Source: Balneola sp. (GTDB lineage Bacteria > Bacteroidota > Rhodothermia > Balneolales > Balneolaceae). Taken from it: a stretch of DNA of 64,000 nucleotides. Position numbers and translations under genes: made by a program. The stretch covers positions 248,001 through 312,000 of the forward strand of contig RHLJ01000005.1 in NCBI GenBank assembly GCA_003712055.1. Reading direction: 5' to 3'. This document shows positions 1 through 64,000 of this stretch, piece after piece. Position 1 is the stretch's first letter; each line of letters starts with the position of its first letter. The notes below the pieces were generated by a model. The model ran no database searches and was not told where the DNA came from. It saw nothing but the letters and a program-made list of their open reading frames with translations.

Positions 1-1089
1 ATACGCGGTAATATCTCCCTGGAAGCCTGTTCTTGAACTGATTATCCCTGTGGTTAGCTTCAGTTCATCTCCCATGGTAGCTCGTAAAGGATAGCCCAGA
101 ACAAATACTTCATTGCCCACCTGGGAGAGTTCTCTCTTTAGCTGGAAGGGGATAGGCTCTATATCTACATCCCCAACATCGATTTTTATAATTGCCAGGT
201 CGTTTCGTTGATCCGTTACAATTACCTCGGCGGCGTATGGTTGATTAAAATCTCCATTAACACCTTTAACGGTAATACTTTCAGCTCCTTCCACCACATG
301 ATGATTTGTAACTACATAGCCCTGTTCAGAAATCGCAAAGCCAGACCCTGAAGAAGATGTAAATGAATTTTGAGTGGGATACATCTTGATGAAGGGCTGG
401 TTTATCTCTGACTCTGTATTAATAAGGCTCATTATGCCATCCGAAAAAGAAATCAGGTACCCGGTGTCGTAGGTTCTGTTATGCTCTAGCCAGGTTGTTT
501 TGAAGGTGTTGATCGCCCCTGTATTTGATAGCTTTGCCTTAAGATTCCCTTCTCGCCATAAAGATCGGTATTCATTAGCGGTACCATTCAAATAGATTAG
601 TGAATAGCCCCCTGTATTATTTTTCAATACCCCAACCTCCATGTTTTTTAAATTGGGCCCAGTACTTTCATAAATACCTTCTATAGGATCAAATCGATTA
701 CTCCAGATTTCCTTTAAACTCTTTCGGTCGATTAACGCAGTGTCTTCTGCATAAGTGATTTTTGCTATATGTCCTGTGAAATTCAGACAGGTAAATTGAA
801 GATCGATTTCCTGAACAATTAAGGCATTTCCACCTGCAGCCCGGGCAATGTCGTGGGCATCGTTTTCAAATTTCTGCATGTTGCAGTCTTTTTGAGAATT
901 GGTATTCACTTCAATAGAACCAATGACTTCAATATCACCAAAGATGTCCTTTCCGGCAATGTAAGTGAATACCTCTGTAGTATCACCTAATGCAGGTTTT
1001 TCAACATTGATGGTAGTCGTATAGAGCTGAGTACAAGCACTAAAAACCATCAATGACATTACACTAAGAATGAGGAATAGTTTTTTCAT
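1..1089 (-). CDS. Lipoprotein with trypsin-like serine protease domain (C-terminus cut by window edge)
   Basis: The reading frame starts with an ATG at 1087-1089 and stays open to the window edge, giving 363 codons without a stop. The first residues form a lipoprotein signal (hydrophobic stretch, then FSAC), so the protein is probably tethered to a membrane on the periplasmic side. Roughly residues 30-105 contain two cysteines around an alanine/glycine-rich helix and the string GGNALIV, which recalls RcsF/DUF4156-like lipoprotein domains; this is a weak resemblance. From about residue 245 a trypsin-like (HtrA/DegP-type) peptidase begins: GSGFAIS, then TNHHVV with the likely catalytic His264, then NDLAI with Asp297. 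The catalytic serine (usually GNSGGP) would lie beyond the edge, so activity cannot be confirmed here. Confidence 0.85.
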   Translation of the reverse strand, partial: MKKLFLILSVMSLMVFSACTQLYTTTINVEKPALGDTTEVFTYIAGKDIFGDIEVIGSIEVNTNSQKDCNMQKFENDAHDIARAAGGNALIVQEIDLQFTCLNFTGHIAKITYAEDTALIDRKSLKEIWSNRFDPIEGIYESTGPNLKNMEVGVLKNNTGGYSLIYLNGTANEYRSLWREGNLKAKLSNTGAINTFKTTWLEHNRTYDTGYLISFSDGIMSLINTESEINQPFIKMYPTQNSFTSSSGSGFAISEQGYVVTNHHVVEGAESITVKGVNGDFNQPYAAEVIVTDQRNDLAIIKIDVGDVDIEPIPFQLKRELSQVGNEVFVLGYPLRATMGDELKLTTGIISSRTGFQGDITAY

Positions 1090-1141
1090 CACAAAAGAAA
1101 CGCTATTTCAAAATGCGCTTCTAAATATGACAAAAAAGAAA

Positions 1142-1846
1142 TCAAGTGGAAACCTGGTTTCGATGTATTGAAAGAGAACGGTCATTTTTTATAACCATGT
1201 ATCCCCAGAAGATTAACAGTATCCCCAGTAGCTCGGTGACATAAAGCACATAGGTATATCCAAATTTTGTGGCAGTACCCCCAATTCCGGGAAGTATACC
1301 TCCAACAGCGATTAGTACATTTCCCCAGAAACGACCTTTGAACTCATTATTTCCAAAGTATTTGAAGGCCGAATAGAACGCACCTCCCACCAAAAAGATA
1401 ACGGCATAGATATTTACAAAAGGAGTTATAAGACGAATAAAACTCCACTCTAATACATTTCCGTTGAGCTTTTCAGAAACTACACTTGTATCCAGGGGAG
1501 AAAGAATGACCAGCACAATGGAGATGATGAGTACTACAATGAGAATTGCAGTGAGTATATCAGCCGTCTTTTTCTTCATCAATAAATAAATGGTTCCTTG
1601 TGCAAGCGGAACTCCTCCAAGGAAAGCACCTGCTATATACCAGGTTTTAAAAAGGATCGGGTTCCATCCGAAAATAGTGTGAAGACTTTCTACGGTTGTA
1701 CCTGCAGAATAAGTAACTACACCTATGGTCCACCACATTAAATAAAGAGCTTCAGGTTTTTGCCTCCAGTGATTGTAAATCACGTAGAAGAAATACACAC
1801 AAAAGAGCGTGGTTGAAATAGGTATATAAGCTACAAATGGCATCAA
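1142..1846 (-). CDS. Seven-helix integral membrane protein of unknown function
   Basis: A 234-residue protein made almost entirely of hydrophobic segments; about seven membrane helices can be counted, with short polar loops and a basic C-terminal tail (residues ~218-234). I do not recognise the family. The length and helix count resemble small sensory or lipid-interacting membrane proteins, but no retinal-binding lysine motif or other catalytic signature is evident. It begins MMPF, so either of the two first methionines may be the start. It lies 52 bp beyond the start of the upstream-facing protease lipoprotein, on the same strand, and could be transcribed with it; it is divergent from atpD. 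Confidence 0.7.
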   Translation of the reverse strand: MMPFVAYIPISTTLFCVYFFYVIYNHWRQKPEALYLMWWTIGVVTYSAGTTVESLHTIFGWNPILFKTWYIAGAFLGGVPLAQGTIYLLMKKKTADILTAILIVVLIISIVLVILSPLDTSVVSEKLNGNVLEWSFIRLITPFVNIYAVIFLVGGAFYSAFKYFGNNEFKGRFWGNVLIAVGGILPGIGGTATKFGYTYVLYVTELLGILLIFWGYMVIKNDRSLSIHRNQVST

Positions 1847-2056
1847 AGACGAATAGTTATTTTAAAAGCCTCGAATAAAACGATGATGTATGAAGATTTT
1901 ATGAAGATGGTTGCAAGCAGAAATAATTAAAGTGGCTGAGTTTTGAAATAAACCATGCATGAAATGATTGCCTCTCTTTCTATATCTGCCTATCTTTATC
2001 AGCCTTTGCAGCAGTGCAAGTTTTCGAAAACTAATTACTCAGAAATTTTAAAATAA

Positions 2057-3568
<1,512 letters not shown>

Positions 3569-3587
3569 TCGAGGCAGGTAAAGATTC

Positions 3588-3845
3588 ATGAGTACATTTA
3601 AAGCTCAAATCCTGACTCCTGAAGGCTCCCTATTTGAAGGAGATGTATCAGGTGTTCAAATGCCTGGAGTAATGGGAAGTTTTGAAGTAAAAGCTAATCA
3701 CGCTCCTATTGTTTCTGCATTGGATGAAGGAACCGTTCTTGTTCGTAAATCAGATGGTGATACTTCATACAATATCTCTGGTGGATTTGTGGAAGTAGCA
3801 AAGAACAAGCTTACCCTTCTTGCTGAATCGGTAGTAGAAGAATAG
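3588..3845 (+). CDS. atpC: F1 ATP synthase subunit epsilon, short form
   Basis: The 85-residue product matches the N-terminal beta-sandwich of the epsilon subunit: FKAQILTPEG at the start, then the GVMGSFEVKANHAPIVSAL block and the glycine-rich GGFVEV strand. The family usually has about 130-140 residues, with a C-terminal two-helix domain that inhibits ATP hydrolysis. Here the protein stops right after the sandwich (LLAESVVEE), so that inhibitory domain is absent. Short epsilon subunits are known in Bacteroidota and Chlorobi, so this is not a truncation artefact. It is co-transcribed with atpD and followed directly by a strong terminator. Confidence 0.95.
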   Translation: MSTFKAQILTPEGSLFEGDVSGVQMPGVMGSFEVKANHAPIVSALDEGTVLVRKSDGDTSYNISGGFVEVAKNKLTLLAESVVEE

Positions 3846-3872
3846 CACTCCGTACTTTTCTGATAGATTTTT

Positions 3873-3901
3873 AAAGCCCCAGCATTGTTGGGGCTTTTTT
3901 T
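3873..3901 (+). terminator. Rho-independent terminator of atpDC
   Basis: Nine-base-pair stem AAAGCCCCA / TGGGGCTTT with a seven-base loop, running into a T tract, 28 bp after the atpC stop. Because the left arm begins with A residues it may also act for the convergent gene ending at 3917. Confidence 0.9.
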
Positions 3902-3916
3902 GTGGAGATAGGTTTG

Positions 3917-4561
3917 CTATTCTATCTCAAGGGCAGCTGTGTTTTTTCTTATTATGAACAATGAAATAAACAATCCAATAACCGTCAAAAATAATCCTAC
4001 AAACAGGTCTAAATTGACAAGATGAATATTAGAGCTTACTGGAATAGCGATGGTCTTTTCCATAGCTGCTACTTTACTCTCATGAAATTTTTGAAAAACA
4101 GGGTCTGAAGACATCTCTATCATTACTCTCCGGCTTTTGTATCTCACCATTGCGACTGAAGTCCATTCTTCTGCGTTTTCAAGTCCCCATACTTCAGGGG
4201 AATTTATTAGTGATGTTCCAATAAATATTGGATAACTACCTCTTTTAATTAAATAAGATGTTACAAAACTAGAATAATCTTCGAGAGCTTCTTCGGAAGA
4301 ATTGAAAGTTTTTCCATTCACTGCGTTGGGAGTATCACGTAGTTTAATAGCATTAACCATAATTACAGGTTTTCCGTCATCTTCCTTCAAAAATGAAAGC
4401 ATCTCTTCCCAAGCATCTTCCGGATAATCATCTTTTGAGACTTCAGCGTATTTTTCTATTTCTTGTTCTGTTAATGGGCTTGTGAATAACCCATTCCATG
4501 CTAGAAACAGAACATAAATTAAAACTGTACAGAGCCACACAAGCACTAATTTGGTTTTCAT
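3917..4561 (-). CDS. Membrane-anchored DUF1330-like protein
   Basis: A 214-residue protein with one N-terminal helix (residues ~5-25) and one C-terminal helix (~183-205), leaving a soluble domain outside or between them. The middle part (VIMVNAIKLRD, then FIGTSLINSPEVWG, VRYKSRR, and the end HESKVAAMEKTIAIPV) follows the pattern of DUF1330, a ferredoxin-like dimeric alpha/beta-barrel family of unknown chemistry. The upstream 143 bp is a near copy of the region upstream of the dehalogenase-like gene at 5120-6271, which suggests shared regulation. It converges on atpDC. Function is not known; the domain assignment is by pattern only. Confidence 0.7.
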   Translation of the reverse strand: MKTKLVLVWLCTVLIYVLFLAWNGLFTSPLTEQEIEKYAEVSKDDYPEDAWEEMLSFLKEDDGKPVIMVNAIKLRDTPNAVNGKTFNSSEEALEDYSSFVTSYLIKRGSYPIFIGTSLINSPEVWGLENAEEWTSVAMVRYKSRRVMIEMSSDPVFQKFHESKVAAMEKTIAIPVSSNIHLVNLDLFVGLFLTVIGLFISLFIIRKNTAALEIE

Positions 4562-4574
4562 ATCATTTATTTTG

Positions 4575-4717
4575 TTGGTTTGAAATTCAACACAAATGAA
4601 CGATGATCTCGGGTGATTTTATTCTAGAAATAAAGCGAATTGAACAAATTGGAAGGTTAATTGAACTTTATTGAGAAATTGATACTGGCTTTTAATCTAT
4701 TACTCTGAACCGCTTGC
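4575..4717. repeat. Promoter-region repeat, copy A
   Basis: About 143 bp upstream of the DUF1330-like gene that aligns with 6275-6420 upstream of the dehalogenase-like gene, in the same orientation, at roughly 75-80% identity by eye. Shared blocks include TTTGAAATTCAA, CTAGAAATAAAG and GAATTGAACAAATTGGAAGG. Within it AATTGAAC occurs twice, at 4638-4645 and 4659-4666. Confidence 0.85.
4638..4666. promoter_or_regulatory. Candidate operator: two AATTGAAC half-sites 21 bp apart
   Basis: AATTGAAC at 4638-4645 and again at 4659-4666, a spacing of exactly two helical turns. The same pair with the same spacing occurs at 6338-6366, where the surrounding bases have diverged. Direct half-sites about 21 bp apart are typical of AraC-family operators; the regulator itself is not in this window, so the assignment is inference. 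Confidence 0.4.
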
Positions 4718-4730
4718 ACTAGCTAGGAAT

Positions 4731-4822
4731 ATTCGGAGATGTAAATGAAGAAAAGAGGTAATCGATACGATTTTTCAAAGAGCGAAAATAAATCAAAGGA
4801 ACCTGTAGCAACTAAATAGTAC
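4731..4822 (+). pseudogene. Decayed 3' end of a cupin/JmjC-like gene (copy of 10021-10108)
   Basis: The bases from TTCGGAGATGTAAA to TAGTAC align along their length with the last ~90 bp of the cupin-like gene at 8918-10108. Translated, the remnant reads GDVNEEKR, a stop, then after a frameshift VIDTIF, against GDVKAKKE and AIDTIF in the intact gene. Only the 3' end is present. It is followed by the decayed end of a PBP gene, in the same relative arrangement as the intact cupin and PBP genes. Confidence 0.75.
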
Positions 4823-4858
4823 ATAGAGTTGGTAATTATGCAGGTAAAGAGGTAGTTA

Positions 4859-4999
4859 CTACCACTCGTTTCTTCCACGGTTACTGTCTTTTAATAACTA
4901 ATTTTGAGTTTCTTCATCATCCTCGGGATTAAAAATCTCGGATGGTTCGAAAGCATCATATTCCCAATGTGTATCTTTATCAGTAGTTACATAGGTAAT
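4859..4999 (-). pseudogene. Decayed 3' end of a PBP1A gene (copy of 10720-10860)
   Basis: Read on the minus strand, 46 codons and a stop match the last 47 codons of the PBP1A gene at 10720-13059. About 32 of 46 residues agree, including ITYVT, YDAFEP, EETQN and NRGR, and both copies end in W-stop. A glutamate codon has become TAG after EETQN. No upstream part of the PBP gene precedes it: the similarity ends at 4999 where a terminator begins. The methyltransferase gene that separates cupin and PBP in the intact locus is missing here. Confidence 0.85.
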
Positions 5000-5001
5000 A
5001 A

Positions 5002-5034
5002 AAAAAACCTCGCAGGTATGATGCGAGGTTTTTT
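5002..5034 (-). terminator. Terminator downstream of the dehalogenase-like gene
   Basis: Thirteen-base-pair stem AAAAAACCTCGCA / TGCGAGGTTTTTT with a seven-base loop. It lies 85 bp after the stop of the minus-strand gene at 5120-6271. The A and T flanks would let it work in both directions. Confidence 0.85.
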
Positions 5035-5119
5035 ATACTCTGAATAGGTTTTGAATCAAATGAAGTAGATTCTTGTCATCCTTCGTTGTGATGATTTTTG
5101 TTGAAATTTTACGAGTACA

Positions 5120-6271
5120 CTACCAATCAGTAGAATAGAAATCAACAAGTCGGCGGGCGATCTCTTCGCCTTGATCACTTTGCAGGAAATGTCCAGCTTC
5201 TTCAAGTCTTACATGTGGTTTTCCTTCTGCTCCCGGTACGTTTTCAACAAAAATCTCTTGTGCTTCGCATGTCCCTAGCGAACCATGATCATTATTACCC
5301 CATATAGTTAAAAATGGTTTTGTATAAGAGGTAAGACCCATCCAAGCTTCTTCATTTTGACCGGATACTTCATTGACTAAGGCAGGGAATGTACGAGTAC
5401 CCGCCATATATTCTCTACTAGGAAAAGGTGCATCATAGGCTGCTTCTACTTCTTCCGAGAGGTCGTACCAGGTTAGTGCTTCAACCACTTCAGATGCGAC
5501 GTAAGAGGCTCCTTTCATGGAATAGAGCGCCCATGCATCAAAATCAAAAATTGCTCCTGGAAGTAGGTCGCACCCATCGTAGAAAGGTTCTTGTTGCTCG
5601 GGTATACTGGTAAAAGGTGATTCCATCTCTAGAATCTCATTTGGATTCTGAATGGGTGTCATTGGAAAGACCCCAGCAGGAATAACTGGTAATGCACCAT
5701 TTCCTACACTTATTGTAGCAAATAATTCAGGGTTAAGTCCGGCCACTCTTAAGCCAATCAAGCTCCCCCAATCTTGCACGAACAAATTAATATCGCTCAA
5801 TTCCAATTGCTGTATAAATCGCTCAAGTCGGTCACTGTGTCCCAAATAACTATAATCAAAGATATCAACCGGTTTGTCAGAGCGTCCCATTCCTAAATGG
5901 TCCATTGCAATAACTCTATATCCCGAATCCGCCAATACGGGAATCATGTATCGATATAAATAAGACCAGCTGGGTTGACCATGAATCAGCAGTACCACTT
6001 CACCATCCGCTGGCCCAGCTTCTGCGTACGCCTGTCGCAATTCGTCTATTTCAACATATTGATAGGCATAAGGCCAATCGGGTAGATCTTGAAAATTCTC
6101 CTCTGGAGTTCTTACGAATTGTATTCCTCTAGAAGTAACAAGAGTATCTATAAGGCTATCTACGGGATCAGCGCTATCCACCAGCATGTTACCATCATCA
6201 CTACAAGCAGATAACAAAAAGAAGGAAAGGATTAACATTGTTGAAGGAAATCGAAAAATCATTGTATTCAT
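5120..6271 (-). CDS. Haloalkane dehalogenase-like alpha/beta hydrolase, lipoprotein
   Basis: A 383-residue protein with a lipoprotein signal (hydrophobic stretch then LLSAC), so it is probably anchored on the periplasmic side of a membrane. The fold is the haloalkane dehalogenase type of alpha/beta hydrolase: HGQPSWSYLYR forms the oxyanion region, VQDWGS carries the nucleophile Asp167 with the adjacent Trp that binds halide in this family, WGNNDHG holds a candidate acid, and AGHFLQ the catalytic His361. Family members hydrolyse carbon-halogen bonds, or sometimes other esters or epoxides. Lipid-anchored members are less usual than cytoplasmic ones. Its upstream region is shared with the DUF1330-like gene, hinting at co-regulation. 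The actual substrate is unknown. Confidence 0.88.
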   Translation of the reverse strand: MNTMIFRFPSTMLILSFFLLSACSDDGNMLVDSADPVDSLIDTLVTSRGIQFVRTPEENFQDLPDWPYAYQYVEIDELRQAYAEAGPADGEVVLLIHGQPSWSYLYRYMIPVLADSGYRVIAMDHLGMGRSDKPVDIFDYSYLGHSDRLERFIQQLELSDINLFVQDWGSLIGLRVAGLNPELFATISVGNGALPVIPAGVFPMTPIQNPNEILEMESPFTSIPEQQEPFYDGCDLLPGAIFDFDAWALYSMKGASYVASEVVEALTWYDLSEEVEAAYDAPFPSREYMAGTRTFPALVNEVSGQNEEAWMGLTSYTKPFLTIWGNNDHGSLGTCEAQEIFVENVPGAEGKPHVRLEEAGHFLQSDQGEEIARRLVDFYSTDW

Positions 6272-6274
6272 TTT

Positions 6275-6420
6275 TTGGTTTGAAATTCAAAACAAATGAA
6301 CAATGATTTCGACTGATTTGAAGCTAGAAATAAAGTGAATTGAACAAATTGGAAGGCGAATTGAACATTCGATTCAGAAATTCCTACGGGCTTTTGATTT
6401 ATTGCTGTGAACCGTTTACA
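6275..6420. repeat. Promoter-region repeat, copy B
   Basis: Direct repeat of 4575-4717, placed just upstream of the dehalogenase-like gene. Similarity ends near GTGAACCGTTTACA; the flanking DNA then differs between the copies. The AATTGAAC pair at 6338-6345 and 6359-6366 is kept with the same 21-bp spacing. Confidence 0.85.
6338..6366. promoter_or_regulatory. Candidate operator, second copy of the AATTGAAC pair
   Basis: Two AATTGAAC direct half-sites with starts 21 bp apart, about 67-95 bp before the start codon of the dehalogenase-like gene; the equivalent pair lies about 77-105 bp before the DUF1330-like gene. Conservation of both sites and spacing amid diverged bases supports a functional role. 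Confidence 0.4.
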
Positions 6421-6463
6421 TAGAACCGTAGCAAAATTAGGCTCCAAGCTAGTTTATATCAGC

Positions 6464-8719
6464 TTACTCTATTTTTATAGTTACTTTATTTGTAGTAATA
6501 GAGTTACTTCCTACATAGATATCTATCTCACCGGGCTCCACAGCAAATACTCCTTCGTTGTCATAGTATTTGAAATCGTCATAGTTCATGGTGAATACTA
6601 CCGTTCTTTCTTCACCGGGAGACAAATTTATCTTTTCAAAACGTTTAAGTTGACGAACAGGTCGGGTAATTCTTCCAACCTTATCCCGGATATACAGCTG
6701 AACTACTTCGGATGTGGTCCGATCTCCGCTATTAGAAACCTGTATTTCTACAGTAATGTTTTCACCGTCTCCCAGTCTAGAATTGGATATGCTTATCTCT
6801 CCATATTCAACTTCACTGTATGAAAGTCCATAGCCGAATGGGAAGAGGGGAGTGAAGCCCAGATCCAGGTAATGGGATTCATTTCCAAGACTACTCTGCC
6901 AGGCACCTACAGGGATATCATCTATGCCTACGAAAGAATCAGGGTTTGCAGGTCGTCCGGTATTTTTATGATTATAGAAGTAGGGCAGTTGTCCGGCTGC
7001 TTTTGGCCAGCTAACTGGTAACCTACCAGAAGGTTCTGAAATACCTAATAACATCTCTTCCAGGGCAGGGCCTCCCATAGTGCCGGGGTGCCACATCATA
7101 AGTACGGCATCTAAATCGGATATATATTCGGTAATGTTAATGGGTCTTCCAGCCATCAATACCAAGACTACCGGTTTATCCAGTTTTGTCAGTTCCGTCA
7201 ATAATTCCTCTTGAGCTCCTGGCAATTTAATATTTGCTCGTGAGTGTGCTTCTCCGGAAAGAATGGCTTCTTCACCCCCTATGAATACAATAACATCTAC
7301 ATCTTGGGCGGCATCCAACACTGCCTGGAAATTACTCTGATCTTTATCTCGGCTAAAGGACAGGCCTTCAACAAAAACAGCATTTTCCATCGCTTCTCTG
7401 GGAGTAATAGAAGGATCGCCTTCCCCGTCAAATGTCCAGGTACCCAGTTGCTCTCTTCCTTTGTCAGCTAATGGTCCGGTTAGTAGAATTTTTTGATCTC
7501 GTTTTAGAGGAAGTACGTTCTCATTTTTTAGAAGGACACTACTTTCGACTGCCGCTTCTTTGGCCTTTTCGAGGTGTTCATCTGCGTAAAATTCTCCGGG
7601 ATGGTTTTGGGGGATGAAGGGCTCAGCAAATAAATTGAGTCTGAATTTGATCCTAAGAATATTGCTTACATAAAAATCTAACTGAGATTCTGGCACCTTT
7701 CCTTCCTTTACTAATTCTACCAAGAACTCTTCGTAAGCGGTCGAGGTCATCTCCATATCCAAACCAGCGTTAGCAGCTAATTCAGCTGCATGTTCATAGT
7801 CTTCCGCAAAACCATGAGCAATCATTTCGATCACAGAATTCCAGTCAGAGACTACAAATCCATCAAAGCCAAATTCTCCCCTCAGAATGTCCATAAGTAT
7901 TTTCTTATTTCCAGTTGCAGGGACTCCGTTTACTTCATTAAAAGAGGACATCAAAGTTGCTACATCTTCCGCAATAGCTTCTTCAAAAGGAGGAAGGAAA
8001 AGATTATAAAGTTGTTCATCGCTTACTATTGCAGTGTTATAGTCTCTACCCCCAATAGCCGCACCATAAGCAATGAAATGTTTAGCAGTAGCTGCCATTC
8101 GGGTAGGATCTGAAAGGTCTTCTCCCTGGAAACCACGCACATAGGCTCCAGCCAGTTGACCAGCTAAATAAGGATCTTCCCCAGGCGATTCAGCTATTCG
8201 CCCCCAGCGGCTGTCTTGTGTAATATCCAGCATGGGAGCAAAAGTCCATCTAATACCTACTGAACTAGCTTCTAGTGCAGCTATCCGGCTTCCTTCTTCA
8301 ACCATATCGGGGTTCCAGCTTGCAGCCTGACCTAATGGAATGGGAAATATGGTTTTAAATCCATGAATGACATCTCTAGCGAAAAGAAGTGGAATGCCAT
8401 GCTTGCTTTCTTTAACTGCTACTTCCTGCAGTTTCCTCACATGAGAGGTATCCATTACATTCAAAAAAGCTCCGATTTCTCCGTTTCTTACACTATTCAG
8501 TAATTCTTCCGGCAGAGCTCCTCTTTCTCTGCTACTCCTTCCCCTTAACGCTAATTGACCAACTTTTTCTTCAATCGTCATCTTGTCTACGATCGATTCT
8601 ATTAGTGTATCCAGATCATAATAAGCGGTTTGAGCAATTACAGATTCTGGAGTTAAAAAGAGAGAGAGAAGTAATATACAGGGTAGAGGTTTAAAAAAGA
8701 TTTTTTTCATAGGTCTCAT
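6464..8719 (-). CDS. bglX: Periplasmic beta-glucosidase, glycoside hydrolase family 3
   Basis: A 751-residue exported enzyme with a signal peptide ending near VIAQ (residue ~30). The N-terminal GH3 barrel is complete: MTIEEKVGQL, PGEDPYLA, ATAKHFIAYGA with the substrate-contacting Lys-His, and VVSDWNSV with the nucleophile Asp292. The C-terminal sandwich domain and fibronectin III-like domain follow, including FGYGLSY and a long beta-rich end. Length and order match BglX, which releases glucose from beta-linked oligosaccharides in the periplasm. The alternative start MKK three codons downstream is equally plausible. It sits in an accessory block, reading away from the cupin-like gene, and no SusCD pair or sugar transporter is adjacent. 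Confidence 0.93.
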   Translation of the reverse strand: MRPMKKIFFKPLPCILLLSLFLTPESVIAQTAYYDLDTLIESIVDKMTIEEKVGQLALRGRSSRERGALPEELLNSVRNGEIGAFLNVMDTSHVRKLQEVAVKESKHGIPLLFARDVIHGFKTIFPIPLGQAASWNPDMVEEGSRIAALEASSVGIRWTFAPMLDITQDSRWGRIAESPGEDPYLAGQLAGAYVRGFQGEDLSDPTRMAATAKHFIAYGAAIGGRDYNTAIVSDEQLYNLFLPPFEEAIAEDVATLMSSFNEVNGVPATGNKKILMDILRGEFGFDGFVVSDWNSVIEMIAHGFAEDYEHAAELAANAGLDMEMTSTAYEEFLVELVKEGKVPESQLDFYVSNILRIKFRLNLFAEPFIPQNHPGEFYADEHLEKAKEAAVESSVLLKNENVLPLKRDQKILLTGPLADKGREQLGTWTFDGEGDPSITPREAMENAVFVEGLSFSRDKDQSNFQAVLDAAQDVDVIVFIGGEEAILSGEAHSRANIKLPGAQEELLTELTKLDKPVVLVLMAGRPINITEYISDLDAVLMMWHPGTMGGPALEEMLLGISEPSGRLPVSWPKAAGQLPYFYNHKNTGRPANPDSFVGIDDIPVGAWQSSLGNESHYLDLGFTPLFPFGYGLSYSEVEYGEISISNSRLGDGENITVEIQVSNSGDRTTSEVVQLYIRDKVGRITRPVRQLKRFEKINLSPGEERTVVFTMNYDDFKYYDNEGVFAVEPGEIDIYVGSNSITTNKVTIKIE

Positions 8720-8917
8720 GAGATTGTGGGGGTATCAGATCTGTGGTTAGTTGCTACAGACCAAAACGTTAGCCAGGCTTATAAAAGGGATTTTATAGAC
8801 TTTAATCAATTTAATTGAGGAAATATATCTTTTTATTTTGAATAAGATTATTGGACAGGAAACAGATTTTAAATATTATCAGATCGATTTTTGGGTATTA
8901 AGTAACGGGTATATTAA

Positions 8918-10108
8918 ATGGGTGTATTAGAAAGGGTAGAGAATTTCAATCCGGATGTTCCTAAGGCAGCGTTTAGACTTAAAGGTTTCATATGGTCAAT
9001 GTGGTTTATTCTTGACTATGCTTTTTCTTTGTCAAAACAGAAAAAGGAAGATGGAACACTTTATAAACGACATGAGAGCTCACGTTTATCAGGTAAAGTG
9101 CTCAGATTTCTACATAAAAGCCTAGTAAACCAACTTGTCAAAAATGCTATTGTCACATTTGATGGCACGATGCCCCTTCCTTCAATCGACGGCAAGTATA
9201 TAGACAGAGAATTCTTTAATCACTGGGGGAGAAAAATAAATATGCCTTTGGTGTTAAAGGGGTACATAAAAGGTGAAGAGGTAATGGATGTTACCACTGT
9301 AGAGTCTCTTATAGAAGTGCATGGTCAAAAAGAGGTTAAATTTGTTGACCGAAATTTTGGGAAAAAGAAAAACAACAGGGTTGGGCAAAATGTGGAGCTT
9401 TTAACTTCAACCCTGGAAGAATATCTAACAAAGGAAGAGTATAGAGATTGTTACATAAATAACTTTTACGGAATACTCGATGATGATGATTATCTGGAAA
9501 GGAGTAGAGGGAAAGACATCGACGAATTTCGAAATCAGATAAGCTCAATTAGCCAGTGGTTTATCTCCCGTAGAAAGAATAGTGGTTCTACACTTCATTG
9601 TGCGTTAGGTGATAACATGTTTTTGAATATTCATGGTAAAAAGGAATGGTTGTTTATTGATCCAACGTATTTACCGGTATTTAAGCCAGCATTAGCTAAA
9701 TATGGAACCTATACGGTATCTGAGCTTGAAGAAGAATTGAATATGGACGCCGATACTTACGAAGAACTTGTCAAAGACTTCCCATATTTGAAGCATATTC
9801 CATTCTACAGGTATGAACTAGAGCCGGGAGATGTACTCTATAATCCTTCAGCTTGGTTACATACGGTTAGGAACCATACCGATTATACCGTAGGGTGCGC
9901 GGTTCGGTATAACGTAATGCAATGGGACAATAACTCCATCACTTTGTCGATTTGTGGTTTATTGATAGCTGCATTAAAGAATCCCACAAAGTCTTTTTTG
10001 GCTCAATTTATTAAAACAACATCCGGAGATGTAAAAGCCAAAAAAGAAGCTATTGATACTATTTTTTCGAAGAACGAAAAAAAGACAAAGGAAAAAGTAA
10101 GCACCTAG
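8918..10108 (+). CDS. Cupin_8/JmjC-like protein with altered metal-binding triad
   Basis: A 396-residue protein whose C-terminal half has the JmjC/cupin_8 pattern: SGSTLHCALGDN, then NIHGKKEWLFIDP, then LEPGDVLYNPSAWLHTVRNH. In active Fe(II)/2-oxoglutarate hydroxylases of this type the first strand reads HxD and the last supplies the second His. Here the first motif is HCA, so the Asp ligand is replaced by Ala, while the second His (WLHTV) and the Asn of the first strand remain. The protein may therefore have lost hydroxylase activity, or use an open metal site. No signal peptide is seen. The last ~90 bp of this gene are present again as a decayed copy at 4731-4822. Confidence 0.72.
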   Translation: MGVLERVENFNPDVPKAAFRLKGFIWSMWFILDYAFSLSKQKKEDGTLYKRHESSRLSGKVLRFLHKSLVNQLVKNAIVTFDGTMPLPSIDGKYIDREFFNHWGRKINMPLVLKGYIKGEEVMDVTTVESLIEVHGQKEVKFVDRNFGKKKNNRVGQNVELLTSTLEEYLTKEEYRDCYINNFYGILDDDDYLERSRGKDIDEFRNQISSISQWFISRRKNSGSTLHCALGDNMFLNIHGKKEWLFIDPTYLPVFKPALAKYGTYTVSELEEELNMDADTYEELVKDFPYLKHIPFYRYELEPGDVLYNPSAWLHTVRNHTDYTVGCAVRYNVMQWDNNSITLSICGLLIAALKNPTKSFLAQFIKTTSGDVKAKKEAIDTIFSKNEKKTKEKVST

Positions 10109-10126
10109 TACCCGGCTAAAAATCGA

Positions 10127-10726
10127 TTACTTTTTTAAAGCTAATCGTGACCAGGAAACTTTTTTCTTATGCTTTAAGAGACTTGGTTGATTCTCAAGAT
10201 GAAGTACACACTTTAATCCTAAAGTACCCGCCATTTGGATAGTCTTTTTTCCATCAGTAGGAAATATATGGCTACCTGCGCCTGCAGGGCCATTTCTTAG
10301 AGAAAGAGCTAAGACACCATTTTTATTGAGCAGTATACTCACTTCTGAAAGTGCAAGTTCCTGTTCTTTAGGGGTCAGATGATGCCATACTCCTGAGGAT
10401 AAGATAAAGTCGAACTTAGAAGAACTCTTTTTCAGTCTTTCCAATTTCGGTAACGAATCGTCTATCCAAGTAATATTTGAAGATGGGTATAGGTTCATTC
10501 CTGATATTCTAAACTCTTCTAATGGTTCCAAGGCAATAACGGAATGTCCCATCTCCGAAAGCTCATGGGCATCTCGTCCTATTCCTGCTCCTAAATCCAA
10601 GATATTCGATCTTTTTTTTGGGATATAAGGAATGAAATCTTTGTGTAGTTCTGTAAAAGAAAGGTTGTGAGTGGCTTTGACAAATTCCCTGGTTACAGAA
10701 GCATAACCTTGTGTTCCTTTTACCAC
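10127..10726 (-). CDS. Class I SAM-dependent methyltransferase
   Basis: A 199-residue protein with the Rossmann-type methyltransferase signature: ILDLGAGIGRDAHELSEMG for motif I, the acidic residue at ALEP ending strand 2, DFILSSGVWHHL for motif IV, and LNKNGVLALSLRNG for motif VI. The substrate cannot be told from sequence. It starts with GTG at 10724-10726, overlapping the 3' end of the PBP1A gene by 7 bp, so translation is probably coupled to it. It is convergent with the cupin-like gene, with 18 bp between stops. In the decayed duplicate at 4731-4999 this gene is absent between the same two neighbours, so it was inserted or deleted after duplication. Confidence 0.85.
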   Translation of the reverse strand: MVKGTQGYASVTREFVKATHNLSFTELHKDFIPYIPKKRSNILDLGAGIGRDAHELSEMGHSVIALEPLEEFRISGMNLYPSSNITWIDDSLPKLERLKKSSSKFDFILSSGVWHHLTPKEQELALSEVSILLNKNGVLALSLRNGPAGAGSHIFPTDGKKTIQMAGTLGLKCVLHLENQPSLLKHKKKVSWSRLALKK

Positions 10727-13059
10727 CCAATCCTACCACGGTTATTATCTCTCAATAATTCATTTTGAGTTTCTTCTGGATCTTCTGGCATTACAAAGCC
10801 CGGAGGCGGTTCAAAAGCATCATAACCCCAATAGGCATCTTTATCGGCTGTTACATACGTAATAAATTCCCCAACAATTGGAAGGGCAGAGCGTGCTCCC
10901 TGTCCAATACTATTCGGGTTATCGGTTGGGAAGCGGATTCTTCGATCTTCGCCACCTACCCAGGCACCCATCACAATGTGAGGGGTCATTCCAACAAACC
11001 AGTTATCTGCCGAGTTTTGTGTGGTTCCGGTTTTACCTGCAATATCCTGGCGTACACCATATACATTCCTTAATCGTACTCCGGTACCATGGTATCCTTC
11101 TCCACCTCGTATAACACCACGCATCATATCTGTCATGATATAAGCTGTTTCTGGACTAATTACTTCCTGTCTGTATTCAGGATAATACTCAACTAAAATA
11201 TTTCCTTCTTTATCCTCAATCCGGGTAATGGCGATCGGATCTATGTGAACCCCAGAATTTGCGAAAGTAGTGTAGGCGCTTGTGATTTCCAATAAACTCA
11301 CCTCTGCAGTTCCTAAAGCAATGGAAGGGTAGGCCGGGGTATTGCTCATATCAATCCCCAAATTAGAGGCCATATCCTTAATTTTTCTAGCGGCTGGATC
11401 AAGTTCCCATAGCTTATTTGTACCCGGATATCCGGCAATTTCAGGGAGTAATCGCACCGTAATATTGTTTAGACTTCGTGCCAAAGCCTGACGAAGAGGT
11501 ACCATAATTGGTCCATCTGAAACGGTTTGATCTTTCGGAGCCCATACATTCCCTGACCGATCATAATACTTTGTAGGGTACTTCGAGAATTTATGATATG
11601 GCTTAAATCCGTTATCTATAGCAACCGAATACACAAAAGGTTTAAAAGTAGAACCTGCTTGTCGTCGCGATTGGTATACATGATCAAATTGAACATTTCC
11701 GTAGTTAGAGCCACCTACCCATGCCAATATATTTCCGTTTGAAGGTTCAATGGCAACGAAGCCAGCTTCTAAGCGGGTTCTGGATTTCATCACTGAATCC
11801 ACAAACATAGAGTCTGCTTTCAGGCTATCAAATACAACTCGTTCAATCTTAGTATCCCATTTTTGGAAGCCATTCTTGTACTCATCCGTATCTCTCAAAA
11901 AGCTATCTTTAAAACCCGGAAACTCTTCCCATAGCTTATCCATATAGATAGTACTTCTTCGGGTTGTCCATTCAGATTCAAAAATATTTTGAAGAGAATC
12001 CAATTTGGTGCGCATCGCCTTCTCAGCATAAGACTGGAGTTTAGAATCGATGGTGGTATAAATAACCAACCCATCAGTATAAAGATCATACCCATTCTCC
12101 TCAGCCCAACCAGAAACTTTTTGTCGAACATATTCTCCGAAATATCGACTTACCCGTCCTGCTTTTGAAGGTGGCTGATAGTCCAATTGAATAGGTGCAG
12201 CCTGGAGTTGTTCTTTCTCAACCTGGGAAATAAACCCTTGTTGATTCATCAAATACAGAACAATGTCTCGCCTTGATTTAGATCTGTCGGGAAATAGTCT
12301 TGGATTATAGCGGTAAATCGCATTAACAGAACCAACTAAAGTTGCTGCTTCAGAAAGAGTTAACTCGTGAGCAGATTTATTAAAATGGGTTCGTGAAGCG
12401 GCTTCAATACCAAAAGCACTATTGGGGTATTCAACCGTATTCAAGTACATCTCGATGATCTCTCGCTTAGTATAGTTACGCTCAATTTGAACAGCAGTGA
12501 TCATCTCCCGGAACTTCCTTGAGATCGAAAAAGCGAGACCAATTTCTTTATATAGGTTCCTAGCCAACTGTTGGCTAAGTGTAGAACCACCCTGTGGATC
12601 ACCTCTAAGCACGTGATAAGGGATTGCCAGTGTTCTTATCATATCCATTCCCCAGTGATCATAGAAGCGATGATCTTCTGTAGCAACTAATGCATCTATG
12701 GCATGAGGAGAGATTTGGTCGTAGCGTACCCAGGTTCGGTTTTGGGTGAAGTATTTATCCAGTACAACGCCATCTCTGCTTCTTACTTCAGTAGCTATAG
12801 CAGTTTCAGGATTTTCAAGCTGTGCAATAGAAGGAAGTCCCTGAAATAAAAAATATACATATCCACCTACTGCAATACCCCCAATTAAAAGAGTAAGTGC
12901 AAAAAAGCCTACTATCTTTTTTCCTATTCCATTTGATGGAGTTCCTTTTTTTAAAGGGGGAGTAGGAGCAGATTTCTTTTGAGCAAGAATTTCTTTTCGG
13001 TATTCCGGGTCATTAAAATACCGATGATGATCGATGGGATTGTTATCCGAATTGCTCAT
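10720..13059 (-). CDS. mrcA: Bifunctional penicillin-binding protein 1A (glycosyltransferase/transpeptidase)
   Basis: Class A PBP that polymerises and crosslinks peptidoglycan from the cytoplasmic membrane. After a cytoplasmic tail and one membrane helix (residues ~50-72) comes the GT51 domain: ATEDHRFYDHWG with catalytic Glu128 and GGSTLSQQLARNLY. The transpeptidase domain has AGSTFKPF with Ser470, SLNN and KTGTT. The length of 779 residues is normal. I chose the ATG at 13057-13059 because it overlaps the stop of the upstream lpxH-like gene as ATGA; a start 18 codons earlier would reach 54 bp into that gene. The 3' end also exists as a decayed copy at 4859-4999. Gene order suggests an operon with lpxH and the polyprenyl synthase. 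Confidence 0.95.
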   Translation of the reverse strand: MSNSDNNPIDHHRYFNDPEYRKEILAQKKSAPTPPLKKGTPSNGIGKKIVGFFALTLLIGGIAVGGYVYFLFQGLPSIAQLENPETAIATEVRSRDGVVLDKYFTQNRTWVRYDQISPHAIDALVATEDHRFYDHWGMDMIRTLAIPYHVLRGDPQGGSTLSQQLARNLYKEIGLAFSISRKFREMITAVQIERNYTKREIIEMYLNTVEYPNSAFGIEAASRTHFNKSAHELTLSEAATLVGSVNAIYRYNPRLFPDRSKSRRDIVLYLMNQQGFISQVEKEQLQAAPIQLDYQPPSKAGRVSRYFGEYVRQKVSGWAEENGYDLYTDGLVIYTTIDSKLQSYAEKAMRTKLDSLQNIFESEWTTRRSTIYMDKLWEEFPGFKDSFLRDTDEYKNGFQKWDTKIERVVFDSLKADSMFVDSVMKSRTRLEAGFVAIEPSNGNILAWVGGSNYGNVQFDHVYQSRRQAGSTFKPFVYSVAIDNGFKPYHKFSKYPTKYYDRSGNVWAPKDQTVSDGPIMVPLRQALARSLNNITVRLLPEIAGYPGTNKLWELDPAARKIKDMASNLGIDMSNTPAYPSIALGTAEVSLLEITSAYTTFANSGVHIDPIAITRIEDKEGNILVEYYPEYRQEVISPETAYIMTDMMRGVIRGGEGYHGTGVRLRNVYGVRQDIAGKTGTTQNSADNWFVGMTPHIVMGAWVGGEDRRIRFPTDNPNSIGQGARSALPIVGEFITYVTADKDAYWGYDAFEPPPGFVMPEDPEETQNELLRDNNRGRIGW

Positions 13060-13835
13060 GCTTCTATTGAATTTGAGAGAAAAGGTACGAATTCCTGAGT
13101 TTCTATGTGCCATTTAACGAGTTCAAATGCCCCATTCTTATATCGCACTAGTGTTCCATCAGAAAAAAACGGTCCGGAATTTATATAGCGTCCGCCGGAA
13201 AAAGTTTCCATTCTCGGAATATGATCATGACCGCATAATACGAGATCTATTTCTTTAGCATTTAGGATACTTTCTGCATGATTGTTCAATGGTACAGGAT
13301 TTCGATAATTTCTCTTTCTGGTTACGTTCGAAAAGATCTTCATAAAAGAAAGGCCAAGAGTTGGGGAGAAGACTTTTTGAAAGATTTTAGTAAAGGTTGG
13401 ATGCCTCAATACCTTGTGATAGAAAGGTCTGATAAAGTCATCCCTTTTTCCAAACTGACCATCTCCATGCATTAATAATACCTTTAATCCCTCAAGTTCT
13501 ATAACTCTGTAGTTTCGCTCTACATCAAACCCCCGGTCTTCGAAGTGTCCAAAGGTCCAGTTATCATGATTGCCAGTTATGAAGAGTGCTTTTGCAACCG
13601 ATCGATTATATTCTTCAAATTTATCCAGTACTTCTTTTCCAATGTTGGGTATATAATTTTGTTTTGGAAATTCCATCCAGTAATCGAATAGATCTCCTAA
13701 CACATACAATAAGGCTTCATGTTCAATAGCATAATCGATGAGAGTAAGTAAATTTCGTGCTAGTTCTTCTTCTTTGATTGGTGAGAAGGCTCCGATGTGA
13801 ACGTCAGAGATAAACAAATGCTCTCGTCCCACCAT
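13056..13835 (-). CDS. lpxH: LpxH-like UDP-2,3-diacylglucosamine diphosphatase
   Basis: A 259-residue calcineurin-like metallophosphoesterase. The metal-binding motifs occur in order: FISDVHIGAF, GDLFDYW, GNHDNW, MHGDGQFGKRDDF and CGHDHIPRME. The set and spacing match the LpxH family, which splits the pyrophosphate of UDP-2,3-diacylglucosamine in lipid A synthesis at the inner membrane surface. Bacteroidota-like members are often labelled LpxH-type phosphoesterases without proof. Its stop overlaps the PBP1A start as ATGA, and it follows the polyprenyl synthase with a 3-bp gap, so the three genes probably form one envelope-related operon. Confidence 0.85.
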   Translation of the reverse strand: MVGREHLFISDVHIGAFSPIKEEELARNLLTLIDYAIEHEALLYVLGDLFDYWMEFPKQNYIPNIGKEVLDKFEEYNRSVAKALFITGNHDNWTFGHFEDRGFDVERNYRVIELEGLKVLLMHGDGQFGKRDDFIRPFYHKVLRHPTFTKIFQKVFSPTLGLSFMKIFSNVTRKRNYRNPVPLNNHAESILNAKEIDLVLCGHDHIPRMETFSGGRYINSGPFFSDGTLVRYKNGAFELVKWHIETQEFVPFLSNSIEA

Positions 13836-13838
13836 TAA

Positions 13839-14858
13839 CTATTTTTTTCTAGTGATGATGAAGTGAATGAGATCTACGAAATCTTGTATATGACTGGAAT
13901 ATGGAATCTTTTCTAGACCTGAAATTGCTTCATTTGCATAATCATACATAATGGAGCGAGCATAATCCATTCCACCTTTTTCATGAACGAAATTCACAAT
14001 TTCATCAACGTCGCGGGATTTTTTTGATCTTTTCTTCATTAGAGCCCTAATACGTGAAGCCTCTTTTTTTGAGCTATGTTCTAGTGCCTTAATAAGGGGA
14101 AGTGTTACTTTACGTTCCTGGATATCATTCCGGGTGGGCTTTCCTATATCATAAACCCCATAATCAAACAGGTCATCCCTAATTTGAAATGCGATCCCAA
14201 TACACATTCCAATATCGCTCATTAGTTTATGCATTTGAGGATCATCAGATGCCGATACAGCACCACATTCACAACAAGTTGAAATAAGACTGGCCGTTTT
14301 TTCGGAGATTATTTGAAAATATCGTTCCTCAGTCATATTGAAGAGCCCCGCAGTTTTTAACTGTCTCAGCTCTCCTTCACTCATTTTCTGAACAGCTTTA
14401 GACTGAACTTTAAGCAACGTATGCTCTTCGTTTTCTAGTGCGATTAATAAACCTTTTGAGAGGAGATAATCACCAAGTAGTACTCCGGCTTTGTTCCTCC
14501 AAATCTTATTAATACTTACAAACCCCCTTCTGGAGTTGGCATCATCTACTACATCATCATGTATCAACGTAGCAGTGTGCAGAAGTTCAATCATGGTTGC
14601 AGCAATATGACTTCTGGTATTAATTCCTCCGAACAGATTGGCACTCATGAAGACAAGTGTAGGTCGGATCTCTTTTCCTTTTTGTTTAAGTAAATAGGAG
14701 ATGATCTGATCCAGCAGGAAAACATCGGACCGAATAGTCTTTTTAAAGAACTCTCTAAACTCTTGTAAATCAGAGGAAACCGGAGCGGTAATTTCTGAAA
14801 GAGATTTTCTGGAGACCGTCTCAGTATTAATTCTTTGTAGTTCTACACTATCGATCAT
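13839..14858 (-). CDS. ispB: Long-chain polyprenyl diphosphate synthase
   Basis: A 339-residue trans-type prenyltransferase that extends allylic diphosphates with isopentenyl diphosphate. KGKEIRPTLVF is the IPP-binding region, LIHDDVVDDANSRRG the first aspartate-rich motif and GIAFQIRDDLFDYG the second. Members with this pattern make the side chain of menaquinone or other quinones (octaprenyl or similar). Chain length cannot be read reliably from the sequence. It is the first gene of the run to lpxH and PBP1A; its promoter must lie in the 106 bp shared with the divergent pfkA. Confidence 0.93.
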   Translation of the reverse strand: MIDSVELQRINTETVSRKSLSEITAPVSSDLQEFREFFKKTIRSDVFLLDQIISYLLKQKGKEIRPTLVFMSANLFGGINTRSHIAATMIELLHTATLIHDDVVDDANSRRGFVSINKIWRNKAGVLLGDYLLSKGLLIALENEEHTLLKVQSKAVQKMSEGELRQLKTAGLFNMTEERYFQIISEKTASLISTCCECGAVSASDDPQMHKLMSDIGMCIGIAFQIRDDLFDYGVYDIGKPTRNDIQERKVTLPLIKALEHSSKKEASRIRALMKKRSKKSRDVDEIVNFVHEKGGMDYARSIMYDYANEAISGLEKIPYSSHIQDFVDLIHFIITRKK

Positions 14859-14964
14859 TAAAAGTGTTCAAATTTTCTTAAACTTGCGTGCCCCGTAAAT
14901 TAGTTATTATCCAGCATAATATTATAGGGTAATTACTCACTCAACTCTTACTATTTACAACCAA

Positions 14965-15954
14965 ATGATTCAACAATTGTCTGAAATTAAGACCATTGCG
15001 GTACTTACAAGTGGTGGAGACTCTCCGGGGATGAATGCAGCTGTGAGAGCAGTTGTACGCACTGCGAAAGCTTATGATGTAAATGTCTATGCTGTTTTTC
15101 ACGGCTACCAGGGACTCATAGAAGGAGAATTTGAACTTGTAAGTTCCAATTTTGTCTCAAACATTATTCAAAGAGGGGGGACTGTTCTTAAGTCAGCTCG
15201 ATCCCATGATTTCCGTACTGTTGAAGGGCGACAAAAAGCAGCAGATCAACTCAAGGAAAGAAATATAGATGCTCTCGTAGTTATTGGAGGAGATGGTACT
15301 TTTACTGGCGCCAATATCCTAAGTAAAGAACACGGGATAAATGTTGTTGGTATTCCCGGGACAATTGATAATGATATCATTGGGACGGATGAGACTATTG
15401 GATACGATACTGCATTAAACACCGCTCTTGAAGCAATTGATAAGATCCGAGATACCGCCGATGCTCATGAGCGTATGTTTCTTGTTGAGGTCATGGGTAG
15501 AGACACCGGATTTATAGCGCTTGAAACAGCGATTGCATGTGGAGCCGAACTGGTGTTGTTACCGGAAGAGTTAACGGATATAAAAGAGATTAAATCTCAA
15601 CTTCAAAATATGCTTAAAGAGCAAAAGAGAAGTAGTTTAATCGTGGTTGCTGAGGGAGACGAAACAGGGGGCGCATTAAAATTATCCGAAAAGATAAAGG
15701 ACGACTTCAAGCAGTACGATATGAAGGTGTGTATTCTTGGACATATTCAAAGAGGGGGAACTCCTTCAGCGCATGACAGGGTACTGGCAAGCAGATTAGG
15801 TGCATCTGCAGTTAAAGTATTGCTCGAAGGGCACAGTGAGGTAATGGTTGGAATTGTAAATAATGCGCTTAAAATTACTCCGATGCGAGTAGCAGTGTCA
15901 AAGAAAAAGACCTTGGATTATACTCTCATTGAACTAGCAAAACTACTTAGATAA
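14965..15954 (+). CDS. pfkA: ATP-dependent 6-phosphofructokinase
   Basis: Phosphorylates fructose 6-phosphate to the 1,6-bisphosphate in glycolysis. The family pattern is complete: LTSGGDSPGMNAAVRAVVR at the start, GGDGTFTGA (the glycine of GGDGT marks ATP rather than pyrophosphate as donor), GIPGTIDNDI with the catalytic Asp, MGRDTGFIAL, and LGHIQRGGTPSAHDR near the end. At 329 residues it is the short bacterial form. It is divergent from the polyprenyl synthase and followed by pgi after 13 bp, so the two glycolytic genes are probably one unit. Confidence 0.97.
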   Translation: MIQQLSEIKTIAVLTSGGDSPGMNAAVRAVVRTAKAYDVNVYAVFHGYQGLIEGEFELVSSNFVSNIIQRGGTVLKSARSHDFRTVEGRQKAADQLKERNIDALVVIGGDGTFTGANILSKEHGINVVGIPGTIDNDIIGTDETIGYDTALNTALEAIDKIRDTADAHERMFLVEVMGRDTGFIALETAIACGAELVLLPEELTDIKEIKSQLQNMLKEQKRSSLIVVAEGDETGGALKLSEKIKDDFKQYDMKVCILGHIQRGGTPSAHDRVLASRLGASAVKVLLEGHSEVMVGIVNNALKITPMRVAVSKKKTLDYTLIELAKLLR

Positions 15955-15967
15955 AAGACATTCATTC

Positions 15968-17257
15968 ATGATTACAGCGGATATTAGAATTGCGCGCTCT
16001 TTTTTAAGAGATGAATCGTATATAAAAGCAAGAACGAGAGCAGATATAGGCCTTGAGCAATTAAAAACTAAAACCGGGCCTGGTTCTGAATGGCTCGGTT
16101 GGCGTGATATTCTTGCAAATCCAAATGACGCAGAACTCGAAACGATTTCAAATCTTGCGAACCAGATTCGATCAAACGCAGATATTTTTATTGTATGCGG
16201 AATTGGAGGTTCGTACCTGGGTGCTAAGGCCGTAATTGATGCACTATCTCCTCATTTCGAAAACAATGGCTCTGAGATTTTGTATGCAGGGCATCATATG
16301 GGCGGAAAATATCTTCAGGAACTACTTGCCTACCTCAAAGCTCCTAAAGCTGATGGTTCTGCAAAAAGCATTTATGTTAATGTTATTTCGAAATCAGGCT
16401 CTACCCTGGAAACCGCGTTATCGTTCAGGGCAATTCGTGAAGTATTAGAGGAGCTGTATGAGGATACCACACACCGTATTATTTGTACAACCAGTGAGAA
16501 AGGAGGAGTGTTAAATCCTCAGATCGACGCAAGAGGATACAAGAAATTCATTATCCCTGATGATGTAGGAGGAAGGTTTTCGGTACTTACACCGGTAGGT
16601 TTGCTTCCTATTGCTGTTGCTGGAATAGATATTAAAACTCTTTTTTACGGAGCAGTTTCAGCTTACCAAAAATATGAAGATGATGCTGAGGATATACTTG
16701 AGTATGCAGCACTAAGAAATGCACTTCATGAAGATGGAAAAACCATCGATGTTTTCGCATGTTTTGAACCCGAACTATCATCCTTTGGTGGCTGGATTCA
16801 ACAGTTACTTGGCGAAAGTGAAGGGAAAGAAGGGAAAGGTATATTTCCGGCAGTTGCAAAATATTCAACCGATTTACATAGTCTTGGACAATTTATCCAG
16901 CAAGGGAAGAGAAGCGTGATGGAAACCTTCATTATTGTTGAAAAGGGATTTTCTTCAATAGAGGTTACCAGCCTCGAAGGTGATGATGATAAACTGAATT
17001 ACCTTGCAGGAAAATCCTTTCATGAAATTAATCAAAGTGCCAGAGAAGGTACTACTGAGGCGCACCAGGAGGGGAACGTTCCAATTGTAAATATTACAAT
17101 CCAAGCTCTCAATGAGCAGAATCTTGGGGAACTTATCTACTTTTTTGAGTTACTGACGGGCGTTTTTGTATATAGTCTTGGAGTTAATCCTTTTAATCAA
17201 CCAGGGGTTGAAGATTACAAAAAAGCGATGTACCGTTTGCTTGGAAAAGAAAGTTAA
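15968..17257 (+). CDS. pgi: Glucose-6-phosphate isomerase
   Basis: Interconverts glucose 6-phosphate and fructose 6-phosphate, supplying the substrate of the adjacent phosphofructokinase. The 429-residue protein is the short bacterial form (E. coli about 550). Signature strings are GIGGSYLGAKAV, the phosphate-binding SKSGSTLETALSFR and, near the end, the conserved region VNPFNQPGVEDYKKAMY. Placed 13 bp after pfkA and 8 bp before the deoxynucleoside kinase, it forms a tight three-gene run. Confidence 0.96.
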   Translation: MITADIRIARSFLRDESYIKARTRADIGLEQLKTKTGPGSEWLGWRDILANPNDAELETISNLANQIRSNADIFIVCGIGGSYLGAKAVIDALSPHFENNGSEILYAGHHMGGKYLQELLAYLKAPKADGSAKSIYVNVISKSGSTLETALSFRAIREVLEELYEDTTHRIICTTSEKGGVLNPQIDARGYKKFIIPDDVGGRFSVLTPVGLLPIAVAGIDIKTLFYGAVSAYQKYEDDAEDILEYAALRNALHEDGKTIDVFACFEPELSSFGGWIQQLLGESEGKEGKGIFPAVAKYSTDLHSLGQFIQQGKRSVMETFIIVEKGFSSIEVTSLEGDDDKLNYLAGKSFHEINQSAREGTTEAHQEGNVPIVNITIQALNEQNLGELIYFFELLTGVFVYSLGVNPFNQPGVEDYKKAMYRLLGKES

Positions 17258-17265
17258 AAAAAGTT

Positions 17266-17901
17266 TTGGGCGATAAAAGCAAAGCAAAATATATAGCAGT
17301 AGCAGGGAATATCGGGGCTGGTAAATCATCCCTTACTGGTTTACTTGCAAAGCACTTCAACTGGGAAGCATTCTATGAATCGGTAGAGGATAACCCATAT
17401 CTGGCCGACTTCTATGAAGACATGTTACGATGGAGTTTCAACCTTCAGATCTATTTCTTATCAAGTAGATTTAGACATCAAAAAGAAATGCTTCAGGAAG
17501 AAATAAGTTTGATTCAGGACCGTACCATTTACGAAGACGTAGAAATTTTCGCAAAGAACCTTCATGAGATGAATCTTATGAGTGATCGTGACTTTGAGAA
17601 CTACGAAGCTTTGTTCAGAGAAATGAGTCATTATCTGCGCCCACCCGATTTATTAATCTATTTAAGAGCTCAGGTTCCTACACTAGTCAGGCAAATTCAA
17701 CAAAGAGGGAGAGACTATGAGAACACCATTCGGATTGATTATTTAGAAAGGTTAAACCGTCTCTATGAGGATTGGATTGACAGATATCCTTTTGAGAAGC
17801 TAATTATTGATACCGATGACCTCGATTTCGTAAATGATCCTGAGGATCTGGGAAAGATAATCGCACTAATAGAGCAGCGCCTTTACGGGCTTTTTAATTG
17901 A
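17266..17901 (+). CDS. Deoxynucleoside kinase (dCK/dGK family)
   Basis: A 211-residue P-loop kinase that phosphorylates deoxynucleosides in salvage. The Walker A loop GNIGAGKSS lies at residues ~14-22, QDRTIYEDVEIFA gives the DRS/DRT-type motif with the substrate-facing Glu, and RGRDYE is the lid. The exact nucleoside (dA, dG or dC) cannot be decided. No ATG precedes the P-loop, so a TTG at 17266-17268 is the best start; it lies 8 bp after the pgi stop and has no obvious ribosome binding site. Confidence 0.85.
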   Translation: MGDKSKAKYIAVAGNIGAGKSSLTGLLAKHFNWEAFYESVEDNPYLADFYEDMLRWSFNLQIYFLSSRFRHQKEMLQEEISLIQDRTIYEDVEIFAKNLHEMNLMSDRDFENYEALFREMSHYLRPPDLLIYLRAQVPTLVRQIQQRGRDYENTIRIDYLERLNRLYEDWIDRYPFEKLIIDTDDLDFVNDPEDLGKIIALIEQRLYGLFN

Positions 17902-17953
17902 TTGTACAACAATCGTTTTATCCTTATCTTTTGCGGCTGTACGGAGACATGCT

Positions 17954-18460
17954 ATGTTTAAGTTTAAGATCTTTGAAATTCCTGAAGGTAAGAGTGAAAG
18001 AAGTATTCAGCTTAATGCTGAAGATATAGATCTGGGTGAAGTTTCACTCAAATCCGGAACTATTAATATCAACTTCTACAGGACTACTCACTTTATACAG
18101 GTGCAAATGGCACTTGATGTAACAGTGACGCTAATTTGTGACCGATCTCTTGATGCCTATCCGCACCTGGTAGAAACTGAGTACCAGGTTATTTTTAAGA
18201 ATGAAAGGGTAGAAGAATCGATTGACGAGCGAACGGCGATAAGGAATATTGATCATGCATCTAAACAAATAAACATAGAACAAGACGTGTTAGACACAAT
18301 TCTTGTGAATGTCCCTACAAAGAAATTACATCCCCGACTTTTGGATGAACAAGGAAATCCTAAAGAGATGCTTTCTCAAACGTTTGGTGAAAGCTCCGAT
18401 GAAAATGATGAGGATTACGTTGATCCAAGATGGGAAGCATTAAAAGCATTAAAGAAATAA
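17954..18460 (+). CDS. DUF177 (YceD-like) protein
   Basis: A 168-residue acidic protein. The pattern of VTLICDRSLDAYPHLVE in the middle and the late block with LVNVPTKKLHPR resembles DUF177/YceD, a family associated with 23S rRNA accumulation and encoded before rpmF in most bacteria. The usual CxRCL motif is reduced to a single Cys here. It begins the conserved run to rpmF, plsX and fatty acid genes; rpmF follows after 16 bp. The gene context is the strongest evidence. Confidence 0.88.
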   Translation: MFKFKIFEIPEGKSERSIQLNAEDIDLGEVSLKSGTININFYRTTHFIQVQMALDVTVTLICDRSLDAYPHLVETEYQVIFKNERVEESIDERTAIRNIDHASKQINIEQDVLDTILVNVPTKKLHPRLLDEQGNPKEMLSQTFGESSDENDEDYVDPRWEALKALKK

Positions 18461-18476
18461 TAAAGTTTAAGGTATA

Positions 18477-18656
18477 ATGGCACACCCAAAACGAAAAACT
18501 TCAAAAGCAAGAAGAGACAAAAGAAGATCTCATCATGCAATTGCAGACGTTACTCTTGCAAAATGTTCTAATTGCGGAACACTACACCGATATCATCATG
18601 CTTGCCCGGAGTGCGGGTATTACCGAGGAAGACAAGTAATAAGTGTAGCCAACTAA
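18477..18656 (+). CDS. rpmF: Ribosomal protein bL32
   Basis: A 59-residue basic protein starting MAHPKRKTSKARRDKRRS, the universal bL32 beginning, with two CxxC zinc-binding pairs (CSNCG and CPECG) separated by a short loop, so it is the zinc-binding form. It is a component of the large ribosomal subunit. The gene lies between the DUF177 gene and plsX, its usual position, and the start ATG at 18477-18479 is unambiguous. Confidence 0.97.
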   Translation: MAHPKRKTSKARRDKRRSHHAIADVTLAKCSNCGTLHRYHHACPECGYYRGRQVISVAN

Positions 18657-18666
18657 TCATTGTTCT

Positions 18667-19650
18667 ATGGTTATCGCAATAGATGCAGCAGGTGGTGATT
18701 TTTTTCCAAAACACCCTGTTGAGGGAGCCCTTTCTGCTATAAAAGAAATCGATTCCCTGTCTATTATCTTAGTTGGCCCTAAGGATCAGGTAGAAGCTGA
18801 ATTGGCTTTGCATGATTACGATTCTTCCAGAGTTTTTGTCCAGGATGCTCCTGAGATCATTGGGATGGAAGAATCACCAGCAAGTGCTGTTAAGAACAAG
18901 AGAAACTCATCTATTGCAATAGGCCTTGGCCTTCATAAAGCTGGTAAATGTGATGGTTTTGTAAGTGCTGGTAATACAGGTGCTTTATTAGCTGCTTCTA
19001 CATTTATTTTAGGAAAGCTGGTAGGCGTATCAAGACCAACTATTGCGTCTTACTACCCAACCTTAAAAGGCTTTAGATTATTGGTTGATGCCGGGGCTAA
19101 CCTTGAAATTCGCCCTGAGATGGCTTTTCAATTTGCAAAAATGGGTCAGATTTTTTGTGAACAGATTTTAAAAATTGATAATCCGAAGGTTGGCCTTTTA
19201 AATGTTGGTGAGGAAGATGAAAAAGGTACAGAAGCCCTCAAAGAAATCAACAAACATCTTCAGTCGCTCGATGGGTTTATTGGAAATGTTGAAGGAAGGG
19301 ACATTTTTCCAGGAAAGGCAGATGTATATCTATCTGATGGATTAGTAGGGAATATTCTACTAAAATTTGGTGAATCAATCCCTGAAACCATTATGGTGTT
19401 GGTTAAATCGGCTGTTCAGCAATTAAATATGGAAGCTGAGCATGTAATGGGTGCACAAAAGATTTTAAAAACAGCGTTGGCACCTTTCAACTACGAAACG
19501 GTTGGTGGGATTCCATTTTTGGGAGTTAACGGAGTAAGCCTTGTTGGGCACGGTGGAAGCTCTCCTCTAGCAATAAAAAACATGATTAAAAGTGCCATTA
19601 GCTGCATCGAAAATGATGTGAATGGCAAAATTGTCGCATCTCTAAATTGA
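18667..19650 (+). CDS. plsX: Phosphate acyltransferase PlsX
   Basis: Makes acyl-phosphate from acyl-ACP, the first step that feeds fatty acids into phospholipids at the membrane surface. The protein of 327 residues has the family's start (VIAIDAAGGDFFPKHPVEGA), the conserved SAGNTGALL, LVDAGANLEIRPE, NVGEE and VGGIPFLGVNG blocks. It sits 10 bp after rpmF and 10 bp before fabH in the standard bacterial order, so expression is probably joint. Confidence 0.97.
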   Translation: MVIAIDAAGGDFFPKHPVEGALSAIKEIDSLSIILVGPKDQVEAELALHDYDSSRVFVQDAPEIIGMEESPASAVKNKRNSSIAIGLGLHKAGKCDGFVSAGNTGALLAASTFILGKLVGVSRPTIASYYPTLKGFRLLVDAGANLEIRPEMAFQFAKMGQIFCEQILKIDNPKVGLLNVGEEDEKGTEALKEINKHLQSLDGFIGNVEGRDIFPGKADVYLSDGLVGNILLKFGESIPETIMVLVKSAVQQLNMEAEHVMGAQKILKTALAPFNYETVGGIPFLGVNGVSLVGHGGSSPLAIKNMIKSAISCIENDVNGKIVASLN

Positions 19651-19660
19651 TAAGTTCCAT

Positions 19661-20650
19661 ATGGAAGTAAGAAGAGCTAAAATTTCTTCGGTAGGACATT
19701 TTCTGCCAGAAGATCGTTTGACTAATTTCGATCTTGAAAAATTAGTTGATACAAACGATGAATGGATTAGAACGAGAACTGGAATTACAGAGCGCAGAAT
19801 CCTTAAGGATCCAGATAAGGCAACTTCATATATGGGAGAAAAAGCCGCTAAGGAAGCTCTCGAACTTGCTGGTGTATCTCCTGAGGAAGTGGATATTGTG
19901 ATTGTTGCTACCGTTACTCCGGATTATATGTTTCCTGCCACAGCTTGTTTGGTACAAGAAAAAATTGGAGCAAAAAATGCCTTCGCTTTTGATATTTCAG
20001 CAGCGTGTTCTGGGTTTTTATACGCTCTTACAACAGGTGCTTCTTTTATTGAAAGTGGAAATGCAGAAAAAGTGTTAGTAATTGGGGCAGATAAGATGTC
20101 TTCAATTCTTGACTGGAGTGATCGAACCACCTGTATTCTTTTTGGTGATGGAGCCGGAGCTGTACTTTTAGAAGCTTCTGATGATGAAACAGGAATCATA
20201 GACAATATCCATTACACTGAGGGCGATACCAATTGTGCATTGTATCAACCGGCTGGGGGAAGTTTACTTCCTGCATCACATGAAACCGTTGACCAGAGAA
20301 TGCATGCCATTAGGCAAGATGGTCGTGCAGTTTTCAAAAAAGCTACCATGGGAATGGCGGATGTGTCTCTTGAGATAATGGAGAAGAACAATTTGACCGC
20401 TGAAGATGTGGCATGGTTAGTACCTCATCAGGCTAATTTGAGAATCATTGATGCTACCGCTAATAGAATGGGAGTTTCTTCTGATAAGGTTATGATTAAT
20501 ATAGGTCGGTATGGAAATACCACCGCCGCGACCATTCCTTTATGTTTATATGACTGGAAAGATTCTCTGAATAAAGGGGATAATCTCGTATTAGCTGCTT
20601 TTGGTGGAGGCTTCACCTGGGGCGCTACTTATGTAAAATGGAGTATCTAA
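19661..20650 (+). CDS. fabH: 3-oxoacyl-ACP synthase III
   Basis: Starts fatty acid synthesis by condensing an acyl-CoA with malonyl-ACP. The thiolase-fold enzyme of 329 residues has catalytic Cys116 in AACSGF, the His in VPHQANLRIID and the Asn in GRYGNTTAAT. The sequence IRTRTGITERR near residue 40 is standard for FabH. The stop is 1 bp from the fabD start, so translational coupling is likely. Confidence 0.97.
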   Translation: MEVRRAKISSVGHFLPEDRLTNFDLEKLVDTNDEWIRTRTGITERRILKDPDKATSYMGEKAAKEALELAGVSPEEVDIVIVATVTPDYMFPATACLVQEKIGAKNAFAFDISAACSGFLYALTTGASFIESGNAEKVLVIGADKMSSILDWSDRTTCILFGDGAGAVLLEASDDETGIIDNIHYTEGDTNCALYQPAGGSLLPASHETVDQRMHAIRQDGRAVFKKATMGMADVSLEIMEKNNLTAEDVAWLVPHQANLRIIDATANRMGVSSDKVMINIGRYGNTTAATIPLCLYDWKDSLNKGDNLVLAAFGGGFTWGATYVKWSI

Positions 20651-20651
20651 A

Positions 20652-21539
20652 ATGAGTACGGCGTATCTGTTCCCGGGACAAGGTTCTCAATTTGTTGGCA
20701 TGGGGAAGGAACATTTTGATTCAAACCCTGATTTTGCTGCGTTAGTAAAAAAGGCAAATGAGGTTCTTGGCTTTGACCTCAGCGCGATTATGTTTGAAGG
20801 CCCTGAGGAGACACTTAAACAAACTGAATTTACACAACCAGCCATATTTCTTCATTCAGTAGCTCTTTTCAAGACACTTGATGCTACACCTGATATGGTT
20901 GCTGGTCATAGCCTCGGTGAATTCTCTGCATTAGTTGCTTGTGGAGCAGTTCAATTTGAGGATGCACTAAGAATTGTTCGCAGAAGAGGTGAACTCATGC
21001 AACAAGCCGGATCACAAAATCCGGGTACTATGGCGGCAATAATTGGGATGGATGATGAACTTGTTGAAGAAATATGCCAGGAAGCCAGCAAGGCTACTGG
21101 GAAAGAAGTAATCGCTGCTAATTACAATTGTCCAGGCCAACTCGTTATTTCCGGATATATAGAATCAGTTGAAAAAGCGGTTGAAATTGCTAAAGAAAAA
21201 GGTGCAAGGATGGCTATGTTACTTCCGGTTAGCGGCGCTTTCCATTCATCACTAATGCAACCTGCTTTAGATGGCTTGAGAGAGCAATTAGAACAGCTTC
21301 AAATAGAAGTGCCATCATGCCCGATTTATAGTAATTATACAGCCAAACCAACATCCGATCCTGAAGAAATAAGATCTAACTTGTTGAATCAGCTTTTGAA
21401 TCCTGTAAGATGGACTCAAACCCTTACAAATATGATGGAGAATGATGCTACATCATTTGTAGAGGTTGGGCCAGGAAAAGTGTTACAGGGTCTGGTAAAA
21501 CGAACAAACAGAAAAGCAGAAATTTCAGGACATCAATAA
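20652..21539 (+). CDS. fabD: Malonyl-CoA:ACP transacylase
   Basis: Loads malonyl groups onto ACP for chain elongation. At 295 residues it has PGQGSQFVGMG at the N-terminus, the nucleophile Ser87 in GHSLGEFSAL, the conserved Arg in RRRGELMQ and the catalytic His in SGAFHSSLM, and ends with VEVGPGKVLQGLVKR. All key residues are present. It lies between fabH and fabG with spacings of 1 and 8 bp. Confidence 0.97.
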   Translation: MSTAYLFPGQGSQFVGMGKEHFDSNPDFAALVKKANEVLGFDLSAIMFEGPEETLKQTEFTQPAIFLHSVALFKTLDATPDMVAGHSLGEFSALVACGAVQFEDALRIVRRRGELMQQAGSQNPGTMAAIIGMDDELVEEICQEASKATGKEVIAANYNCPGQLVISGYIESVEKAVEIAKEKGARMAMLLPVSGAFHSSLMQPALDGLREQLEQLQIEVPSCPIYSNYTAKPTSDPEEIRSNLLNQLLNPVRWTQTLTNMMENDATSFVEVGPGKVLQGLVKRTNRKAEISGHQ

Positions 21540-21547
21540 AAACACCT

Positions 21548-22297
21548 ATGGGATTAACACTAGAAGGAAAATCATGTTTAGTAACCGGTGGTAGCCGGGG
21601 AATTGGAAAAGCGATAGCGCTTAAATTGGCAAACCTTGGAGCTGATGTTGCTATTACTTATGCGAGATCTGCAGATGCAGCTAATCAGGTAAAAGCTGAA
21701 ATAGAAACGCTAGGAAGAAATTCAAAAGCTATACAAGCCGATGCTGTTGATTTTGGTCAGGCTGAAGCAGTTATCAATGAACTTGTTTCCGATTGGGGCA
21801 AAATTGATGTTCTGGTTAATAATGCCGGAATCACCAAAGATAACCTGATTTTAAGAATGGCTGAAGATCAGTGGGATGATGTAATAACCACGAACCTGAA
21901 AAGTATTTTCAACTACTCAAAAGTGGTTGCCCGCCCAATGATGAAGAATAGAGGCGGTTCAATTATCAATATTAGTTCGGTCGTAGGTATAACCGGAAAC
22001 GCAGGCCAAAGTAATTATTCAGCTTCCAAAGCAGGGATTATTGGCTTCACAAAATCCTACGCCAAAGAATTAGCCTCCAGAAATATACGTGCCAATGTAG
22101 TTGCACCAGGCTATATCACTACTGATATGACGGATGCACTAGATGAAAAAGTACTGGATAGTATTAAAGCTGCCACACCCCTTGGACGAGCAGGTAATCC
22201 GGATGAGATTGCAGATGCAGTTGCTTTCTTAGCTTCTGACATGAGTAGCTATATAACCGGAGAAACCCTTCGTGTAGATGGCGGTATGGCAATGTAA
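21548..22297 (+). CDS. fabG: 3-oxoacyl-ACP reductase
   Basis: NADPH-dependent short-chain reductase that reduces 3-oxoacyl-ACP in each elongation cycle. The 249-residue protein has the cofactor loop TGGSRGIGKAIA, NNAGITKDN, the catalytic Ser in NISSVVG, Tyr157 and Lys161 in YSASKAG, and the C-terminal GETLRVDGGMAM. There are 83 bp between this gene and acpP, the largest gap in the run, leaving room for an acpP promoter. Confidence 0.97.
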   Translation: MGLTLEGKSCLVTGGSRGIGKAIALKLANLGADVAITYARSADAANQVKAEIETLGRNSKAIQADAVDFGQAEAVINELVSDWGKIDVLVNNAGITKDNLILRMAEDQWDDVITTNLKSIFNYSKVVARPMMKNRGGSIINISSVVGITGNAGQSNYSASKAGIIGFTKSYAKELASRNIRANVVAPGYITTDMTDALDEKVLDSIKAATPLGRAGNPDEIADAVAFLASDMSSYITGETLRVDGGMAM

Positions 22298-22380
22298 ACT
22301 ATTGCAGATGCACAAATGAATTTTTATGTTAAACTAGTTTTAACTCAATCTAACTACCAATAAATACAATAGGACGAATT

Positions 22381-22620
22381 ATGTCACAAGATGTCGAATC
22401 AAAAGTAACTGCCATTATCGTTGATAAATTAGGCGTTGATGAATCTGAGGTTACTTCAGATGCAAATTTCACTAACGATCTTGGCGCAGACTCTTTAGAT
22501 ACTGTAGAACTTATTATGGAATTCGAAAAAGAGTTTGATTTAAGCATCCCTGATGAAGACGCAGAAAACATCGCTACTGTGGGTGATGCTGTAAGTTATC
22601 TTTCAGGTAAACTATCTTAA
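22381..22620 (+). CDS. acpP: Acyl carrier protein
   Basis: A 79-residue acidic four-helix carrier that holds growing acyl chains. The phosphopantetheine attachment Ser38 is in [12 protein letters not shown], and the helix II region [15 protein letters not shown] is typical. It is preceded by an AT-rich 83-bp gap and followed by fabF after 15 bp, the normal arrangement. Confidence 0.98.
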
Positions 22621-22635
22621 AGCTTTTCCTTTTTT

Positions 22636-23880
22636 ATGAGCGAACGTAGAGTCGTAATAACAGGCATTGGCGCTCTCACCCCAATTGGTGAGAGCGCTCC
22701 TGCTTTTTGGAATGGAATGCTATCGGGCAAAAGTGGAGCCCGACCAGTTGAACATTTCGATACCACCGATTTCCCAACCAAATTTGCAGCACAACTTGAA
22801 GGGTATAACCCTAAAGATCATTTTGAGCACAAAGATGCCAGACGTCTTGATCTGGTAGCTCAATATGCTATTGTTGCAACTCGGGAAGCTGTAGAGGACT
22901 CGGGCATTGATCTTGAAAAGATTAATAAAGACCGGGTGGCAGTTATTGTTGGAACCGGAATAGGTGGGATGAAGACTTTTTATGACCAATCCATTGCGTT
23001 TCATGAAAGAGGCCCAAGAGGAGTATCTCCCTTTTTCATTCCTATGTTAATCCCTGATCTGGTTGCAGGTCAAATCTCAATCCGGTATGGATTCCGTGGC
23101 CCAAATTTTTGTGCCGTTTCGGCGTGTGCTACAGGCTCTCATAATATCGGAATAGCCTACGATATGATTAAGTATGGTCAGGCAGATATGGCTGTAACTG
23201 GTGGAACAGAAGCTCCGGTTACAAGAATTGGAATCTCTGGCTTCAATGCCATGAAAGCAATGTCAACCAGAAACGATGAGCCGGAAAGAGCCTCAAGACC
23301 TTTCGATGTTGATCGAGATGGTTTTGTGCTAGGAGAAGGTGCTGGTATTTTCTTGTTGGAAGAGCTTGAATCTGCAAAAAAACGAGGTGCTCGCATCTAC
23401 GGAGAACTCGCAGGTTATGGATACTCTGCCGATGCTTACCATATTACGGCTCCGGACCCGGATGGTGGAGGAGTTCAAATCGCCATGAATAATGCTCTTA
23501 ATGCTGCAGGCATTAATGTTGAGGATGTAGATCACATCAACATGCATGGAACCTCAACACCACTTGGAGATATAGCAGAAACAAACTCGATTAAGAAAGT
23601 ATTTGGTGCACATTCCAAAACAATCAATCTGAATTCCACTAAATCAATGACCGGCCATACCTTAGGTGCTGCAGGTGCCATTGAATCGGTAGCTGCTTTA
23701 CTGGCAGTTTACCACGGAACCGTTCCTCCAACCATAAACCTGGACAACCAGGATCCTGAATGCGATTTAAATTACACTGCTAATGAGCCAGTAATAAGGG
23801 ATATACGATATGCATTAAATAATGCATTCGGATTTGGGGGGCATAACTCAACACTAGTATTCAAGAAGTTCGAAAATTAA
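22636..23880 (+). CDS. fabF: 3-oxoacyl-ACP synthase II
   Basis: Elongating condensing enzyme of type II fatty acid synthesis. The 414-residue protein has the Cys164 nucleophile in SACATGSHN, the two His residues in HGTSTPLGD and SMTGHTLGAAG, and the conserved Lys in LNSTKSMTGH. The closing FGFGGHN block is intact. The rnc start codon follows directly after the stop. Confidence 0.97.
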   Translation: MSERRVVITGIGALTPIGESAPAFWNGMLSGKSGARPVEHFDTTDFPTKFAAQLEGYNPKDHFEHKDARRLDLVAQYAIVATREAVEDSGIDLEKINKDRVAVIVGTGIGGMKTFYDQSIAFHERGPRGVSPFFIPMLIPDLVAGQISIRYGFRGPNFCAVSACATGSHNIGIAYDMIKYGQADMAVTGGTEAPVTRIGISGFNAMKAMSTRNDEPERASRPFDVDRDGFVLGEGAGIFLLEELESAKKRGARIYGELAGYGYSADAYHITAPDPDGGGVQIAMNNALNAAGINVEDVDHINMHGTSTPLGDIAETNSIKKVFGAHSKTINLNSTKSMTGHTLGAAGAIESVAALLAVYHGTVPPTINLDNQDPECDLNYTANEPVIRDIRYALNNAFGFGGHNSTLVFKKFEN

Positions 23881-24630
23881 ATGCGATCCCTTCTCAGATC
23901 TTTGTTTACCCGCAAAAGCAAAGTTTCTGCTTTAGAAGATGATCGTATAGTTAGCCTCGAGAAAATTATCGGGCTTAAAGTTGAGGATAGGGCACTATTC
24001 CAAAGAGCTCTTCGCCATCGCTCTATGCTTACCCAGGAGCAATACGCAAAATACGATTCTTATGAGCGGTTGGAGTTTCTTGGGGATGCAGTACTGGATT
24101 TGATTGCTGCAGAAATCCTATTCAATAAATACCCTAAAAAAGATGAGGGTTTTCTTACAAAGATCAGGGCAAAGTTAGTAAAGGGAGAAACTTTGGCTCA
24201 GTTTTCTACCCAACTTGGATTAGAAGACTTAATGGAAATGGGGGAAAGGTCTGGTAATACCAAGATTTCAAAGAGTATTTTAGCCGATGTGTTTGAGTCC
24301 ATTATCGCCGCTATTTACATCACTAAGGGCTATTCAAATGCCTTCCAGTTTGTTGAGTATGTTTTTGATAAGTTTGTCAATTTTGAGGAAGTCATTCATA
24401 CCGTTGATAACTACAAAAGTGCCTTGCTCGAATATACTCAAGCTGAACGTCTCCCTTTGCCTCGCTATAAAATGATAAATGAGTCTGGACCTGGGCATAA
24501 CCGTACTTTTGAGGTTACGGTTTTAATTGGTGAAGAGGAGCTGGGAACAGGGATTGGGAAGAGTAAGAAAAAAGCAGAACAGCTTGCTGCAGAGGCGGCA
24601 CTTCAGGTTCTAAATCTTACCGAAGAATAA
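23881..24630 (+). CDS. rnc: Ribonuclease III
   Basis: Cleaves double-stranded RNA in rRNA maturation and RNA turnover. The nuclease domain has the signature YERLEFLGDAVLDLIAAE, with the paired acidic site completed by LADVFESIIAAIYI; a double-stranded RNA-binding domain (residues ~180-248) ends with KKKAEQLAAEAAL. The 249-residue length is normal for species with an N-terminal extension. The start codon directly follows the fabF stop without a gap, which makes coupled translation likely; fabF-rnc adjacency is common in this group. Confidence 0.96.
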   Translation: MRSLLRSLFTRKSKVSALEDDRIVSLEKIIGLKVEDRALFQRALRHRSMLTQEQYAKYDSYERLEFLGDAVLDLIAAEILFNKYPKKDEGFLTKIRAKLVKGETLAQFSTQLGLEDLMEMGERSGNTKISKSILADVFESIIAAIYITKGYSNAFQFVEYVFDKFVNFEEVIHTVDNYKSALLEYTQAERLPLPRYKMINESGPGHNRTFEVTVLIGEEELGTGIGKSKKKAEQLAAEAALQVLNLTEE

Positions 24631-24717
24631 AAAAGCACTACTTGTTTTTTGAGTGATTAAGCGCGATTCTTAGCCGTCATCTTGGCATTGGCTAGAATTT
24701 CTTCAGTACCTCATAAT

Positions 24718-26100
24718 ATGCTTGTACAGCTCATCAAACCAGAATTCCAAGAACTCATTGAGGCCAAAGATTGGGTTGGGTTGAAAGAGGTACTTGCCGA
24801 TGTTCCCGCGGCGGATATTGCAGAGCTGTTAGTTGAGCTAGACGGTAGTGTGGCTGTAGTTGTTTTCAGATTGCTAAAAAAACCTGTAGCTGCCGATGTT
24901 TTTGCAGAACTCCCATCCGCTAAAGGGGTAGAACTTCTCGAACTTTTCAACCGGCAGCAGCTATCTGATGTAATGGGTAATCTCGAACCTGATGAGCAGG
25001 TGGCACTACTGGAAGAATTACCCGGACATCTCACTCAGAGTGTGATGAACTCGATGAATCCTGAGGATCAAAAGCAGATCAAAAAACTGCTGGGATACCC
25101 TGAGGATAGTGTGGGTAGGCTAATGACTCCCCGATATGTCAGAGTAAAATCTGATTGGACCATAGAAAGAAGCATGGTTCATATTAGAAAGTATGCGGAA
25201 GTAGCCGAAACCTTAAACGTTATTTACGTTGTTGATGACAAAGAGCATTTAATAGATGACCTCAAAATCACTCAGCTCATAGTAGGAAATCCAGAGGATA
25301 CGATTTCAACTGTAATGGATGATACCTTTATTGCACTAAGCGCCTATGACGACCAGGAAGAGGCGGTAAAGATGTTTGCTAAATATGATAGGGTAGCCGT
25401 TCCGGTTGTTGATTCGGATGGAATCCTGGTAGGTATTGTAACGGTCGATGATATTATTGATGTGGCGGAGGAAGAGACCACCGAGGATATGCAGAAGATG
25501 GCCGCGATGGATGCTCTTGATGATTACTATTCTCAAACCACAATTTCTTCGATGGTAAAAAAGAGATTAGGTTGGTTAATCATCTTATTTGTGGGGCAGA
25601 TTGTTACTGCATTGACTATGGGGCAGTACGAAGAGCTTTTGAGTAAAATTGTATTCTTATCATTTTTTGTACCGCTAATTATTGCAAGTGGCGGTAATTC
25701 CGGAGCTCAAGCAGCAACTCTGATTATTCGCGCACTAGCAACAGATGACATTAAATTTGATGATTGGAAAAAGGTTTTTGCTCGAGAGTTTCTTTCCGGT
25801 CTCATTTTGGGAAGCCTGATTGGAATTTTAGGTTTTGTAACATTAATAAGCTGGGAGCTTATTGCTGGAAATCCATTTGGTGAACAAATGTTATTAACCG
25901 CTTTAGTGGTTGCTCTCAGTCTTTTGAGCATTGTACTATTCGGAAATTTCATTGGAGCAATGCTTCCATTTGTTCTTTCGAAACTGGGCTTAGATCCTGC
26001 TGTTTCTTCAGCACCTTTTGTTGCAACAATAGTGGATGTAAGCGGAATCATTATTTATTTTTCGATAGCAATCTTATTCCTAGGAAAAATTTTACTCTAA
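24718..26100 (+). CDS. mgtE: Magnesium transporter MgtE
   Basis: Mg2+-gated channel in the cytoplasmic membrane. The protein has the N-terminal superhelical domain with LLEELPGHL, two CBS domains (residues ~125-250) that sense cytoplasmic Mg2+, the connecting plug helix, and about five membrane helices from residue ~280, including the pore sequence SGGNSGAQAATLIIRAL. I chose the ATG at 24718; a TTG 12 codons earlier would also keep the frame open. It is preceded by rnc and followed by thyA, with gaps too small to exclude co-transcription with thyA. Confidence 0.94.
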   Translation: MLVQLIKPEFQELIEAKDWVGLKEVLADVPAADIAELLVELDGSVAVVVFRLLKKPVAADVFAELPSAKGVELLELFNRQQLSDVMGNLEPDEQVALLEELPGHLTQSVMNSMNPEDQKQIKKLLGYPEDSVGRLMTPRYVRVKSDWTIERSMVHIRKYAEVAETLNVIYVVDDKEHLIDDLKITQLIVGNPEDTISTVMDDTFIALSAYDDQEEAVKMFAKYDRVAVPVVDSDGILVGIVTVDDIIDVAEEETTEDMQKMAAMDALDDYYSQTTISSMVKKRLGWLIILFVGQIVTALTMGQYEELLSKIVFLSFFVPLIIASGGNSGAQAATLIIRALATDDIKFDDWKKVFAREFLSGLILGSLIGILGFVTLISWELIAGNPFGEQMLLTALVVALSLLSIVLFGNFIGAMLPFVLSKLGLDPAVSSAPFVATIVDVSGIIIYFSIAILFLGKILL

Positions 26101-26115
26101 TCCCCAATACAACTA

Positions 26116-26964
26116 ATGAAAGCATATCACGATCTGGTAAGAAGCGTACTTGAAAACGGTGTAAGAAAGGAAAACAGAACAGGTACGGATACAATCTCCA
26201 ATTTTGCAGAATATTATAAAGTAGATTTAGCAGACGGTTTCCCGCTTTTAACTACAAAGAAAGTTTATTTCAGATCGGTGATTTTAGAGCTTTTGTGGTA
26301 TTTGAGGGGAGAGGATCATATTCGCTGGTTAAGAGACGAAAATGATTGCCACATTTGGGATGCCTGGGCGGATGAAGATGGACATGTTGGACCGATTTAC
26401 CCAGTGCTTTGGAGAAGATTCCCTTCGTTAGAAAAAGAAACGATTGAACTTGAAGGCCAGGCAGGAAAAATTGAAAAAGACATTTGGGTTCGCAAAGAAT
26501 TTGATCAGGTACAAAGAGCAATAGATATGCTCAAAACCAATCCCAATAGCAGGAGGATTGTTGTTAGTACCTGGCACCCAGGCTTATTAGGAGAAATGGC
26601 GCTACCTCCCTGCCATCTTATGTACATCTTTAATGTTGCTAATGGACGTTTGAATTGCCACTTAACTCAACGTTCCGGGGACATAGCGTTAGGAATTCCA
26701 TTTAACCTGGCATGCTACTCGGCGCTAACAATGGCAATTGCACAGGAAGTAGGTTTAGAGCCAGGTTTCTTCGCGCATACTATTGTTGATGCTCATATAT
26801 ACGTAAACCACGTAGATGGACTCAAAGAGCAACTAACGAGAACTCCAAGGGCTTTACCAACTTTGAAGATTGCCAATAAGCCGGTGGACGATCTTACGTA
26901 TGAGGACTTTACCCTGGAGAATTATGATCCGGATCCTGTGATCAGGTTCGAGGTTGCTGTATGA
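26116..26964 (+). CDS. thyA: Thymidylate synthase
   Basis: Converts dUMP to dTMP using methylene-tetrahydrofolate, which is oxidised to dihydrofolate. The active site Cys166 is in LPPCHLMY; RSGDIALGIPFNLACY and the dUMP-binding HIYVNHVDGLKEQL follow. The protein is 282 residues against 264 in E. coli because of an insertion at about residues 98-125. The gene overlaps folA by 4 bp (ATGA), coupling it to the enzyme that recycles its dihydrofolate product. Confidence 0.98.
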   Translation: MKAYHDLVRSVLENGVRKENRTGTDTISNFAEYYKVDLADGFPLLTTKKVYFRSVILELLWYLRGEDHIRWLRDENDCHIWDAWADEDGHVGPIYPVLWRRFPSLEKETIELEGQAGKIEKDIWVRKEFDQVQRAIDMLKTNPNSRRIVVSTWHPGLLGEMALPPCHLMYIFNVANGRLNCHLTQRSGDIALGIPFNLACYSALTMAIAQEVGLEPGFFAHTIVDAHIYVNHVDGLKEQLTRTPRALPTLKIANKPVDDLTYEDFTLENYDPDPVIRFEVAV

Positions 26965-27434
26965 TTCTCACTATAGTTGTTGCTCATGATCCAAACCTGG
27001 TGATTGGCAATAATGGAGGGTTACCCTGGCGCTACCCCGAAGACCTAAAGCACTTTAAGTCTACAACACTTGGCAATACCATTATTATGGGACGCGGAGT
27101 TTTTGAAGAATTAAATGAAATTCCGTTGCCTGGAAGAAGGAACATTGTTCTCTCCAGATCAAAATCCTATGAAGGGGTAGAAACCTACAAGAGTTTAGAA
27201 GAAGCACTCAAAAATATTCACGATGAAGAGGTATTTATTATTGGTGGTGGGGTACTCTATAGGCAAACCCTATCTATGGTCAACAAAATGATTGTGACTG
27301 AAATAAAAAAAGAGTACGAAGGCGATACGTTCTTTCCAGAGTATAGAAGTGAGATTGGAAGTACCTGGACAGAAGTTTCAAGAGAAGAAACAGATAACCT
27401 CTCCTTTGTAGTATATATTAGGTCTACTATTTAA
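26961..27434 (+). CDS. folA: Dihydrofolate reductase
   Basis: Reduces dihydrofolate to tetrahydrofolate with NADPH. The 157-residue protein contains IGNNGGLPWRYPEDLKHFK near the N-terminus, IIMGRGVFE, RRNIVLSRS and EVFIIGGGVLYRQ, all standard. The start ATG lies within the thyA stop (ATGA), so the two are translated together and act in one cycle. Confidence 0.97.
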   Translation: MILTIVVAHDPNLVIGNNGGLPWRYPEDLKHFKSTTLGNTIIMGRGVFEELNEIPLPGRRNIVLSRSKSYEGVETYKSLEEALKNIHDEEVFIIGGGVLYRQTLSMVNKMIVTEIKKEYEGDTFFPEYRSEIGSTWTEVSREETDNLSFVVYIRSTI

Positions 27435-27530
27435 GAATACCGATTAAGAAAGATTAATCTTCCCCTCAATCGCTTTACTTTTACGTGCTTTTCATTATAA
27501 TGTAAAGTCTAGGTAGATTTTACTAAAGGT

Positions 27531-29828
27531 ATGCAATTAATAGATTTAGGTGCCGAACAGATAACTATCATTGCTGTAGTTCTAGTTGTTACTTTCATAA
27601 CTACTTACGTTCTAGTAAGAAGATTAAGGAATAACAGGGAAAATGCTTTCTTACTTAACTCTTTGGTTCATGAACAAGATCAGTACATCGTTTTTTTCGA
27701 CTTTGATTCGAACATAATCTTTGCCAATAATAAATTCCTTGATCTGGTTGGAGAGAAAAAGAAAAGAATATTTGGTAAATCCTTTGCTGATCTCCCTATT
27801 GATGAATTCGTCAAAAAAACATTTCTAAAACATAATGATGATATAATTTCAAGGCGGTCATCTTCTATTGTTTATAAATCTACGTTTACAAAAGGAGAGA
27901 GAGAAGAGTGGTTCCAGATTCAAAAGCGTACTATTGTTTCCAAGAAAGATGGGAAAGAATTTATTCTTACCGAGGCTACTGATGTATCGGGAAAGAAGTT
28001 TGTCGAAGATCGGCTTTACAATACTCAAACTGAATATAAGCAGCTTGTAGAATCTGCCCGGGATATTATCTTCAAAATAGATTTGAAGGGTAATTTCAAC
28101 TTCGTGAATTCTATTGTAGAACAAATAGTAGGATTTACTGAGTATGAAATTTTATCCAAGAACTTCAATGACCTGGTTGCCGATGTTGATAAAGAAAGAG
28201 TGGAAAATTTTTACTACCAACAATATCAGGAGGAGAAGCCAAGTACATACATAGAGTTCAGGGTAAAAACTAAATCTGGTGAGATAAGATGGTTAGGGCA
28301 GTCAGCTACATTTATCAAGGACAGTGGGGTGATTGTTGGATTTCAGGCTGTTACAAGAGATATAACTGCTGCCAAAGAAACTGAGGAATACCTTAAGAAG
28401 GCCAAAGACATTGCAGAAGAAGCAAGCCGTACTAAGACAGGTTTTATTGCGAGTATGTCTCATGAATTTAGAACCCCACTCAATGCTATTTTGGGATACA
28501 CTCAGATTTTAGGGCAAAGTGATGCTCTAAGAGATGTTGATAAAATTCACGTACAAACTATATCTAATGCAGGTGAACAGCTTCTGGGAATGGTAACTGA
28601 TATTTTGGAACTATCTACTCTGGATTCTGATAGAACCAGACTTGATGTTGAATCCATTGCACTTGGGGCATTTTTCAGGGATATAGCAACCAAGATCTCT
28701 AAAAAGGCAAAGGAGAAAGGTCTAAAGTTTTCCATCGATGCAGTTGGAGATCTACCTGATGCTATCGAGACAGATCTGGATAAGCTCTCTACTATTATCA
28801 AAAATCTGTTAACTAATGCCATCAAGTTCACAAAGAGCGGATCAGTTGGGCTTTTCTACCGGGTTATTCAGGTAGATGGCAAGGATACTCTAAAAATAGA
28901 GGTAAAGGACACAGGTATAGGAATATCTGAGGATGCTCTTCGTCACATCTTTGAACCTTTTTGGCAGTTAGATAGCTTGAAAAATAATGGTACTGGTCTT
29001 GGACTTACTCTTTGCCAGAGACTGGCTGAATTTATGGGTGGAGATATTGAAGTAAAAAGTAAGCTTGACAAAGGAACTATTGTAACAGTACAAATACCGA
29101 TCAAGATTCTCGACCAGCAGCAACTCATATCAGCTAAATCAGAGACTTCTCTTTCAATAACTGGCATTACTGTTACCGATAAGAAGAAGATAAGGGTACT
29201 AATTGTTGATGATATCGAACCCAATAGAACAATTACACGCTTGGTTTTAAAAGAAGAGGGCTATGAATATAAGGAGGCAGAGAACGGAAAAGAGGCAATT
29301 GATCTTTTAGAAAGTTTTGCTCCGGATGTTATCCTAATGGATATAAATATGCCGGTAATGGATGGGTTAGAGGCCATGCTCACAATACGAGCATCTGGAG
29401 GAAGGTTTGCTAACATTCCTATTATTGCTGTTACAGCTGGAGGTTTTAAAGGGGATCGAAATGAATTAATGGCTCAGGGATTTTCAGAATACATTCTTAA
29501 GCCTTTTAAAACTGATCATCTGCTTTCAACGATAAGTATGCTTCTTGGTAGAAAGACTGAAGTATCTGTCAAAGAACCTAAGGAAAGCTTCGAAGAAGTT
29601 AGTCCTGAAAAAATAGCTTCCTTCATTAATGCGATGGAAGAAGAAAAAAGAGAGAAAGTCTTTTCAGCTTTAAAAATGCAGGATTTTGATAGTCTGGTTG
29701 ATTATATATCAACTCAAGAGTTTAAGTCTGAGGTCTCAGGACCTGAATACGAAAAGCTAATCTCGATAGCTCAGGATTACGACTATTTAACTATTACTAA
29801 AGTCGTAAAAGTACTCCAGGAGAGTTAA
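27531..29828 (+). CDS. Hybrid sensor histidine kinase with two PAS domains and receiver
   Basis: A 765-residue signalling protein with one N-terminal membrane helix (residues ~11-30) and almost no periplasmic part, so it probably senses a cytoplasmic or membrane signal. Two PAS domains follow (~45-150 and ~165-285). The dimerisation domain has the phosphorylatable His311 in MSHEFRTPLNAILGY; the ATPase domain has the N box NLLTNAIKFT and G boxes DTGIGI and GTGLGL. The receiver domain has paired acidic residues in VDDIEPN and the phosphate acceptor Asp604 in LMDINMPVMDG. A C-terminal ~90-residue helical tail is unassigned. No DNA-binding response regulator is adjacent. The ATGA-like overlap at the 3' end is with the convergent HD gene. 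Confidence 0.93.
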   Translation: MQLIDLGAEQITIIAVVLVVTFITTYVLVRRLRNNRENAFLLNSLVHEQDQYIVFFDFDSNIIFANNKFLDLVGEKKKRIFGKSFADLPIDEFVKKTFLKHNDDIISRRSSSIVYKSTFTKGEREEWFQIQKRTIVSKKDGKEFILTEATDVSGKKFVEDRLYNTQTEYKQLVESARDIIFKIDLKGNFNFVNSIVEQIVGFTEYEILSKNFNDLVADVDKERVENFYYQQYQEEKPSTYIEFRVKTKSGEIRWLGQSATFIKDSGVIVGFQAVTRDITAAKETEEYLKKAKDIAEEASRTKTGFIASMSHEFRTPLNAILGYTQILGQSDALRDVDKIHVQTISNAGEQLLGMVTDILELSTLDSDRTRLDVESIALGAFFRDIATKISKKAKEKGLKFSIDAVGDLPDAIETDLDKLSTIIKNLLTNAIKFTKSGSVGLFYRVIQVDGKDTLKIEVKDTGIGISEDALRHIFEPFWQLDSLKNNGTGLGLTLCQRLAEFMGGDIEVKSKLDKGTIVTVQIPIKILDQQQLISAKSETSLSITGITVTDKKKIRVLIVDDIEPNRTITRLVLKEEGYEYKEAENGKEAIDLLESFAPDVILMDINMPVMDGLEAMLTIRASGGRFANIPIIAVTAGGFKGDRNELMAQGFSEYILKPFKTDHLLSTISMLLGRKTEVSVKEPKESFEEVSPEKIASFINAMEEEKREKVFSALKMQDFDSLVDYISTQEFKSEVSGPEYEKLISIAQDYDYLTITKVVKVLQES

Positions 29829-31072
29829 AGTTCTATCTCTTTTAAGTGTACACAATAATGCCTCAACACGGGTTGAGCAAGGGCAACAATATTTTTAGTA
29901 TCAGCGGCTTTTGAGAACTCAATAGCTTCATCATCCAAAATCCAGATTCGATCATTCAGATATTTATAGGCCTCAGTTTGATCGTTTTCAAAACTGAAGT
30001 AATAGGAAGCTGATTCTGAATCAACTTTAATTCCTTTCTTCTTAAGTACTTTTAGAGTCTTTTTAGTCAGGCTCTTCACATCTTCTTTAGTTGGTGATTT
30101 TTCAATAAAAGACGTTCTAAATAATGATCGGGTTAAAAAGCGAAAACTTAAATCCGACAAAATAGGATCTTTGGAGTGCTGCCAAACTTTTATGTTTTGA
30201 AAGATATCGTAATCATCTAAAGACAAATACTGGTCTATTACGGTTTTTGTGATTCTCTTTTTTGCGGATTGTTCTTCTTTTAAAAAGTACTGGAGATTGG
30301 AAGAGCCGAAATCAACCTTTTTTCCATTAGCAAGTAATTCTCGAACTCGTAGGAAGATTTTTCTCAAAAGAGCATCACCACTCAGTACAGTTTTGTGAAG
30401 ATAAACCTGCATATACATCAATCTACGGGCTATTATATAGTTTTCAACTGCGTATATCCCTTTCTTTTCGATGACAATATTTCCGTTAAACACACGCATC
30501 GTCTTAAGTATCCGATTGATCCCCACTGATCCTTCAGAGACTCCGGTAAAAAAGCTATCTCTGCGAAGATAATCGAGTCTATCCAAATCCAGCTGAGATG
30601 AAACCAATTGATGTAAGAATTTTTTTGGATACTGATTGGTGAAAATTGCAATTGCTGTATCCAGGGCTCCATCGAATTGTTTGTTGAGCTCTTTCATTAT
30701 AGCAAGGCTCATCATCTCATGATTAAAATTGTTAATCAGAGAATGTTCGAGAGTATGGGATAGAGGACCATGACCAACGTCATGTAATAAAAGAGCAATT
30801 AATGTTCCTTCATATTCCTTATTGCTGATGGTTGTGTCTTTCTCTCTTAAATTATTTAATACTCGCTGCCCTAATTCCAGTGCTCCAAGAGCGTGTGAGA
30901 ATCTGGAGTGTTCGGCTGCCGGAAATACGAGGTAACCCAATCCAAGTTGTCGGACACGTCTTAGTCGTTGAACATAAGGATGATCTATGAGTCTCAGGAT
31001 TATTCCTTTTGGCACAGTTATGAAGCCATGGACGGGATCATTGAAGATTTTATAACGTGTACTTTTATCCAT
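29825..31072 (-). CDS. HD-domain phosphohydrolase, SAMHD1/dGTPase-like
   Basis: A 415-residue protein with KIFNDPVHGFI at the N-terminus, RRVRQLGLGYLVFPAAEHSRFSHALG, and the HD core LLLHDVGHGPLSHTLEH, completed by the downstream Asp in QLDLDRLDYLRRD. This arrangement is the SAMHD1-like/YdhJ-type family, whose members hydrolyse dNTPs or other nucleotides; the exact substrate is not known. The thioesterase gene starts upstream and overlaps it by 8 bp. The last 4 bases overlap the end of the convergent hybrid kinase gene. Confidence 0.88.
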   Translation of the reverse strand: MDKSTRYKIFNDPVHGFITVPKGIILRLIDHPYVQRLRRVRQLGLGYLVFPAAEHSRFSHALGALELGQRVLNNLREKDTTISNKEYEGTLIALLLHDVGHGPLSHTLEHSLINNFNHEMMSLAIMKELNKQFDGALDTAIAIFTNQYPKKFLHQLVSSQLDLDRLDYLRRDSFFTGVSEGSVGINRILKTMRVFNGNIVIEKKGIYAVENYIIARRLMYMQVYLHKTVLSGDALLRKIFLRVRELLANGKKVDFGSSNLQYFLKEEQSAKKRITKTVIDQYLSLDDYDIFQNIKVWQHSKDPILSDLSFRFLTRSLFRTSFIEKSPTKEDVKSLTKKTLKVLKKKGIKVDSESASYYFSFENDQTEAYKYLNDRIWILDDEAIEFSKAADTKNIVALAQPVLRHYCVHLKEIEL

Positions 31073-31511
31073 CGGCAGGAAGCTTAAACATCAATGGTTC
31101 TTTATTATCAATATTCGGCACAGCAGTAGGCCGGTTTCTTTTGATATCGAACCATACCCCTTTAGTTGTTGCAACGGCCAGCAAGTTTTTAGTTTCTGAA
31201 TCATAAATAGCCTGAAAAGCTTCAACACTTGTATTACCAATCGAAAGGCAGCTGCTCCCTACAAGTAATGTAGCCGGATAATGTATTGGTTTTAAGTATT
31301 CCAGAGTACATTTCACAAGGACAAAAGCCTTCCCTTCGGCAAATGAATGTGCAAGTTCCGGTACCTGATTTACAAAATGTATTCTGGCTTCCTCAAAGTA
31401 GGTATTAAATACAGCGTTGTTTGCATGATTTAAGGGATCGAGATCTCGGAATCGGGTTTGAATAGTATGCCAGTAATAGAACAGATTGGGGTCGTAGCTA
31501 GGTCTCATCAT
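31065..31511 (-). CDS. YbgC/4HBT-family acyl-CoA thioesterase
   Basis: A 148-residue hot-dog fold protein. RFRDLDPLNHANNAVFNTYFEEAR contains the catalytic Asp and the helix typical of the 4-hydroxybenzoyl-CoA thioesterase (YbgC/FadM-like) family, which hydrolyses acyl-CoA thioesters in the cytoplasm. The substrate is not evident. The protein starts MMRP, so the first or second Met may be used. The gene overlaps the HD hydrolase by 8 bp and is divergent from the M42 peptidase, with 104 bp between them. Confidence 0.88.
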   Translation of the reverse strand: MMRPSYDPNLFYYWHTIQTRFRDLDPLNHANNAVFNTYFEEARIHFVNQVPELAHSFAEGKAFVLVKCTLEYLKPIHYPATLLVGSSCLSIGNTSVEAFQAIYDSETKNLLAVATTKGVWFDIKRNRPTAVPNIDNKEPLMFKLPADG

Positions 31512-31615
31512 TCTTCAAATTAGGGATTAGAGTAATAGGAATAAAGCTTTCGGAAAAGAATCAGCAGTCGTTCGTAGGTGGTCTTTTTCCTATATTCAGC
31601 TCAAAAAAATTCAGT

Positions 31616-32695
31616 ATGAGCAAAACTAAAGCAGCACAATTTTTAGAAGAACTACTTACTACTCCAAGCCCAACCGGATATGAAAAAGCAGGAGTTAAGG
31701 TTTGGAAAAATTATGTGGAGGATTTTTCTGACGAGGTTGTAACTGATGATTATGGTTCATGTGCCGCAAAGATAACTATTAGTGGCGATGTAGCTACTGT
31801 AATGCTGGAAGCTCATTGTGATGAAATTGGGATGGTCGTCCAGCATATTACTGAACAGGGCTTTGTGTATGTGAGTAAGCTCGGAGGAAGTGATTCTACT
31901 ATTGCCCGGGCAAAGAAGGTATTTATTCACAACAAAAAGGGAAGAGTAGTAGGGGTAACTGGTAACACAGCAATTCATCTTCAAACAGTAAAAAACGGAG
32001 GCGGGAAAGAACCAGCATGGAAAGATATTTATGTAGATATCGGAGTTACCAGTAAGGAAGAGGCATTAAAGCTGGTTCAAATAGGTGATCCAATCACTTA
32101 CGCTTCAGATTCAGAATTCCTAAATGAAGACATTCTTACAGGTAGAGCACTTGATAATAGAATAGGTGGATATATCATAGCTCGGGCTTTGAAACGTCTT
32201 TCAGAGCAAAAAAATAAGCTCAAAGTGAATGTTATTGCCCTTAACTCCATCCAGGAAGAAGTAGGGGGCTTTGGGGCCAGAATGATGACGTATCGTTTTA
32301 TGCCGGATATGGCTTTGGTTACCGATGTTACTCATGCTACAGACACGCCAGGTATCGATCAAAAAGATCATGGAACGGTGATATTAGGAGAGGGGCCTAC
32401 CATTCAGCATGGAGGGGCTAATCATCCCAAACTTGTTGAGTTTCTTGAAGAGGTATGCGAGAAAAATGAGATCGAAGTGCAGCATGAGGCTACCAGTGTT
32501 CGAACCGGAACAGATACGGATTCTATTTTCTACCAACAAACCGGAGTACCAAGTGCCCTTATTTCTCTTCCGTTACGCTATATGCATTCCCCGGTTGAAG
32601 TATGCTCTATGAAAGATGTGGATAGGCTTATTACTGTTATGGTAGAAGCTGTATTAGCTATGAAGCCCGATCAGACATTTACAGTATTTGAATAG
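31616..32695 (+). CDS. M42-family glutamyl/leucyl aminopeptidase
   Basis: A 359-residue dinuclear metal aminopeptidase of the M42 (tetrahedral aminopeptidase, FrvX-like) family. Metal ligands and catalytic acids can be placed: His and Asp in EAHCDEIGMV, Asp in ALDNRIGGY, the Glu pair in QEEVGGFGAR, Asp in VTDVTHATDTPG and His in RYMHSPVEV. Such enzymes form large dodecamers in the cytoplasm and degrade short peptides. It is a single-gene unit; its last 17 bases overlap the convergent small membrane protein. Confidence 0.93.
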   Translation: MSKTKAAQFLEELLTTPSPTGYEKAGVKVWKNYVEDFSDEVVTDDYGSCAAKITISGDVATVMLEAHCDEIGMVVQHITEQGFVYVSKLGGSDSTIARAKKVFIHNKKGRVVGVTGNTAIHLQTVKNGGGKEPAWKDIYVDIGVTSKEEALKLVQIGDPITYASDSEFLNEDILTGRALDNRIGGYIIARALKRLSEQKNKLKVNVIALNSIQEEVGGFGARMMTYRFMPDMALVTDVTHATDTPGIDQKDHGTVILGEGPTIQHGGANHPKLVEFLEEVCEKNEIEVQHEATSVRTGTDTDSIFYQQTGVPSALISLPLRYMHSPVEVCSMKDVDRLITVMVEAVLAMKPDQTFTVFE

Positions 32696-32951
32696 AATAC
32701 TTAGTAAAAATCATCCAGATAAAAAGGAATAGACTGATTATCACAAATGGAATAATCAGAGTTCTTGTCAAAAGAGCTCTTCTGTATTTTCTTTGATAGA
32801 TAATCCTACTCTTTCTTTGAAAGGTTTTAAGATCGAGTTTAGAATTAGATCGGGTATATCCTGACTTGCCTAGCTCTTTAAAGAAGGTCTTTTTTCTTAA
32901 TTGACTGTTATTAAATTTTAGAATTTTACCTGCTTGAGTAACGAATCCCAT
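32679..32951 (-). CDS. Small basic single-pass membrane protein, unknown function
   Basis: A 90-residue protein with a strongly basic first ~60 residues and one C-terminal membrane helix (about residues 65-85), ending KYSIQIL. I do not recognise it. That it is real is supported by a clear ribosome binding site, AAAGGAGG, placed four bases before the ATG at 32949-32951; such a strong site is rare in this window. It overlaps the end of the M42 gene by 17 bp in convergent orientation. The basic N-terminus suggests the bulk of it faces the cytoplasm. Confidence 0.55.
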   Translation of the reverse strand: MGFVTQAGKILKFNNSQLRKKTFFKELGKSGYTRSNSKLDLKTFQRKSRIIYQRKYRRALLTRTLIIPFVIISLFLFIWMIFTKYSIQIL

Positions 32952-33030
32952 CTTTCCTCCTTTTTTTAAACTCCAAGTAAGTACTTGAAAAAACTCCTAA
33001 ATGTTACGTTTGGCAAATTAATTAAAACAA

Positions 33031-33063
33031 AAAAAGAGAGCTCCTTCGAACAGAACTCCCTTT
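33031..33063 (-). terminator. Terminator of the fasciclin gene
   Basis: On the minus strand an 11-pair stem starting AAAGGGAG and closing CTCTCTTT (one G-U pair) with a seven- to nine-base loop and a run of T residues. It lies 24 bp after the stop of the fasciclin lipoprotein gene. Confidence 0.75.
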
Positions 33064-33086
33064 TGTCAGTCGTCTATGTTGTTAAA

Positions 33087-34799
33087 CTAGTTCGCGGGAG
33101 GAAGTAGAACTTCATCAATGATATGTACTACACCATTGGTTCCTTCCAGGTCGGCAGTAGTAACTACCGTACTACCATTAATACTAACTACACCATTTTC
33201 TACGGTAATGGTTACAGTATCTCCATTTAAAGTTTCAACAGTTTGAGTTGCCTGTAGATCGCCAGAAAGTACTTTGCTTGGGATAACGTGGTATTGAAGT
33301 ACATCGACTAAAGCATCTCCGGTAGGAATAGCATCCAATTCACCGAAAGCTGAATTCACAGGAGCAAATACCGTAAAGCCATCATTAGTTGTTGCAGAAA
33401 GAGCTTCTACCAGTTGAGCATCAGTAACAGCACCTACAAGAGTGGTTAAGTCGAATCTTTTAGATGCAATGCCTACTACATCTACAAAATTGTCTGGTAG
33501 AATAACTTCGTTAATAGCATGGATAACTCCATTGTTAACGTCTACGTCAGCCTCAATAACTTCTGCATTGGCATTTACCATCACAGTTCCTACTTCAGAT
33601 TTAGTTACGAACACTTCACCACCTGCTAAAGCCTCAGGAGCTTGCTCTGCTGATAGATCACCTGCTTTTACTTCTGCTGGAATTACGTGGTAACTTAAGA
33701 TTTCAATCAATTGTTCTTTGGTAAGTGAAGTCAATAGTCCTTCAGGGAGTTTTGCAAAAGCTTCGTTCGTTGGAGCAAAAAGGGTAAATGAAGCAGAGGT
33801 GTTTGAAAGATCATCGGCTAACTCTGCATTAATTACCTGCTCTACCAACGTAGAGAAGAAATATCTCTTTGCAGCTGCATCAACTACGGTTCCATAAGCA
33901 TCTGGAAGGATTACCTGATCAATAGCATGGATAACTCCGTTTGTTACATCAACATCAGCAGTTACTACGGAAGCCTGGTTTACAGATACTTCCTCGCCTG
34001 ATTTAGTAACAAATATACTTTCTTCTGTTAAAGAAGCAGGGCTTTGCTCAGCCTGTAGATTAGCAGCAAATACTTCACCACTTAATACATGGTACTGAAG
34101 GATTTCAGCTAGTTGCTCGGTAGTTAAGCTTTCTAATAATCCGCTTGGAAGTTCGCTAAAAGCATTATCAGTTGGGGCGAATACCGTGAAGTCACCTTTG
34201 AACTGAAGGGTAGTGGTAAGACCTGCATCTTCTACAGCACCTACTAAAGAAGTAAAGATGCTTAATTCTTTTGCTCTGTCAACGATATTAGCTTCTCTCA
34301 AACCTTCTGGTAGAAGTACTTCATCGATAGCATGGATAACTCCGTTGGAAGCTTCAATATCAGCATTTACAACTGAAGAAAAGTTATTTACCAGAACACC
34401 ATTTGCTGCTTCAATAAGGATTTTTTCTCCCTGAAGAGTTTCTACATCTTGAGTAGCCTGGAGTTGTGAAGAAGCAATATCACTTCCTGAAATTACATGG
34501 TACTGAAGAATTTCAGCCAGTTGCTCGTCGGTAAGATCACCTAAAAGCCCATCCGGCAGTTTGTCAAAAGCTGCGTCGGTAGGAGCGAATACTGTAAATG
34601 GTCCGGCTCCTTCAAGAGTTGATTGCAAACCTGCATCTATGATTGCCTGAGATAGGGTATTGAAATCATTGTTGGTACTTGCTATTCCAAAAATTGTCTC
34701 ATCAGTTTCCGGATCTGAACTGTTGCTATCGCTGCAAGCAGTAAAGAGCACAAATACTGATACAAGTAATGGAAGGAAATAAATGTTTAGTTTTCTCAT
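33087..34799 (-). CDS. Lipoprotein with four fasciclin (FAS1) domains
   Basis: A 570-residue protein with a lipoprotein signal (VFVLFTAC) and four tandem FAS1 domains at about residues 38-165, 167-300, 301-432 and 433-568. Each has the fasciclin pattern: FTVFAPT(D/N)xAF near the start and an ending of the type NGVIHAIDEVLLP. FAS1 domains mediate adhesion in surface proteins, so a role on the cell surface is reasonable. The domains have diverged clearly from each other but share many words, so the gene grew by internal duplication. A terminator follows and the gene appears monocistronic. No partner is evident nearby. Confidence 0.93.
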   Translation of the reverse strand: MRKLNIYFLPLLVSVFVLFTACSDSNSSDPETDETIFGIASTNNDFNTLSQAIIDAGLQSTLEGAGPFTVFAPTDAAFDKLPDGLLGDLTDEQLAEILQYHVISGSDIASSQLQATQDVETLQGEKILIEAANGVLVNNFSSVVNADIEASNGVIHAIDEVLLPEGLREANIVDRAKELSIFTSLVGAVEDAGLTTTLQFKGDFTVFAPTDNAFSELPSGLLESLTTEQLAEILQYHVLSGEVFAANLQAEQSPASLTEESIFVTKSGEEVSVNQASVVTADVDVTNGVIHAIDQVILPDAYGTVVDAAAKRYFFSTLVEQVINAELADDLSNTSASFTLFAPTNEAFAKLPEGLLTSLTKEQLIEILSYHVIPAEVKAGDLSAEQAPEALAGGEVFVTKSEVGTVMVNANAEVIEADVDVNNGVIHAINEVILPDNFVDVVGIASKRFDLTTLVGAVTDAQLVEALSATTNDGFTVFAPVNSAFGELDAIPTGDALVDVLQYHVIPSKVLSGDLQATQTVETLNGDTVTITVENGVVSINGSTVVTTADLEGTNGVVHIIDEVLLPPAN

Positions 34800-34938
34800 C
34801 GTAGTTCTCTTTTATTAGTATGAATAGTTGCTACTAATACACATAGAGAACTCACGATGACTAGTTGGTTCTGAAAAAAATAAGATTCCAGGTTCATCCT
34901 ACAGTGCAGATTTTGTCTAAGCCTCAATTACAATTTAG

Positions 34939-34958
34939 ATTCCTGCCTTCGCAGGAAT
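34939..34958. repeat. REP-like palindrome ATTCCTGC-cttc-GCAGGAAT
   Basis: A perfect 8-bp stem with a four-base loop, followed by GACATC so that the outer end reads GGAATGAC. It lies upstream of the fasciclin gene and downstream of the GIY-YIG gene. Related palindromes occur at 35427-35442 and 35484-35536. Confidence 0.8.
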
Positions 34959-35038
34959 GACATCAAGGAGAGTAGATAGGGATTACTTTGAGGATGGAAT
35001 TACTACTTGGTAAGAACTAAAGAATTCGGAATAAGAAA

Positions 35039-35347
35039 TTAGAAGTGAAATCTTCCCTTAGGAAGTATTTCATTCCATAAATCTTCGAATTCAGGATTTT
35101 TGGATTTTATTAAATTCAATTTCCACTCTCGTTTCCACTTTTTGATTTGTTTCTCTCTTTCAATGGCATGATACATTGTTTGATGGGTTTCATAATACAT
35201 TAGGAAAAAAACATTGTACTTAGATGAGAAAAAGGAACCATTTCCTTGTTTATGTTGGTAGATGCGACTTATCAGATCACTGGTCACACCAGTATAGAAG
35301 ACAGTTCTTTTAGCGTTGGAAATAATGTATACATAACCCTCTTTCAT
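35039..35347 (-). CDS. Small GIY-YIG endonuclease-domain protein
   Basis: A 102-residue protein consisting of a single GIY-YIG nuclease fold. YVYIISN stands for the GIY element, FYTGVTS for YIG, the catalytic Arg is in DLISRIYQHK and the metal-binding Glu in AIEREKQIKKWKR. Proteins of this type (YhbQ/UPF0213-like, or fragments named UvrC-like) are small stand-alone nucleases with no known pathway. The gene lies between REP-like palindromes at 34939 and at 35427-35645 in DNA that has no other genes, which may mean a link between nuclease and repeats. No partner gene is nearby. Confidence 0.85.
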   Translation of the reverse strand: MKEGYVYIISNAKRTVFYTGVTSDLISRIYQHKQGNGSFFSSKYNVFFLMYYETHQTMYHAIEREKQIKKWKREWKLNLIKSKNPEFEDLWNEILPKGRFHF

Positions 35348-35426
35348 GGCAGTAAGATCAATCTTAGAGGCAATCCTTACATTTTTATTCCTAGTTTTAA
35401 TATTACCTAGACTTCATTATCGTCAG

Positions 35427-35442
35427 CCCTGCGAAGGCAGGG
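35427..35442. repeat. REP-like palindrome CCCTGC-gaag-GCAGGG
   Basis: A 6-bp stem with a four-base loop. Together with 34939-34958 it flanks the GIY-YIG gene; the loop here (GAAG) is close to the reverse complement of the loop there (CTTC), so the two are in inverted orientation. Confidence 0.75.
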
Positions 35443-35483
35443 GTCTGGATAGATTTGAAAAGAAATAACTCAATTGCGATTTA

Positions 35484-35536
35484 ATTCCTGCCTTCGCCCG
35501 CCTTCCATAGTACAAGTACGGAGGGCAGGTGGGAAT
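35484..35536. repeat. Composite palindromic repeat with CCTGCC/GGCAGG arms
   Basis: Outer arms ATTCCTGCC and GGCAGGtGGGAAT enclose GCCCGCCTTCCATAGTACAA and so on. The inner word (C)GCCTTCC.nAGTA occurs again at 44839-44855, showing that two intergenic repeats share one building block. Confidence 0.65.
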
Positions 35537-35574
35537 GCTCAAGCGGAGGTTAATCTCTTGCCTTTTCTTAAGAT

Positions 35575-35645
35575 CCTGAAACGAGTTCAGGTTGACTTCT
35601 TTTTATCGGTATCCTGACAAGGTCATCCTGAATTTATTTCAGGAT
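35575..35645. repeat. Two CCTGAA(n5)TTCAGG palindromes
   Basis: CCTGAA-acgag-TTCAGG at 35575-35591 and ATCCTGAA-tttat-TTCAGGAT at 35625-35645, both part of the GTCATCCTGAA type also present at 44682-44702. They lie between the TonB receptor gene and the GIY-YIG gene. The 369-bp gap from 35348 to 35716 holds only such repeats. Confidence 0.8.
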
Positions 35646-35716
35646 CTTAGTGAGAACTAGATTTAGGATATGGTTATGAAATAGCTATAAAACTAATTCA
35701 CCTTATCTAGCGGGTA

Positions 35717-38452
35717 TTAAATCTCAAATTGGATCGAGAAGGTGGGTATAAAACCAGGTAAGCGTTTACTGGAGGTTTCGTAGATATTTCCTCCGTTTTG
35801 TGAATGAGGGGTTAAGAATCTGCTCAACTCATTTTTTCTATTTGTGATATTCACCAGGTCGAGACGAAATTTTAGTCGGGAACCCGAAATATTCATCGAA
35901 TAATTTGCAGAAAGGTCGAGCTGGAAAAAAGGAGACAGAGTATGTGCATCCGGATTGTTAAGGTCAAAATTACCAAGTTGGGTTTCTCCATGTGTGGTTA
36001 AGAAATCATAATAAGCATGATTAAAAGCCCAGTACCGGGTAGGAGTCCATCGGGAAAAAGCACTAAAACTCAATCTCTCATTAGTTTGATAGCGAAGAGT
36101 CAATGAAGAAGAAAAAGGTTCACTCCAAAAGGTATGTACCTCATTTCCATTAAACCTCTCGGGATTAGTTCTTTTCGAAATATTGCTTTGATTCAACCAC
36201 TTCAACTGGATATTTGGATCTTCAAAAGTTTGGATAAAGCTCAATGCGCCGCCAAAAGAATATCCCTCAGCATCCATCAAAAACTCACTTTGCGAGGTAA
36301 AAGATTGACTTCGATTACTTTGGGGGACTAATAATCGCTGATAACTGACCTCATAGATGTTTGGAGTCCATTTATAATAGGTCTCAAATGAAATAGAGGT
36401 AAGCTCCGAAACCGAGATCTCCCACAAACCTGCTACCTGGTACGAAGCAGGGATAGCAAGTGAATTATCTATTGGGACTGTGAAATCATTGTACGATGTG
36501 AATGCACTTGGTCCTACATTTGTGAGATGGAGCTGGTGGATAAATTGGCGATATACACCGCCTGATAAAGATATAGTGTGAAAACCGATCGGGGTTTTTT
36601 CGCTATCCAGAGTAAGCGAGAAACGCGGCTGTATATATATTTGCTGATTAGAAGTGCTAAAAGTCGATCGTGCCCCAAATGAAGCTCGCAAGTTTCGGCT
36701 GACAGTAAATTCAGATTGGCTATAAAAGCTGGTTAAGAGAACGGAGTTAGTATTCTCAATCGGGAAATAGAAAAGATCATTGATGCCAAAATCATAGGAA
36801 AGGAACTGTGTTTCTAACCCGTTAGTGAGCTTTAACCTGGAATCAACGTGGTAAACGAGCTCGGCTGTAGCACCTAATTCTTGTATCGATTGCTCATCTA
36901 CCAAAGAAGCATCAGAATCATATCGTTGCGAATAAAACTGGAAAGCATCATTTGCATTATGGCCAGCCTGATACAAACTGTCATTTCCTTCCATAAAGTA
37001 GATATTTGAAAAAGAGCTGCCGGAATAATATCCCTGGAAAGAAATATCAGCTCGATCTGAAATGACCTGATATCTGCTCAATTGAAGCATGCTATTCAGG
37101 CGTTCTCCATTTTCCTGGCTGTATACAAAAAAGGGTTGGTTTGAGTTGATGGTATTACGCTCCGAAAGTAATTCATTAGTGAAACGCTGGCTTCCAAAAT
37201 ATCCGGAAACAATAGTCCTTTGAAAATCTGAGGTAGAAGTTTCGGCGGTAAAGTGCCCATCAAAGAAGTTTATACTCTGATTTTGTACCTGCTGATCATA
37301 ATGAGCGATATCACCATTTCCGCCCATCAAAAAGTTTTGTGTGAGGGGATCGAGTAGATTTCTGGATTGAACATTTGTTCTGTATCCATAAGGTAATTCT
37401 CCTCCAATTTGATTTGCTCTTACGACAAGGGAGGTATTCCAGCTCCTATGAATCAAAGGGCTAACTGCTCCATTAATACTATTCGGGTTTACCTGGATTA
37501 GTCCCAAGGAGTTTGATCCTGGTCGAGCTGCCTGCCGGAAGTCAACAATGCCTGATAATACTCCACCATCATCCACTCCATAACCTGCCTTTTTTATATA
37601 CACCTTATCAATAGCGTAGGGACTAAATGAACCGATGTGTGTTCCCAGATTACCGATTCCATACATAGGAACCCCGTCCAGCTTAATGAGTTGATTCTCC
37701 GGGTTTCCTCCCTGGATACTCAGCGTTTGTTGACTTTCATTGAAGCTGATTCCGGAATATACGGTTGTCGCTTTAATCGGAGATTCTTGCGCAGAGGGTT
37801 GTTGCTCCATTGATTGTTGAAAATCTACTCCTTCGGCTAATTTATTCAGAGATAGAGAAGGGGTTTGAGCTTGTACCACAATCGGAGCACCTAAAAAAGT
37901 TTTAGGAGAAAGTCTGATTACTTTTACTTCCGAATTGGCTTCTACTGAAACAGTTGCCTGTTGAGATTCATAGCCGACTGAACTGAATATAACCGGGTAT
38001 GAACCAGCGATAAGTGAGTTTACTGAAAAATATCCATTCTGATTAGTATAGGTGCTATTGGAAGCATCAGAAAGAAATACGGTGGCATTAGAGATAGGTG
38101 ATCCTGTTTCAGCATCAAATACATAGCCGTAAAAACGCCCGTAATCTTTTTGGATTCCCTTTTTCTCAGTGATTACATAAGTACCGGAAGAAAGAATAAT
38201 GAAGTCGAGTTTACTTCCTTTTAGGATCTCCCTAAGTACCTCGGAAGGAGTTTTATAATTCAGAGAAATATAAACGATGTCTTTAAGTGGGAGAGAAGGA
38301 TCATAGACCAGGTCAATTTCTTCGGATTCAACAAGCTTGATAATAGCTGACTCAATAGATACTCCTCTGGCAACGAATCTTTTGGTTTCAGATTCCTGGG
38401 CAGATACCCAAATGGGTATTAAAAAAAGTACTAGTGCTACAGCTCTCTTCAT
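35717..38452 (-). CDS. TonB-dependent receptor with STN signalling domain
   Basis: A 911-residue outer-membrane receptor. The order is signal peptide, STN domain (about residues 22-95) that contacts an anti-sigma factor, a carboxypeptidase-regulatory-like beta domain (~108-190), a plug and a barrel ending in an aromatic pattern (FSIQFEI). The STN domain and the adjacent FecR and sigma genes indicate a cell-surface signalling receptor that activates its own transcription. The ligand (siderophore, sugar or other) is not visible in the sequence. No SusD lipoprotein follows, which makes a polysaccharide role less likely. The FecR-like gene precedes it by 3 bp, so the three genes are one operon. 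Confidence 0.92.
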   Translation of the reverse strand: MKRAVALVLFLIPIWVSAQESETKRFVARGVSIESAIIKLVESEEIDLVYDPSLPLKDIVYISLNYKTPSEVLREILKGSKLDFIILSSGTYVITEKKGIQKDYGRFYGYVFDAETGSPISNATVFLSDASNSTYTNQNGYFSVNSLIAGSYPVIFSSVGYESQQATVSVEANSEVKVIRLSPKTFLGAPIVVQAQTPSLSLNKLAEGVDFQQSMEQQPSAQESPIKATTVYSGISFNESQQTLSIQGGNPENQLIKLDGVPMYGIGNLGTHIGSFSPYAIDKVYIKKAGYGVDDGGVLSGIVDFRQAARPGSNSLGLIQVNPNSINGAVSPLIHRSWNTSLVVRANQIGGELPYGYRTNVQSRNLLDPLTQNFLMGGNGDIAHYDQQVQNQSINFFDGHFTAETSTSDFQRTIVSGYFGSQRFTNELLSERNTINSNQPFFVYSQENGERLNSMLQLSRYQVISDRADISFQGYYSGSSFSNIYFMEGNDSLYQAGHNANDAFQFYSQRYDSDASLVDEQSIQELGATAELVYHVDSRLKLTNGLETQFLSYDFGINDLFYFPIENTNSVLLTSFYSQSEFTVSRNLRASFGARSTFSTSNQQIYIQPRFSLTLDSEKTPIGFHTISLSGGVYRQFIHQLHLTNVGPSAFTSYNDFTVPIDNSLAIPASYQVAGLWEISVSELTSISFETYYKWTPNIYEVSYQRLLVPQSNRSQSFTSQSEFLMDAEGYSFGGALSFIQTFEDPNIQLKWLNQSNISKRTNPERFNGNEVHTFWSEPFSSSLTLRYQTNERLSFSAFSRWTPTRYWAFNHAYYDFLTTHGETQLGNFDLNNPDAHTLSPFFQLDLSANYSMNISGSRLKFRLDLVNITNRKNELSRFLTPHSQNGGNIYETSSKRLPGFIPTFSIQFEI

Positions 38453-38455
38453 GTG

Positions 38456-39367
38456 CTATTTAGTAATGCTAAAGCCGTCTTTGGTTTTGGATACTTCAAA
38501 GCCTTTAACAATGGACAAATCATTCAGTATGTCAGAAATCGATTTTTCAGAGGAGTAATAAGCGGTAATCTTTTCTTTTGAAAAGTATTCTTCATCGAAC
38601 CGAATTTCGATATCGTTCAATAAAGCCAATCGCTCAAACAAGGATGTAAGATCGGATTCTGAACTTCCGATCCCTTTCCATGAAGTAGGAAGAGTAGGGT
38701 CAACTTCGTTTTTAGTAATAGTTTTGGTTTGACTATCTATAGAAATAGCATCGCCTAACTCCAGGATATGAGCTGATTCTGAGAACGCGGTTACCTGCAC
38801 TTTTCCTTCATATACAGCTACCTCGGAATTATTATAACGTGAATCTTTCCAGTCAGAAACGGTGAATTCAGTACCTAATACTTCAACTACCGTATGTTGT
38901 GTGGTAACCGCAAATGGAGTAGTTGACCTAGCAATATCAAAATAGGCTTCTCCATCCAGAGACACATTTCTCGAAAATATCCCATATACCCGAGGCCGAT
39001 AGGTGAGGGTCGAATTGCTGTTCAACTCTACCGTAGAGCCATCAGAAAGGCTTATCAGTTGAGTCTGGCCTATAGGAGCGACTATATCAACGGAATTGAA
39101 CAGAAAACCTGCCGTTAGAGCAGCAATGAGTACAGAAGCTGCCGCGGCGTAAATATAAAAAGGTCGTTTCCTCGTTGTAGATTTAGATTCTTGAGTGTCA
39201 ATTTGAAGCAGCACTTTCTTTAACGCATCTTCTGTTTCAAGTTCGTCAGGGACTTGAGCTTTTGGTCTGGCTTCTTCAGATGCATCCCAAATCTCCTGGA
39301 GATCTTCTGGCAGACTTTGCAGATCTAGTATCTTGGGAGGTATTGTGTGTTTATCATCACTACTCAT
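38456..39367 (-). CDS. FecR-family anti-sigma factor
   Basis: A 303-residue transmembrane regulator. A short cytoplasmic part (~90 residues) is followed by one membrane helix (FYIYAAAASVLIAALTAGF) and a periplasmic FecR domain that includes SLSDGSTVELNSNSTL, GEAYFDI and TTQHTVVEVLGTEF. The last ~65 residues form a DUF4974/STN-like module. It would pass the signal from the receptor's STN domain to the sigma factor. It overlaps the sigma gene by 4 bp, and the TonB receptor follows after 3 bp. Confidence 0.93.
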   Translation of the reverse strand: MSSDDKHTIPPKILDLQSLPEDLQEIWDASEEARPKAQVPDELETEDALKKVLLQIDTQESKSTTRKRPFYIYAAAASVLIAALTAGFLFNSVDIVAPIGQTQLISLSDGSTVELNSNSTLTYRPRVYGIFSRNVSLDGEAYFDIARSTTPFAVTTQHTVVEVLGTEFTVSDWKDSRYNNSEVAVYEGKVQVTAFSESAHILELGDAISIDSQTKTITKNEVDPTLPTSWKGIGSSESDLTSLFERLALLNDIEIRFDEEYFSKEKITAYYSSEKSISDILNDLSIVKGFEVSKTKDGFSITK

Positions 39368-39921
39368 AATGCCATCACCTTTGATGTTTCTTTTTCATAT
39401 TCATCTCTAAGTGTTTTTAAGGCAGCTACAATATGATTGTTCACCGTTCTGGGAGATACACTCATAATTTGAGCTATTTCATCATGTTGTAACCCATCGA
39501 AGCGGCTGAGCTCAAAAGCTTCTTTTTGCCGTTCCGGTAGTCGTGAAATAAGAACCTGAAAAAGGGATTCCGAAGAATGGTCTTCTCCGGAATCCTTTTT
39601 CTCCTCTTGATGAATAGAGAGATTCTCCTCATCCAACTCTGTATATCTGGATTCGTGATCTCTGATATAATTCAAAGCCAGATTTCTGACTATGGTGTAC
39701 ATGAATGCCTTAAGAGATTTATGGGCTTCGAGCTGGTCCCGAACTTCCCATAACTTTATGAATGCTTCCTGAACGATATCTGCTGAAGCGTCTTTTGAAT
39801 AGACGTATCGTTGCGCATAGGCAACGTAGGTACCGTAGGATTCTCTAAAGAAATTAGAGAAGGCTAGGCGGTTGCTTTTTTTTATCTCAGCGATCCAAAT
39901 TTTAAGTTCAGAAGGATTCAT
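39364..39921 (-). CDS. ECF RNA polymerase sigma factor, FecI-like
   Basis: A 185-residue sigma-70 factor of the extracytoplasmic-function type. The sigma-2 region has DASADIVQEAFIKLWEVRDQL, and the sigma-4 helix-turn-helix has RLPERQKEAFELSRFDGLQHDEIAQIMSVS. It should direct RNA polymerase to the promoter of the adjacent FecR/TonB operon under control of the FecR-like protein, as in FecIRA-type systems. The upstream gap (39922-40223) contains no gene and carries the 120-bp repeat. The assignment is secure at family level. Confidence 0.94.
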   Translation of the reverse strand: MNPSELKIWIAEIKKSNRLAFSNFFRESYGTYVAYAQRYVYSKDASADIVQEAFIKLWEVRDQLEAHKSLKAFMYTIVRNLALNYIRDHESRYTELDEENLSIHQEEKKDSGEDHSSESLFQVLISRLPERQKEAFELSRFDGLQHDEIAQIMSVSPRTVNNHIVAALKTLRDEYEKETSKVMAL

Positions 39922-40100
39922 ACATCAACATTACACATCAAAAAAGTAGTATGACTAGTTGCTGAGTAAACCGGGATAAATTTTTTTTAGTTCTCTTTGT
40001 TTTCTTGTCATTTCGAAGGAGTTAACGACTGAGAAATCCGAGAATTAAACTTGTGGCAAATAGTCTTTGCAAGGAGCCGGAAAGCTATATATAAATTGAG

Positions 40101-40220
40101 TAATAGAATCGACGAAGCACGAACTCCGCACGAGGCTTCGGCAGGCGGGCAATCTCTATGAATAAGGCGAGATTGCTTCAGGACTAGCTATCGCCGAGTC
40201 CTTCGCAATGACGAAGCATT
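40101..40220. repeat. 120-bp direct repeat, copy 1
   Basis: From TAATAGAATC to GAAGCATT the 120 bp occur again at 40809-40928 with one difference (GGACTAGC against GGGCTAGC). Within the repeat GCAATCTC (40149-40156) pairs with GAGATTGC (40169-40176). The surrounding DNA from 40007 (GTCATT) to 40212 (AATGAC) has inverted ends. The copies lie on either side of the DUF4174 gene. The 302-bp gap at 39922-40223 holds nothing else. Confidence 0.9.
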
Positions 40221-40223
40221 TGG

Positions 40224-40667
40224 TCAGTAAGAATTGCGAATCTCTTGCGCTCGCATTGGCATCGAATCAATAATGGCGAATAGTTTCTCGACTTCTATTG
40301 TCTCAGTTTCTCTTACTTTAACACCCCCATCCAAACCAATAAGGATAATTTCAAACTCTGAATCCGAGAGAGTTGTCAATTTGGAAAAATTGTCATCTAA
40401 GACTGAATACCATCCATTTTGATCTTCGAGTCCGATTTTATATTGGCCTTCCCAAACCCTATAAATAGTCAACTTCCGTTCTTTCAATTTCTCTTCGTTT
40501 CCTTCCAACTCTTTAAGCTGCTTTTGATAGTATTCGTTTTCTAAATCATCTGTGACGAGAATTAGAACTCTATTCTCCCAACGGTGATTAGATAGATTCT
40601 GCGCGTTAATAGAGCTGTATAAAGTCATTGAAAATGTAATGCAGAGTAGTAGGAATGCAGGATTCAT
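40224..40667 (-). CDS. Exported DUF4174-family protein
   Basis: A 147-residue protein with a signal peptide ending near NAQ and then the DUF4174 pattern: NHRWENRVLILVTDD at the start, and ILIGLDGGVKVRE, LFAIIDSMPMRAQEIR at the end. The family is a thioredoxin-like fold without conserved cysteines and of unknown role, often secreted to the periplasm. The gene has near-identical 120-bp direct repeats on either side, so it may have moved or been duplicated as a unit. Its closest neighbours are the sigma/FecR operon and an MBL hydrolase, with no clear functional link. Confidence 0.8.
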   Translation of the reverse strand: MNPAFLLLCITFSMTLYSSINAQNLSNHRWENRVLILVTDDLENEYYQKQLKELEGNEEKLKERKLTIYRVWEGQYKIGLEDQNGWYSVLDDNFSKLTTLSDSEFEIILIGLDGGVKVRETETIEVEKLFAIIDSMPMRAQEIRNSY

Positions 40668-40808
40668 TTTGGATAGTCAAGTTACTTTTTAACTAACTGA
40701 GTAATGATTTATATAGTTCTTTCTGTTTAGTTTTTTTTCGAACGAAGTGAGAAATCTATAAATAAGTAGGGTCTTTGCGAGGAGCCTAAAAACGGTGTGT
40801 TGCTCTAA

Positions 40809-40928
40809 TAATAGAATCGACGAAGCACGAACTCCGCACGAGGCTTCGGCAGGCGGGCAATCTCTATGAATAAGGCGAGATTGCTTCAGGGCTAGCTATC
40901 GCCGAGTCCTTCGCAATGACGAAGCATT
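40809..40928. repeat. 120-bp direct repeat, copy 2
   Basis: Second copy of the repeat at 40101-40220, 119 of 120 bases identical and in the same orientation. The 319-bp gap 40668-40986 consists largely of this unit. A weakly similar stretch (GGTCTTTGCGAGGAGCC) extends to its left, as it does for copy 1. Confidence 0.9.
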
Positions 40929-40986
40929 CGGGACAGAAATAACAAAAGAACAACCAATTAGAATCGTATCTATCAGATTAATAGTG

Positions 40987-42111
40987 CTACTTCTGCTCTA
41001 ATTCCAAAGGCTTCCACCACTGTTCATTAGTGATGGTAGAATCAGCATTAATGGTTTCACCCAGTTTCGGGGTTACTAATACCACCTCTTTTTCTCTGGC
41101 ATATTGCACCGCAAGATTAATAGGTTCGAACCAATCGTGATAGGAAAGTGAGAAAGTACCCCAGTGAATGGGGAACATTATTTTCGAATTGAGATCTCTG
41201 GCTGCCTCAACAGAGCGCTCGGTAGGCATATGTATATCTTGCCAGCCCAAATCTTCCCCGTAATCTCCAACTTTGATAAAGCTGATATCCATTGGCCCAA
41301 ACTTCTCATGAACTTCTTTAAAGTGAGGTCCATACCCGGTATCGCCACTATGATAAATCTGATGCTCAGGGCTTTCAATAACCCAGGATGTCCATAAGGT
41401 CGAATTGTCCATCCATTTACGTCCCGAATAGTGTCGAGCTGGAATACAATGAATAATAAAATCGTCAATACTCACACTTTCCCACCAGTCCATTTCATAT
41501 ATCTGTTCTTCTGATATTCCCCAGGTCATGAGATGAGCTTTTATACCAATACCCACAAAAAATAAAGTTCCGTTATCTGCTAAATGTATAGCCGTATTCA
41601 TATCGAGGTGATCAAAGTGATCATGAGAAATAGTTACTATATCAATAGCAGGTAATTCTTCCACGCTTATTGGGGGAGGGTTATAACGTTCAGGGGCAAT
41701 CATCTTTACCAGAAAAGCCTTATTCGACAGCATTGGATCAGTCATAATCCGTTTGCCGTCCATTTCAACATAAACAGTGGCGTGGCCAAACCAAGTTGCG
41801 TTAATACCAGAGCTGACTGTATCACTAATTTGAGGAATTTCTATTGGGAATGGACTTGCCGGAATCCGTATCTGATCACCTCTCATTTCTCTTATGTTAG
41901 TCATTAGATCATTGGGAAGTGCTTCGGGATTATTTTCAAAATGATCATTATAGTACTGAGGAGAGGCTTCTGCTTTAGCTAAACTCGATTCATCCATATC
42001 TCCTCCAAATTCCGGGTTTTGCCAAACAACCAATAACGTGATAAAGAGCAAGGCTACCAGGCTGAGTAAAGCAATGGCCAGGATTTTTAGAATTTTGAGG
42101 GTTCTTTTCAT
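40987..42111 (-). CDS. Membrane-anchored MBL-fold hydrolase, NAPE-PLD-like
   Basis: A 374-residue metallo-beta-lactamase-fold enzyme with an N-terminal membrane helix (residues ~8-30), so the domain faces the periplasm. WFGHATVYVEMDGKRIMTDP begins the fold; the metal site is SHDHFDHLD, HCIPARHYSGR, YHSGDTGYGPHF and FPIHWGTFSLSYHDWF. The ARHYSGR and GDTGYG words are typical of the N-acylphosphatidylethanolamine phospholipase D-like group (also UlaG-like), suggesting a lipid or phosphodiester substrate. Which substrate is used here is inference. The gene is 15 bp downstream of the TPR gene, possibly in one unit. Confidence 0.88.
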   Translation of the reverse strand: MKRTLKILKILAIALLSLVALLFITLLVVWQNPEFGGDMDESSLAKAEASPQYYNDHFENNPEALPNDLMTNIREMRGDQIRIPASPFPIEIPQISDTVSSGINATWFGHATVYVEMDGKRIMTDPMLSNKAFLVKMIAPERYNPPPISVEELPAIDIVTISHDHFDHLDMNTAIHLADNGTLFFVGIGIKAHLMTWGISEEQIYEMDWWESVSIDDFIIHCIPARHYSGRKWMDNSTLWTSWVIESPEHQIYHSGDTGYGPHFKEVHEKFGPMDISFIKVGDYGEDLGWQDIHMPTERSVEAARDLNSKIMFPIHWGTFSLSYHDWFEPINLAVQYAREKEVVLVTPKLGETINADSTITNEQWWKPLELEQK

Positions 42112-42126
42112 TATTCAATTAGTTTA

Positions 42127-43662
42127 TTATGCGCAAAATTCATCGAGCTTTTCCTGAGCTTCTTGAAAACCAAGTTCCAAAGCTTTTTTCCATGCTTCAC
42201 ATGCTGCATCTACCCTACCTTCAGCTTGATTAATCAACCCAGATACATGGTATGGGCGTCCATAATTTTGGTCAAGCTGTATTGCTTTTTCACTATCCGA
42301 TTCTGCTTGCTTAAGTTTGCCTAATTGAAAATACGAGTAAGAACGATGCGCATATGGGTAAGGGTTTTTTGGATTTAGTTCAATAGCTTTATCTAAATCT
42401 TTAATGGCATCTTTATACATACCTAGTCCATTTTTTGAAAAACCTCTATTATTCCATGTATTACTGACCTTTGAGTCCAGCTCAATAGCTTTGTCAAAGT
42501 CTTCAATTGCTTCCTTAAATCTTTTTAGATCATTTTTACAGCCACCTCTATTACTCCATAAAATAGAGTTGCTCTGTTGTAGTCTTATTGCTTCATTTAA
42601 ATCAATAATAGCTTCTTCAGATTTCCCAATCTTTTTTCTAGCAACCCCTCTATTGCTCCACGCATATGAGTTTTCGGGGTCCAGTTTAATAGCTTCATCT
42701 AAATCACTAATAGCCTGCTCAAGTTTGCCCCATTCCATTTTAGCGACCCCTCTATTGCTCCAGCCAATCGATTTTTTTGGATCTAACTTAATTGCTTTAT
42801 TCAAATCTTCTATTGCTTCTTCATATTTCTCTAATTCAATTTTGGTGTAACCTCTATTGTTCCATGCTCTCCAGCTTGTTGGGTTCAGCTTAATAGCCTT
42901 AGAATAAGAGATAATTGCTTCATTGTACTCTTCTCTTTCATCTTCTGCTAGGCCTTTCCAAAACCAATCGTCTGCATTAAAGTCTTCTTCTCGTTTAGTT
43001 TCTTCAAGTGTTTCTTCAAAATCCAAAATCTTTAATTTGTCTTCAGGAGACGATTTACCAATCTTGTTATCAAGTCCACTTTTTTCAAGCACTGCTCTTC
43101 TAATTTCTAAAACTTCTTCTATTTCAGTTAATGCCTTACGTGAATCGGAAATTATTTCTCCGCTTCTCTTTTTGAAATCTTTTTCAAGCTTGGTTACTGC
43201 TTTATCGATTGGACGTTTAACTTTCTCTTCAACCTCACTTCGAATCCACTCTTCGGTAAGAATGGAATTTATTTTTTTAGATGTAATATTTTTTGCTTGC
43301 TTGTTGAAATATGTTTCGACTGAACTAACAAGTAGATTTTTGCCAAGAAAGGTCAAAAGAACAACTAAAAAAGAGCCTATTAGTGATATAGTTGTGATAA
43401 AATTTTCGATTTTATTTTCAATTATCATGAACTCCGACTCATGTTTTCGCGCTTTTCCTTCATATAGTTCTTTAAGAAAATTCTGATAATCTTCTATTTC
43501 TCTACTCAGATTTTCAACCTCTTTCTCAAGTAATACTATTCTTACTTCTTCTGCAGAAATTGTATTCTCTACTGATTGAGCATATAGAGAAGTACTAGAA
43601 AAAATAAGGGTGATTAGTAGTAGAGCTAACAGATGAAATGAAGGGAGGTGTTGAAGTTTCAT
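42127..43662 (-). CDS. TPR-repeat protein with signal peptide and membrane helix
   Basis: A 511-residue protein with a signal peptide (ending near LYAQ), a predicted coiled coil of about residues 38-75, a membrane helix (~93-115) and a charged linker, then about eight tandem TPR motifs from residue ~235 to 500. The repeats have the usual alternation such as AWNNRGYTKIELEKYEEAIEDL. TPR arrays bind peptides or protein partners; the partner is not known. Given the signal peptide and the membrane helix, the repeats could lie in the cytoplasm or periplasm. No enzymatic motif is seen. Confidence 0.85.
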   Translation of the reverse strand: MKLQHLPSFHLLALLLITLIFSSTSLYAQSVENTISAEEVRIVLLEKEVENLSREIEDYQNFLKELYEGKARKHESEFMIIENKIENFITTISLIGSFLVVLLTFLGKNLLVSSVETYFNKQAKNITSKKINSILTEEWIRSEVEEKVKRPIDKAVTKLEKDFKKRSGEIISDSRKALTEIEEVLEIRRAVLEKSGLDNKIGKSSPEDKLKILDFEETLEETKREEDFNADDWFWKGLAEDEREEYNEAIISYSKAIKLNPTSWRAWNNRGYTKIELEKYEEAIEDLNKAIKLDPKKSIGWSNRGVAKMEWGKLEQAISDLDEAIKLDPENSYAWSNRGVARKKIGKSEEAIIDLNEAIRLQQSNSILWSNRGGCKNDLKRFKEAIEDFDKAIELDSKVSNTWNNRGFSKNGLGMYKDAIKDLDKAIELNPKNPYPYAHRSYSYFQLGKLKQAESDSEKAIQLDQNYGRPYHVSGLINQAEGRVDAACEAWKKALELGFQEAQEKLDEFCA

Positions 43663-43727
43663 AAAAATAGAATTAATAAAAACTTATTAAATCTAAATGG
43701 TTTAGCTCTAGAAAACAAAGAACCAAA

Positions 43728-44654
43728 TTACTTTTGTATTGCTCTATCCAGGCGGTTTTTAAGTGCTGAGCTGACTGAATTGTCCGAATCTTCAATGGAC
43801 TCAATCACAACCTTCCTAAACCCTTCCAAATCTGCTTGCCTAAACCGATCATATAACTCTCTGGCCATCTGTTCCAAATTGCCTCGGTAGTAGATAAGAT
43901 TATCAGCCTTTAACTCACCTTCCTGAAGAAGGAAAAGGGTAGAGGGATCAGAAAGATCATCTTCTTCTGTCAACCAACGTACTTCGGCCTTTGGTTTATA
44001 GTGGGAGTATTTTTGACCAGGGCTTTTTGGGCGTTCCATATGGTGGAAAAAGGACTCTTCCACATCCATACCAAGCGCTTCTTCAATTTGTTTTCGACTG
44101 ATGCTGCCGGGCCGCAGAATGGCCGGTCTTTCTCCTGTTAAGTCAATCACCGTTGATTCGAGGCCAATCTTAGTGGCTTCTCCATCAATAACAGGAAAGC
44201 CTTTTCCAAAATCCTGGCGAACATGTTCTGCTTTAGTAGGGCTTGGTTTTCCGGAAGTATTGGCGCTAGGGGCTACTAATGGCCCGGTTTGAGCGATTAA
44301 TTCCAGAGCCATGGGATGGTCGGGCATTCTGATAGCTACAGTACCTAAACCAGCGGTGATTGCATCCAGCACCTTGGTTTTCTTTTTTAGAACCAACGAA
44401 AGAGGGCCAGGCCAAAAACTATCCATAAGGACTTTTGCGGTTTCAGTGATTTCCTCTACAAAATCATTTGCTTGTTCAACGCTGGAAACATGAACAATAA
44501 GGGGATTATCAGAAGGGCGGCCTTTTATCTCGAATACTCTAGCTATGGCTGAAGGATTCCATGCATCTGCACCTAGTCCGTATACCGTTTCTGTGGGGAA
44601 AGCAACGGGGTGTCCGGACTTAATAAGGGTTATGTATTTGGAGATATCAGCCAT
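43728..44654 (-). CDS. ywlC: L-threonylcarbamoyladenylate synthase (Sua5/YwlC type)
   Basis: Makes threonylcarbamoyl-AMP from threonine, bicarbonate and ATP for the t6A modification of tRNA. The Sua5/YciO/YrdC domain is clear: HPVAFPTETVYGLGADA, KGRPSDNPLIVHV, RMPDHPMALELI and APSANTSGKPSPTKAEHV. At 308 residues it is the long type with an extra C-terminal Sua5 domain entered through the linker SPGQKYSHYKPKAEV. The start lies 300 bp from the mfd stop and faces an intergenic region of palindromes. Confidence 0.93.
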   Translation of the reverse strand: MADISKYITLIKSGHPVAFPTETVYGLGADAWNPSAIARVFEIKGRPSDNPLIVHVSSVEQANDFVEEITETAKVLMDSFWPGPLSLVLKKKTKVLDAITAGLGTVAIRMPDHPMALELIAQTGPLVAPSANTSGKPSPTKAEHVRQDFGKGFPVIDGEATKIGLESTVIDLTGERPAILRPGSISRKQIEEALGMDVEESFFHHMERPKSPGQKYSHYKPKAEVRWLTEEDDLSDPSTLFLLQEGELKADNLIYYRGNLEQMARELYDRFRQADLEGFRKVVIESIEDSDNSVSSALKNRLDRAIQK

Positions 44655-44681
44655 AAAGGGAGAATAACCTTTTTATAGGTC

Positions 44682-44702
44682 ATCCTGAACTTGTTTCAGG
44701 AT
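44682..44702. repeat. GTCATCCTGAA-type palindrome
   Basis: ATCCTGAA-cttgt-TTCAGGAT, with GTC before the left arm. The stem is the same as that at 35625-35645. It lies just upstream of the ywlC start. Confidence 0.8.
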
Positions 44703-44765
44703 CTTTGTGAGGAAACTACATTATGAGCCATTTCATAAGATTTCGAAACAAAGGAAGATAATTTT

Positions 44766-44810
44766 GCGAGCATAGCGAAGCAATCTCACTGAGACCGCTT
44801 CGTTCCTCGC
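44766..44810. repeat. Imperfect inverted repeat GCGAG...CTCGC
   Basis: GCGAGcatagCGAAGC and TCTCA on the left match TGAGA, GCTTCG and CTCGC on the right. The AGCGAAGCAATCTC wording is related to the 120-bp repeats at 40101 and 40809, so it belongs to the same broad family. Confidence 0.65.
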
Positions 44811-44827
44811 GGATGGTTTTATGTTAA

Positions 44828-44945
44828 GTCATTCTGAGCCCGCCTTCCGAAGTATGCGTACAGAGGACAGGCGTAAGTGAAGAATCAACACAGTGTTTAA
44901 TTGTTCAGGGTTGTGTTGATTCTTCGGAAGTATCCTCAGAATGAC
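44828..44945. repeat. 118-bp palindromic element downstream of mfd
   Basis: Outer arms GTCATTCTGAG (44828-44838) and CTCAGAATGAC (44935-44945) are perfect complements; an inner pair GAAGAATCAACACA (44879-44892) and TGTGTTGATTCTTC (44912-44925) is also a perfect 14-bp match with a 19-base loop. The element ends 9 bp after the mfd stop and could end its transcript. The right-hand 28 bp recur at 51880-51907. Confidence 0.85.
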
Positions 44946-44954
44946 TATAAACTA

Positions 44955-47900
44955 TTATTCTGCCAGGCTCTTTAGAAAAGCAAGTGCTGCTTCATAATCG
45001 GGGATGTCCTGGATAGCAAAGCGAACGGTATCATTTTTCTGAATAACCTGGAATAGCTCTGGCTTAAGCTTCTCCATTTTCTCCAATGTCTTTTGAAAAC
45101 GACCGCTTTGGAAATATTGGTCTCCTAATTCACTTCCGGTTTTAGGACAAACACACCACATTCTACCGGCTCTGATTGTCACTTTAATAAAGAAGTTTCT
45201 AGATGCAAAAAGCTTGATTTTGCTAGCTAAAATGAGTGTTTCTGCTTCTTTTGGGACAGGGCCAAAACGATCCTGAATTTCTTCCTTCCATTCTTCAATC
45301 TCTTTCTCTGACTTAGATTGAGAAAGCTTTCGATAAAGGTTCAGTCGTTCTACATTGTCGGCTACATATTCCTGTGGAAGGAGGGCCGATGCATCAAACT
45401 CAACCGTGGTTTCAGGTAAATCTACTTCTGCTTCAACTCCTTCAAATAAATCAGAGAACTCGGATTCCTTTAATTCGCGTACTGCATCATTCAGGATCTT
45501 GGTATATAAATCGAAACCTATATCATTGATAAATCCGCTTTGCTCTCCACCTAAAATATCTCCGGCTCCACGAATATCTAAATCACGCATTGCAATGTTG
45601 AATCCTGATCCTAAATCTGAAAATTCTTCCAGCGCAAGAAGGCGTTTCCTTGCTTCAGGGGTTAAGGTCTCAATAGGAGGGGTGATGAGATAGCAAAAAG
45701 CTTTACGGTTCGACCGTCCAACTCTACCTCTTAGCTGATGAAGTTCTGCTAGTCCAAAGTTGTTCGCATTGTTAATAATGATGGTATTAGCATTCGAAAT
45801 ATCTATTCCATTTTCTACGATGTTAGTCGATACCAATACATCAAACTTGTGCTGGTAAAAATCTCCAATGATCTTTTCCAGTTGAGGCCCACTCATCTGC
45901 CCATGCCCAAAGCGAACTCTTGTATCAGGAACCAGCCTTCGAATCATATCGGCTACTTCTTCAATATTTTTAACCCTGTTGTGAATGAAGAATACCTGAC
46001 CGCCACGGCTCATTTCCTGTAGGATGGCATCACGAATTAGCTCTTCATTAAAGCTGTGAATCTCTGTATAAACCGGTTGGCGGTTTGGAGGAGGAGTATT
46101 GATTACACTTAGATCCCGTGCACCCATTAATGAAAACTGGAGAGTTCTTGGAATAGGGGTTGCGGTAAGGGTGAGTACGTCTACTGAAGCTCTGAATTCC
46201 TTCAATTTTTCTTTTGCAGATACCCCAAAACGTTGTTCTTCGTCAACAATGATAAGCCCAAGATCATGGAATTTCACATCCTTAGAAAGCAAGCGATGTG
46301 TACCAATCACAATATCCATATTGCCTTCTTTCAGCTCTTCAATCACTTTCGATTGTTCCGCTTTGGTTTTGAATCGGGAAAGAGCTTCAATCCTAACAGG
46401 GAATTCCTTCATCCTTTTTGTGAAGGTCTTGGCATGCTGCTCAGCGAGAATGGTGGTGGGAACTAATACTCCGACCTGTTTATTATCCATTACTGCTTTG
46501 AATGCAGCCCGGACGGCTACTTCAGTTTTTCCAAACCCAACATCGCCACATACTAAGCGATCCATAGGTTGAGAACTTTCCATATCTGTTTTTACCGCTT
46601 TAATGGCTTCATCCTGATCTGGTGTTTCTTCGTATTCAAATCGTGCTTCAAGCTCTGTTTGCCATCCCTGATCTCCTGAAAATGCATACGCTTTTTGCAT
46701 TTTACGCTTTGCATAAAGCTGAATAAGCTCTCTGGCAATATCTTTTACTTTTTTCTTCGTTTGGGCTTTTTTCCGAGCCCATTCTCCAGATCCTAGTTTA
46801 GTTATCCTTGGAGCAGTGCCTTCTTTACCTGAATATTTTTGAAGCTTATGAAGACTGGAAACATTCACATAAAGGAGTGATTCTTCCTGATACCGAAGAA
46901 CAACTACTTCCTGTTCTATCTCTTTTACTTTGATTTTTTTGAAGCCTGCAAACTTTCCTATCCCATAATCGACATGTACAACATAATCGCCTATGCTCAA
47001 ATCTTTGAGTTCTTTGAAAGATATTCCCCCCGAGTATCTTCTCTTTCTAACCTTGGGTCGATGGTACCGGTTGAAAATCTGGTGATCCGTATAAAGAGCT
47101 AATTTTGATTCCGGATAGATAAAACCTTCGTGGAGTGACTCTACCACCAATTCGTAATTAAGGGTAGGGGTAGGTTCTCCAAGTAATTCTTCAAACCGTG
47201 TTTTCTGTCCATTGTTATCACACAGGATAATGGTTCGAACACCTTTTTCAGAATTCCCTTCAATGTTTTCCCTTAGCAGTTTGAAATTTCCATGAAAATC
47301 GGGTTGAGGCTTTAACTCAAATGAATGCGAAGGAATTTTTTCAGAAGAACTTGCCTGATTTCCTGTGATTACGGTATTAGAAAACTTTGTGAGTTCTTGT
47401 TCAAACTCTTCCTTAGAAACAAAAAGTTGATCCGGACTAGCTGCATCTTCTTTATTCAGATGTTCGAATCGTTCTTCCGCTTGCTGGAATTTTTCCTTAA
47501 GCGCAGCAAAAATTAGTGCAGGATTTTTAAGAATGACCAGTGTATCCTGACTAAAGTAGTGGAGCAAAGAAGTTTTCTCTGTATCTGGTAGATCAGAGAG
47601 GTTAGGGACAATCCTTGTCTGATTTAAAAAAGAAATCGAACGTTGAGAATCGGCATCAAACTCACGAATTGAGTCAATTTCATCTCCAAAAAATTCAAAA
47701 CGTAGTGGATACTCACCCGAAAAAGGAAACACATCCAAAATTCCACCTCTAATTGCATACTCACCAGGCTGGTCTACGAATCGGACGGGTTGGTAGCCCT
47801 GATCCACAAGGTCAGTCCGCAATTTTTCAAGGTCAATTTCATCTCCTTTTGAAAGTAGTATGCTTACCGAATCCAATACAGAAGGAGGGGCCACTTTTTC

Positions 47901-48278
47901 AAATATACCTTCTGCTGAAGCAATAGAAATAGCTGCATTTCCTTCCTGTATTTCTTGCAACGCTTCCGACCGCTGCACTAATAATGAAGAATCTACAATT
48001 TGCTCATTATCGTATGGCTTTAGGTGTGTAGATGGAAAGTGAACAATCCCTTTTTCTATTAGAATGGAAAGATCTGATTTCAAGAAACGCTCGTCTTCGT
48101 CGGTATCAGTGATAAGGAGTAAGTTCTTATAACTTTTGCTTTGTTCTGCAATAAGAAAGGGCAAAAAAGAGCCTATACTGCCCTTAAGAGCCAATTTATT
48201 ATTCTCTTTAATAGCAGTTGAGTAAGCTGCAACGGAAGGACTTTTTGAAATTAAGGAGCGTATGTTCTCCAGAGACAT
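44955..48278 (-). CDS. mfd: Transcription-repair coupling factor Mfd
   Basis: A 1107-residue DNA translocase that removes RNA polymerase stalled at lesions and recruits UvrA. In order: a UvrB-like N-terminal region (FPSTHLKPYD and DQPGEYAIRGGILDVFPFSGEYPLRFEFFGDEIDSIREFD), the polymerase-interacting domain (YVVHVDYGIGKFAGFKKI), and the helicase with GDVGFGKTEVAVRAA, VDEEQRFG, TATPIPRTLQFSLMG and VSTNIVENGIDI, then LRGRVGRS and the C-terminal domain. The length is normal. It appears to be monocistronic, followed by the long palindromic element at 44828-44945. Confidence 0.97.
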   Translation of the reverse strand: MSLENIRSLISKSPSVAAYSTAIKENNKLALKGSIGSFLPFLIAEQSKSYKNLLLITDTDEDERFLKSDLSILIEKGIVHFPSTHLKPYDNEQIVDSSLLVQRSEALQEIQEGNAAISIASAEGIFEKVAPPSVLDSVSILLSKGDEIDLEKLRTDLVDQGYQPVRFVDQPGEYAIRGGILDVFPFSGEYPLRFEFFGDEIDSIREFDADSQRSISFLNQTRIVPNLSDLPDTEKTSLLHYFSQDTLVILKNPALIFAALKEKFQQAEERFEHLNKEDAASPDQLFVSKEEFEQELTKFSNTVITGNQASSSEKIPSHSFELKPQPDFHGNFKLLRENIEGNSEKGVRTIILCDNNGQKTRFEELLGEPTPTLNYELVVESLHEGFIYPESKLALYTDHQIFNRYHRPKVRKRRYSGGISFKELKDLSIGDYVVHVDYGIGKFAGFKKIKVKEIEQEVVVLRYQEESLLYVNVSSLHKLQKYSGKEGTAPRITKLGSGEWARKKAQTKKKVKDIARELIQLYAKRKMQKAYAFSGDQGWQTELEARFEYEETPDQDEAIKAVKTDMESSQPMDRLVCGDVGFGKTEVAVRAAFKAVMDNKQVGVLVPTTILAEQHAKTFTKRMKEFPVRIEALSRFKTKAEQSKVIEELKEGNMDIVIGTHRLLSKDVKFHDLGLIIVDEEQRFGVSAKEKLKEFRASVDVLTLTATPIPRTLQFSLMGARDLSVINTPPPNRQPVYTEIHSFNEELIRDAILQEMSRGGQVFFIHNRVKNIEEVADMIRRLVPDTRVRFGHGQMSGPQLEKIIGDFYQHKFDVLVSTNIVENGIDISNANTIIINNANNFGLAELHQLRGRVGRSNRKAFCYLITPPIETLTPEARKRLLALEEFSDLGSGFNIAMRDLDIRGAGDILGGEQSGFINDIGFDLYTKILNDAVRELKESEFSDLFEGVEAEVDLPETTVEFDASALLPQEYVADNVERLNLYRKLSQSKSEKEIEEWKEEIQDRFGPVPKEAETLILASKIKLFASRNFFIKVTIRAGRMWCVCPKTGSELGDQYFQSGRFQKTLEKMEKLKPELFQVIQKNDTVRFAIQDIPDYEAALAFLKSLAE

Positions 48279-48347
48279 TGAATAGACTCTTAAAATTTAA
48301 AGGTGCAGAAGATACGGAAAGGAGATGTTATAGACAGAAGCTTTGTA

Positions 48348-49343
48348 CTAATACTGGACTAGTGTTTTAAGCCATACCCGATCAATTAAAAAACCAATGA
48401 GAAGCAGCAGTATTGAAAGCTGCAGGTAGAGTGGATATTGGTCTTCGTAATCTGTGTAGATGATTTCTTCTACTTTAGATTTTTCAAGTTGATCGATTTC
48501 ATCATAAATGTTAAAAAGCTGTTCAGTATCTGTAGCTCGATAGTATTTTCCTCCTGTAAGCTCCGCAACACTCGTGAGCATTTCTTCATCAATGTTCACT
48601 GGAATGTTCTGATAACGACGTCCAAAAATGGGATCCTGTACCGGGTATGGAGCAGTTCCCCTTGTGCCAGCTCCGATAGTGTAGATTTTAATTCCATAGG
48701 TCACCGCAAGGTCAGCTGCAGTTACCGGGTCGATTTCTCCGGCATTATTTTGACCATCGGTAAGTAGGATAATAATCTTGCTTTGGGTCTCACTGTCTTT
48801 GAGTCGGTTTATGGCAGTCGCAATACCCATTCCAATAGCTGTTCCATCTTCGATTACTCCCATTTCTACTTCTCCAATGAGTTGTTTTAGCAGACGGTAG
48901 TCAAGGGTAGGGGGGCAAACGGTAAAGCTCTTCATCGCAAAGGTAACCAGACCAATCCTATCCGAAATTCTTTTTTCTACAAATCCGGTAGCTACTTCCC
49001 TTGCTGCTTCGAATCGGTTTGGTTTTAAATCCTCTGCTCTCATCGAAGATGACATATCCAACACCATCACTATATCGATACCTTCCGCATTTCGCTCAAC
49101 AGTAGTTAGCTTTAGCTGAGGGCGCGCCATAGCCAAAATGAGGAGGGTAACTCCACCCAGATAAAGAAGGAGGTTCAACCAATGGAGATGTGCTTTCCAG
49201 TTTCCGGTTATCCCATCAAAAATGGAGGTAGAAGAAAAGGTAAGAGAGGCTCTTTTCTTGGTAAAAAAACGATATAGATATACTCCCAGGAGTACAGGAA
49301 GTACCAATAATGCCCAAAACCATTCAGGATTAGCCCATTCCAT
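48348..49343 (-). CDS. batA: BatA-like VWA-domain membrane protein
   Basis: A 331-residue protein with two N-terminal membrane helices (residues ~12-26 and ~55-72), a von Willebrand A domain and a C-terminal helix. The metal site DMSSSM follows VMVL, and TDGQNNAGEID completes the pocket. BatA is part of the Bacteroides aerotolerance cluster, thought to protect or assemble proteins in the periplasm with a MoxR ATPase. The start overlaps the last base of the BatD-like gene. The usual downstream batB/batC genes are not found here. Confidence 0.9.
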   Translation of the reverse strand: MEWANPEWFWALLVLPVLLGVYLYRFFTKKRASLTFSSTSIFDGITGNWKAHLHWLNLLLYLGGVTLLILAMARPQLKLTTVERNAEGIDIVMVLDMSSSMRAEDLKPNRFEAAREVATGFVEKRISDRIGLVTFAMKSFTVCPPTLDYRLLKQLIGEVEMGVIEDGTAIGMGIATAINRLKDSETQSKIIILLTDGQNNAGEIDPVTAADLAVTYGIKIYTIGAGTRGTAPYPVQDPIFGRRYQNIPVNIDEEMLTSVAELTGGKYYRATDTEQLFNIYDEIDQLEKSKVEEIIYTDYEDQYPLYLQLSILLLLIGFLIDRVWLKTLVQY

Positions 49344-50374
49344 TATTCAGCCTCCTGTGGTTGGTTTGCAAGATGTTGTTCAGATTCAAATAATGCTTTC
49401 TTTCTGGAGATCCTGGAAGCATCTACAGTTCGTGCTCTGTCCAAAAAGTCAACAGCATATTGATAACATGACCAGGCGTCGTCCAATGTTGGAGTAAATT
49501 TCGCAAACTTAACCATATCGGATCTGTTTAATACCTGTCGGGTACTTTTTATCATTTCATGATCAACACCAAAAGCATCCATGTATCGGAATAGCTCACG
49601 GGATGTGGACTCTAAAGCCGGAATGTTATATAGATCCTCAAAATATTGGCGGATGGAATCACTTAGCGTACTATAGAAATATTTATAATCTTTAGTAGCT
49701 GCTAAATCATACTCCTGTTTGAGTCTGGCTAATTCTTTTTCAAGTCCATCTAAAGGACTAAAGAATGGAACAAGTTCTATAACCTCAGGTTCTTCAATTT
49801 CTTCCTTCTTCTTAAAGAAGGTGTAATAAGCTGCAATTGCAGCAATTATCAACCCAAGTATGATGATTGCCCAGGCCCAGGGAAAACCAGAAAGGTCAAA
49901 AATAGGCTTCAATGGTTTTAGTTCCGCGTCTTCAGATGGCAGTACTGTTTTGAAGTAGAGTGAAATAGGGTTTGTATAAACTACACTTGTATCGGAAGCA
50001 GAAACCAGAATAACCGGAAACGGAGAAAGCGATATATCTCTGTCGGCAAAGAATTGAAGTTGATAAAGAACACTATCCGCAAAATCAGTGATTCTGTATT
50101 GTCTGCTGGAATTAAAATCAATGATCGGAGGGAAGCTGGTTGAATCAGGGAATATGATACGTTGATAGGATTGCTCGACCCTTAATGTAATTGATAGGTC
50201 AAAGAGTTCTCCGACGGTGAGTGAATCTTTTGATACCCTGGCTGTTGCTGATTGAGCTTGAACGAAATCAGGTATCAACCATCCGGAAATAAACACAATA
50301 AAGAAAACAAGAATCTTATGAGAATTCGCTCTAGCGGGCATCAAAATTGTTAAGGTTCGTCTTAAAAGTGTCAA
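49343..50374 (-). CDS. BatD-like membrane protein
   Basis: A 343-residue protein with a signal peptide (ending near VQAQ), a beta-rich periplasmic domain that begins SATARVSKDSLTVGELFDLSI and a membrane helix at about 170-190. The first part resembles the beta domain of BatD proteins in the Bat cluster, and the cytoplasmic C-terminal half contains DLYNIPALESTSRELFRYM, a pattern found in related DUF4381-like proteins. The partner should be the VWA protein. It shares one base with batA, so the two are translated together. The identification is based mainly on context. Confidence 0.7.
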   Translation of the reverse strand: MTLLRRTLTILMPARANSHKILVFFIVFISGWLIPDFVQAQSATARVSKDSLTVGELFDLSITLRVEQSYQRIIFPDSTSFPPIIDFNSSRQYRITDFADSVLYQLQFFADRDISLSPFPVILVSASDTSVVYTNPISLYFKTVLPSEDAELKPLKPIFDLSGFPWAWAIIILGLIIAAIAAYYTFFKKKEEIEEPEVIELVPFFSPLDGLEKELARLKQEYDLAATKDYKYFYSTLSDSIRQYFEDLYNIPALESTSRELFRYMDAFGVDHEMIKSTRQVLNRSDMVKFAKFTPTLDDAWSCYQYAVDFLDRARTVDASRISRKKALFESEQHLANQPQEAE

Positions 50375-50493
50375 AAATAGTAGATATTGGATAAAATGTG
50401 TGTACCAATTTGTGGCTTGAGATGTAAAAAATGGTTCCTATGAAAAGCTGGAGGAAATTCGTATCCTCATCCGCGTTAATCATCTATAGAAAT

Positions 50494-51783
50494 ATGCAGA
50501 AAAAAAGGGTTAGAAGATCATTGCAATGGGTTGGTATGCTTTGCATTCTTTCCAGTTGTACATTATTCGATGCCAAACCAGGATACGAAGAAGGTGTTCC
50601 TTCTGTAAGTCTAGATTCATTCGTTGAAATAAAGGAATCACCGATTTTGGATGAATACGGGTATCAGGTTAGTGGTGATGTAATACAGGAAAAAAGAGTC
50701 AGGAGAAATGAGAGTCTTTATCTAATCTTATCAGGACTTGATGTAACTGCTCAGGAAATAGATGAGGTGGTTCAAAAGTCAAAGGGTAAATTCAGAACCA
50801 ACAGAATTCAACCCGGGCAACGATATATCACCTATGTAGATGATGAAAGTCAGGCATTGAACAGACTGATTCTTCACAATGATTTGTTGAATTACGTTGT
50901 ATTTGATTTTGAAGGAGATATAGAGGTAAAAAAAGGGAAGAAAGAGATTACTACCAGAATTTCGGAAACATCGGGGGTAATCACTTCATCATTATATGAA
51001 GCTCTATTGGAAAATAATCAGGATCCACTATTGGGGAACAGGTTGAGTGAAATTTTTGGATGGCAAATCGATTTCTTCAGAGTATACAAAGACGATTCGT
51101 TCAAAGTGATATATGAACAACAACTTGTGGATGGCAGACCTTACGGAGTGGGTAAAATTTTAGCAGCAGAGTTTGTACATAAGAATGAATCATATGATGC
51201 TTTCTTCTATGAGAGCAATGATAGGGCTGGATATTTTAACAGCGAAGGTAAAGGCGTTCAGAAAGCTCTTTTAAAAGCCCCTTTTACCTACTCACAGAGA
51301 GTGAGTTCAAACTTCTCACATAGTCGTTTTCACCCGGTTTTAAAAAGAAGAATGCCTCACTATGGAGTCGATTATGCTGCACCTTTAGGTACCCCGGTTA
51401 TAGCAGTAGGAGATGGTACTATTATAGAATCGAGGTACAGAGGTCCAAATGGAAATATTGTAAAGATTAAGCATAACAGTACGTACACAACAGCTTATTT
51501 ACATTTAAACGGTTTTGGGCCTGGGATAAAATCAGGGGTAAAAGTAAAACAAGGTCAGGTAATAGGGTATGTGGGTAGAACCGGAAGAGTAACCGGAGTT
51601 CACCTTGATTACCGTGTTTATAAAAATGATCAGCCGGTAAATCCTTTGACTTTGGAACTGCCTCCATCTAAGGCGATTGAAGAGTCGGAAATGGGTAAAT
51701 TTGATCTTACTATCGAGAAGTATAAGTTCCAATTAAATCAGATTGGAAAGCCTATGTTGGCTTCTAGCGATTTTACTTATTAA
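50494..51783 (+). CDS. M23-family metalloendopeptidase, probable lipoprotein
   Basis: A peptidoglycan hydrolase-type protein. From the ATG at 50494 it has a basic n-region, a hydrophobic segment and LSSC, a lipoprotein signal, which is why I prefer this start to the one at 50431 that would add 21 residues. The middle part (residues ~50-260) resembles the OapA/LysM-like region of NlpD/MepM-type enzymes. The M23 domain has HYGVDYAAPLGTP (His and Asp ligands), TAYLHLN and HLDYRVY (the other His). It would cleave cross-links in peptidoglycan. It is divergent from the BatD-like gene and separates it from the DUF58 gene. Confidence 0.9.
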   Translation: MQKKRVRRSLQWVGMLCILSSCTLFDAKPGYEEGVPSVSLDSFVEIKESPILDEYGYQVSGDVIQEKRVRRNESLYLILSGLDVTAQEIDEVVQKSKGKFRTNRIQPGQRYITYVDDESQALNRLILHNDLLNYVVFDFEGDIEVKKGKKEITTRISETSGVITSSLYEALLENNQDPLLGNRLSEIFGWQIDFFRVYKDDSFKVIYEQQLVDGRPYGVGKILAAEFVHKNESYDAFFYESNDRAGYFNSEGKGVQKALLKAPFTYSQRVSSNFSHSRFHPVLKRRMPHYGVDYAAPLGTPVIAVGDGTIIESRYRGPNGNIVKIKHNSTYTTAYLHLNGFGPGIKSGVKVKQGQVIGYVGRTGRVTGVHLDYRVYKNDQPVNPLTLELPPSKAIEESEMGKFDLTIEKYKFQLNQIGKPMLASSDFTY

Positions 51784-51799
51784 AAGCTTTTTTCTCTTA

Positions 51800-51907
51800 G
51801 TCATCCTGAGGCTACCGCCGAAGGATCTAATTGAGTTGTAAGTTCGCTTTATGATTTCTAAGAGTCTTTTACCCGTCTAGATTCTTCGCAGGTATGCTCA
51901 GAATGAC
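51800..51907. repeat. GTCATCCTGAG...CTCAGAATGAC repeat
   Basis: The right end (51880-51907) differs from 44918-44945 by 3 of 28 bases, and the left end begins GTCATCCTGAG as elsewhere in the family. The element fills the gap between the M23 gene and the DUF58 gene. Confidence 0.75.
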
Positions 51908-51946
51908 CCTTTTCTAGTACATGGTGTAGTAAAGAGTTAATAACCC

Positions 51947-52828
51947 CTAGTACCTATTCATTCTTCGCTGGAAGAAATTCATTAATGGGCGAACGTAAGA
52001 CTTATTTGTACTTACATTAACCGCATCTACCTTCATTTTGAGAAGAGCTTCATCTAGTTTCGCCTTGTGAGCTCTTTTCTTTTTTGCGTATTGAGTTCTT
52101 ACCGATTTGTTGGAGGTGTCGATAAGGATTTCTCTGTCCGATTCCGCATCTCTAAAAGGTACTAATCCGATATTTGGTAGCTCATCCTCAAACGGATCGT
52201 TAATAATGATACTTACCAAATCATGTTTTTGATTAGTGATCCGTAACTGCTTTTCATAGTCCTCATCCTGAAAATCCGAAGCTAATACAACGATGGCTCG
52301 TCGGTCTAACAACCGATTTACATAGCCAAGTGCCTCAGCTATATCCGTACCCCGACCCTTTGGTCGCGTAGTATAAAGTTCTCTAATCAAACGAAGAACG
52401 TGGGTTCTTCCTTTTTTAGGGGGAACTACCTTTTCAATGCCATCACTGAACAAAACTAGTCCCACTTTATCGCCATTTTTAATCGCGCTAAACGCAAGAA
52501 CCGCAGAGATTTCAATCGCTACATCCATCTTCCTCTGGCTATGACTTCCGAACACTCCACTTGCCGAAATATCTACACAAAGCATGAGTGTTTGCTCTCT
52601 TTCTTCCTCGAAAATTTTGATGTAAGGATCGCCTGTTCGGGCGGTTACATTCCAGTCAATTTGGCGAATATCATCACCGTAATTGTAAGCTCTAACCTCC
52701 GAAAACGCCATTCCCCGGCCTTTAAAGGCAGATTGGTATTCACCGCCAAACAGAGTATTCACAAGACCCTTAGTCTGGATTTCGAGCTTGCGAATTTTCT
52801 TTAATACTTCTTTTGAAATCATAGCCAA
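51947..52828 (-). CDS. DUF58 protein (MoxR/Bat-associated)
   Basis: A 293-residue protein with the DUF58 signature: VRAYNYGDDIRQIDWNVTARTGDPYIKIFEEEREQT, then a VWA-like domain starting CVDISASG. DUF58 proteins work with MoxR-type AAA ATPases and Bat proteins in an envelope stress or protein-maturation system. The MoxR gene that usually precedes it is not here: upstream of its start is an AT-rich region without a gene. The M23 gene and the repeat separate it from the BatD-like and batA genes on the same strand. Confidence 0.9.
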   Translation of the reverse strand: MAMISKEVLKKIRKLEIQTKGLVNTLFGGEYQSAFKGRGMAFSEVRAYNYGDDIRQIDWNVTARTGDPYIKIFEEEREQTLMLCVDISASGVFGSHSQRKMDVAIEISAVLAFSAIKNGDKVGLVLFSDGIEKVVPPKKGRTHVLRLIRELYTTRPKGRGTDIAEALGYVNRLLDRRAIVVLASDFQDEDYEKQLRITNQKHDLVSIIINDPFEDELPNIGLVPFRDAESDREILIDTSNKSVRTQYAKKKRAHKAKLDEALLKMKVDAVNVSTNKSYVRPLMNFFQRRMNRY

Positions 52829-53160
52829 TTTTTTATGAAGGTAAGAGGATTCGAAAGATCAAGGAAGCAAAAAGTTTTTAAAATTACTTAACACTGTTTT
52901 TTCTTATAAATATTTACATAATAAAAAGAGTAATAAATTTTTATAAAATTCATTGAAATTATTTCTGTAGTAATTTTTCTTCATTAAGCTATTTATTGCT
53001 TTTAAATAACCTAGGAGCTTACTTTTATTAAGCTTCTCTAATATTAATCGAGCTTTTTGTAGGGTCTTTATTAGTCCAATCTAACCCGCTCTGGAGGGGG
53101 CATGTGGTATTTTCTTTATGTACAGAAAATGAATGCAACTTCAATCAAAAAATAGGTACC
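52829..53160. other. AT-rich intergenic region before the surface-protein cluster
   Basis: A 332-bp stretch without a convincing coding frame, richer in A and T than its surroundings. It probably holds the divergent promoters of the DUF58 gene and of the surface-protein cluster. A short imperfect inverted repeat, TTTTCT / AGAAAA around 53111-53130, lies just before the cluster. I see no definite -35/-10 pair. Confidence 0.5.
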
Positions 53161-53646
53161 ATGAAAACTAAGTTAATTCTCTTGGCATTGCTATGTCTGG
53201 GTTCAACTGTACAAGTTTTAGCTCAGCAGCAAAACGGAGTCTCATCAATTCTCCAAGTTTACAATATCACCACTAACGAAGCTGGTGAAGAAATAGCAAC
53301 CGAAACTACTGAAGTAAGACCGGGTGATCTCATCGAATACCGGCTTACCTACACAAACAATTTGGGCAATAGCATATCGCAGCTCATGCCTGTACTTCCA
53401 ATTCCGATAGGGATGGAGTACTTGCTTGAGACCGCAAGCCCAAGCTTAGAGGGAGCCAGCCTCTCCAATACTGGCAACACTTTCCAACGACTACCCTTAA
53501 CTCGTCAAGTGCGACAACCTGACGGAACCACAGTGACTGAAGAGGTTCCGGGGCGCGAATACCGCCGACTACGCTGGTTGGTTCCGTCACTCGATGCGGG
53601 GGAACAAGTCATTCTTGTCGCCAGAGTTAAGGTGATAGATAACTAG
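53161..53646 (+). CDS. Small exported DUF11-like protein
   Basis: A 161-residue protein with a signal peptide ending LAQ (residue ~22). The rest is a single beta-sandwich domain: VRPGDLIEYRLTYTNNLGNSI and LPIPIGMEYLL match the DUF11-type 'conserved repeat' domain, and the end LDAGEQVILVARVKV is typical. I chose the ATG at 53161 as it gives a normal signal peptide; a longer frame starts at 53104. It is the first gene of a plus-strand cluster of related surface proteins, with 61 bp to the next chosen start. Confidence 0.8.
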   Translation: MKTKLILLALLCLGSTVQVLAQQQNGVSSILQVYNITTNEAGEEIATETTEVRPGDLIEYRLTYTNNLGNSISQLMPVLPIPIGMEYLLETASPSLEGASLSNTGNTFQRLPLTRQVRQPDGTTVTEEVPGREYRRLRWLVPSLDAGEQVILVARVKVIDN

Positions 53647-53707
53647 TCTTATGGAAAATCAAACAAACAATAAATCAATAATTCTAAACCTAAACAGGAT
53701 AGAATCC

Positions 53708-56383
53708 ATGTATACACATAAAACACGACGAACAAGCAGCTTGGCTTCACGCCTCGCGGGGTTGTTTCTGGTTTTCGGCGTTTTACTAGGCGTTACATCC
53801 CTTGATGTATTCGCCCAGGTGCCTCCGGCAGCAACAGCTATCGGTAACCAGGCAAGTGCAACCTATGTTGATAACACTGGAACTGGACAATCGGTTACTT
53901 CTAACACTGTAGAAACCATTGTACAGCAAATTGCAGGTGTGACCATTAACGCGGGTATTTCCAAAACCGTGAGTCCTGGTGGTCAGGTAACTTTCCCACA
54001 TACCATTACCAACACTGGTAACGGGACCGATAAATTCGACCTTACCACCCTGGAGGGTAGTGGGGATTTCGATTTCGATAATATCAGGATCTATCCGGAT
54101 ACCGACTTTGACGGGACACCGGATAACTTTACTGAGATATTCGAAACCCCAAATATTTCCTTCCCGGGAAACATTGGTGGTAATCCGTTTACCTACGGTA
54201 TCGTAATTGTGGCGGATGTACCGGTTACTGCGAACGATGGAGACATCGAAACATTCCAGATTAAAGCTACCTCTGACTTCGATGCTACCCAGGCGGACTC
54301 AACTACAAATACGACTCAAGTAGATGAGGATGCGGTAGTTAATGTTCAGAAGAACCGAAGTGTACAGAATGTGGCAGTTGGAGATACCGTAACGTACACT
54401 TTTTCCTATGCGGAAAGTGGTGGTAACTCAGATGCAACTAATCTTGTAATTAAAGATCCGCTTCCAGCAGGCGTAAGCTATGTTGCTGGTTCAGGGGTAT
54501 GGTCTGGTGCAGCTGGTATTCCGTTAACGGATGCAGGAACTGGCGAAACCGCTTCGGGTATTACCTACGAGTTCGATGATACTGGAACAGCAGATTCGGT
54601 AATCATCGCTATTGCTAGTATCAACTCGGGTGCATCTGGTACGATAAGCTTCAAAGTTACCGTAGATGCAGGTACTGAAGGGAATACCATTCTCAACACA
54701 GGATCATATTCTCATGACGATGCTCTAACTCCTACCACTACCAACGCTGCCGATATTATCGTTGACGAAAACTATGATATTGAGTCAGTAGGAGCTGATA
54801 CAGTTAGCATTGGAGAAGTAGATCAGGGTGAAATTGTTAACTTTGTTAACAAATTCGTGAACCAGGGAACTGCAACGGATACCTACGATATCACGTTGTC
54901 AAACAACTCCTTTCCACCGAGTGCAACGCTTACCTTCTTTAAGGCGGATGCTAATGACGAACCCACTTCGCCATTTACAGTAGGCTCTGGTGGTATTTTC
55001 AATACAGGGCCAGTAGCGGTTGGTGATACTATTGTTGTAATTCTCCAGGTAAACTTGCCTTCAGGTGTAAGTGGAGGACCTTATTCGGTAGTAAAAACAC
55101 TTACTTCACAGAATGATCCAAGTGAGAGTGATTTCCACGTGGACAAGTTAGACGGTATTAGAGTACCTACGGTTGATATCACCAACAATGGTGCTATTGG
55201 AACAGGAACAGGTGTTGGGCAAGGTCCTGAAACCAATCCGGTTACCACCATTACAACCAATCCAAACAACACGGTAACTTTCAGTCTTTGGATTACCAAT
55301 ACCAGTAACCAACAGGATACCTACAAGCTTGATTATGGTATCGATACTACTGCAGCTGGTGACATTGCGGTTACAGATGCTCTTCCAACTAACTGGACGG
55401 CTAACTTCCGCGATCCAAATAACGGTAATTCCATCATTACGGATGTAGGACCAATCGCATCTGGAGACTCGGCTGAAGTAAACCTTACCGTAAATATTCC
55501 CGCTGGTTTTGCACCAGGAGATAATGAGATTTATGTACGTGCTCTATCACAGACATCCGGTGCTATCGATGTTAAACATGAACGAGTAACAGTAAACACC
55601 GTCCGCAGTATTTCGCTTACTGCTTCGCAAACCGGTGTGGTTTCTCCTGGTGGTTCGGTGGATTACATCCATACGTTTACGGTGAATAGTAACGTAACAG
55701 AGAATGATGGTACAGATACTGACTTCCATATTGAGTTAGCTAACTCGGTTCCATCGGGTTGGGGTGCCGTAGTTTATTGGGATACTGATGAAGATGGTGC
55801 TGTAACTAGTGCCGATTCCCTTTTAACAAATGCAGCCAGCTCAGGCTCTGTTGACTTTCCAGCTGCTATTGGATCATTAAGCTTCGGTGATCAGGTACGA
55901 TTTATCGTTATCGTAAATGCCAGTACTGCTCTTAATGATGGTGCTACAGTAACCACAACCATCACTATTTCTGATCAGGGTACTGTTGGCTTAGCTGATG
56001 CAGTAAACAATGACCAGACAGAAGTACAGCTTGGTGTGGTTGCTATCGAGAAATTCCAGGCGCCTGATGCAAATGGTTCTCCTGGAACCTACACGAAAAA
56101 CCAATTCAATGTATTCCCCGGTGATACGGTATGGTACAGAATTGAAGTAGTGAATGATGGTTCTCAGCCAATTACCACCCTGGTAGTTCAGGATGTGGTG
56201 CCTTCCTATACCACAATCGCTTCCATTGCGACAGTAACTGAAAATGTAGGTCCAATCACAGGACTAGCCCTTGATGGAGCTAATCCAGGCGTTGGTGCGA
56301 CAGGAACGGTAAAAGTGACGGCAACTTCACTTCAACCTACCCACAAGTTCACGATTGAATTTGCTGTGGTGGTCGATAACTAA
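53708..56383 (+). CDS. Large exported DUF11-repeat protein
   Basis: An 891-residue protein (a start 19 codons upstream at 53651 is possible). After a signal peptide ending FAQ it carries the string AIGNQASATYVDN, also found in altered form in the next protein, and then several DUF11-type repeats, for example VAVGDTVTYTFSY, LKDPLPAGVSYVAG and, at the end, VFPGDTVWYRIEVVND. The repeats are glycine-, threonine- and aspartate-rich, with many odd-even beta patterns, as in fibrous surface proteins. No sortase, T9SS or membrane anchor is seen, so attachment probably depends on a partner. The giant OmpA-type protein follows after 58 bp. Confidence 0.85.
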   Translation: MYTHKTRRTSSLASRLAGLFLVFGVLLGVTSLDVFAQVPPAATAIGNQASATYVDNTGTGQSVTSNTVETIVQQIAGVTINAGISKTVSPGGQVTFPHTITNTGNGTDKFDLTTLEGSGDFDFDNIRIYPDTDFDGTPDNFTEIFETPNISFPGNIGGNPFTYGIVIVADVPVTANDGDIETFQIKATSDFDATQADSTTNTTQVDEDAVVNVQKNRSVQNVAVGDTVTYTFSYAESGGNSDATNLVIKDPLPAGVSYVAGSGVWSGAAGIPLTDAGTGETASGITYEFDDTGTADSVIIAIASINSGASGTISFKVTVDAGTEGNTILNTGSYSHDDALTPTTTNAADIIVDENYDIESVGADTVSIGEVDQGEIVNFVNKFVNQGTATDTYDITLSNNSFPPSATLTFFKADANDEPTSPFTVGSGGIFNTGPVAVGDTIVVILQVNLPSGVSGGPYSVVKTLTSQNDPSESDFHVDKLDGIRVPTVDITNNGAIGTGTGVGQGPETNPVTTITTNPNNTVTFSLWITNTSNQQDTYKLDYGIDTTAAGDIAVTDALPTNWTANFRDPNNGNSIITDVGPIASGDSAEVNLTVNIPAGFAPGDNEIYVRALSQTSGAIDVKHERVTVNTVRSISLTASQTGVVSPGGSVDYIHTFTVNSNVTENDGTDTDFHIELANSVPSGWGAVVYWDTDEDGAVTSADSLLTNAASSGSVDFPAAIGSLSFGDQVRFIVIVNASTALNDGATVTTTITISDQGTVGLADAVNNDQTEVQLGVVAIEKFQAPDANGSPGTYTKNQFNVFPGDTVWYRIEVVNDGSQPITTLVVQDVVPSYTTIASIATVTENVGPITGLALDGANPGVGATGTVKVTATSLQPTHKFTIEFAVVVDN

Positions 56384-56441
56384 TTCTTAACCCAGACATG
56401 GAAGTGGGGTTGGTAGCCCTGCTTCTCTTTAAAAACAATTA

Positions 56442-59400
56442 GTGAATAGATTTTTCCTACATATCAGCTTCTTGATGTTCGCCTTCTTCGGCGTTGTGGG
56501 AGAGATCTATGCACAAGAGACTCCGCCTCCTGGTCAGGAAATCGTTAATCAGGTTTCGGCTACCTACTTGGAAGGAGGGGAGGAACAGGACGCTTACTCA
56601 AACGAAGTAATGGTTATCGTTGATGGGATCCTGGAGTTCAACTTTTGGCCAAACAACTCTATCGCTGAGTTTAGAGGCAGAAGCGTAGAGTTTAGCCATT
56701 ATGTTCGGAATGATGGTACCGTTCCACTCACGATAGATATCAAAGGATATAATGATTCAGGAGATGATTTTGATATGCAGGATATTGCATGGACTAACAC
56801 TTCTCTTGTTGGGCAAAGCAAAGCACTTGCGAATACCGATACCATTACAACCTCAGTAGTTCTTGAACCGGGTCAGGAATTTGAGACGAGCTATATCGGA
56901 TGGATTAGTGTAGATGAAGACAGAGCAATTCAGACTTCGATTATGGTATTTGAGGCAACTGCCAGAGAAGCTGGGCTTACTATTATTAATAGAGATTCTA
57001 TCACCATTCAGATTGGAGCAATCATAGACCTGGAAAAGGAACAGATCGGAGTGGAGGACATAGAGAGAGGAGATAACTTCCAGTATAGATTGAGGGGAGA
57101 GAATGTCGGTGATTTAACGGCACTACCTCGGGAAATCATTGTTGATGGAAGTACCACAGAAAAAGTAATACTTACTGATTCAATTCCTGCAAATCTAACT
57201 TTTGTTTCATTCACTGATGTTCCAGGTGGAACACCATATTACAAAATAAATGAAGGCGAAGACTTTGAATACACTACTACTCTGCCTGAGGATTTAACAC
57301 AGGTACATGTTATTGGTATCGGTTATGATTCCTTAGAAGTAGGAGAAACTTTCGAAGCTTCTTTTGAAGTGATGATCAACGAGACTGCTTCCGATTCTAT
57401 CATCAATATTGCAGAAGTATCTTTTGTTGATCCTGAAGGTGACATTACCGTTGCTGCTGCTTCGAACGATGTAATTCTTGAGCTTCCGGGAGTAACAGCC
57501 AGCATCGACTACTTTACGGATAATGATTTTGATGAGGAAACAGGAACTTCAGGAATCGGAGAACCTCTTCATATCCAGGCAACAGCTTCTGCATGTAACG
57601 AGAGAAGGGATGAGATAGAGATTGTTGATATCGAACTTAGATCTCAAGGTACAGGTGATCAGGAATTTTATGTAGGTGTTGAAACAGGACCAAACACAGC
57701 TGTGTTTAGAATCCAGGAAGAAATTCCTACAAGAGACGGTTCAATTCATCCGGTAATAAGAGACAACAAAATTAAAGAAACGATTGAAGATGATGTAATT
57801 GAGGCTATTCTTGCTTGTGCTGGTATTGAAGGTGGAATTGGAGCATCTGTTACTGCAGAAGTAATGGTTGATCCATTTGGTATCGTTTTCGACAGCGAAA
57901 CAAACGCAGTTGTAGAAGGGGCCGAAGTAGTAATTATCGATGTAAATGGTACCAACAACGGAGGTAATCCCGGACAACCTGCGCTAGTGAGAACGGCCAA
58001 TGGTAAAGAAGAAGCTCCTAGTAATTCAACCAGTGATGTTAACGGAAAATACAGGTTCCCATTCCTGCAACCGGGTGTTTATCGTCTCGAAGTTACCCCA
58101 CCAACAGGCTATACTTTCAGTTCAATTGTACCTATTGATTCCTTACCAGCCGATCGGGTGTTAGATGAAAACGCTTCGTTCGGAATTGATTTTGAAATTA
58201 CCGGAGACCCTGTTGGAATGGACTTTGATATTCCTCTTGACCCGCAGGCTTTAGGAGTACTATTAGCTACGAAAGCAGTAGATAGGTCGGTCGCTGAGAT
58301 AGGTGACTTTATTAATTACACTATTACACTTAAGAGTCAGGCGGTTAATACCATTGAGAATCTAAGTGTGTTTGATAAGCTGCCATTTGGATTTGAGTAC
58401 CAGCCAGGTTCTGCGAAGCTTGATGGAATTGAACTTACTGACCCGGATGGAGGAGTAGGTCCTGATTTAGAATTCATGATTGGAAGTATTGATCCGGGGC
58501 AGACCTTAAAACTTACCTATAGAGTGTATCTGGGGCCAGGTTCAGAGAGAAGTGAGGGAATTAACGTGGCGGTAGTACGAAGTGATGAGCTCGTTGTGAA
58601 AACCAGTAATGAAGCTAAAGTTAAGGTAGAAGTACGTGGGGGTGTATTCTCAGATGAAGCCTTAATTATAGGTAAGGTTTTCATGGATTGTGATGAAGAC
58701 AACATGCAGGACGGTTCTGAGCTTGGAATCCCAGGGGTAAGGTTATACCTGGAAAATGGTAATTATGTGATTACTGATAGCAATGGTACGTACACCTTCT
58801 ATGCAATCAATCCTAATAAGCACGTATTGAAGCTGGATAATTATTCCCTTCCTGTTGGAGCCAAAATGAAAGTGCTTGACAACAGACATGCTTTTGATCC
58901 AAGTAGTCGATTTGTTGATGTTAAGAAAGGAGAACTTCACCGTGCTGATTTTGCAGTATGTGAGTGTAGTGCTGAGATAACAGAAGAAATCAATCAGCGA
59001 AAAGCATTACTGGAAGAGAAACAAGGGGATGGTCTTTCTAAATCGCTTAAGCAAAACTTCTCATTGAATGATAGGGCAAGAGGTGGAGGAAACTCAAGCA
59101 AGGCAAGTGGTACTATTGGAAATGAGAGAGCAGTTACTATTGAAAGAGGAGCTGCTACACCGGGAGAGGAAGTAAACGTTCTTAATCCGGTTGGAACAGA
59201 TACTCTAAATGTTTTATCGAAGTCTATTGAAGAGCTTATTCTGGATGCCGATCAAGAACTGGATATTATAAATATTGCGGACGGTGATACTCTGAAAAGT
59301 GAAAAAGTAACCATTTGGGCAAAAGGAAAGATGGGTGCTTTATTTGATCTGTTTGTAAATTGGGAAGTAATTGGGTCTAATAGAATAGGTCAGCGTTCTA

Positions 59401-62400
59401 CATTAGCAGATAAAGGGATTCAGGTTTGGGAATATGTGAGTTTAGATCTCAAGCCAGGTATTAATACCATAGAACTGGTTGAAGGTGATCCTTTTGGAAA
59501 TATTCGAGCTTCAAAGAGTATACAGATTCTTACTCCGGGCGAGCTTGCTAAGGTTGTGGTAACTGTACCACGGAATAATGTACAGGCTGATGGTACTTCT
59601 TTTGCTCTTGTTAATGTTCGACTGGAAGATGAATCAGGATTGACTATTGGCTCAAGAATGCCATTAACTCTCGATAATGAATTTGGTATTTGGAGAGTAC
59701 CAGATTTAGATCAAAGCGAACCAGGTACACAGGTATTTGTTGAAAATGGAGAAGCTCAATTTGAGCTACGTTCTACTATTGAACCGAAATCAGTGAAGGT
59801 AAGAGCTTCGGTAGGTATTATATATGGAGAAGCGAAAGTAGAATTCCTGCCAGACTTACGCCCAATGATCGCTGCGGGTATTATTGAAGGTACTCTTCGA
59901 TTCAGAGAACCTTTGAATATTACTAGCGCAGCTGATAATGACGGATTCGAAAGAGAGTTAAAAGAGCTTTCATACAGCATGAATAACTTTACTGCTGATG
60001 GTCGTTTTGCGTTCTTCTTAAAAGGTAAAGTCTCAGGTAAAACACTTCTTACTGCCGGATACGATTCCGAAAAACAAGAAGAACAGCGTTTATTCCGCGA
60101 TATCCGTCCTGAGGAATTCTATCCGGTATATGGAGAATCATCAATTAAAGGTTTCGATGCTCAATCTTCAGGAAGGTTATACCTAAGACTCGATCGTGGG
60201 AAAACATATGTACTGTATGGAGATTTCATTACCCAACAAAATAACCCTGATGTTCAACTTGGAGGATATACCCGATCTCAAAACGGAGTTAGGACTCACA
60301 TTGAAGAAGGAAGAGTTTCGGTTGATGCTTTTGGGGTAAGTGCAGTATCCGCTCGAAGAGTCAGGGAGTTCAGAGCGCAGGGTATTTCAAGATATGAGCT
60401 CCCCGATAATGATCTTATCGACAATAGTGAAATCATTGAGATCATTACATATGACAGAGAACAAGTTGTTGGGCTGGATACTTTAGGTGTACCAAATGAC
60501 CCAAGCTTAATATTAAACAGGGAGCGTTTAACCAGATTTACCGACTATGTAATTGATCCATTTACGGGGACTATTACTTTCAGAAACCCAATCTTCAGCG
60601 TAGATAGTGATTTCAATCCAGTTTACATCCGGGCAACCTATGAGGTAGAAGATGATTCAGAGCGCTATTTAATAGGTGGGGTAAGCGGAGGTCTTGAAGT
60701 AACAAAAGGTCTTAACATTGGCGCAGGTGTTGTTCAGGATAACAATCCGAACAACGAGTTTACCATGGCTAATAGTAATCTGAAATTTGAACTCGGAGAT
60801 AATACAAAAGTTATAGCCGAAGCAGTAAGAACTATTTCGGATCAATTCGGAACAGGTAATGCCGCCAGAGTTGAAGTTCAGCATAAAGGATCAGGTTATG
60901 AGATTCGAGGACAAGTAGGTCGTTCAGATGAAAACTTTAATAATAAAGGAGCTTCATTAGGTCAGTCCAGAACGGAGGCACGTGCCAGAGGGCGGGTTGA
61001 TATCTCAAAGAGCACAAAATTAAATGCAGAATTCCTTCTAACCAGAAATGATACTACCGGAGACCAAACACTTGGATCTTTAGTTGGTTTAAGACAATCA
61101 ATTGGTGGTTCGGTTAATGCAGAGCTTGGTATTAGGTATACAGAGCAAACCAATAGTTCTTCAGGTGATGTGACCAATACCAACTTAAGAAGTAAAGTAA
61201 CTTCGAAGATTCCATTCGTTACTGGAGCATCTGCCTTTGGTGAGTATGAGCAGGATCTAAATGCAGCTGATAGAAAAACTATTGGATTGGGAGCTAATTA
61301 TAAGATTAGAGATATAGGAAAGGCATATCTCAAACATGAGTTTGCTTCAACTGCAGCTGGAAGATATACCCTTCAAAGCAACGCTCAGAGAAATAATACG
61401 GTGTTTGGTATTGATGCCAGCTACATGAAGAATGGTAGAGTATTCAGTGAATACAGAATGAATGATGCCAACGATGGAAGATCAGGACAGGCTTCGATCG
61501 GGTTGAGAAATAAGTTCGTACTTCGTGAAGGTTTAGGGTTGAATGCTGGATTTGAAAGAATTTTCACGGTAATGGGCCCGAACAGAAATGACGGAACGGC
61601 GATTTCAACATCAGTGGAGTATACAGGAAGTGAGAACTGGAAGGGATCGGCCAGAGCAGAAGCACGCTTTGGAGTAAATAGCGATACCTACTTAAATACG
61701 CTTGGTTATGGTTTGAAAATCAATAATGATTGGACCTTCCTGGGTAGAAACATCATTTCGATAAGTACTCAAACAGGAAATTCAGGAATCAACAAACTCC
61801 AGGAGCGTTTCCAGGTTGGCGCGGCCTACCGCGATTCTCACACCAATATGTTTGATGCTTTATTTCGATATGAATTCAAGTATCAAAAGGATGAAACAGT
61901 AGCTTCCGGATTCTTTAGAACTGCTCATGTACTAACGAGCCATGCAAACTACCACCCAACTTCTGATCTGGTTCTTTCAGGAAGGGTAGGAGCTAAATAC
62001 TCATTAGAAAATGATGATCAGTTGAGATCTGAGTCTTTCCTAGAACTAGTTTCAGGTAGGGCATTATATGACTTAAATGAAAGATGGGATGCTGGTATTA
62101 ATGCAAGTATTCTTGCGAATAGTGATTTCACCACGAAAGACTACGGTTTAGGAATTGAAGTAGGGTATCTGGTTGCTACAAACCTTCGTCTGGCTACAGG
62201 CTTTAATTTTTTTGGTTACGAAGACCAGGATCTCGCAGAGAACAACTATACTCAACCGGGGGCTTATTTAGGTTTTGCTTACAAGTTTGACGAGCGAGTA
62301 TTTAGAAATCTTGCTCCACGAAGAGGTTCAAACATCATTGATGAAAGCTTGTATTTGACATGTATTCCATGCGACAAGACAATGGATCTCAAAACAATGC

Positions 62401-63647
62401 CAATCGACATTCCTGGGCATGAGTTGACTCCGGTAATTCTTACTGCGGCTGACTTCGAGTACGAACCACTCAAGACCTATGTATTATTGCCACGTCAGAT
62501 TCACTTCGATAATGATAAGTCGTACATCAATCAGGCAACTGCTCAAATGCTTGATAAAGTGGCCAAGTTCCTTATGGAGCAGGATGATTACAAGATCAAT
62601 CTTTCTGGTTTCACCGACACCAAAGCTTCAAACGATTACAACCTGGCACTATCAGATCGCCGTTCAAAAGCTGCACGTGCTTACTTAATTGCTGCGGGTG
62701 TACAGGATAGAAAGCTGATCATTGATAAGTTTGGTGAGACAGAATCTACAGGTGAAAACATTGTAGAAATGGCTTTAGAGCGTAAGGTAGAACTCGACCT
62801 GAATGAGCTCAACAGCAGAGTTACCTTCGTTGATCAAATCGAAGATGTTCAGGTACAGCAAAAAGCAGCAAGAATTGGCGGATGGGATTACATCTTTAAG
62901 ATGGAGCATAATGCAGTACCAGCCAACCTGAATTTAAACTCTAATTCATCTCAGTTGAGCTTCCTTAACAAGTACATCATAGAGCGAATAGCTATAGCTC
63001 TTGAAAGATATCCGACTGTTAACGTGACTATCGGGTTACCAAATGATCTGAGATTTACCGCTCTTCAAAATGCAATTATGGATGAGTTAACAAGAAGTGG
63101 TGCTGATATTTCTCGATTCATGTTTATCCGTGGAGTTGCTGGAGATAATAATACGGTACGCTTCAACTACACAGGTGCTGATAACCTGACTTTCCATACT
63201 CAAAAGGATGACATCAAATTTGCAAACAACCCTGAGGTTCCTGCTTTGATCGAAAGCATGTTGAGAATCCTCAAGTCCAGAGAAGATTATGAATTGATCC
63301 AGGATCTGTCTCAGAGTTATGTAGTACCGGATCGAGTGAACTTCACTCCACGTTCTACGGCACTTGATAATGAGACGCAGGCCGTACTTTCAAGAATTGG
63401 TTCTTACTTGCGAAATAACCCATCCGTATATCTTGAATTAATTGGAGATGGTAGCAGAACGGATGCGCAGAGAATGATTGCAATGCGCGATTATCTGGTG
63501 GATTGGGGCGTTGACGGTAATAGAATTACCTCAAGTCCCGGAACCATTGATACTGAAGGTAAATCAATCAGAATAGAATATAGAAATGCAGATTCCATCA
63601 ACCTTAGAAACATCGAGTTTCTAAACAGACCGCGGGGGCAACAGTGA
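56442..63647 (+). CDS. Giant multidomain outer-membrane protein: DUF11, SdrD-B, invasin-like domain, barrel-like region, OmpA modules
   Basis: A 2401-residue protein starting with GTG at 56442 (next in-frame ATG at 56475). A signal peptide ends near IYAQ; the word EIVNQVSATYLE follows, as in the preceding protein. Beta-sandwich domains come first (about residues 40-470), then a Cna-B-like fold (~480-590), a DUF11 domain (~605-730), an SdrD-B-like domain (~740-840) and an invasin/Big-1-like domain (~1030-1110, NNVQADGTSFALV). Residues ~1145-1950 are a long run of alternating strands as in an outer-membrane barrel. An OmpA peptidoglycan-binding module lies at ~2014-2115 and two further OmpA-like modules follow. 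It probably spans the outer membrane and holds peptidoglycan; what it does is not known. Confidence 0.88.
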   Translation: MNRFFLHISFLMFAFFGVVGEIYAQETPPPGQEIVNQVSATYLEGGEEQDAYSNEVMVIVDGILEFNFWPNNSIAEFRGRSVEFSHYVRNDGTVPLTIDIKGYNDSGDDFDMQDIAWTNTSLVGQSKALANTDTITTSVVLEPGQEFETSYIGWISVDEDRAIQTSIMVFEATAREAGLTIINRDSITIQIGAIIDLEKEQIGVEDIERGDNFQYRLRGENVGDLTALPREIIVDGSTTEKVILTDSIPANLTFVSFTDVPGGTPYYKINEGEDFEYTTTLPEDLTQVHVIGIGYDSLEVGETFEASFEVMINETASDSIINIAEVSFVDPEGDITVAAASNDVILELPGVTASIDYFTDNDFDEETGTSGIGEPLHIQATASACNERRDEIEIVDIELRSQGTGDQEFYVGVETGPNTAVFRIQEEIPTRDGSIHPVIRDNKIKETIEDDVIEAILACAGIEGGIGASVTAEVMVDPFGIVFDSETNAVVEGAEVVIIDVNGTNNGGNPGQPALVRTANGKEEAPSNSTSDVNGKYRFPFLQPGVYRLEVTPPTGYTFSSIVPIDSLPADRVLDENASFGIDFEITGDPVGMDFDIPLDPQALGVLLATKAVDRSVAEIGDFINYTITLKSQAVNTIENLSVFDKLPFGFEYQPGSAKLDGIELTDPDGGVGPDLEFMIGSIDPGQTLKLTYRVYLGPGSERSEGINVAVVRSDELVVKTSNEAKVKVEVRGGVFSDEALIIGKVFMDCDEDNMQDGSELGIPGVRLYLENGNYVITDSNGTYTFYAINPNKHVLKLDNYSLPVGAKMKVLDNRHAFDPSSRFVDVKKGELHRADFAVCECSAEITEEINQRKALLEEKQGDGLSKSLKQNFSLNDRARGGGNSSKASGTIGNERAVTIERGAATPGEEVNVLNPVGTDTLNVLSKSIEELILDADQELDIINIADGDTLKSEKVTIWAKGKMGALFDLFVNWEVIGSNRIGQRSTLADKGIQVWEYVSLDLKPGINTIELVEGDPFGNIRASKSIQILTPGELAKVVVTVPRNNVQADGTSFALVNVRLEDESGLTIGSRMPLTLDNEFGIWRVPDLDQSEPGTQVFVENGEAQFELRSTIEPKSVKVRASVGIIYGEAKVEFLPDLRPMIAAGIIEGTLRFREPLNITSAADNDGFERELKELSYSMNNFTADGRFAFFLKGKVSGKTLLTAGYDSEKQEEQRLFRDIRPEEFYPVYGESSIKGFDAQSSGRLYLRLDRGKTYVLYGDFITQQNNPDVQLGGYTRSQNGVRTHIEEGRVSVDAFGVSAVSARRVREFRAQGISRYELPDNDLIDNSEIIEIITYDREQVVGLDTLGVPNDPSLILNRERLTRFTDYVIDPFTGTITFRNPIFSVDSDFNPVYIRATYEVEDDSERYLIGGVSGGLEVTKGLNIGAGVVQDNNPNNEFTMANSNLKFELGDNTKVIAEAVRTISDQFGTGNAARVEVQHKGSGYEIRGQVGRSDENFNNKGASLGQSRTEARARGRVDISKSTKLNAEFLLTRNDTTGDQTLGSLVGLRQSIGGSVNAELGIRYTEQTNSSSGDVTNTNLRSKVTSKIPFVTGASAFGEYEQDLNAADRKTIGLGANYKIRDIGKAYLKHEFASTAAGRYTLQSNAQRNNTVFGIDASYMKNGRVFSEYRMNDANDGRSGQASIGLRNKFVLREGLGLNAGFERIFTVMGPNRNDGTAISTSVEYTGSENWKGSARAEARFGVNSDTYLNTLGYGLKINNDWTFLGRNIISISTQTGNSGINKLQERFQVGAAYRDSHTNMFDALFRYEFKYQKDETVASGFFRTAHVLTSHANYHPTSDLVLSGRVGAKYSLENDDQLRSESFLELVSGRALYDLNERWDAGINASILANSDFTTKDYGLGIEVGYLVATNLRLATGFNFFGYEDQDLAENNYTQPGAYLGFAYKFDERVFRNLAPRRGSNIIDESLYLTCIPCDKTMDLKTMPIDIPGHELTPVILTAADFEYEPLKTYVLLPRQIHFDNDKSYINQATAQMLDKVAKFLMEQDDYKINLSGFTDTKASNDYNLALSDRRSKAARAYLIAAGVQDRKLIIDKFGETESTGENIVEMALERKVELDLNELNSRVTFVDQIEDVQVQQKAARIGGWDYIFKMEHNAVPANLNLNSNSSQLSFLNKYIIERIAIALERYPTVNVTIGLPNDLRFTALQNAIMDELTRSGADISRFMFIRGVAGDNNTVRFNYTGADNLTFHTQKDDIKFANNPEVPALIESMLRILKSREDYELIQDLSQSYVVPDRVNFTPRSTALDNETQAVLSRIGSYLRNNPSVYLELIGDGSRTDAQRMIAMRDYLVDWGVDGNRITSSPGTIDTEGKSIRIEYRNADSINLRNIEFLNRPRGQQ

Positions 63648-64000
63648 TGGAAAAGGGATTAAAAATACTGGGTAAAACAATGAAACGTACACGCATATCA
63701 CTGATTGGGTGTTTGATGCTCTTGGGATTATTCTCGACATCAGGATTCGCTCAACTGGCAGGGTACAATTACTATAAACCGATCACCATCAACTCAGCTC
63801 AGGTAGTTGGCTCACATACCGACTTCCCTGTACTGGTAAGTATTACCGATAGTGATTTAGCAAGCAAAGCCCGTTCAGATGGCTTTGACATCGTATTCAC
63901 CACAAGCCCAGGAAGTACAACTATCCTGGATCATGAACTTGAGAGTTATAATTCGGCAGTAGGTGAACTGTTAGTTTGGGTGAAAGTGCCAACGGTATCA
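63647..64000 (+). CDS. DUF2341-domain exported protein (3' end beyond window)
   Basis: The start ATG shares one base with the stop of the giant protein (TGATG), so the two genes are likely coupled; an in-frame ATG at 63680 is the alternative. A signal peptide ending FAQ is followed by GYNYYKPITINSAQVVGSHTDFPVLVS and GELLVWVKVP, which are typical of DUF2341, a beta-rich domain found in large surface or adhesin-like proteins. Only 118 codons are in the window and the frame stays open. Its place right after the giant OmpA protein makes it a likely partner or cargo of it. Confidence 0.9.
   Translation, partial: MEKGLKILGKTMKRTRISLIGCLMLLGLFSTSGFAQLAGYNYYKPITINSAQVVGSHTDFPVLVSITDSDLASKARSDGFDIVFTTSPGSTTILDHELESYNSAVGELLVWVKVPTVS

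Follow-up and report, generated by a model that had tools for sequence, protein, structure and literature searches.

The window analysed here, a stretch of 64,000 nucleotides from Balneola sp., carries between the genes atpC and PBP1A a region of about 440 bases (4565-5002) which, as judged by alignment, is a single collapsed copy of a 4.6 kb block extending from the promoter of a dehalogenase-like gene (DehH) to the tail of PBP1A. The best explanation of this arrangement, to which we give a probability of roughly 60%, is in our view that part of a cluster acquired in the atpC/PBP1A gap was duplicated in tandem and that deletions followed.

Three co-linear pieces of a 4.6 kb block

Comparison of 3846-5119 with 5120-13100 by blastn returned three matches in total, all on one strand and co-linear. 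Piece 1 (4565-4718, minus strand) matches 6266-6420 (minus strand) with 83% identity (E 2e-41) and corresponds to the upstream regions of S214 and DehH. Piece 2 (4728-4801, plus strand), the decayed 3' end of a cupin_8 gene, matches 10018-10093 with 78% identity (E 7e-10), weaker similarity continuing to about 4822, and piece 3 (4860-5002, minus strand), the decayed 3' end of PBP1A, matches 10721-10866 with 77% identity (E 1e-26). The copies are thus in direct orientation, and these separate segments follow the order and orientation of the block at 6266-10866. It is from three co-linear pieces and no other match that the reading as one collapsed copy derives.

An earlier note on this DNA had reported that the 3' ends of the cupin and PBP1A genes recur in 4731-4999 in the same order and orientation. 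This is borne out by the co-linear blastn matches and by gapped local alignment against 500 dinucleotide-preserving shuffles, with a score of 65 for the cupin end (maximum by chance 31) and of 124 for the PBP end (maximum by chance 27). Piece 1, the longest and the first of the three, was absent from that note; it was also picked up by a repeat search, and it strengthens the note's proposal that a segment had been duplicated. The possibility that piece 1 is a repeat found throughout the genome was rejected, as the genome holds two copies only.

The right-hand block consists of DehH (5120-6271, minus strand), encoding a lipoprotein-like alpha/beta hydrolase of the haloalkane dehalogenase family (383 aa), a GH3-family glycosidase-like gene (6464-8719, minus strand), a cupin_8/JmjC-like gene (8918-10108, plus strand), a class I SAM methyltransferase-like gene (10127-10726, minus strand) and the end of the PBP1A gene (10720-13059, minus strand; the longest ORF starts at 13113). 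To the left of the collapsed copy lie S214 (3917-4561, minus strand), encoding a protein of 214 aa whose central region weakly resembles DUF1330 and which has no Pfam family on its own, and the ATP synthase epsilon gene atpC (3588-3845, plus strand), followed by a terminator at 3873-3897 in a terminator scan. The left copy is without GH3, most of the cupin gene and the methyltransferase, and the 3.6 kb deletion covering GH3 and most of the cupin gene has its ends there within about 10 bp of each other.

Parts of the piece 1 region are also found before the DehH genes of other Bacteroidota, on contigs of Flammeovirgaceae and Saprospiraceae (L077, L078, L080-L082), which suggests that this region is native to DehH and thus that the DehH upstream region was copied in addition to the two gene ends. 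DehH would then once have stood on the left. The dehalogenase and GH3 genes had been described as lying between the copies; this is misleading, since the DehH upstream region is also present in the left copy and both genes would therefore belong to the duplicated unit rather than to an insert between the copies.

Alternatively, piece 1 could have a separate origin, if S214 and DehH had independently taken the same regulon promoter and the duplication had been confined to the cupin and PBP ends. The putative operator described below does indeed accompany further genes that would belong to this regulon (the third copy in the genome; L082, L084, L149). However, the similarity extends over about 155 bp, well past the operator, the third genomic operator lacks this extended similarity, and the end of piece 1 and the cupin scar are no more than about 10 bp apart, with the order seen in the right block. 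We consider such an independent capture of the promoter very improbable.

Decay of the left copy

The PBP copy translates as ITYVTTDKDTHWEYDAFEPSEIFNPEDDEETQN-stop-LLKDSNRGRNEW-stop and has 33 of 48 residues in common with the gene. The final W-stop is retained, the stop position of the PBP1A gene being preserved at 4859-4861, and the copy is interrupted by an internal TAG at 4898-4900, in good agreement with the earlier description (about 32 of 46 residues, the W-stop and an in-frame TAG). Two small deletions relative to the gene, of 1 base and of 2 bases, which jointly preserve the frame, were missing from that description. The cupin copy, also previously described as decayed, contains stops in all three frames. 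The absence of the methyltransferase was confirmed as well, as the approximately 37 nt between the two stops of the left copy gave no significant match to this gene.

The methyltransferase gene is found in the right copy only. Its absence on the left coincides with both gene ends and leaves no detectable remnant, so that a gain on the right is somewhat favoured over a loss on the left. At 10720-10726 (GTGGTAA), the GTG start of the methyltransferase overlaps the PBP1A stop codon, and this start may have been formed out of PBP1A sequence.

The left copy meets the right unit at a joint placed at 5002/5003. The 117 nt that follow (5003-5119) match neither side nor anything tested; they include, at about 5007-5032, an inverted repeat (CCTCGCA...TGCGAGG) flanked by A/T runs, which could terminate dehalogenase transcription. 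This unmatched joint counts against a tandem duplication, as does the complete absence, without any remnant, of the left-hand DehH expected under such a duplication. The missing C-terminal domain of DehH is likewise left unexplained by a simple duplication whose breakpoint lay past this gene: the protein of the window ends where its six nearest homologues run on for 225-230 residues. No relic of this domain was found around 3846-5130, and 5003-5119 does not resemble this domain of the dehalogenase homologues either. Single-domain forms of DehH do occur among more distant homologues.

More generally, DehH-like proteins are modular. The nearest homologues (L077-L082) carry the C-terminal domain, for which the one scanned (L077) gave no Pfam match, and in two distant genomes (L086, L089) an S214-like (DUF1330-like) module is fused C-terminally to a DehH-like protein; the DehH of the window has neither. 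In view of these two fusions, S214 may plausibly have been a neighbour of DehH from the start.

Age of the split between the copies

The PBP fragment is closer to the resident PBP1A tail (77.8% identity) than to the tails of the same-genus relatives (70-71%). The resident tail is itself 78.2% identical to those of the same-genus relatives, although both genes compared here are under constraint. Only the most variable class of codon position was used for a further comparison; in it, the fragment and the resident are 63% identical, as against 48-50% for the resident and its genus relatives. Moreover, the fragment agrees with the resident against both same-genus relatives at 13 sites. As these 13 states are absent from both relatives, the copies appear to have separated later than the split from the same-genus relatives. 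Where the fragment and the resident differ, the genus relatives side with the resident at 18 sites and with the fragment at 8, so the fragment seems to have changed faster than the resident, as expected of a decaying copy.

The main rival to a tandem duplication is an import: a diverged sister lineage that carried the same cluster would have supplied a homologous segment, and its recombination at PBP1A by unequal crossing over would have left the ends of an older resident cluster on the left and produced much the same picture. The identity of 77-83% between the copies is indeed that expected for two species, and both the methyltransferase and the ending of DehH deviate from what a clean duplication predicts. 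Nevertheless, the identity of PBP1A to that of G001 and G002 does not change abruptly at the tail, as it would at the edge of an imported tract, a sister lineage with the cluster was not found, and the same rare cluster would be required in two lineages. We consider such an import unlikely, if well short of negligible.

A variable gap with acquired cargo

The convergent core genes atpC and PBP1A, which bound the gap on the left and on the right, are neighbours in relatives too. We compared the gap in 11 relatives, two of the same genus and the others of the same family, and used a family sample of 92 genomes including this one. In 10 of the 11 stretches, atpC (62-93% identical) stands beside atpD; in the eleventh (G019), it was not seen within the fetched stretch. 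Different and unrelated genes occupy the gap in nearly every relative, and only about 140 nt are present in G006 and G012 (L036, L039). The same core neighbours with differing cargo in these 11 relatives are the pattern of a hotspot. One relative, G018 (L035, 10618-15285), carries in the same gap a tyrosine integrase gene, ending 5 nt from the PBP1A stop, and two GmrSD-like genes.

DehH, GH3, the cupin gene and the methyltransferase are found in the gap of none of the 11 relatives, which answers the locus comparison proposed in the earlier note for the dehalogenase, GH3 and methyltransferase genes. Within the 91 other family genomes, DehH, S214 and the methyltransferase have remote homologues only, the cupin gene is absent, and the closest homologue of GH3 is 47% identical. 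No relative of the cupin was detected with peptide patterns in 84,980 species genomes, or in phages, and plasmids gave one partial match (29%); no donor could be identified from genomes, plasmids or phages. Based on the lack of close homologues in the 91 family genomes, with 47% for the best GH3, the DehH/GH3/cupin cluster is acquired cargo in a variable gap. The scar itself is restricted to this genome within our sample: the atpC/PBP1A gap of the 11 relatives contains no PBP-tail remnant, no similar scar was found elsewhere in the 92 family genomes, and no relative with an intermediate stage of collapse was found.

These comparisons also bear on the suggestion, made in the earlier note, that an element had joined the 3' end of the PBP gene and regenerated it. 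A site-specific element would have brought a replacement end and the displaced end would be the fragment. Gene 3' ends are a usual target of integrases, the extreme 3' end is common to the fragment and the gene, and the integrase gene of G018 adjoins the PBP1A stop. However, no integrase or recombinase is encoded by the ORFs that the window has in the atpC/PBP1A gap, and the homology, 146 bp at 77% identity with no short identical att core, goes beyond an attachment site to include the DehH upstream region and the cupin end. In addition, no displaced PBP tail was found in G018 or in the 10 other relatives. The integration of such an element is thus largely refuted, and we attach hardly any probability to it.

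A proposed order of events

Under the partial tandem duplication that we favour, the starting state would be an acquired cluster of DehH, GH3 and cupin genes, with S214 beside DehH, located between the convergent atpC and PBP1A. A segment from just past the 3' side of DehH to the last 146 bases or so of PBP1A would have been tandemly duplicated, presumably in a single event. The right unit would have retained the working genes and an intact PBP1A. The left unit, being redundant, would have collapsed by deletion, with the loss of DehH between its start codon and S214, and of GH3 and all of the cupin gene but its end between about 4720 and about 4728. The left cupin and PBP1A ends would have decayed through point mutation and small deletions, whereas the left DehH-type promoter/operator region, now directly before S214, would have stayed functional. 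The methyltransferase would most likely be a later gain in the right unit.

A putative LytTR-type operator

The promoter region before S214 is apparently the only part of the left copy that stayed useful. The best-conserved part of this copy is the putative operator: the stretch GTTCAATTAACCTTCCAATTTGTTCAATTCGCTTTATTTCTAG of piece 1 has 3 differences from its DehH counterpart over 43 positions, whereas the cupin and PBP scars have diverged by 23% (binomial P 0.006, for a stretch chosen post hoc). The putative operator comprises two GTTCAATT repeats 21 nt apart in the left copy (4633-4666, minus strand), and the GTTCAATT repeats recur with the same 21-nt pitch in front of DehH in the right copy (6333-6366, minus strand). 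LytTR regulators bind repeats of 9-11 nt separated by 11-13 nt, and their sites have no common consensus (PMC4847170). The 10-nt direct repeats and 11-nt spacer observed here, with a 21-nt pitch, fit this geometry.

Allowing up to two mismatches, the operator pattern has three matches in the whole genome, as compared with none for a control pattern. Two are those in front of S214 and DehH; the third, on contig C3, has a histidine kinase/LytTR response regulator pair on one side and a DUF2147 gene on the other. This order of kinase, regulator, operator and DUF2147 gene is repeated in a genome of another genus (G067, L149). The regulator on C3 has 47% identity with one encoded just downstream of DehH in L080, and similar kinase/regulator pairs are present near DehH in L077, L079 and L082. 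Outside the window, putative operator sites were noticed in L132 (about 3253-3286), L149, L077 and L080-L082; in the family-wide search, at up to two mismatches, matches were not far above the control rate and only those adjacent to a regulator are meaningful. A literature search for LytTR regulators with haloalkane dehalogenases found nothing, and one for LytTR with DUF2147 gave a single transcriptome paper.

A regulator-operator pair tied to S214, DehH and the DUF2147 gene is a specific prediction from sequence, not a demonstrated regulon. It is tempting to suggest, as a tentative possibility, that the collapse kept a working regulatory unit and placed S214 under a LytTR two-component operator that also controls DehH and the distant DUF2147 gene. 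If true, a duplication scar would have given rise to a dispersed regulon centred on a secreted dehalogenase-like enzyme, and S214 would be a partner module detached from that enzyme. The predicted pair is directly testable and more useful than the scar itself.

Comparison with known systems

The scar is the result of an ordinary kind of genome evolution by an ordinary mechanism, but its state of preservation allows an order of events to be suggested. It suggests a turnover of the gap in this family through acquisition, duplication and collapse, with one gene rescued by a duplicated promoter. Hotspots of horizontal transfer devoid of mobile elements have been described in chromosomes within species (Oliveira et al., 2017; PMC5635113). 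The gap studied here resembles them in its varied cargo between conserved core genes and in the lack of recognizable mobile-element genes in the window, but it varies between species and genera of one family. The putative operator shares with known LytTR operators the repeat geometry and, for one genomic copy, a position adjoining a LytTR response regulator gene, whereas its sequence (GTTCAATTC) is particular to this operator. Integrative elements that regenerate the end of their target gene likewise leave a displaced 3' end beside the intact gene; here, in contrast, there is no integrase and no short identical core, and the homology extends into two further loci. The arrangement is also like that of the decayed partial tandem (segmental) duplications of bacterial chromosomes, in which one of two co-linear copies is intact and the other eroded by deletion, frameshift and stop. 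The present case differs from these in the extreme extent of the collapse, from 4.6 to 0.44 kb, and in a promoter region that would have been kept and reused by the neighbouring gene.
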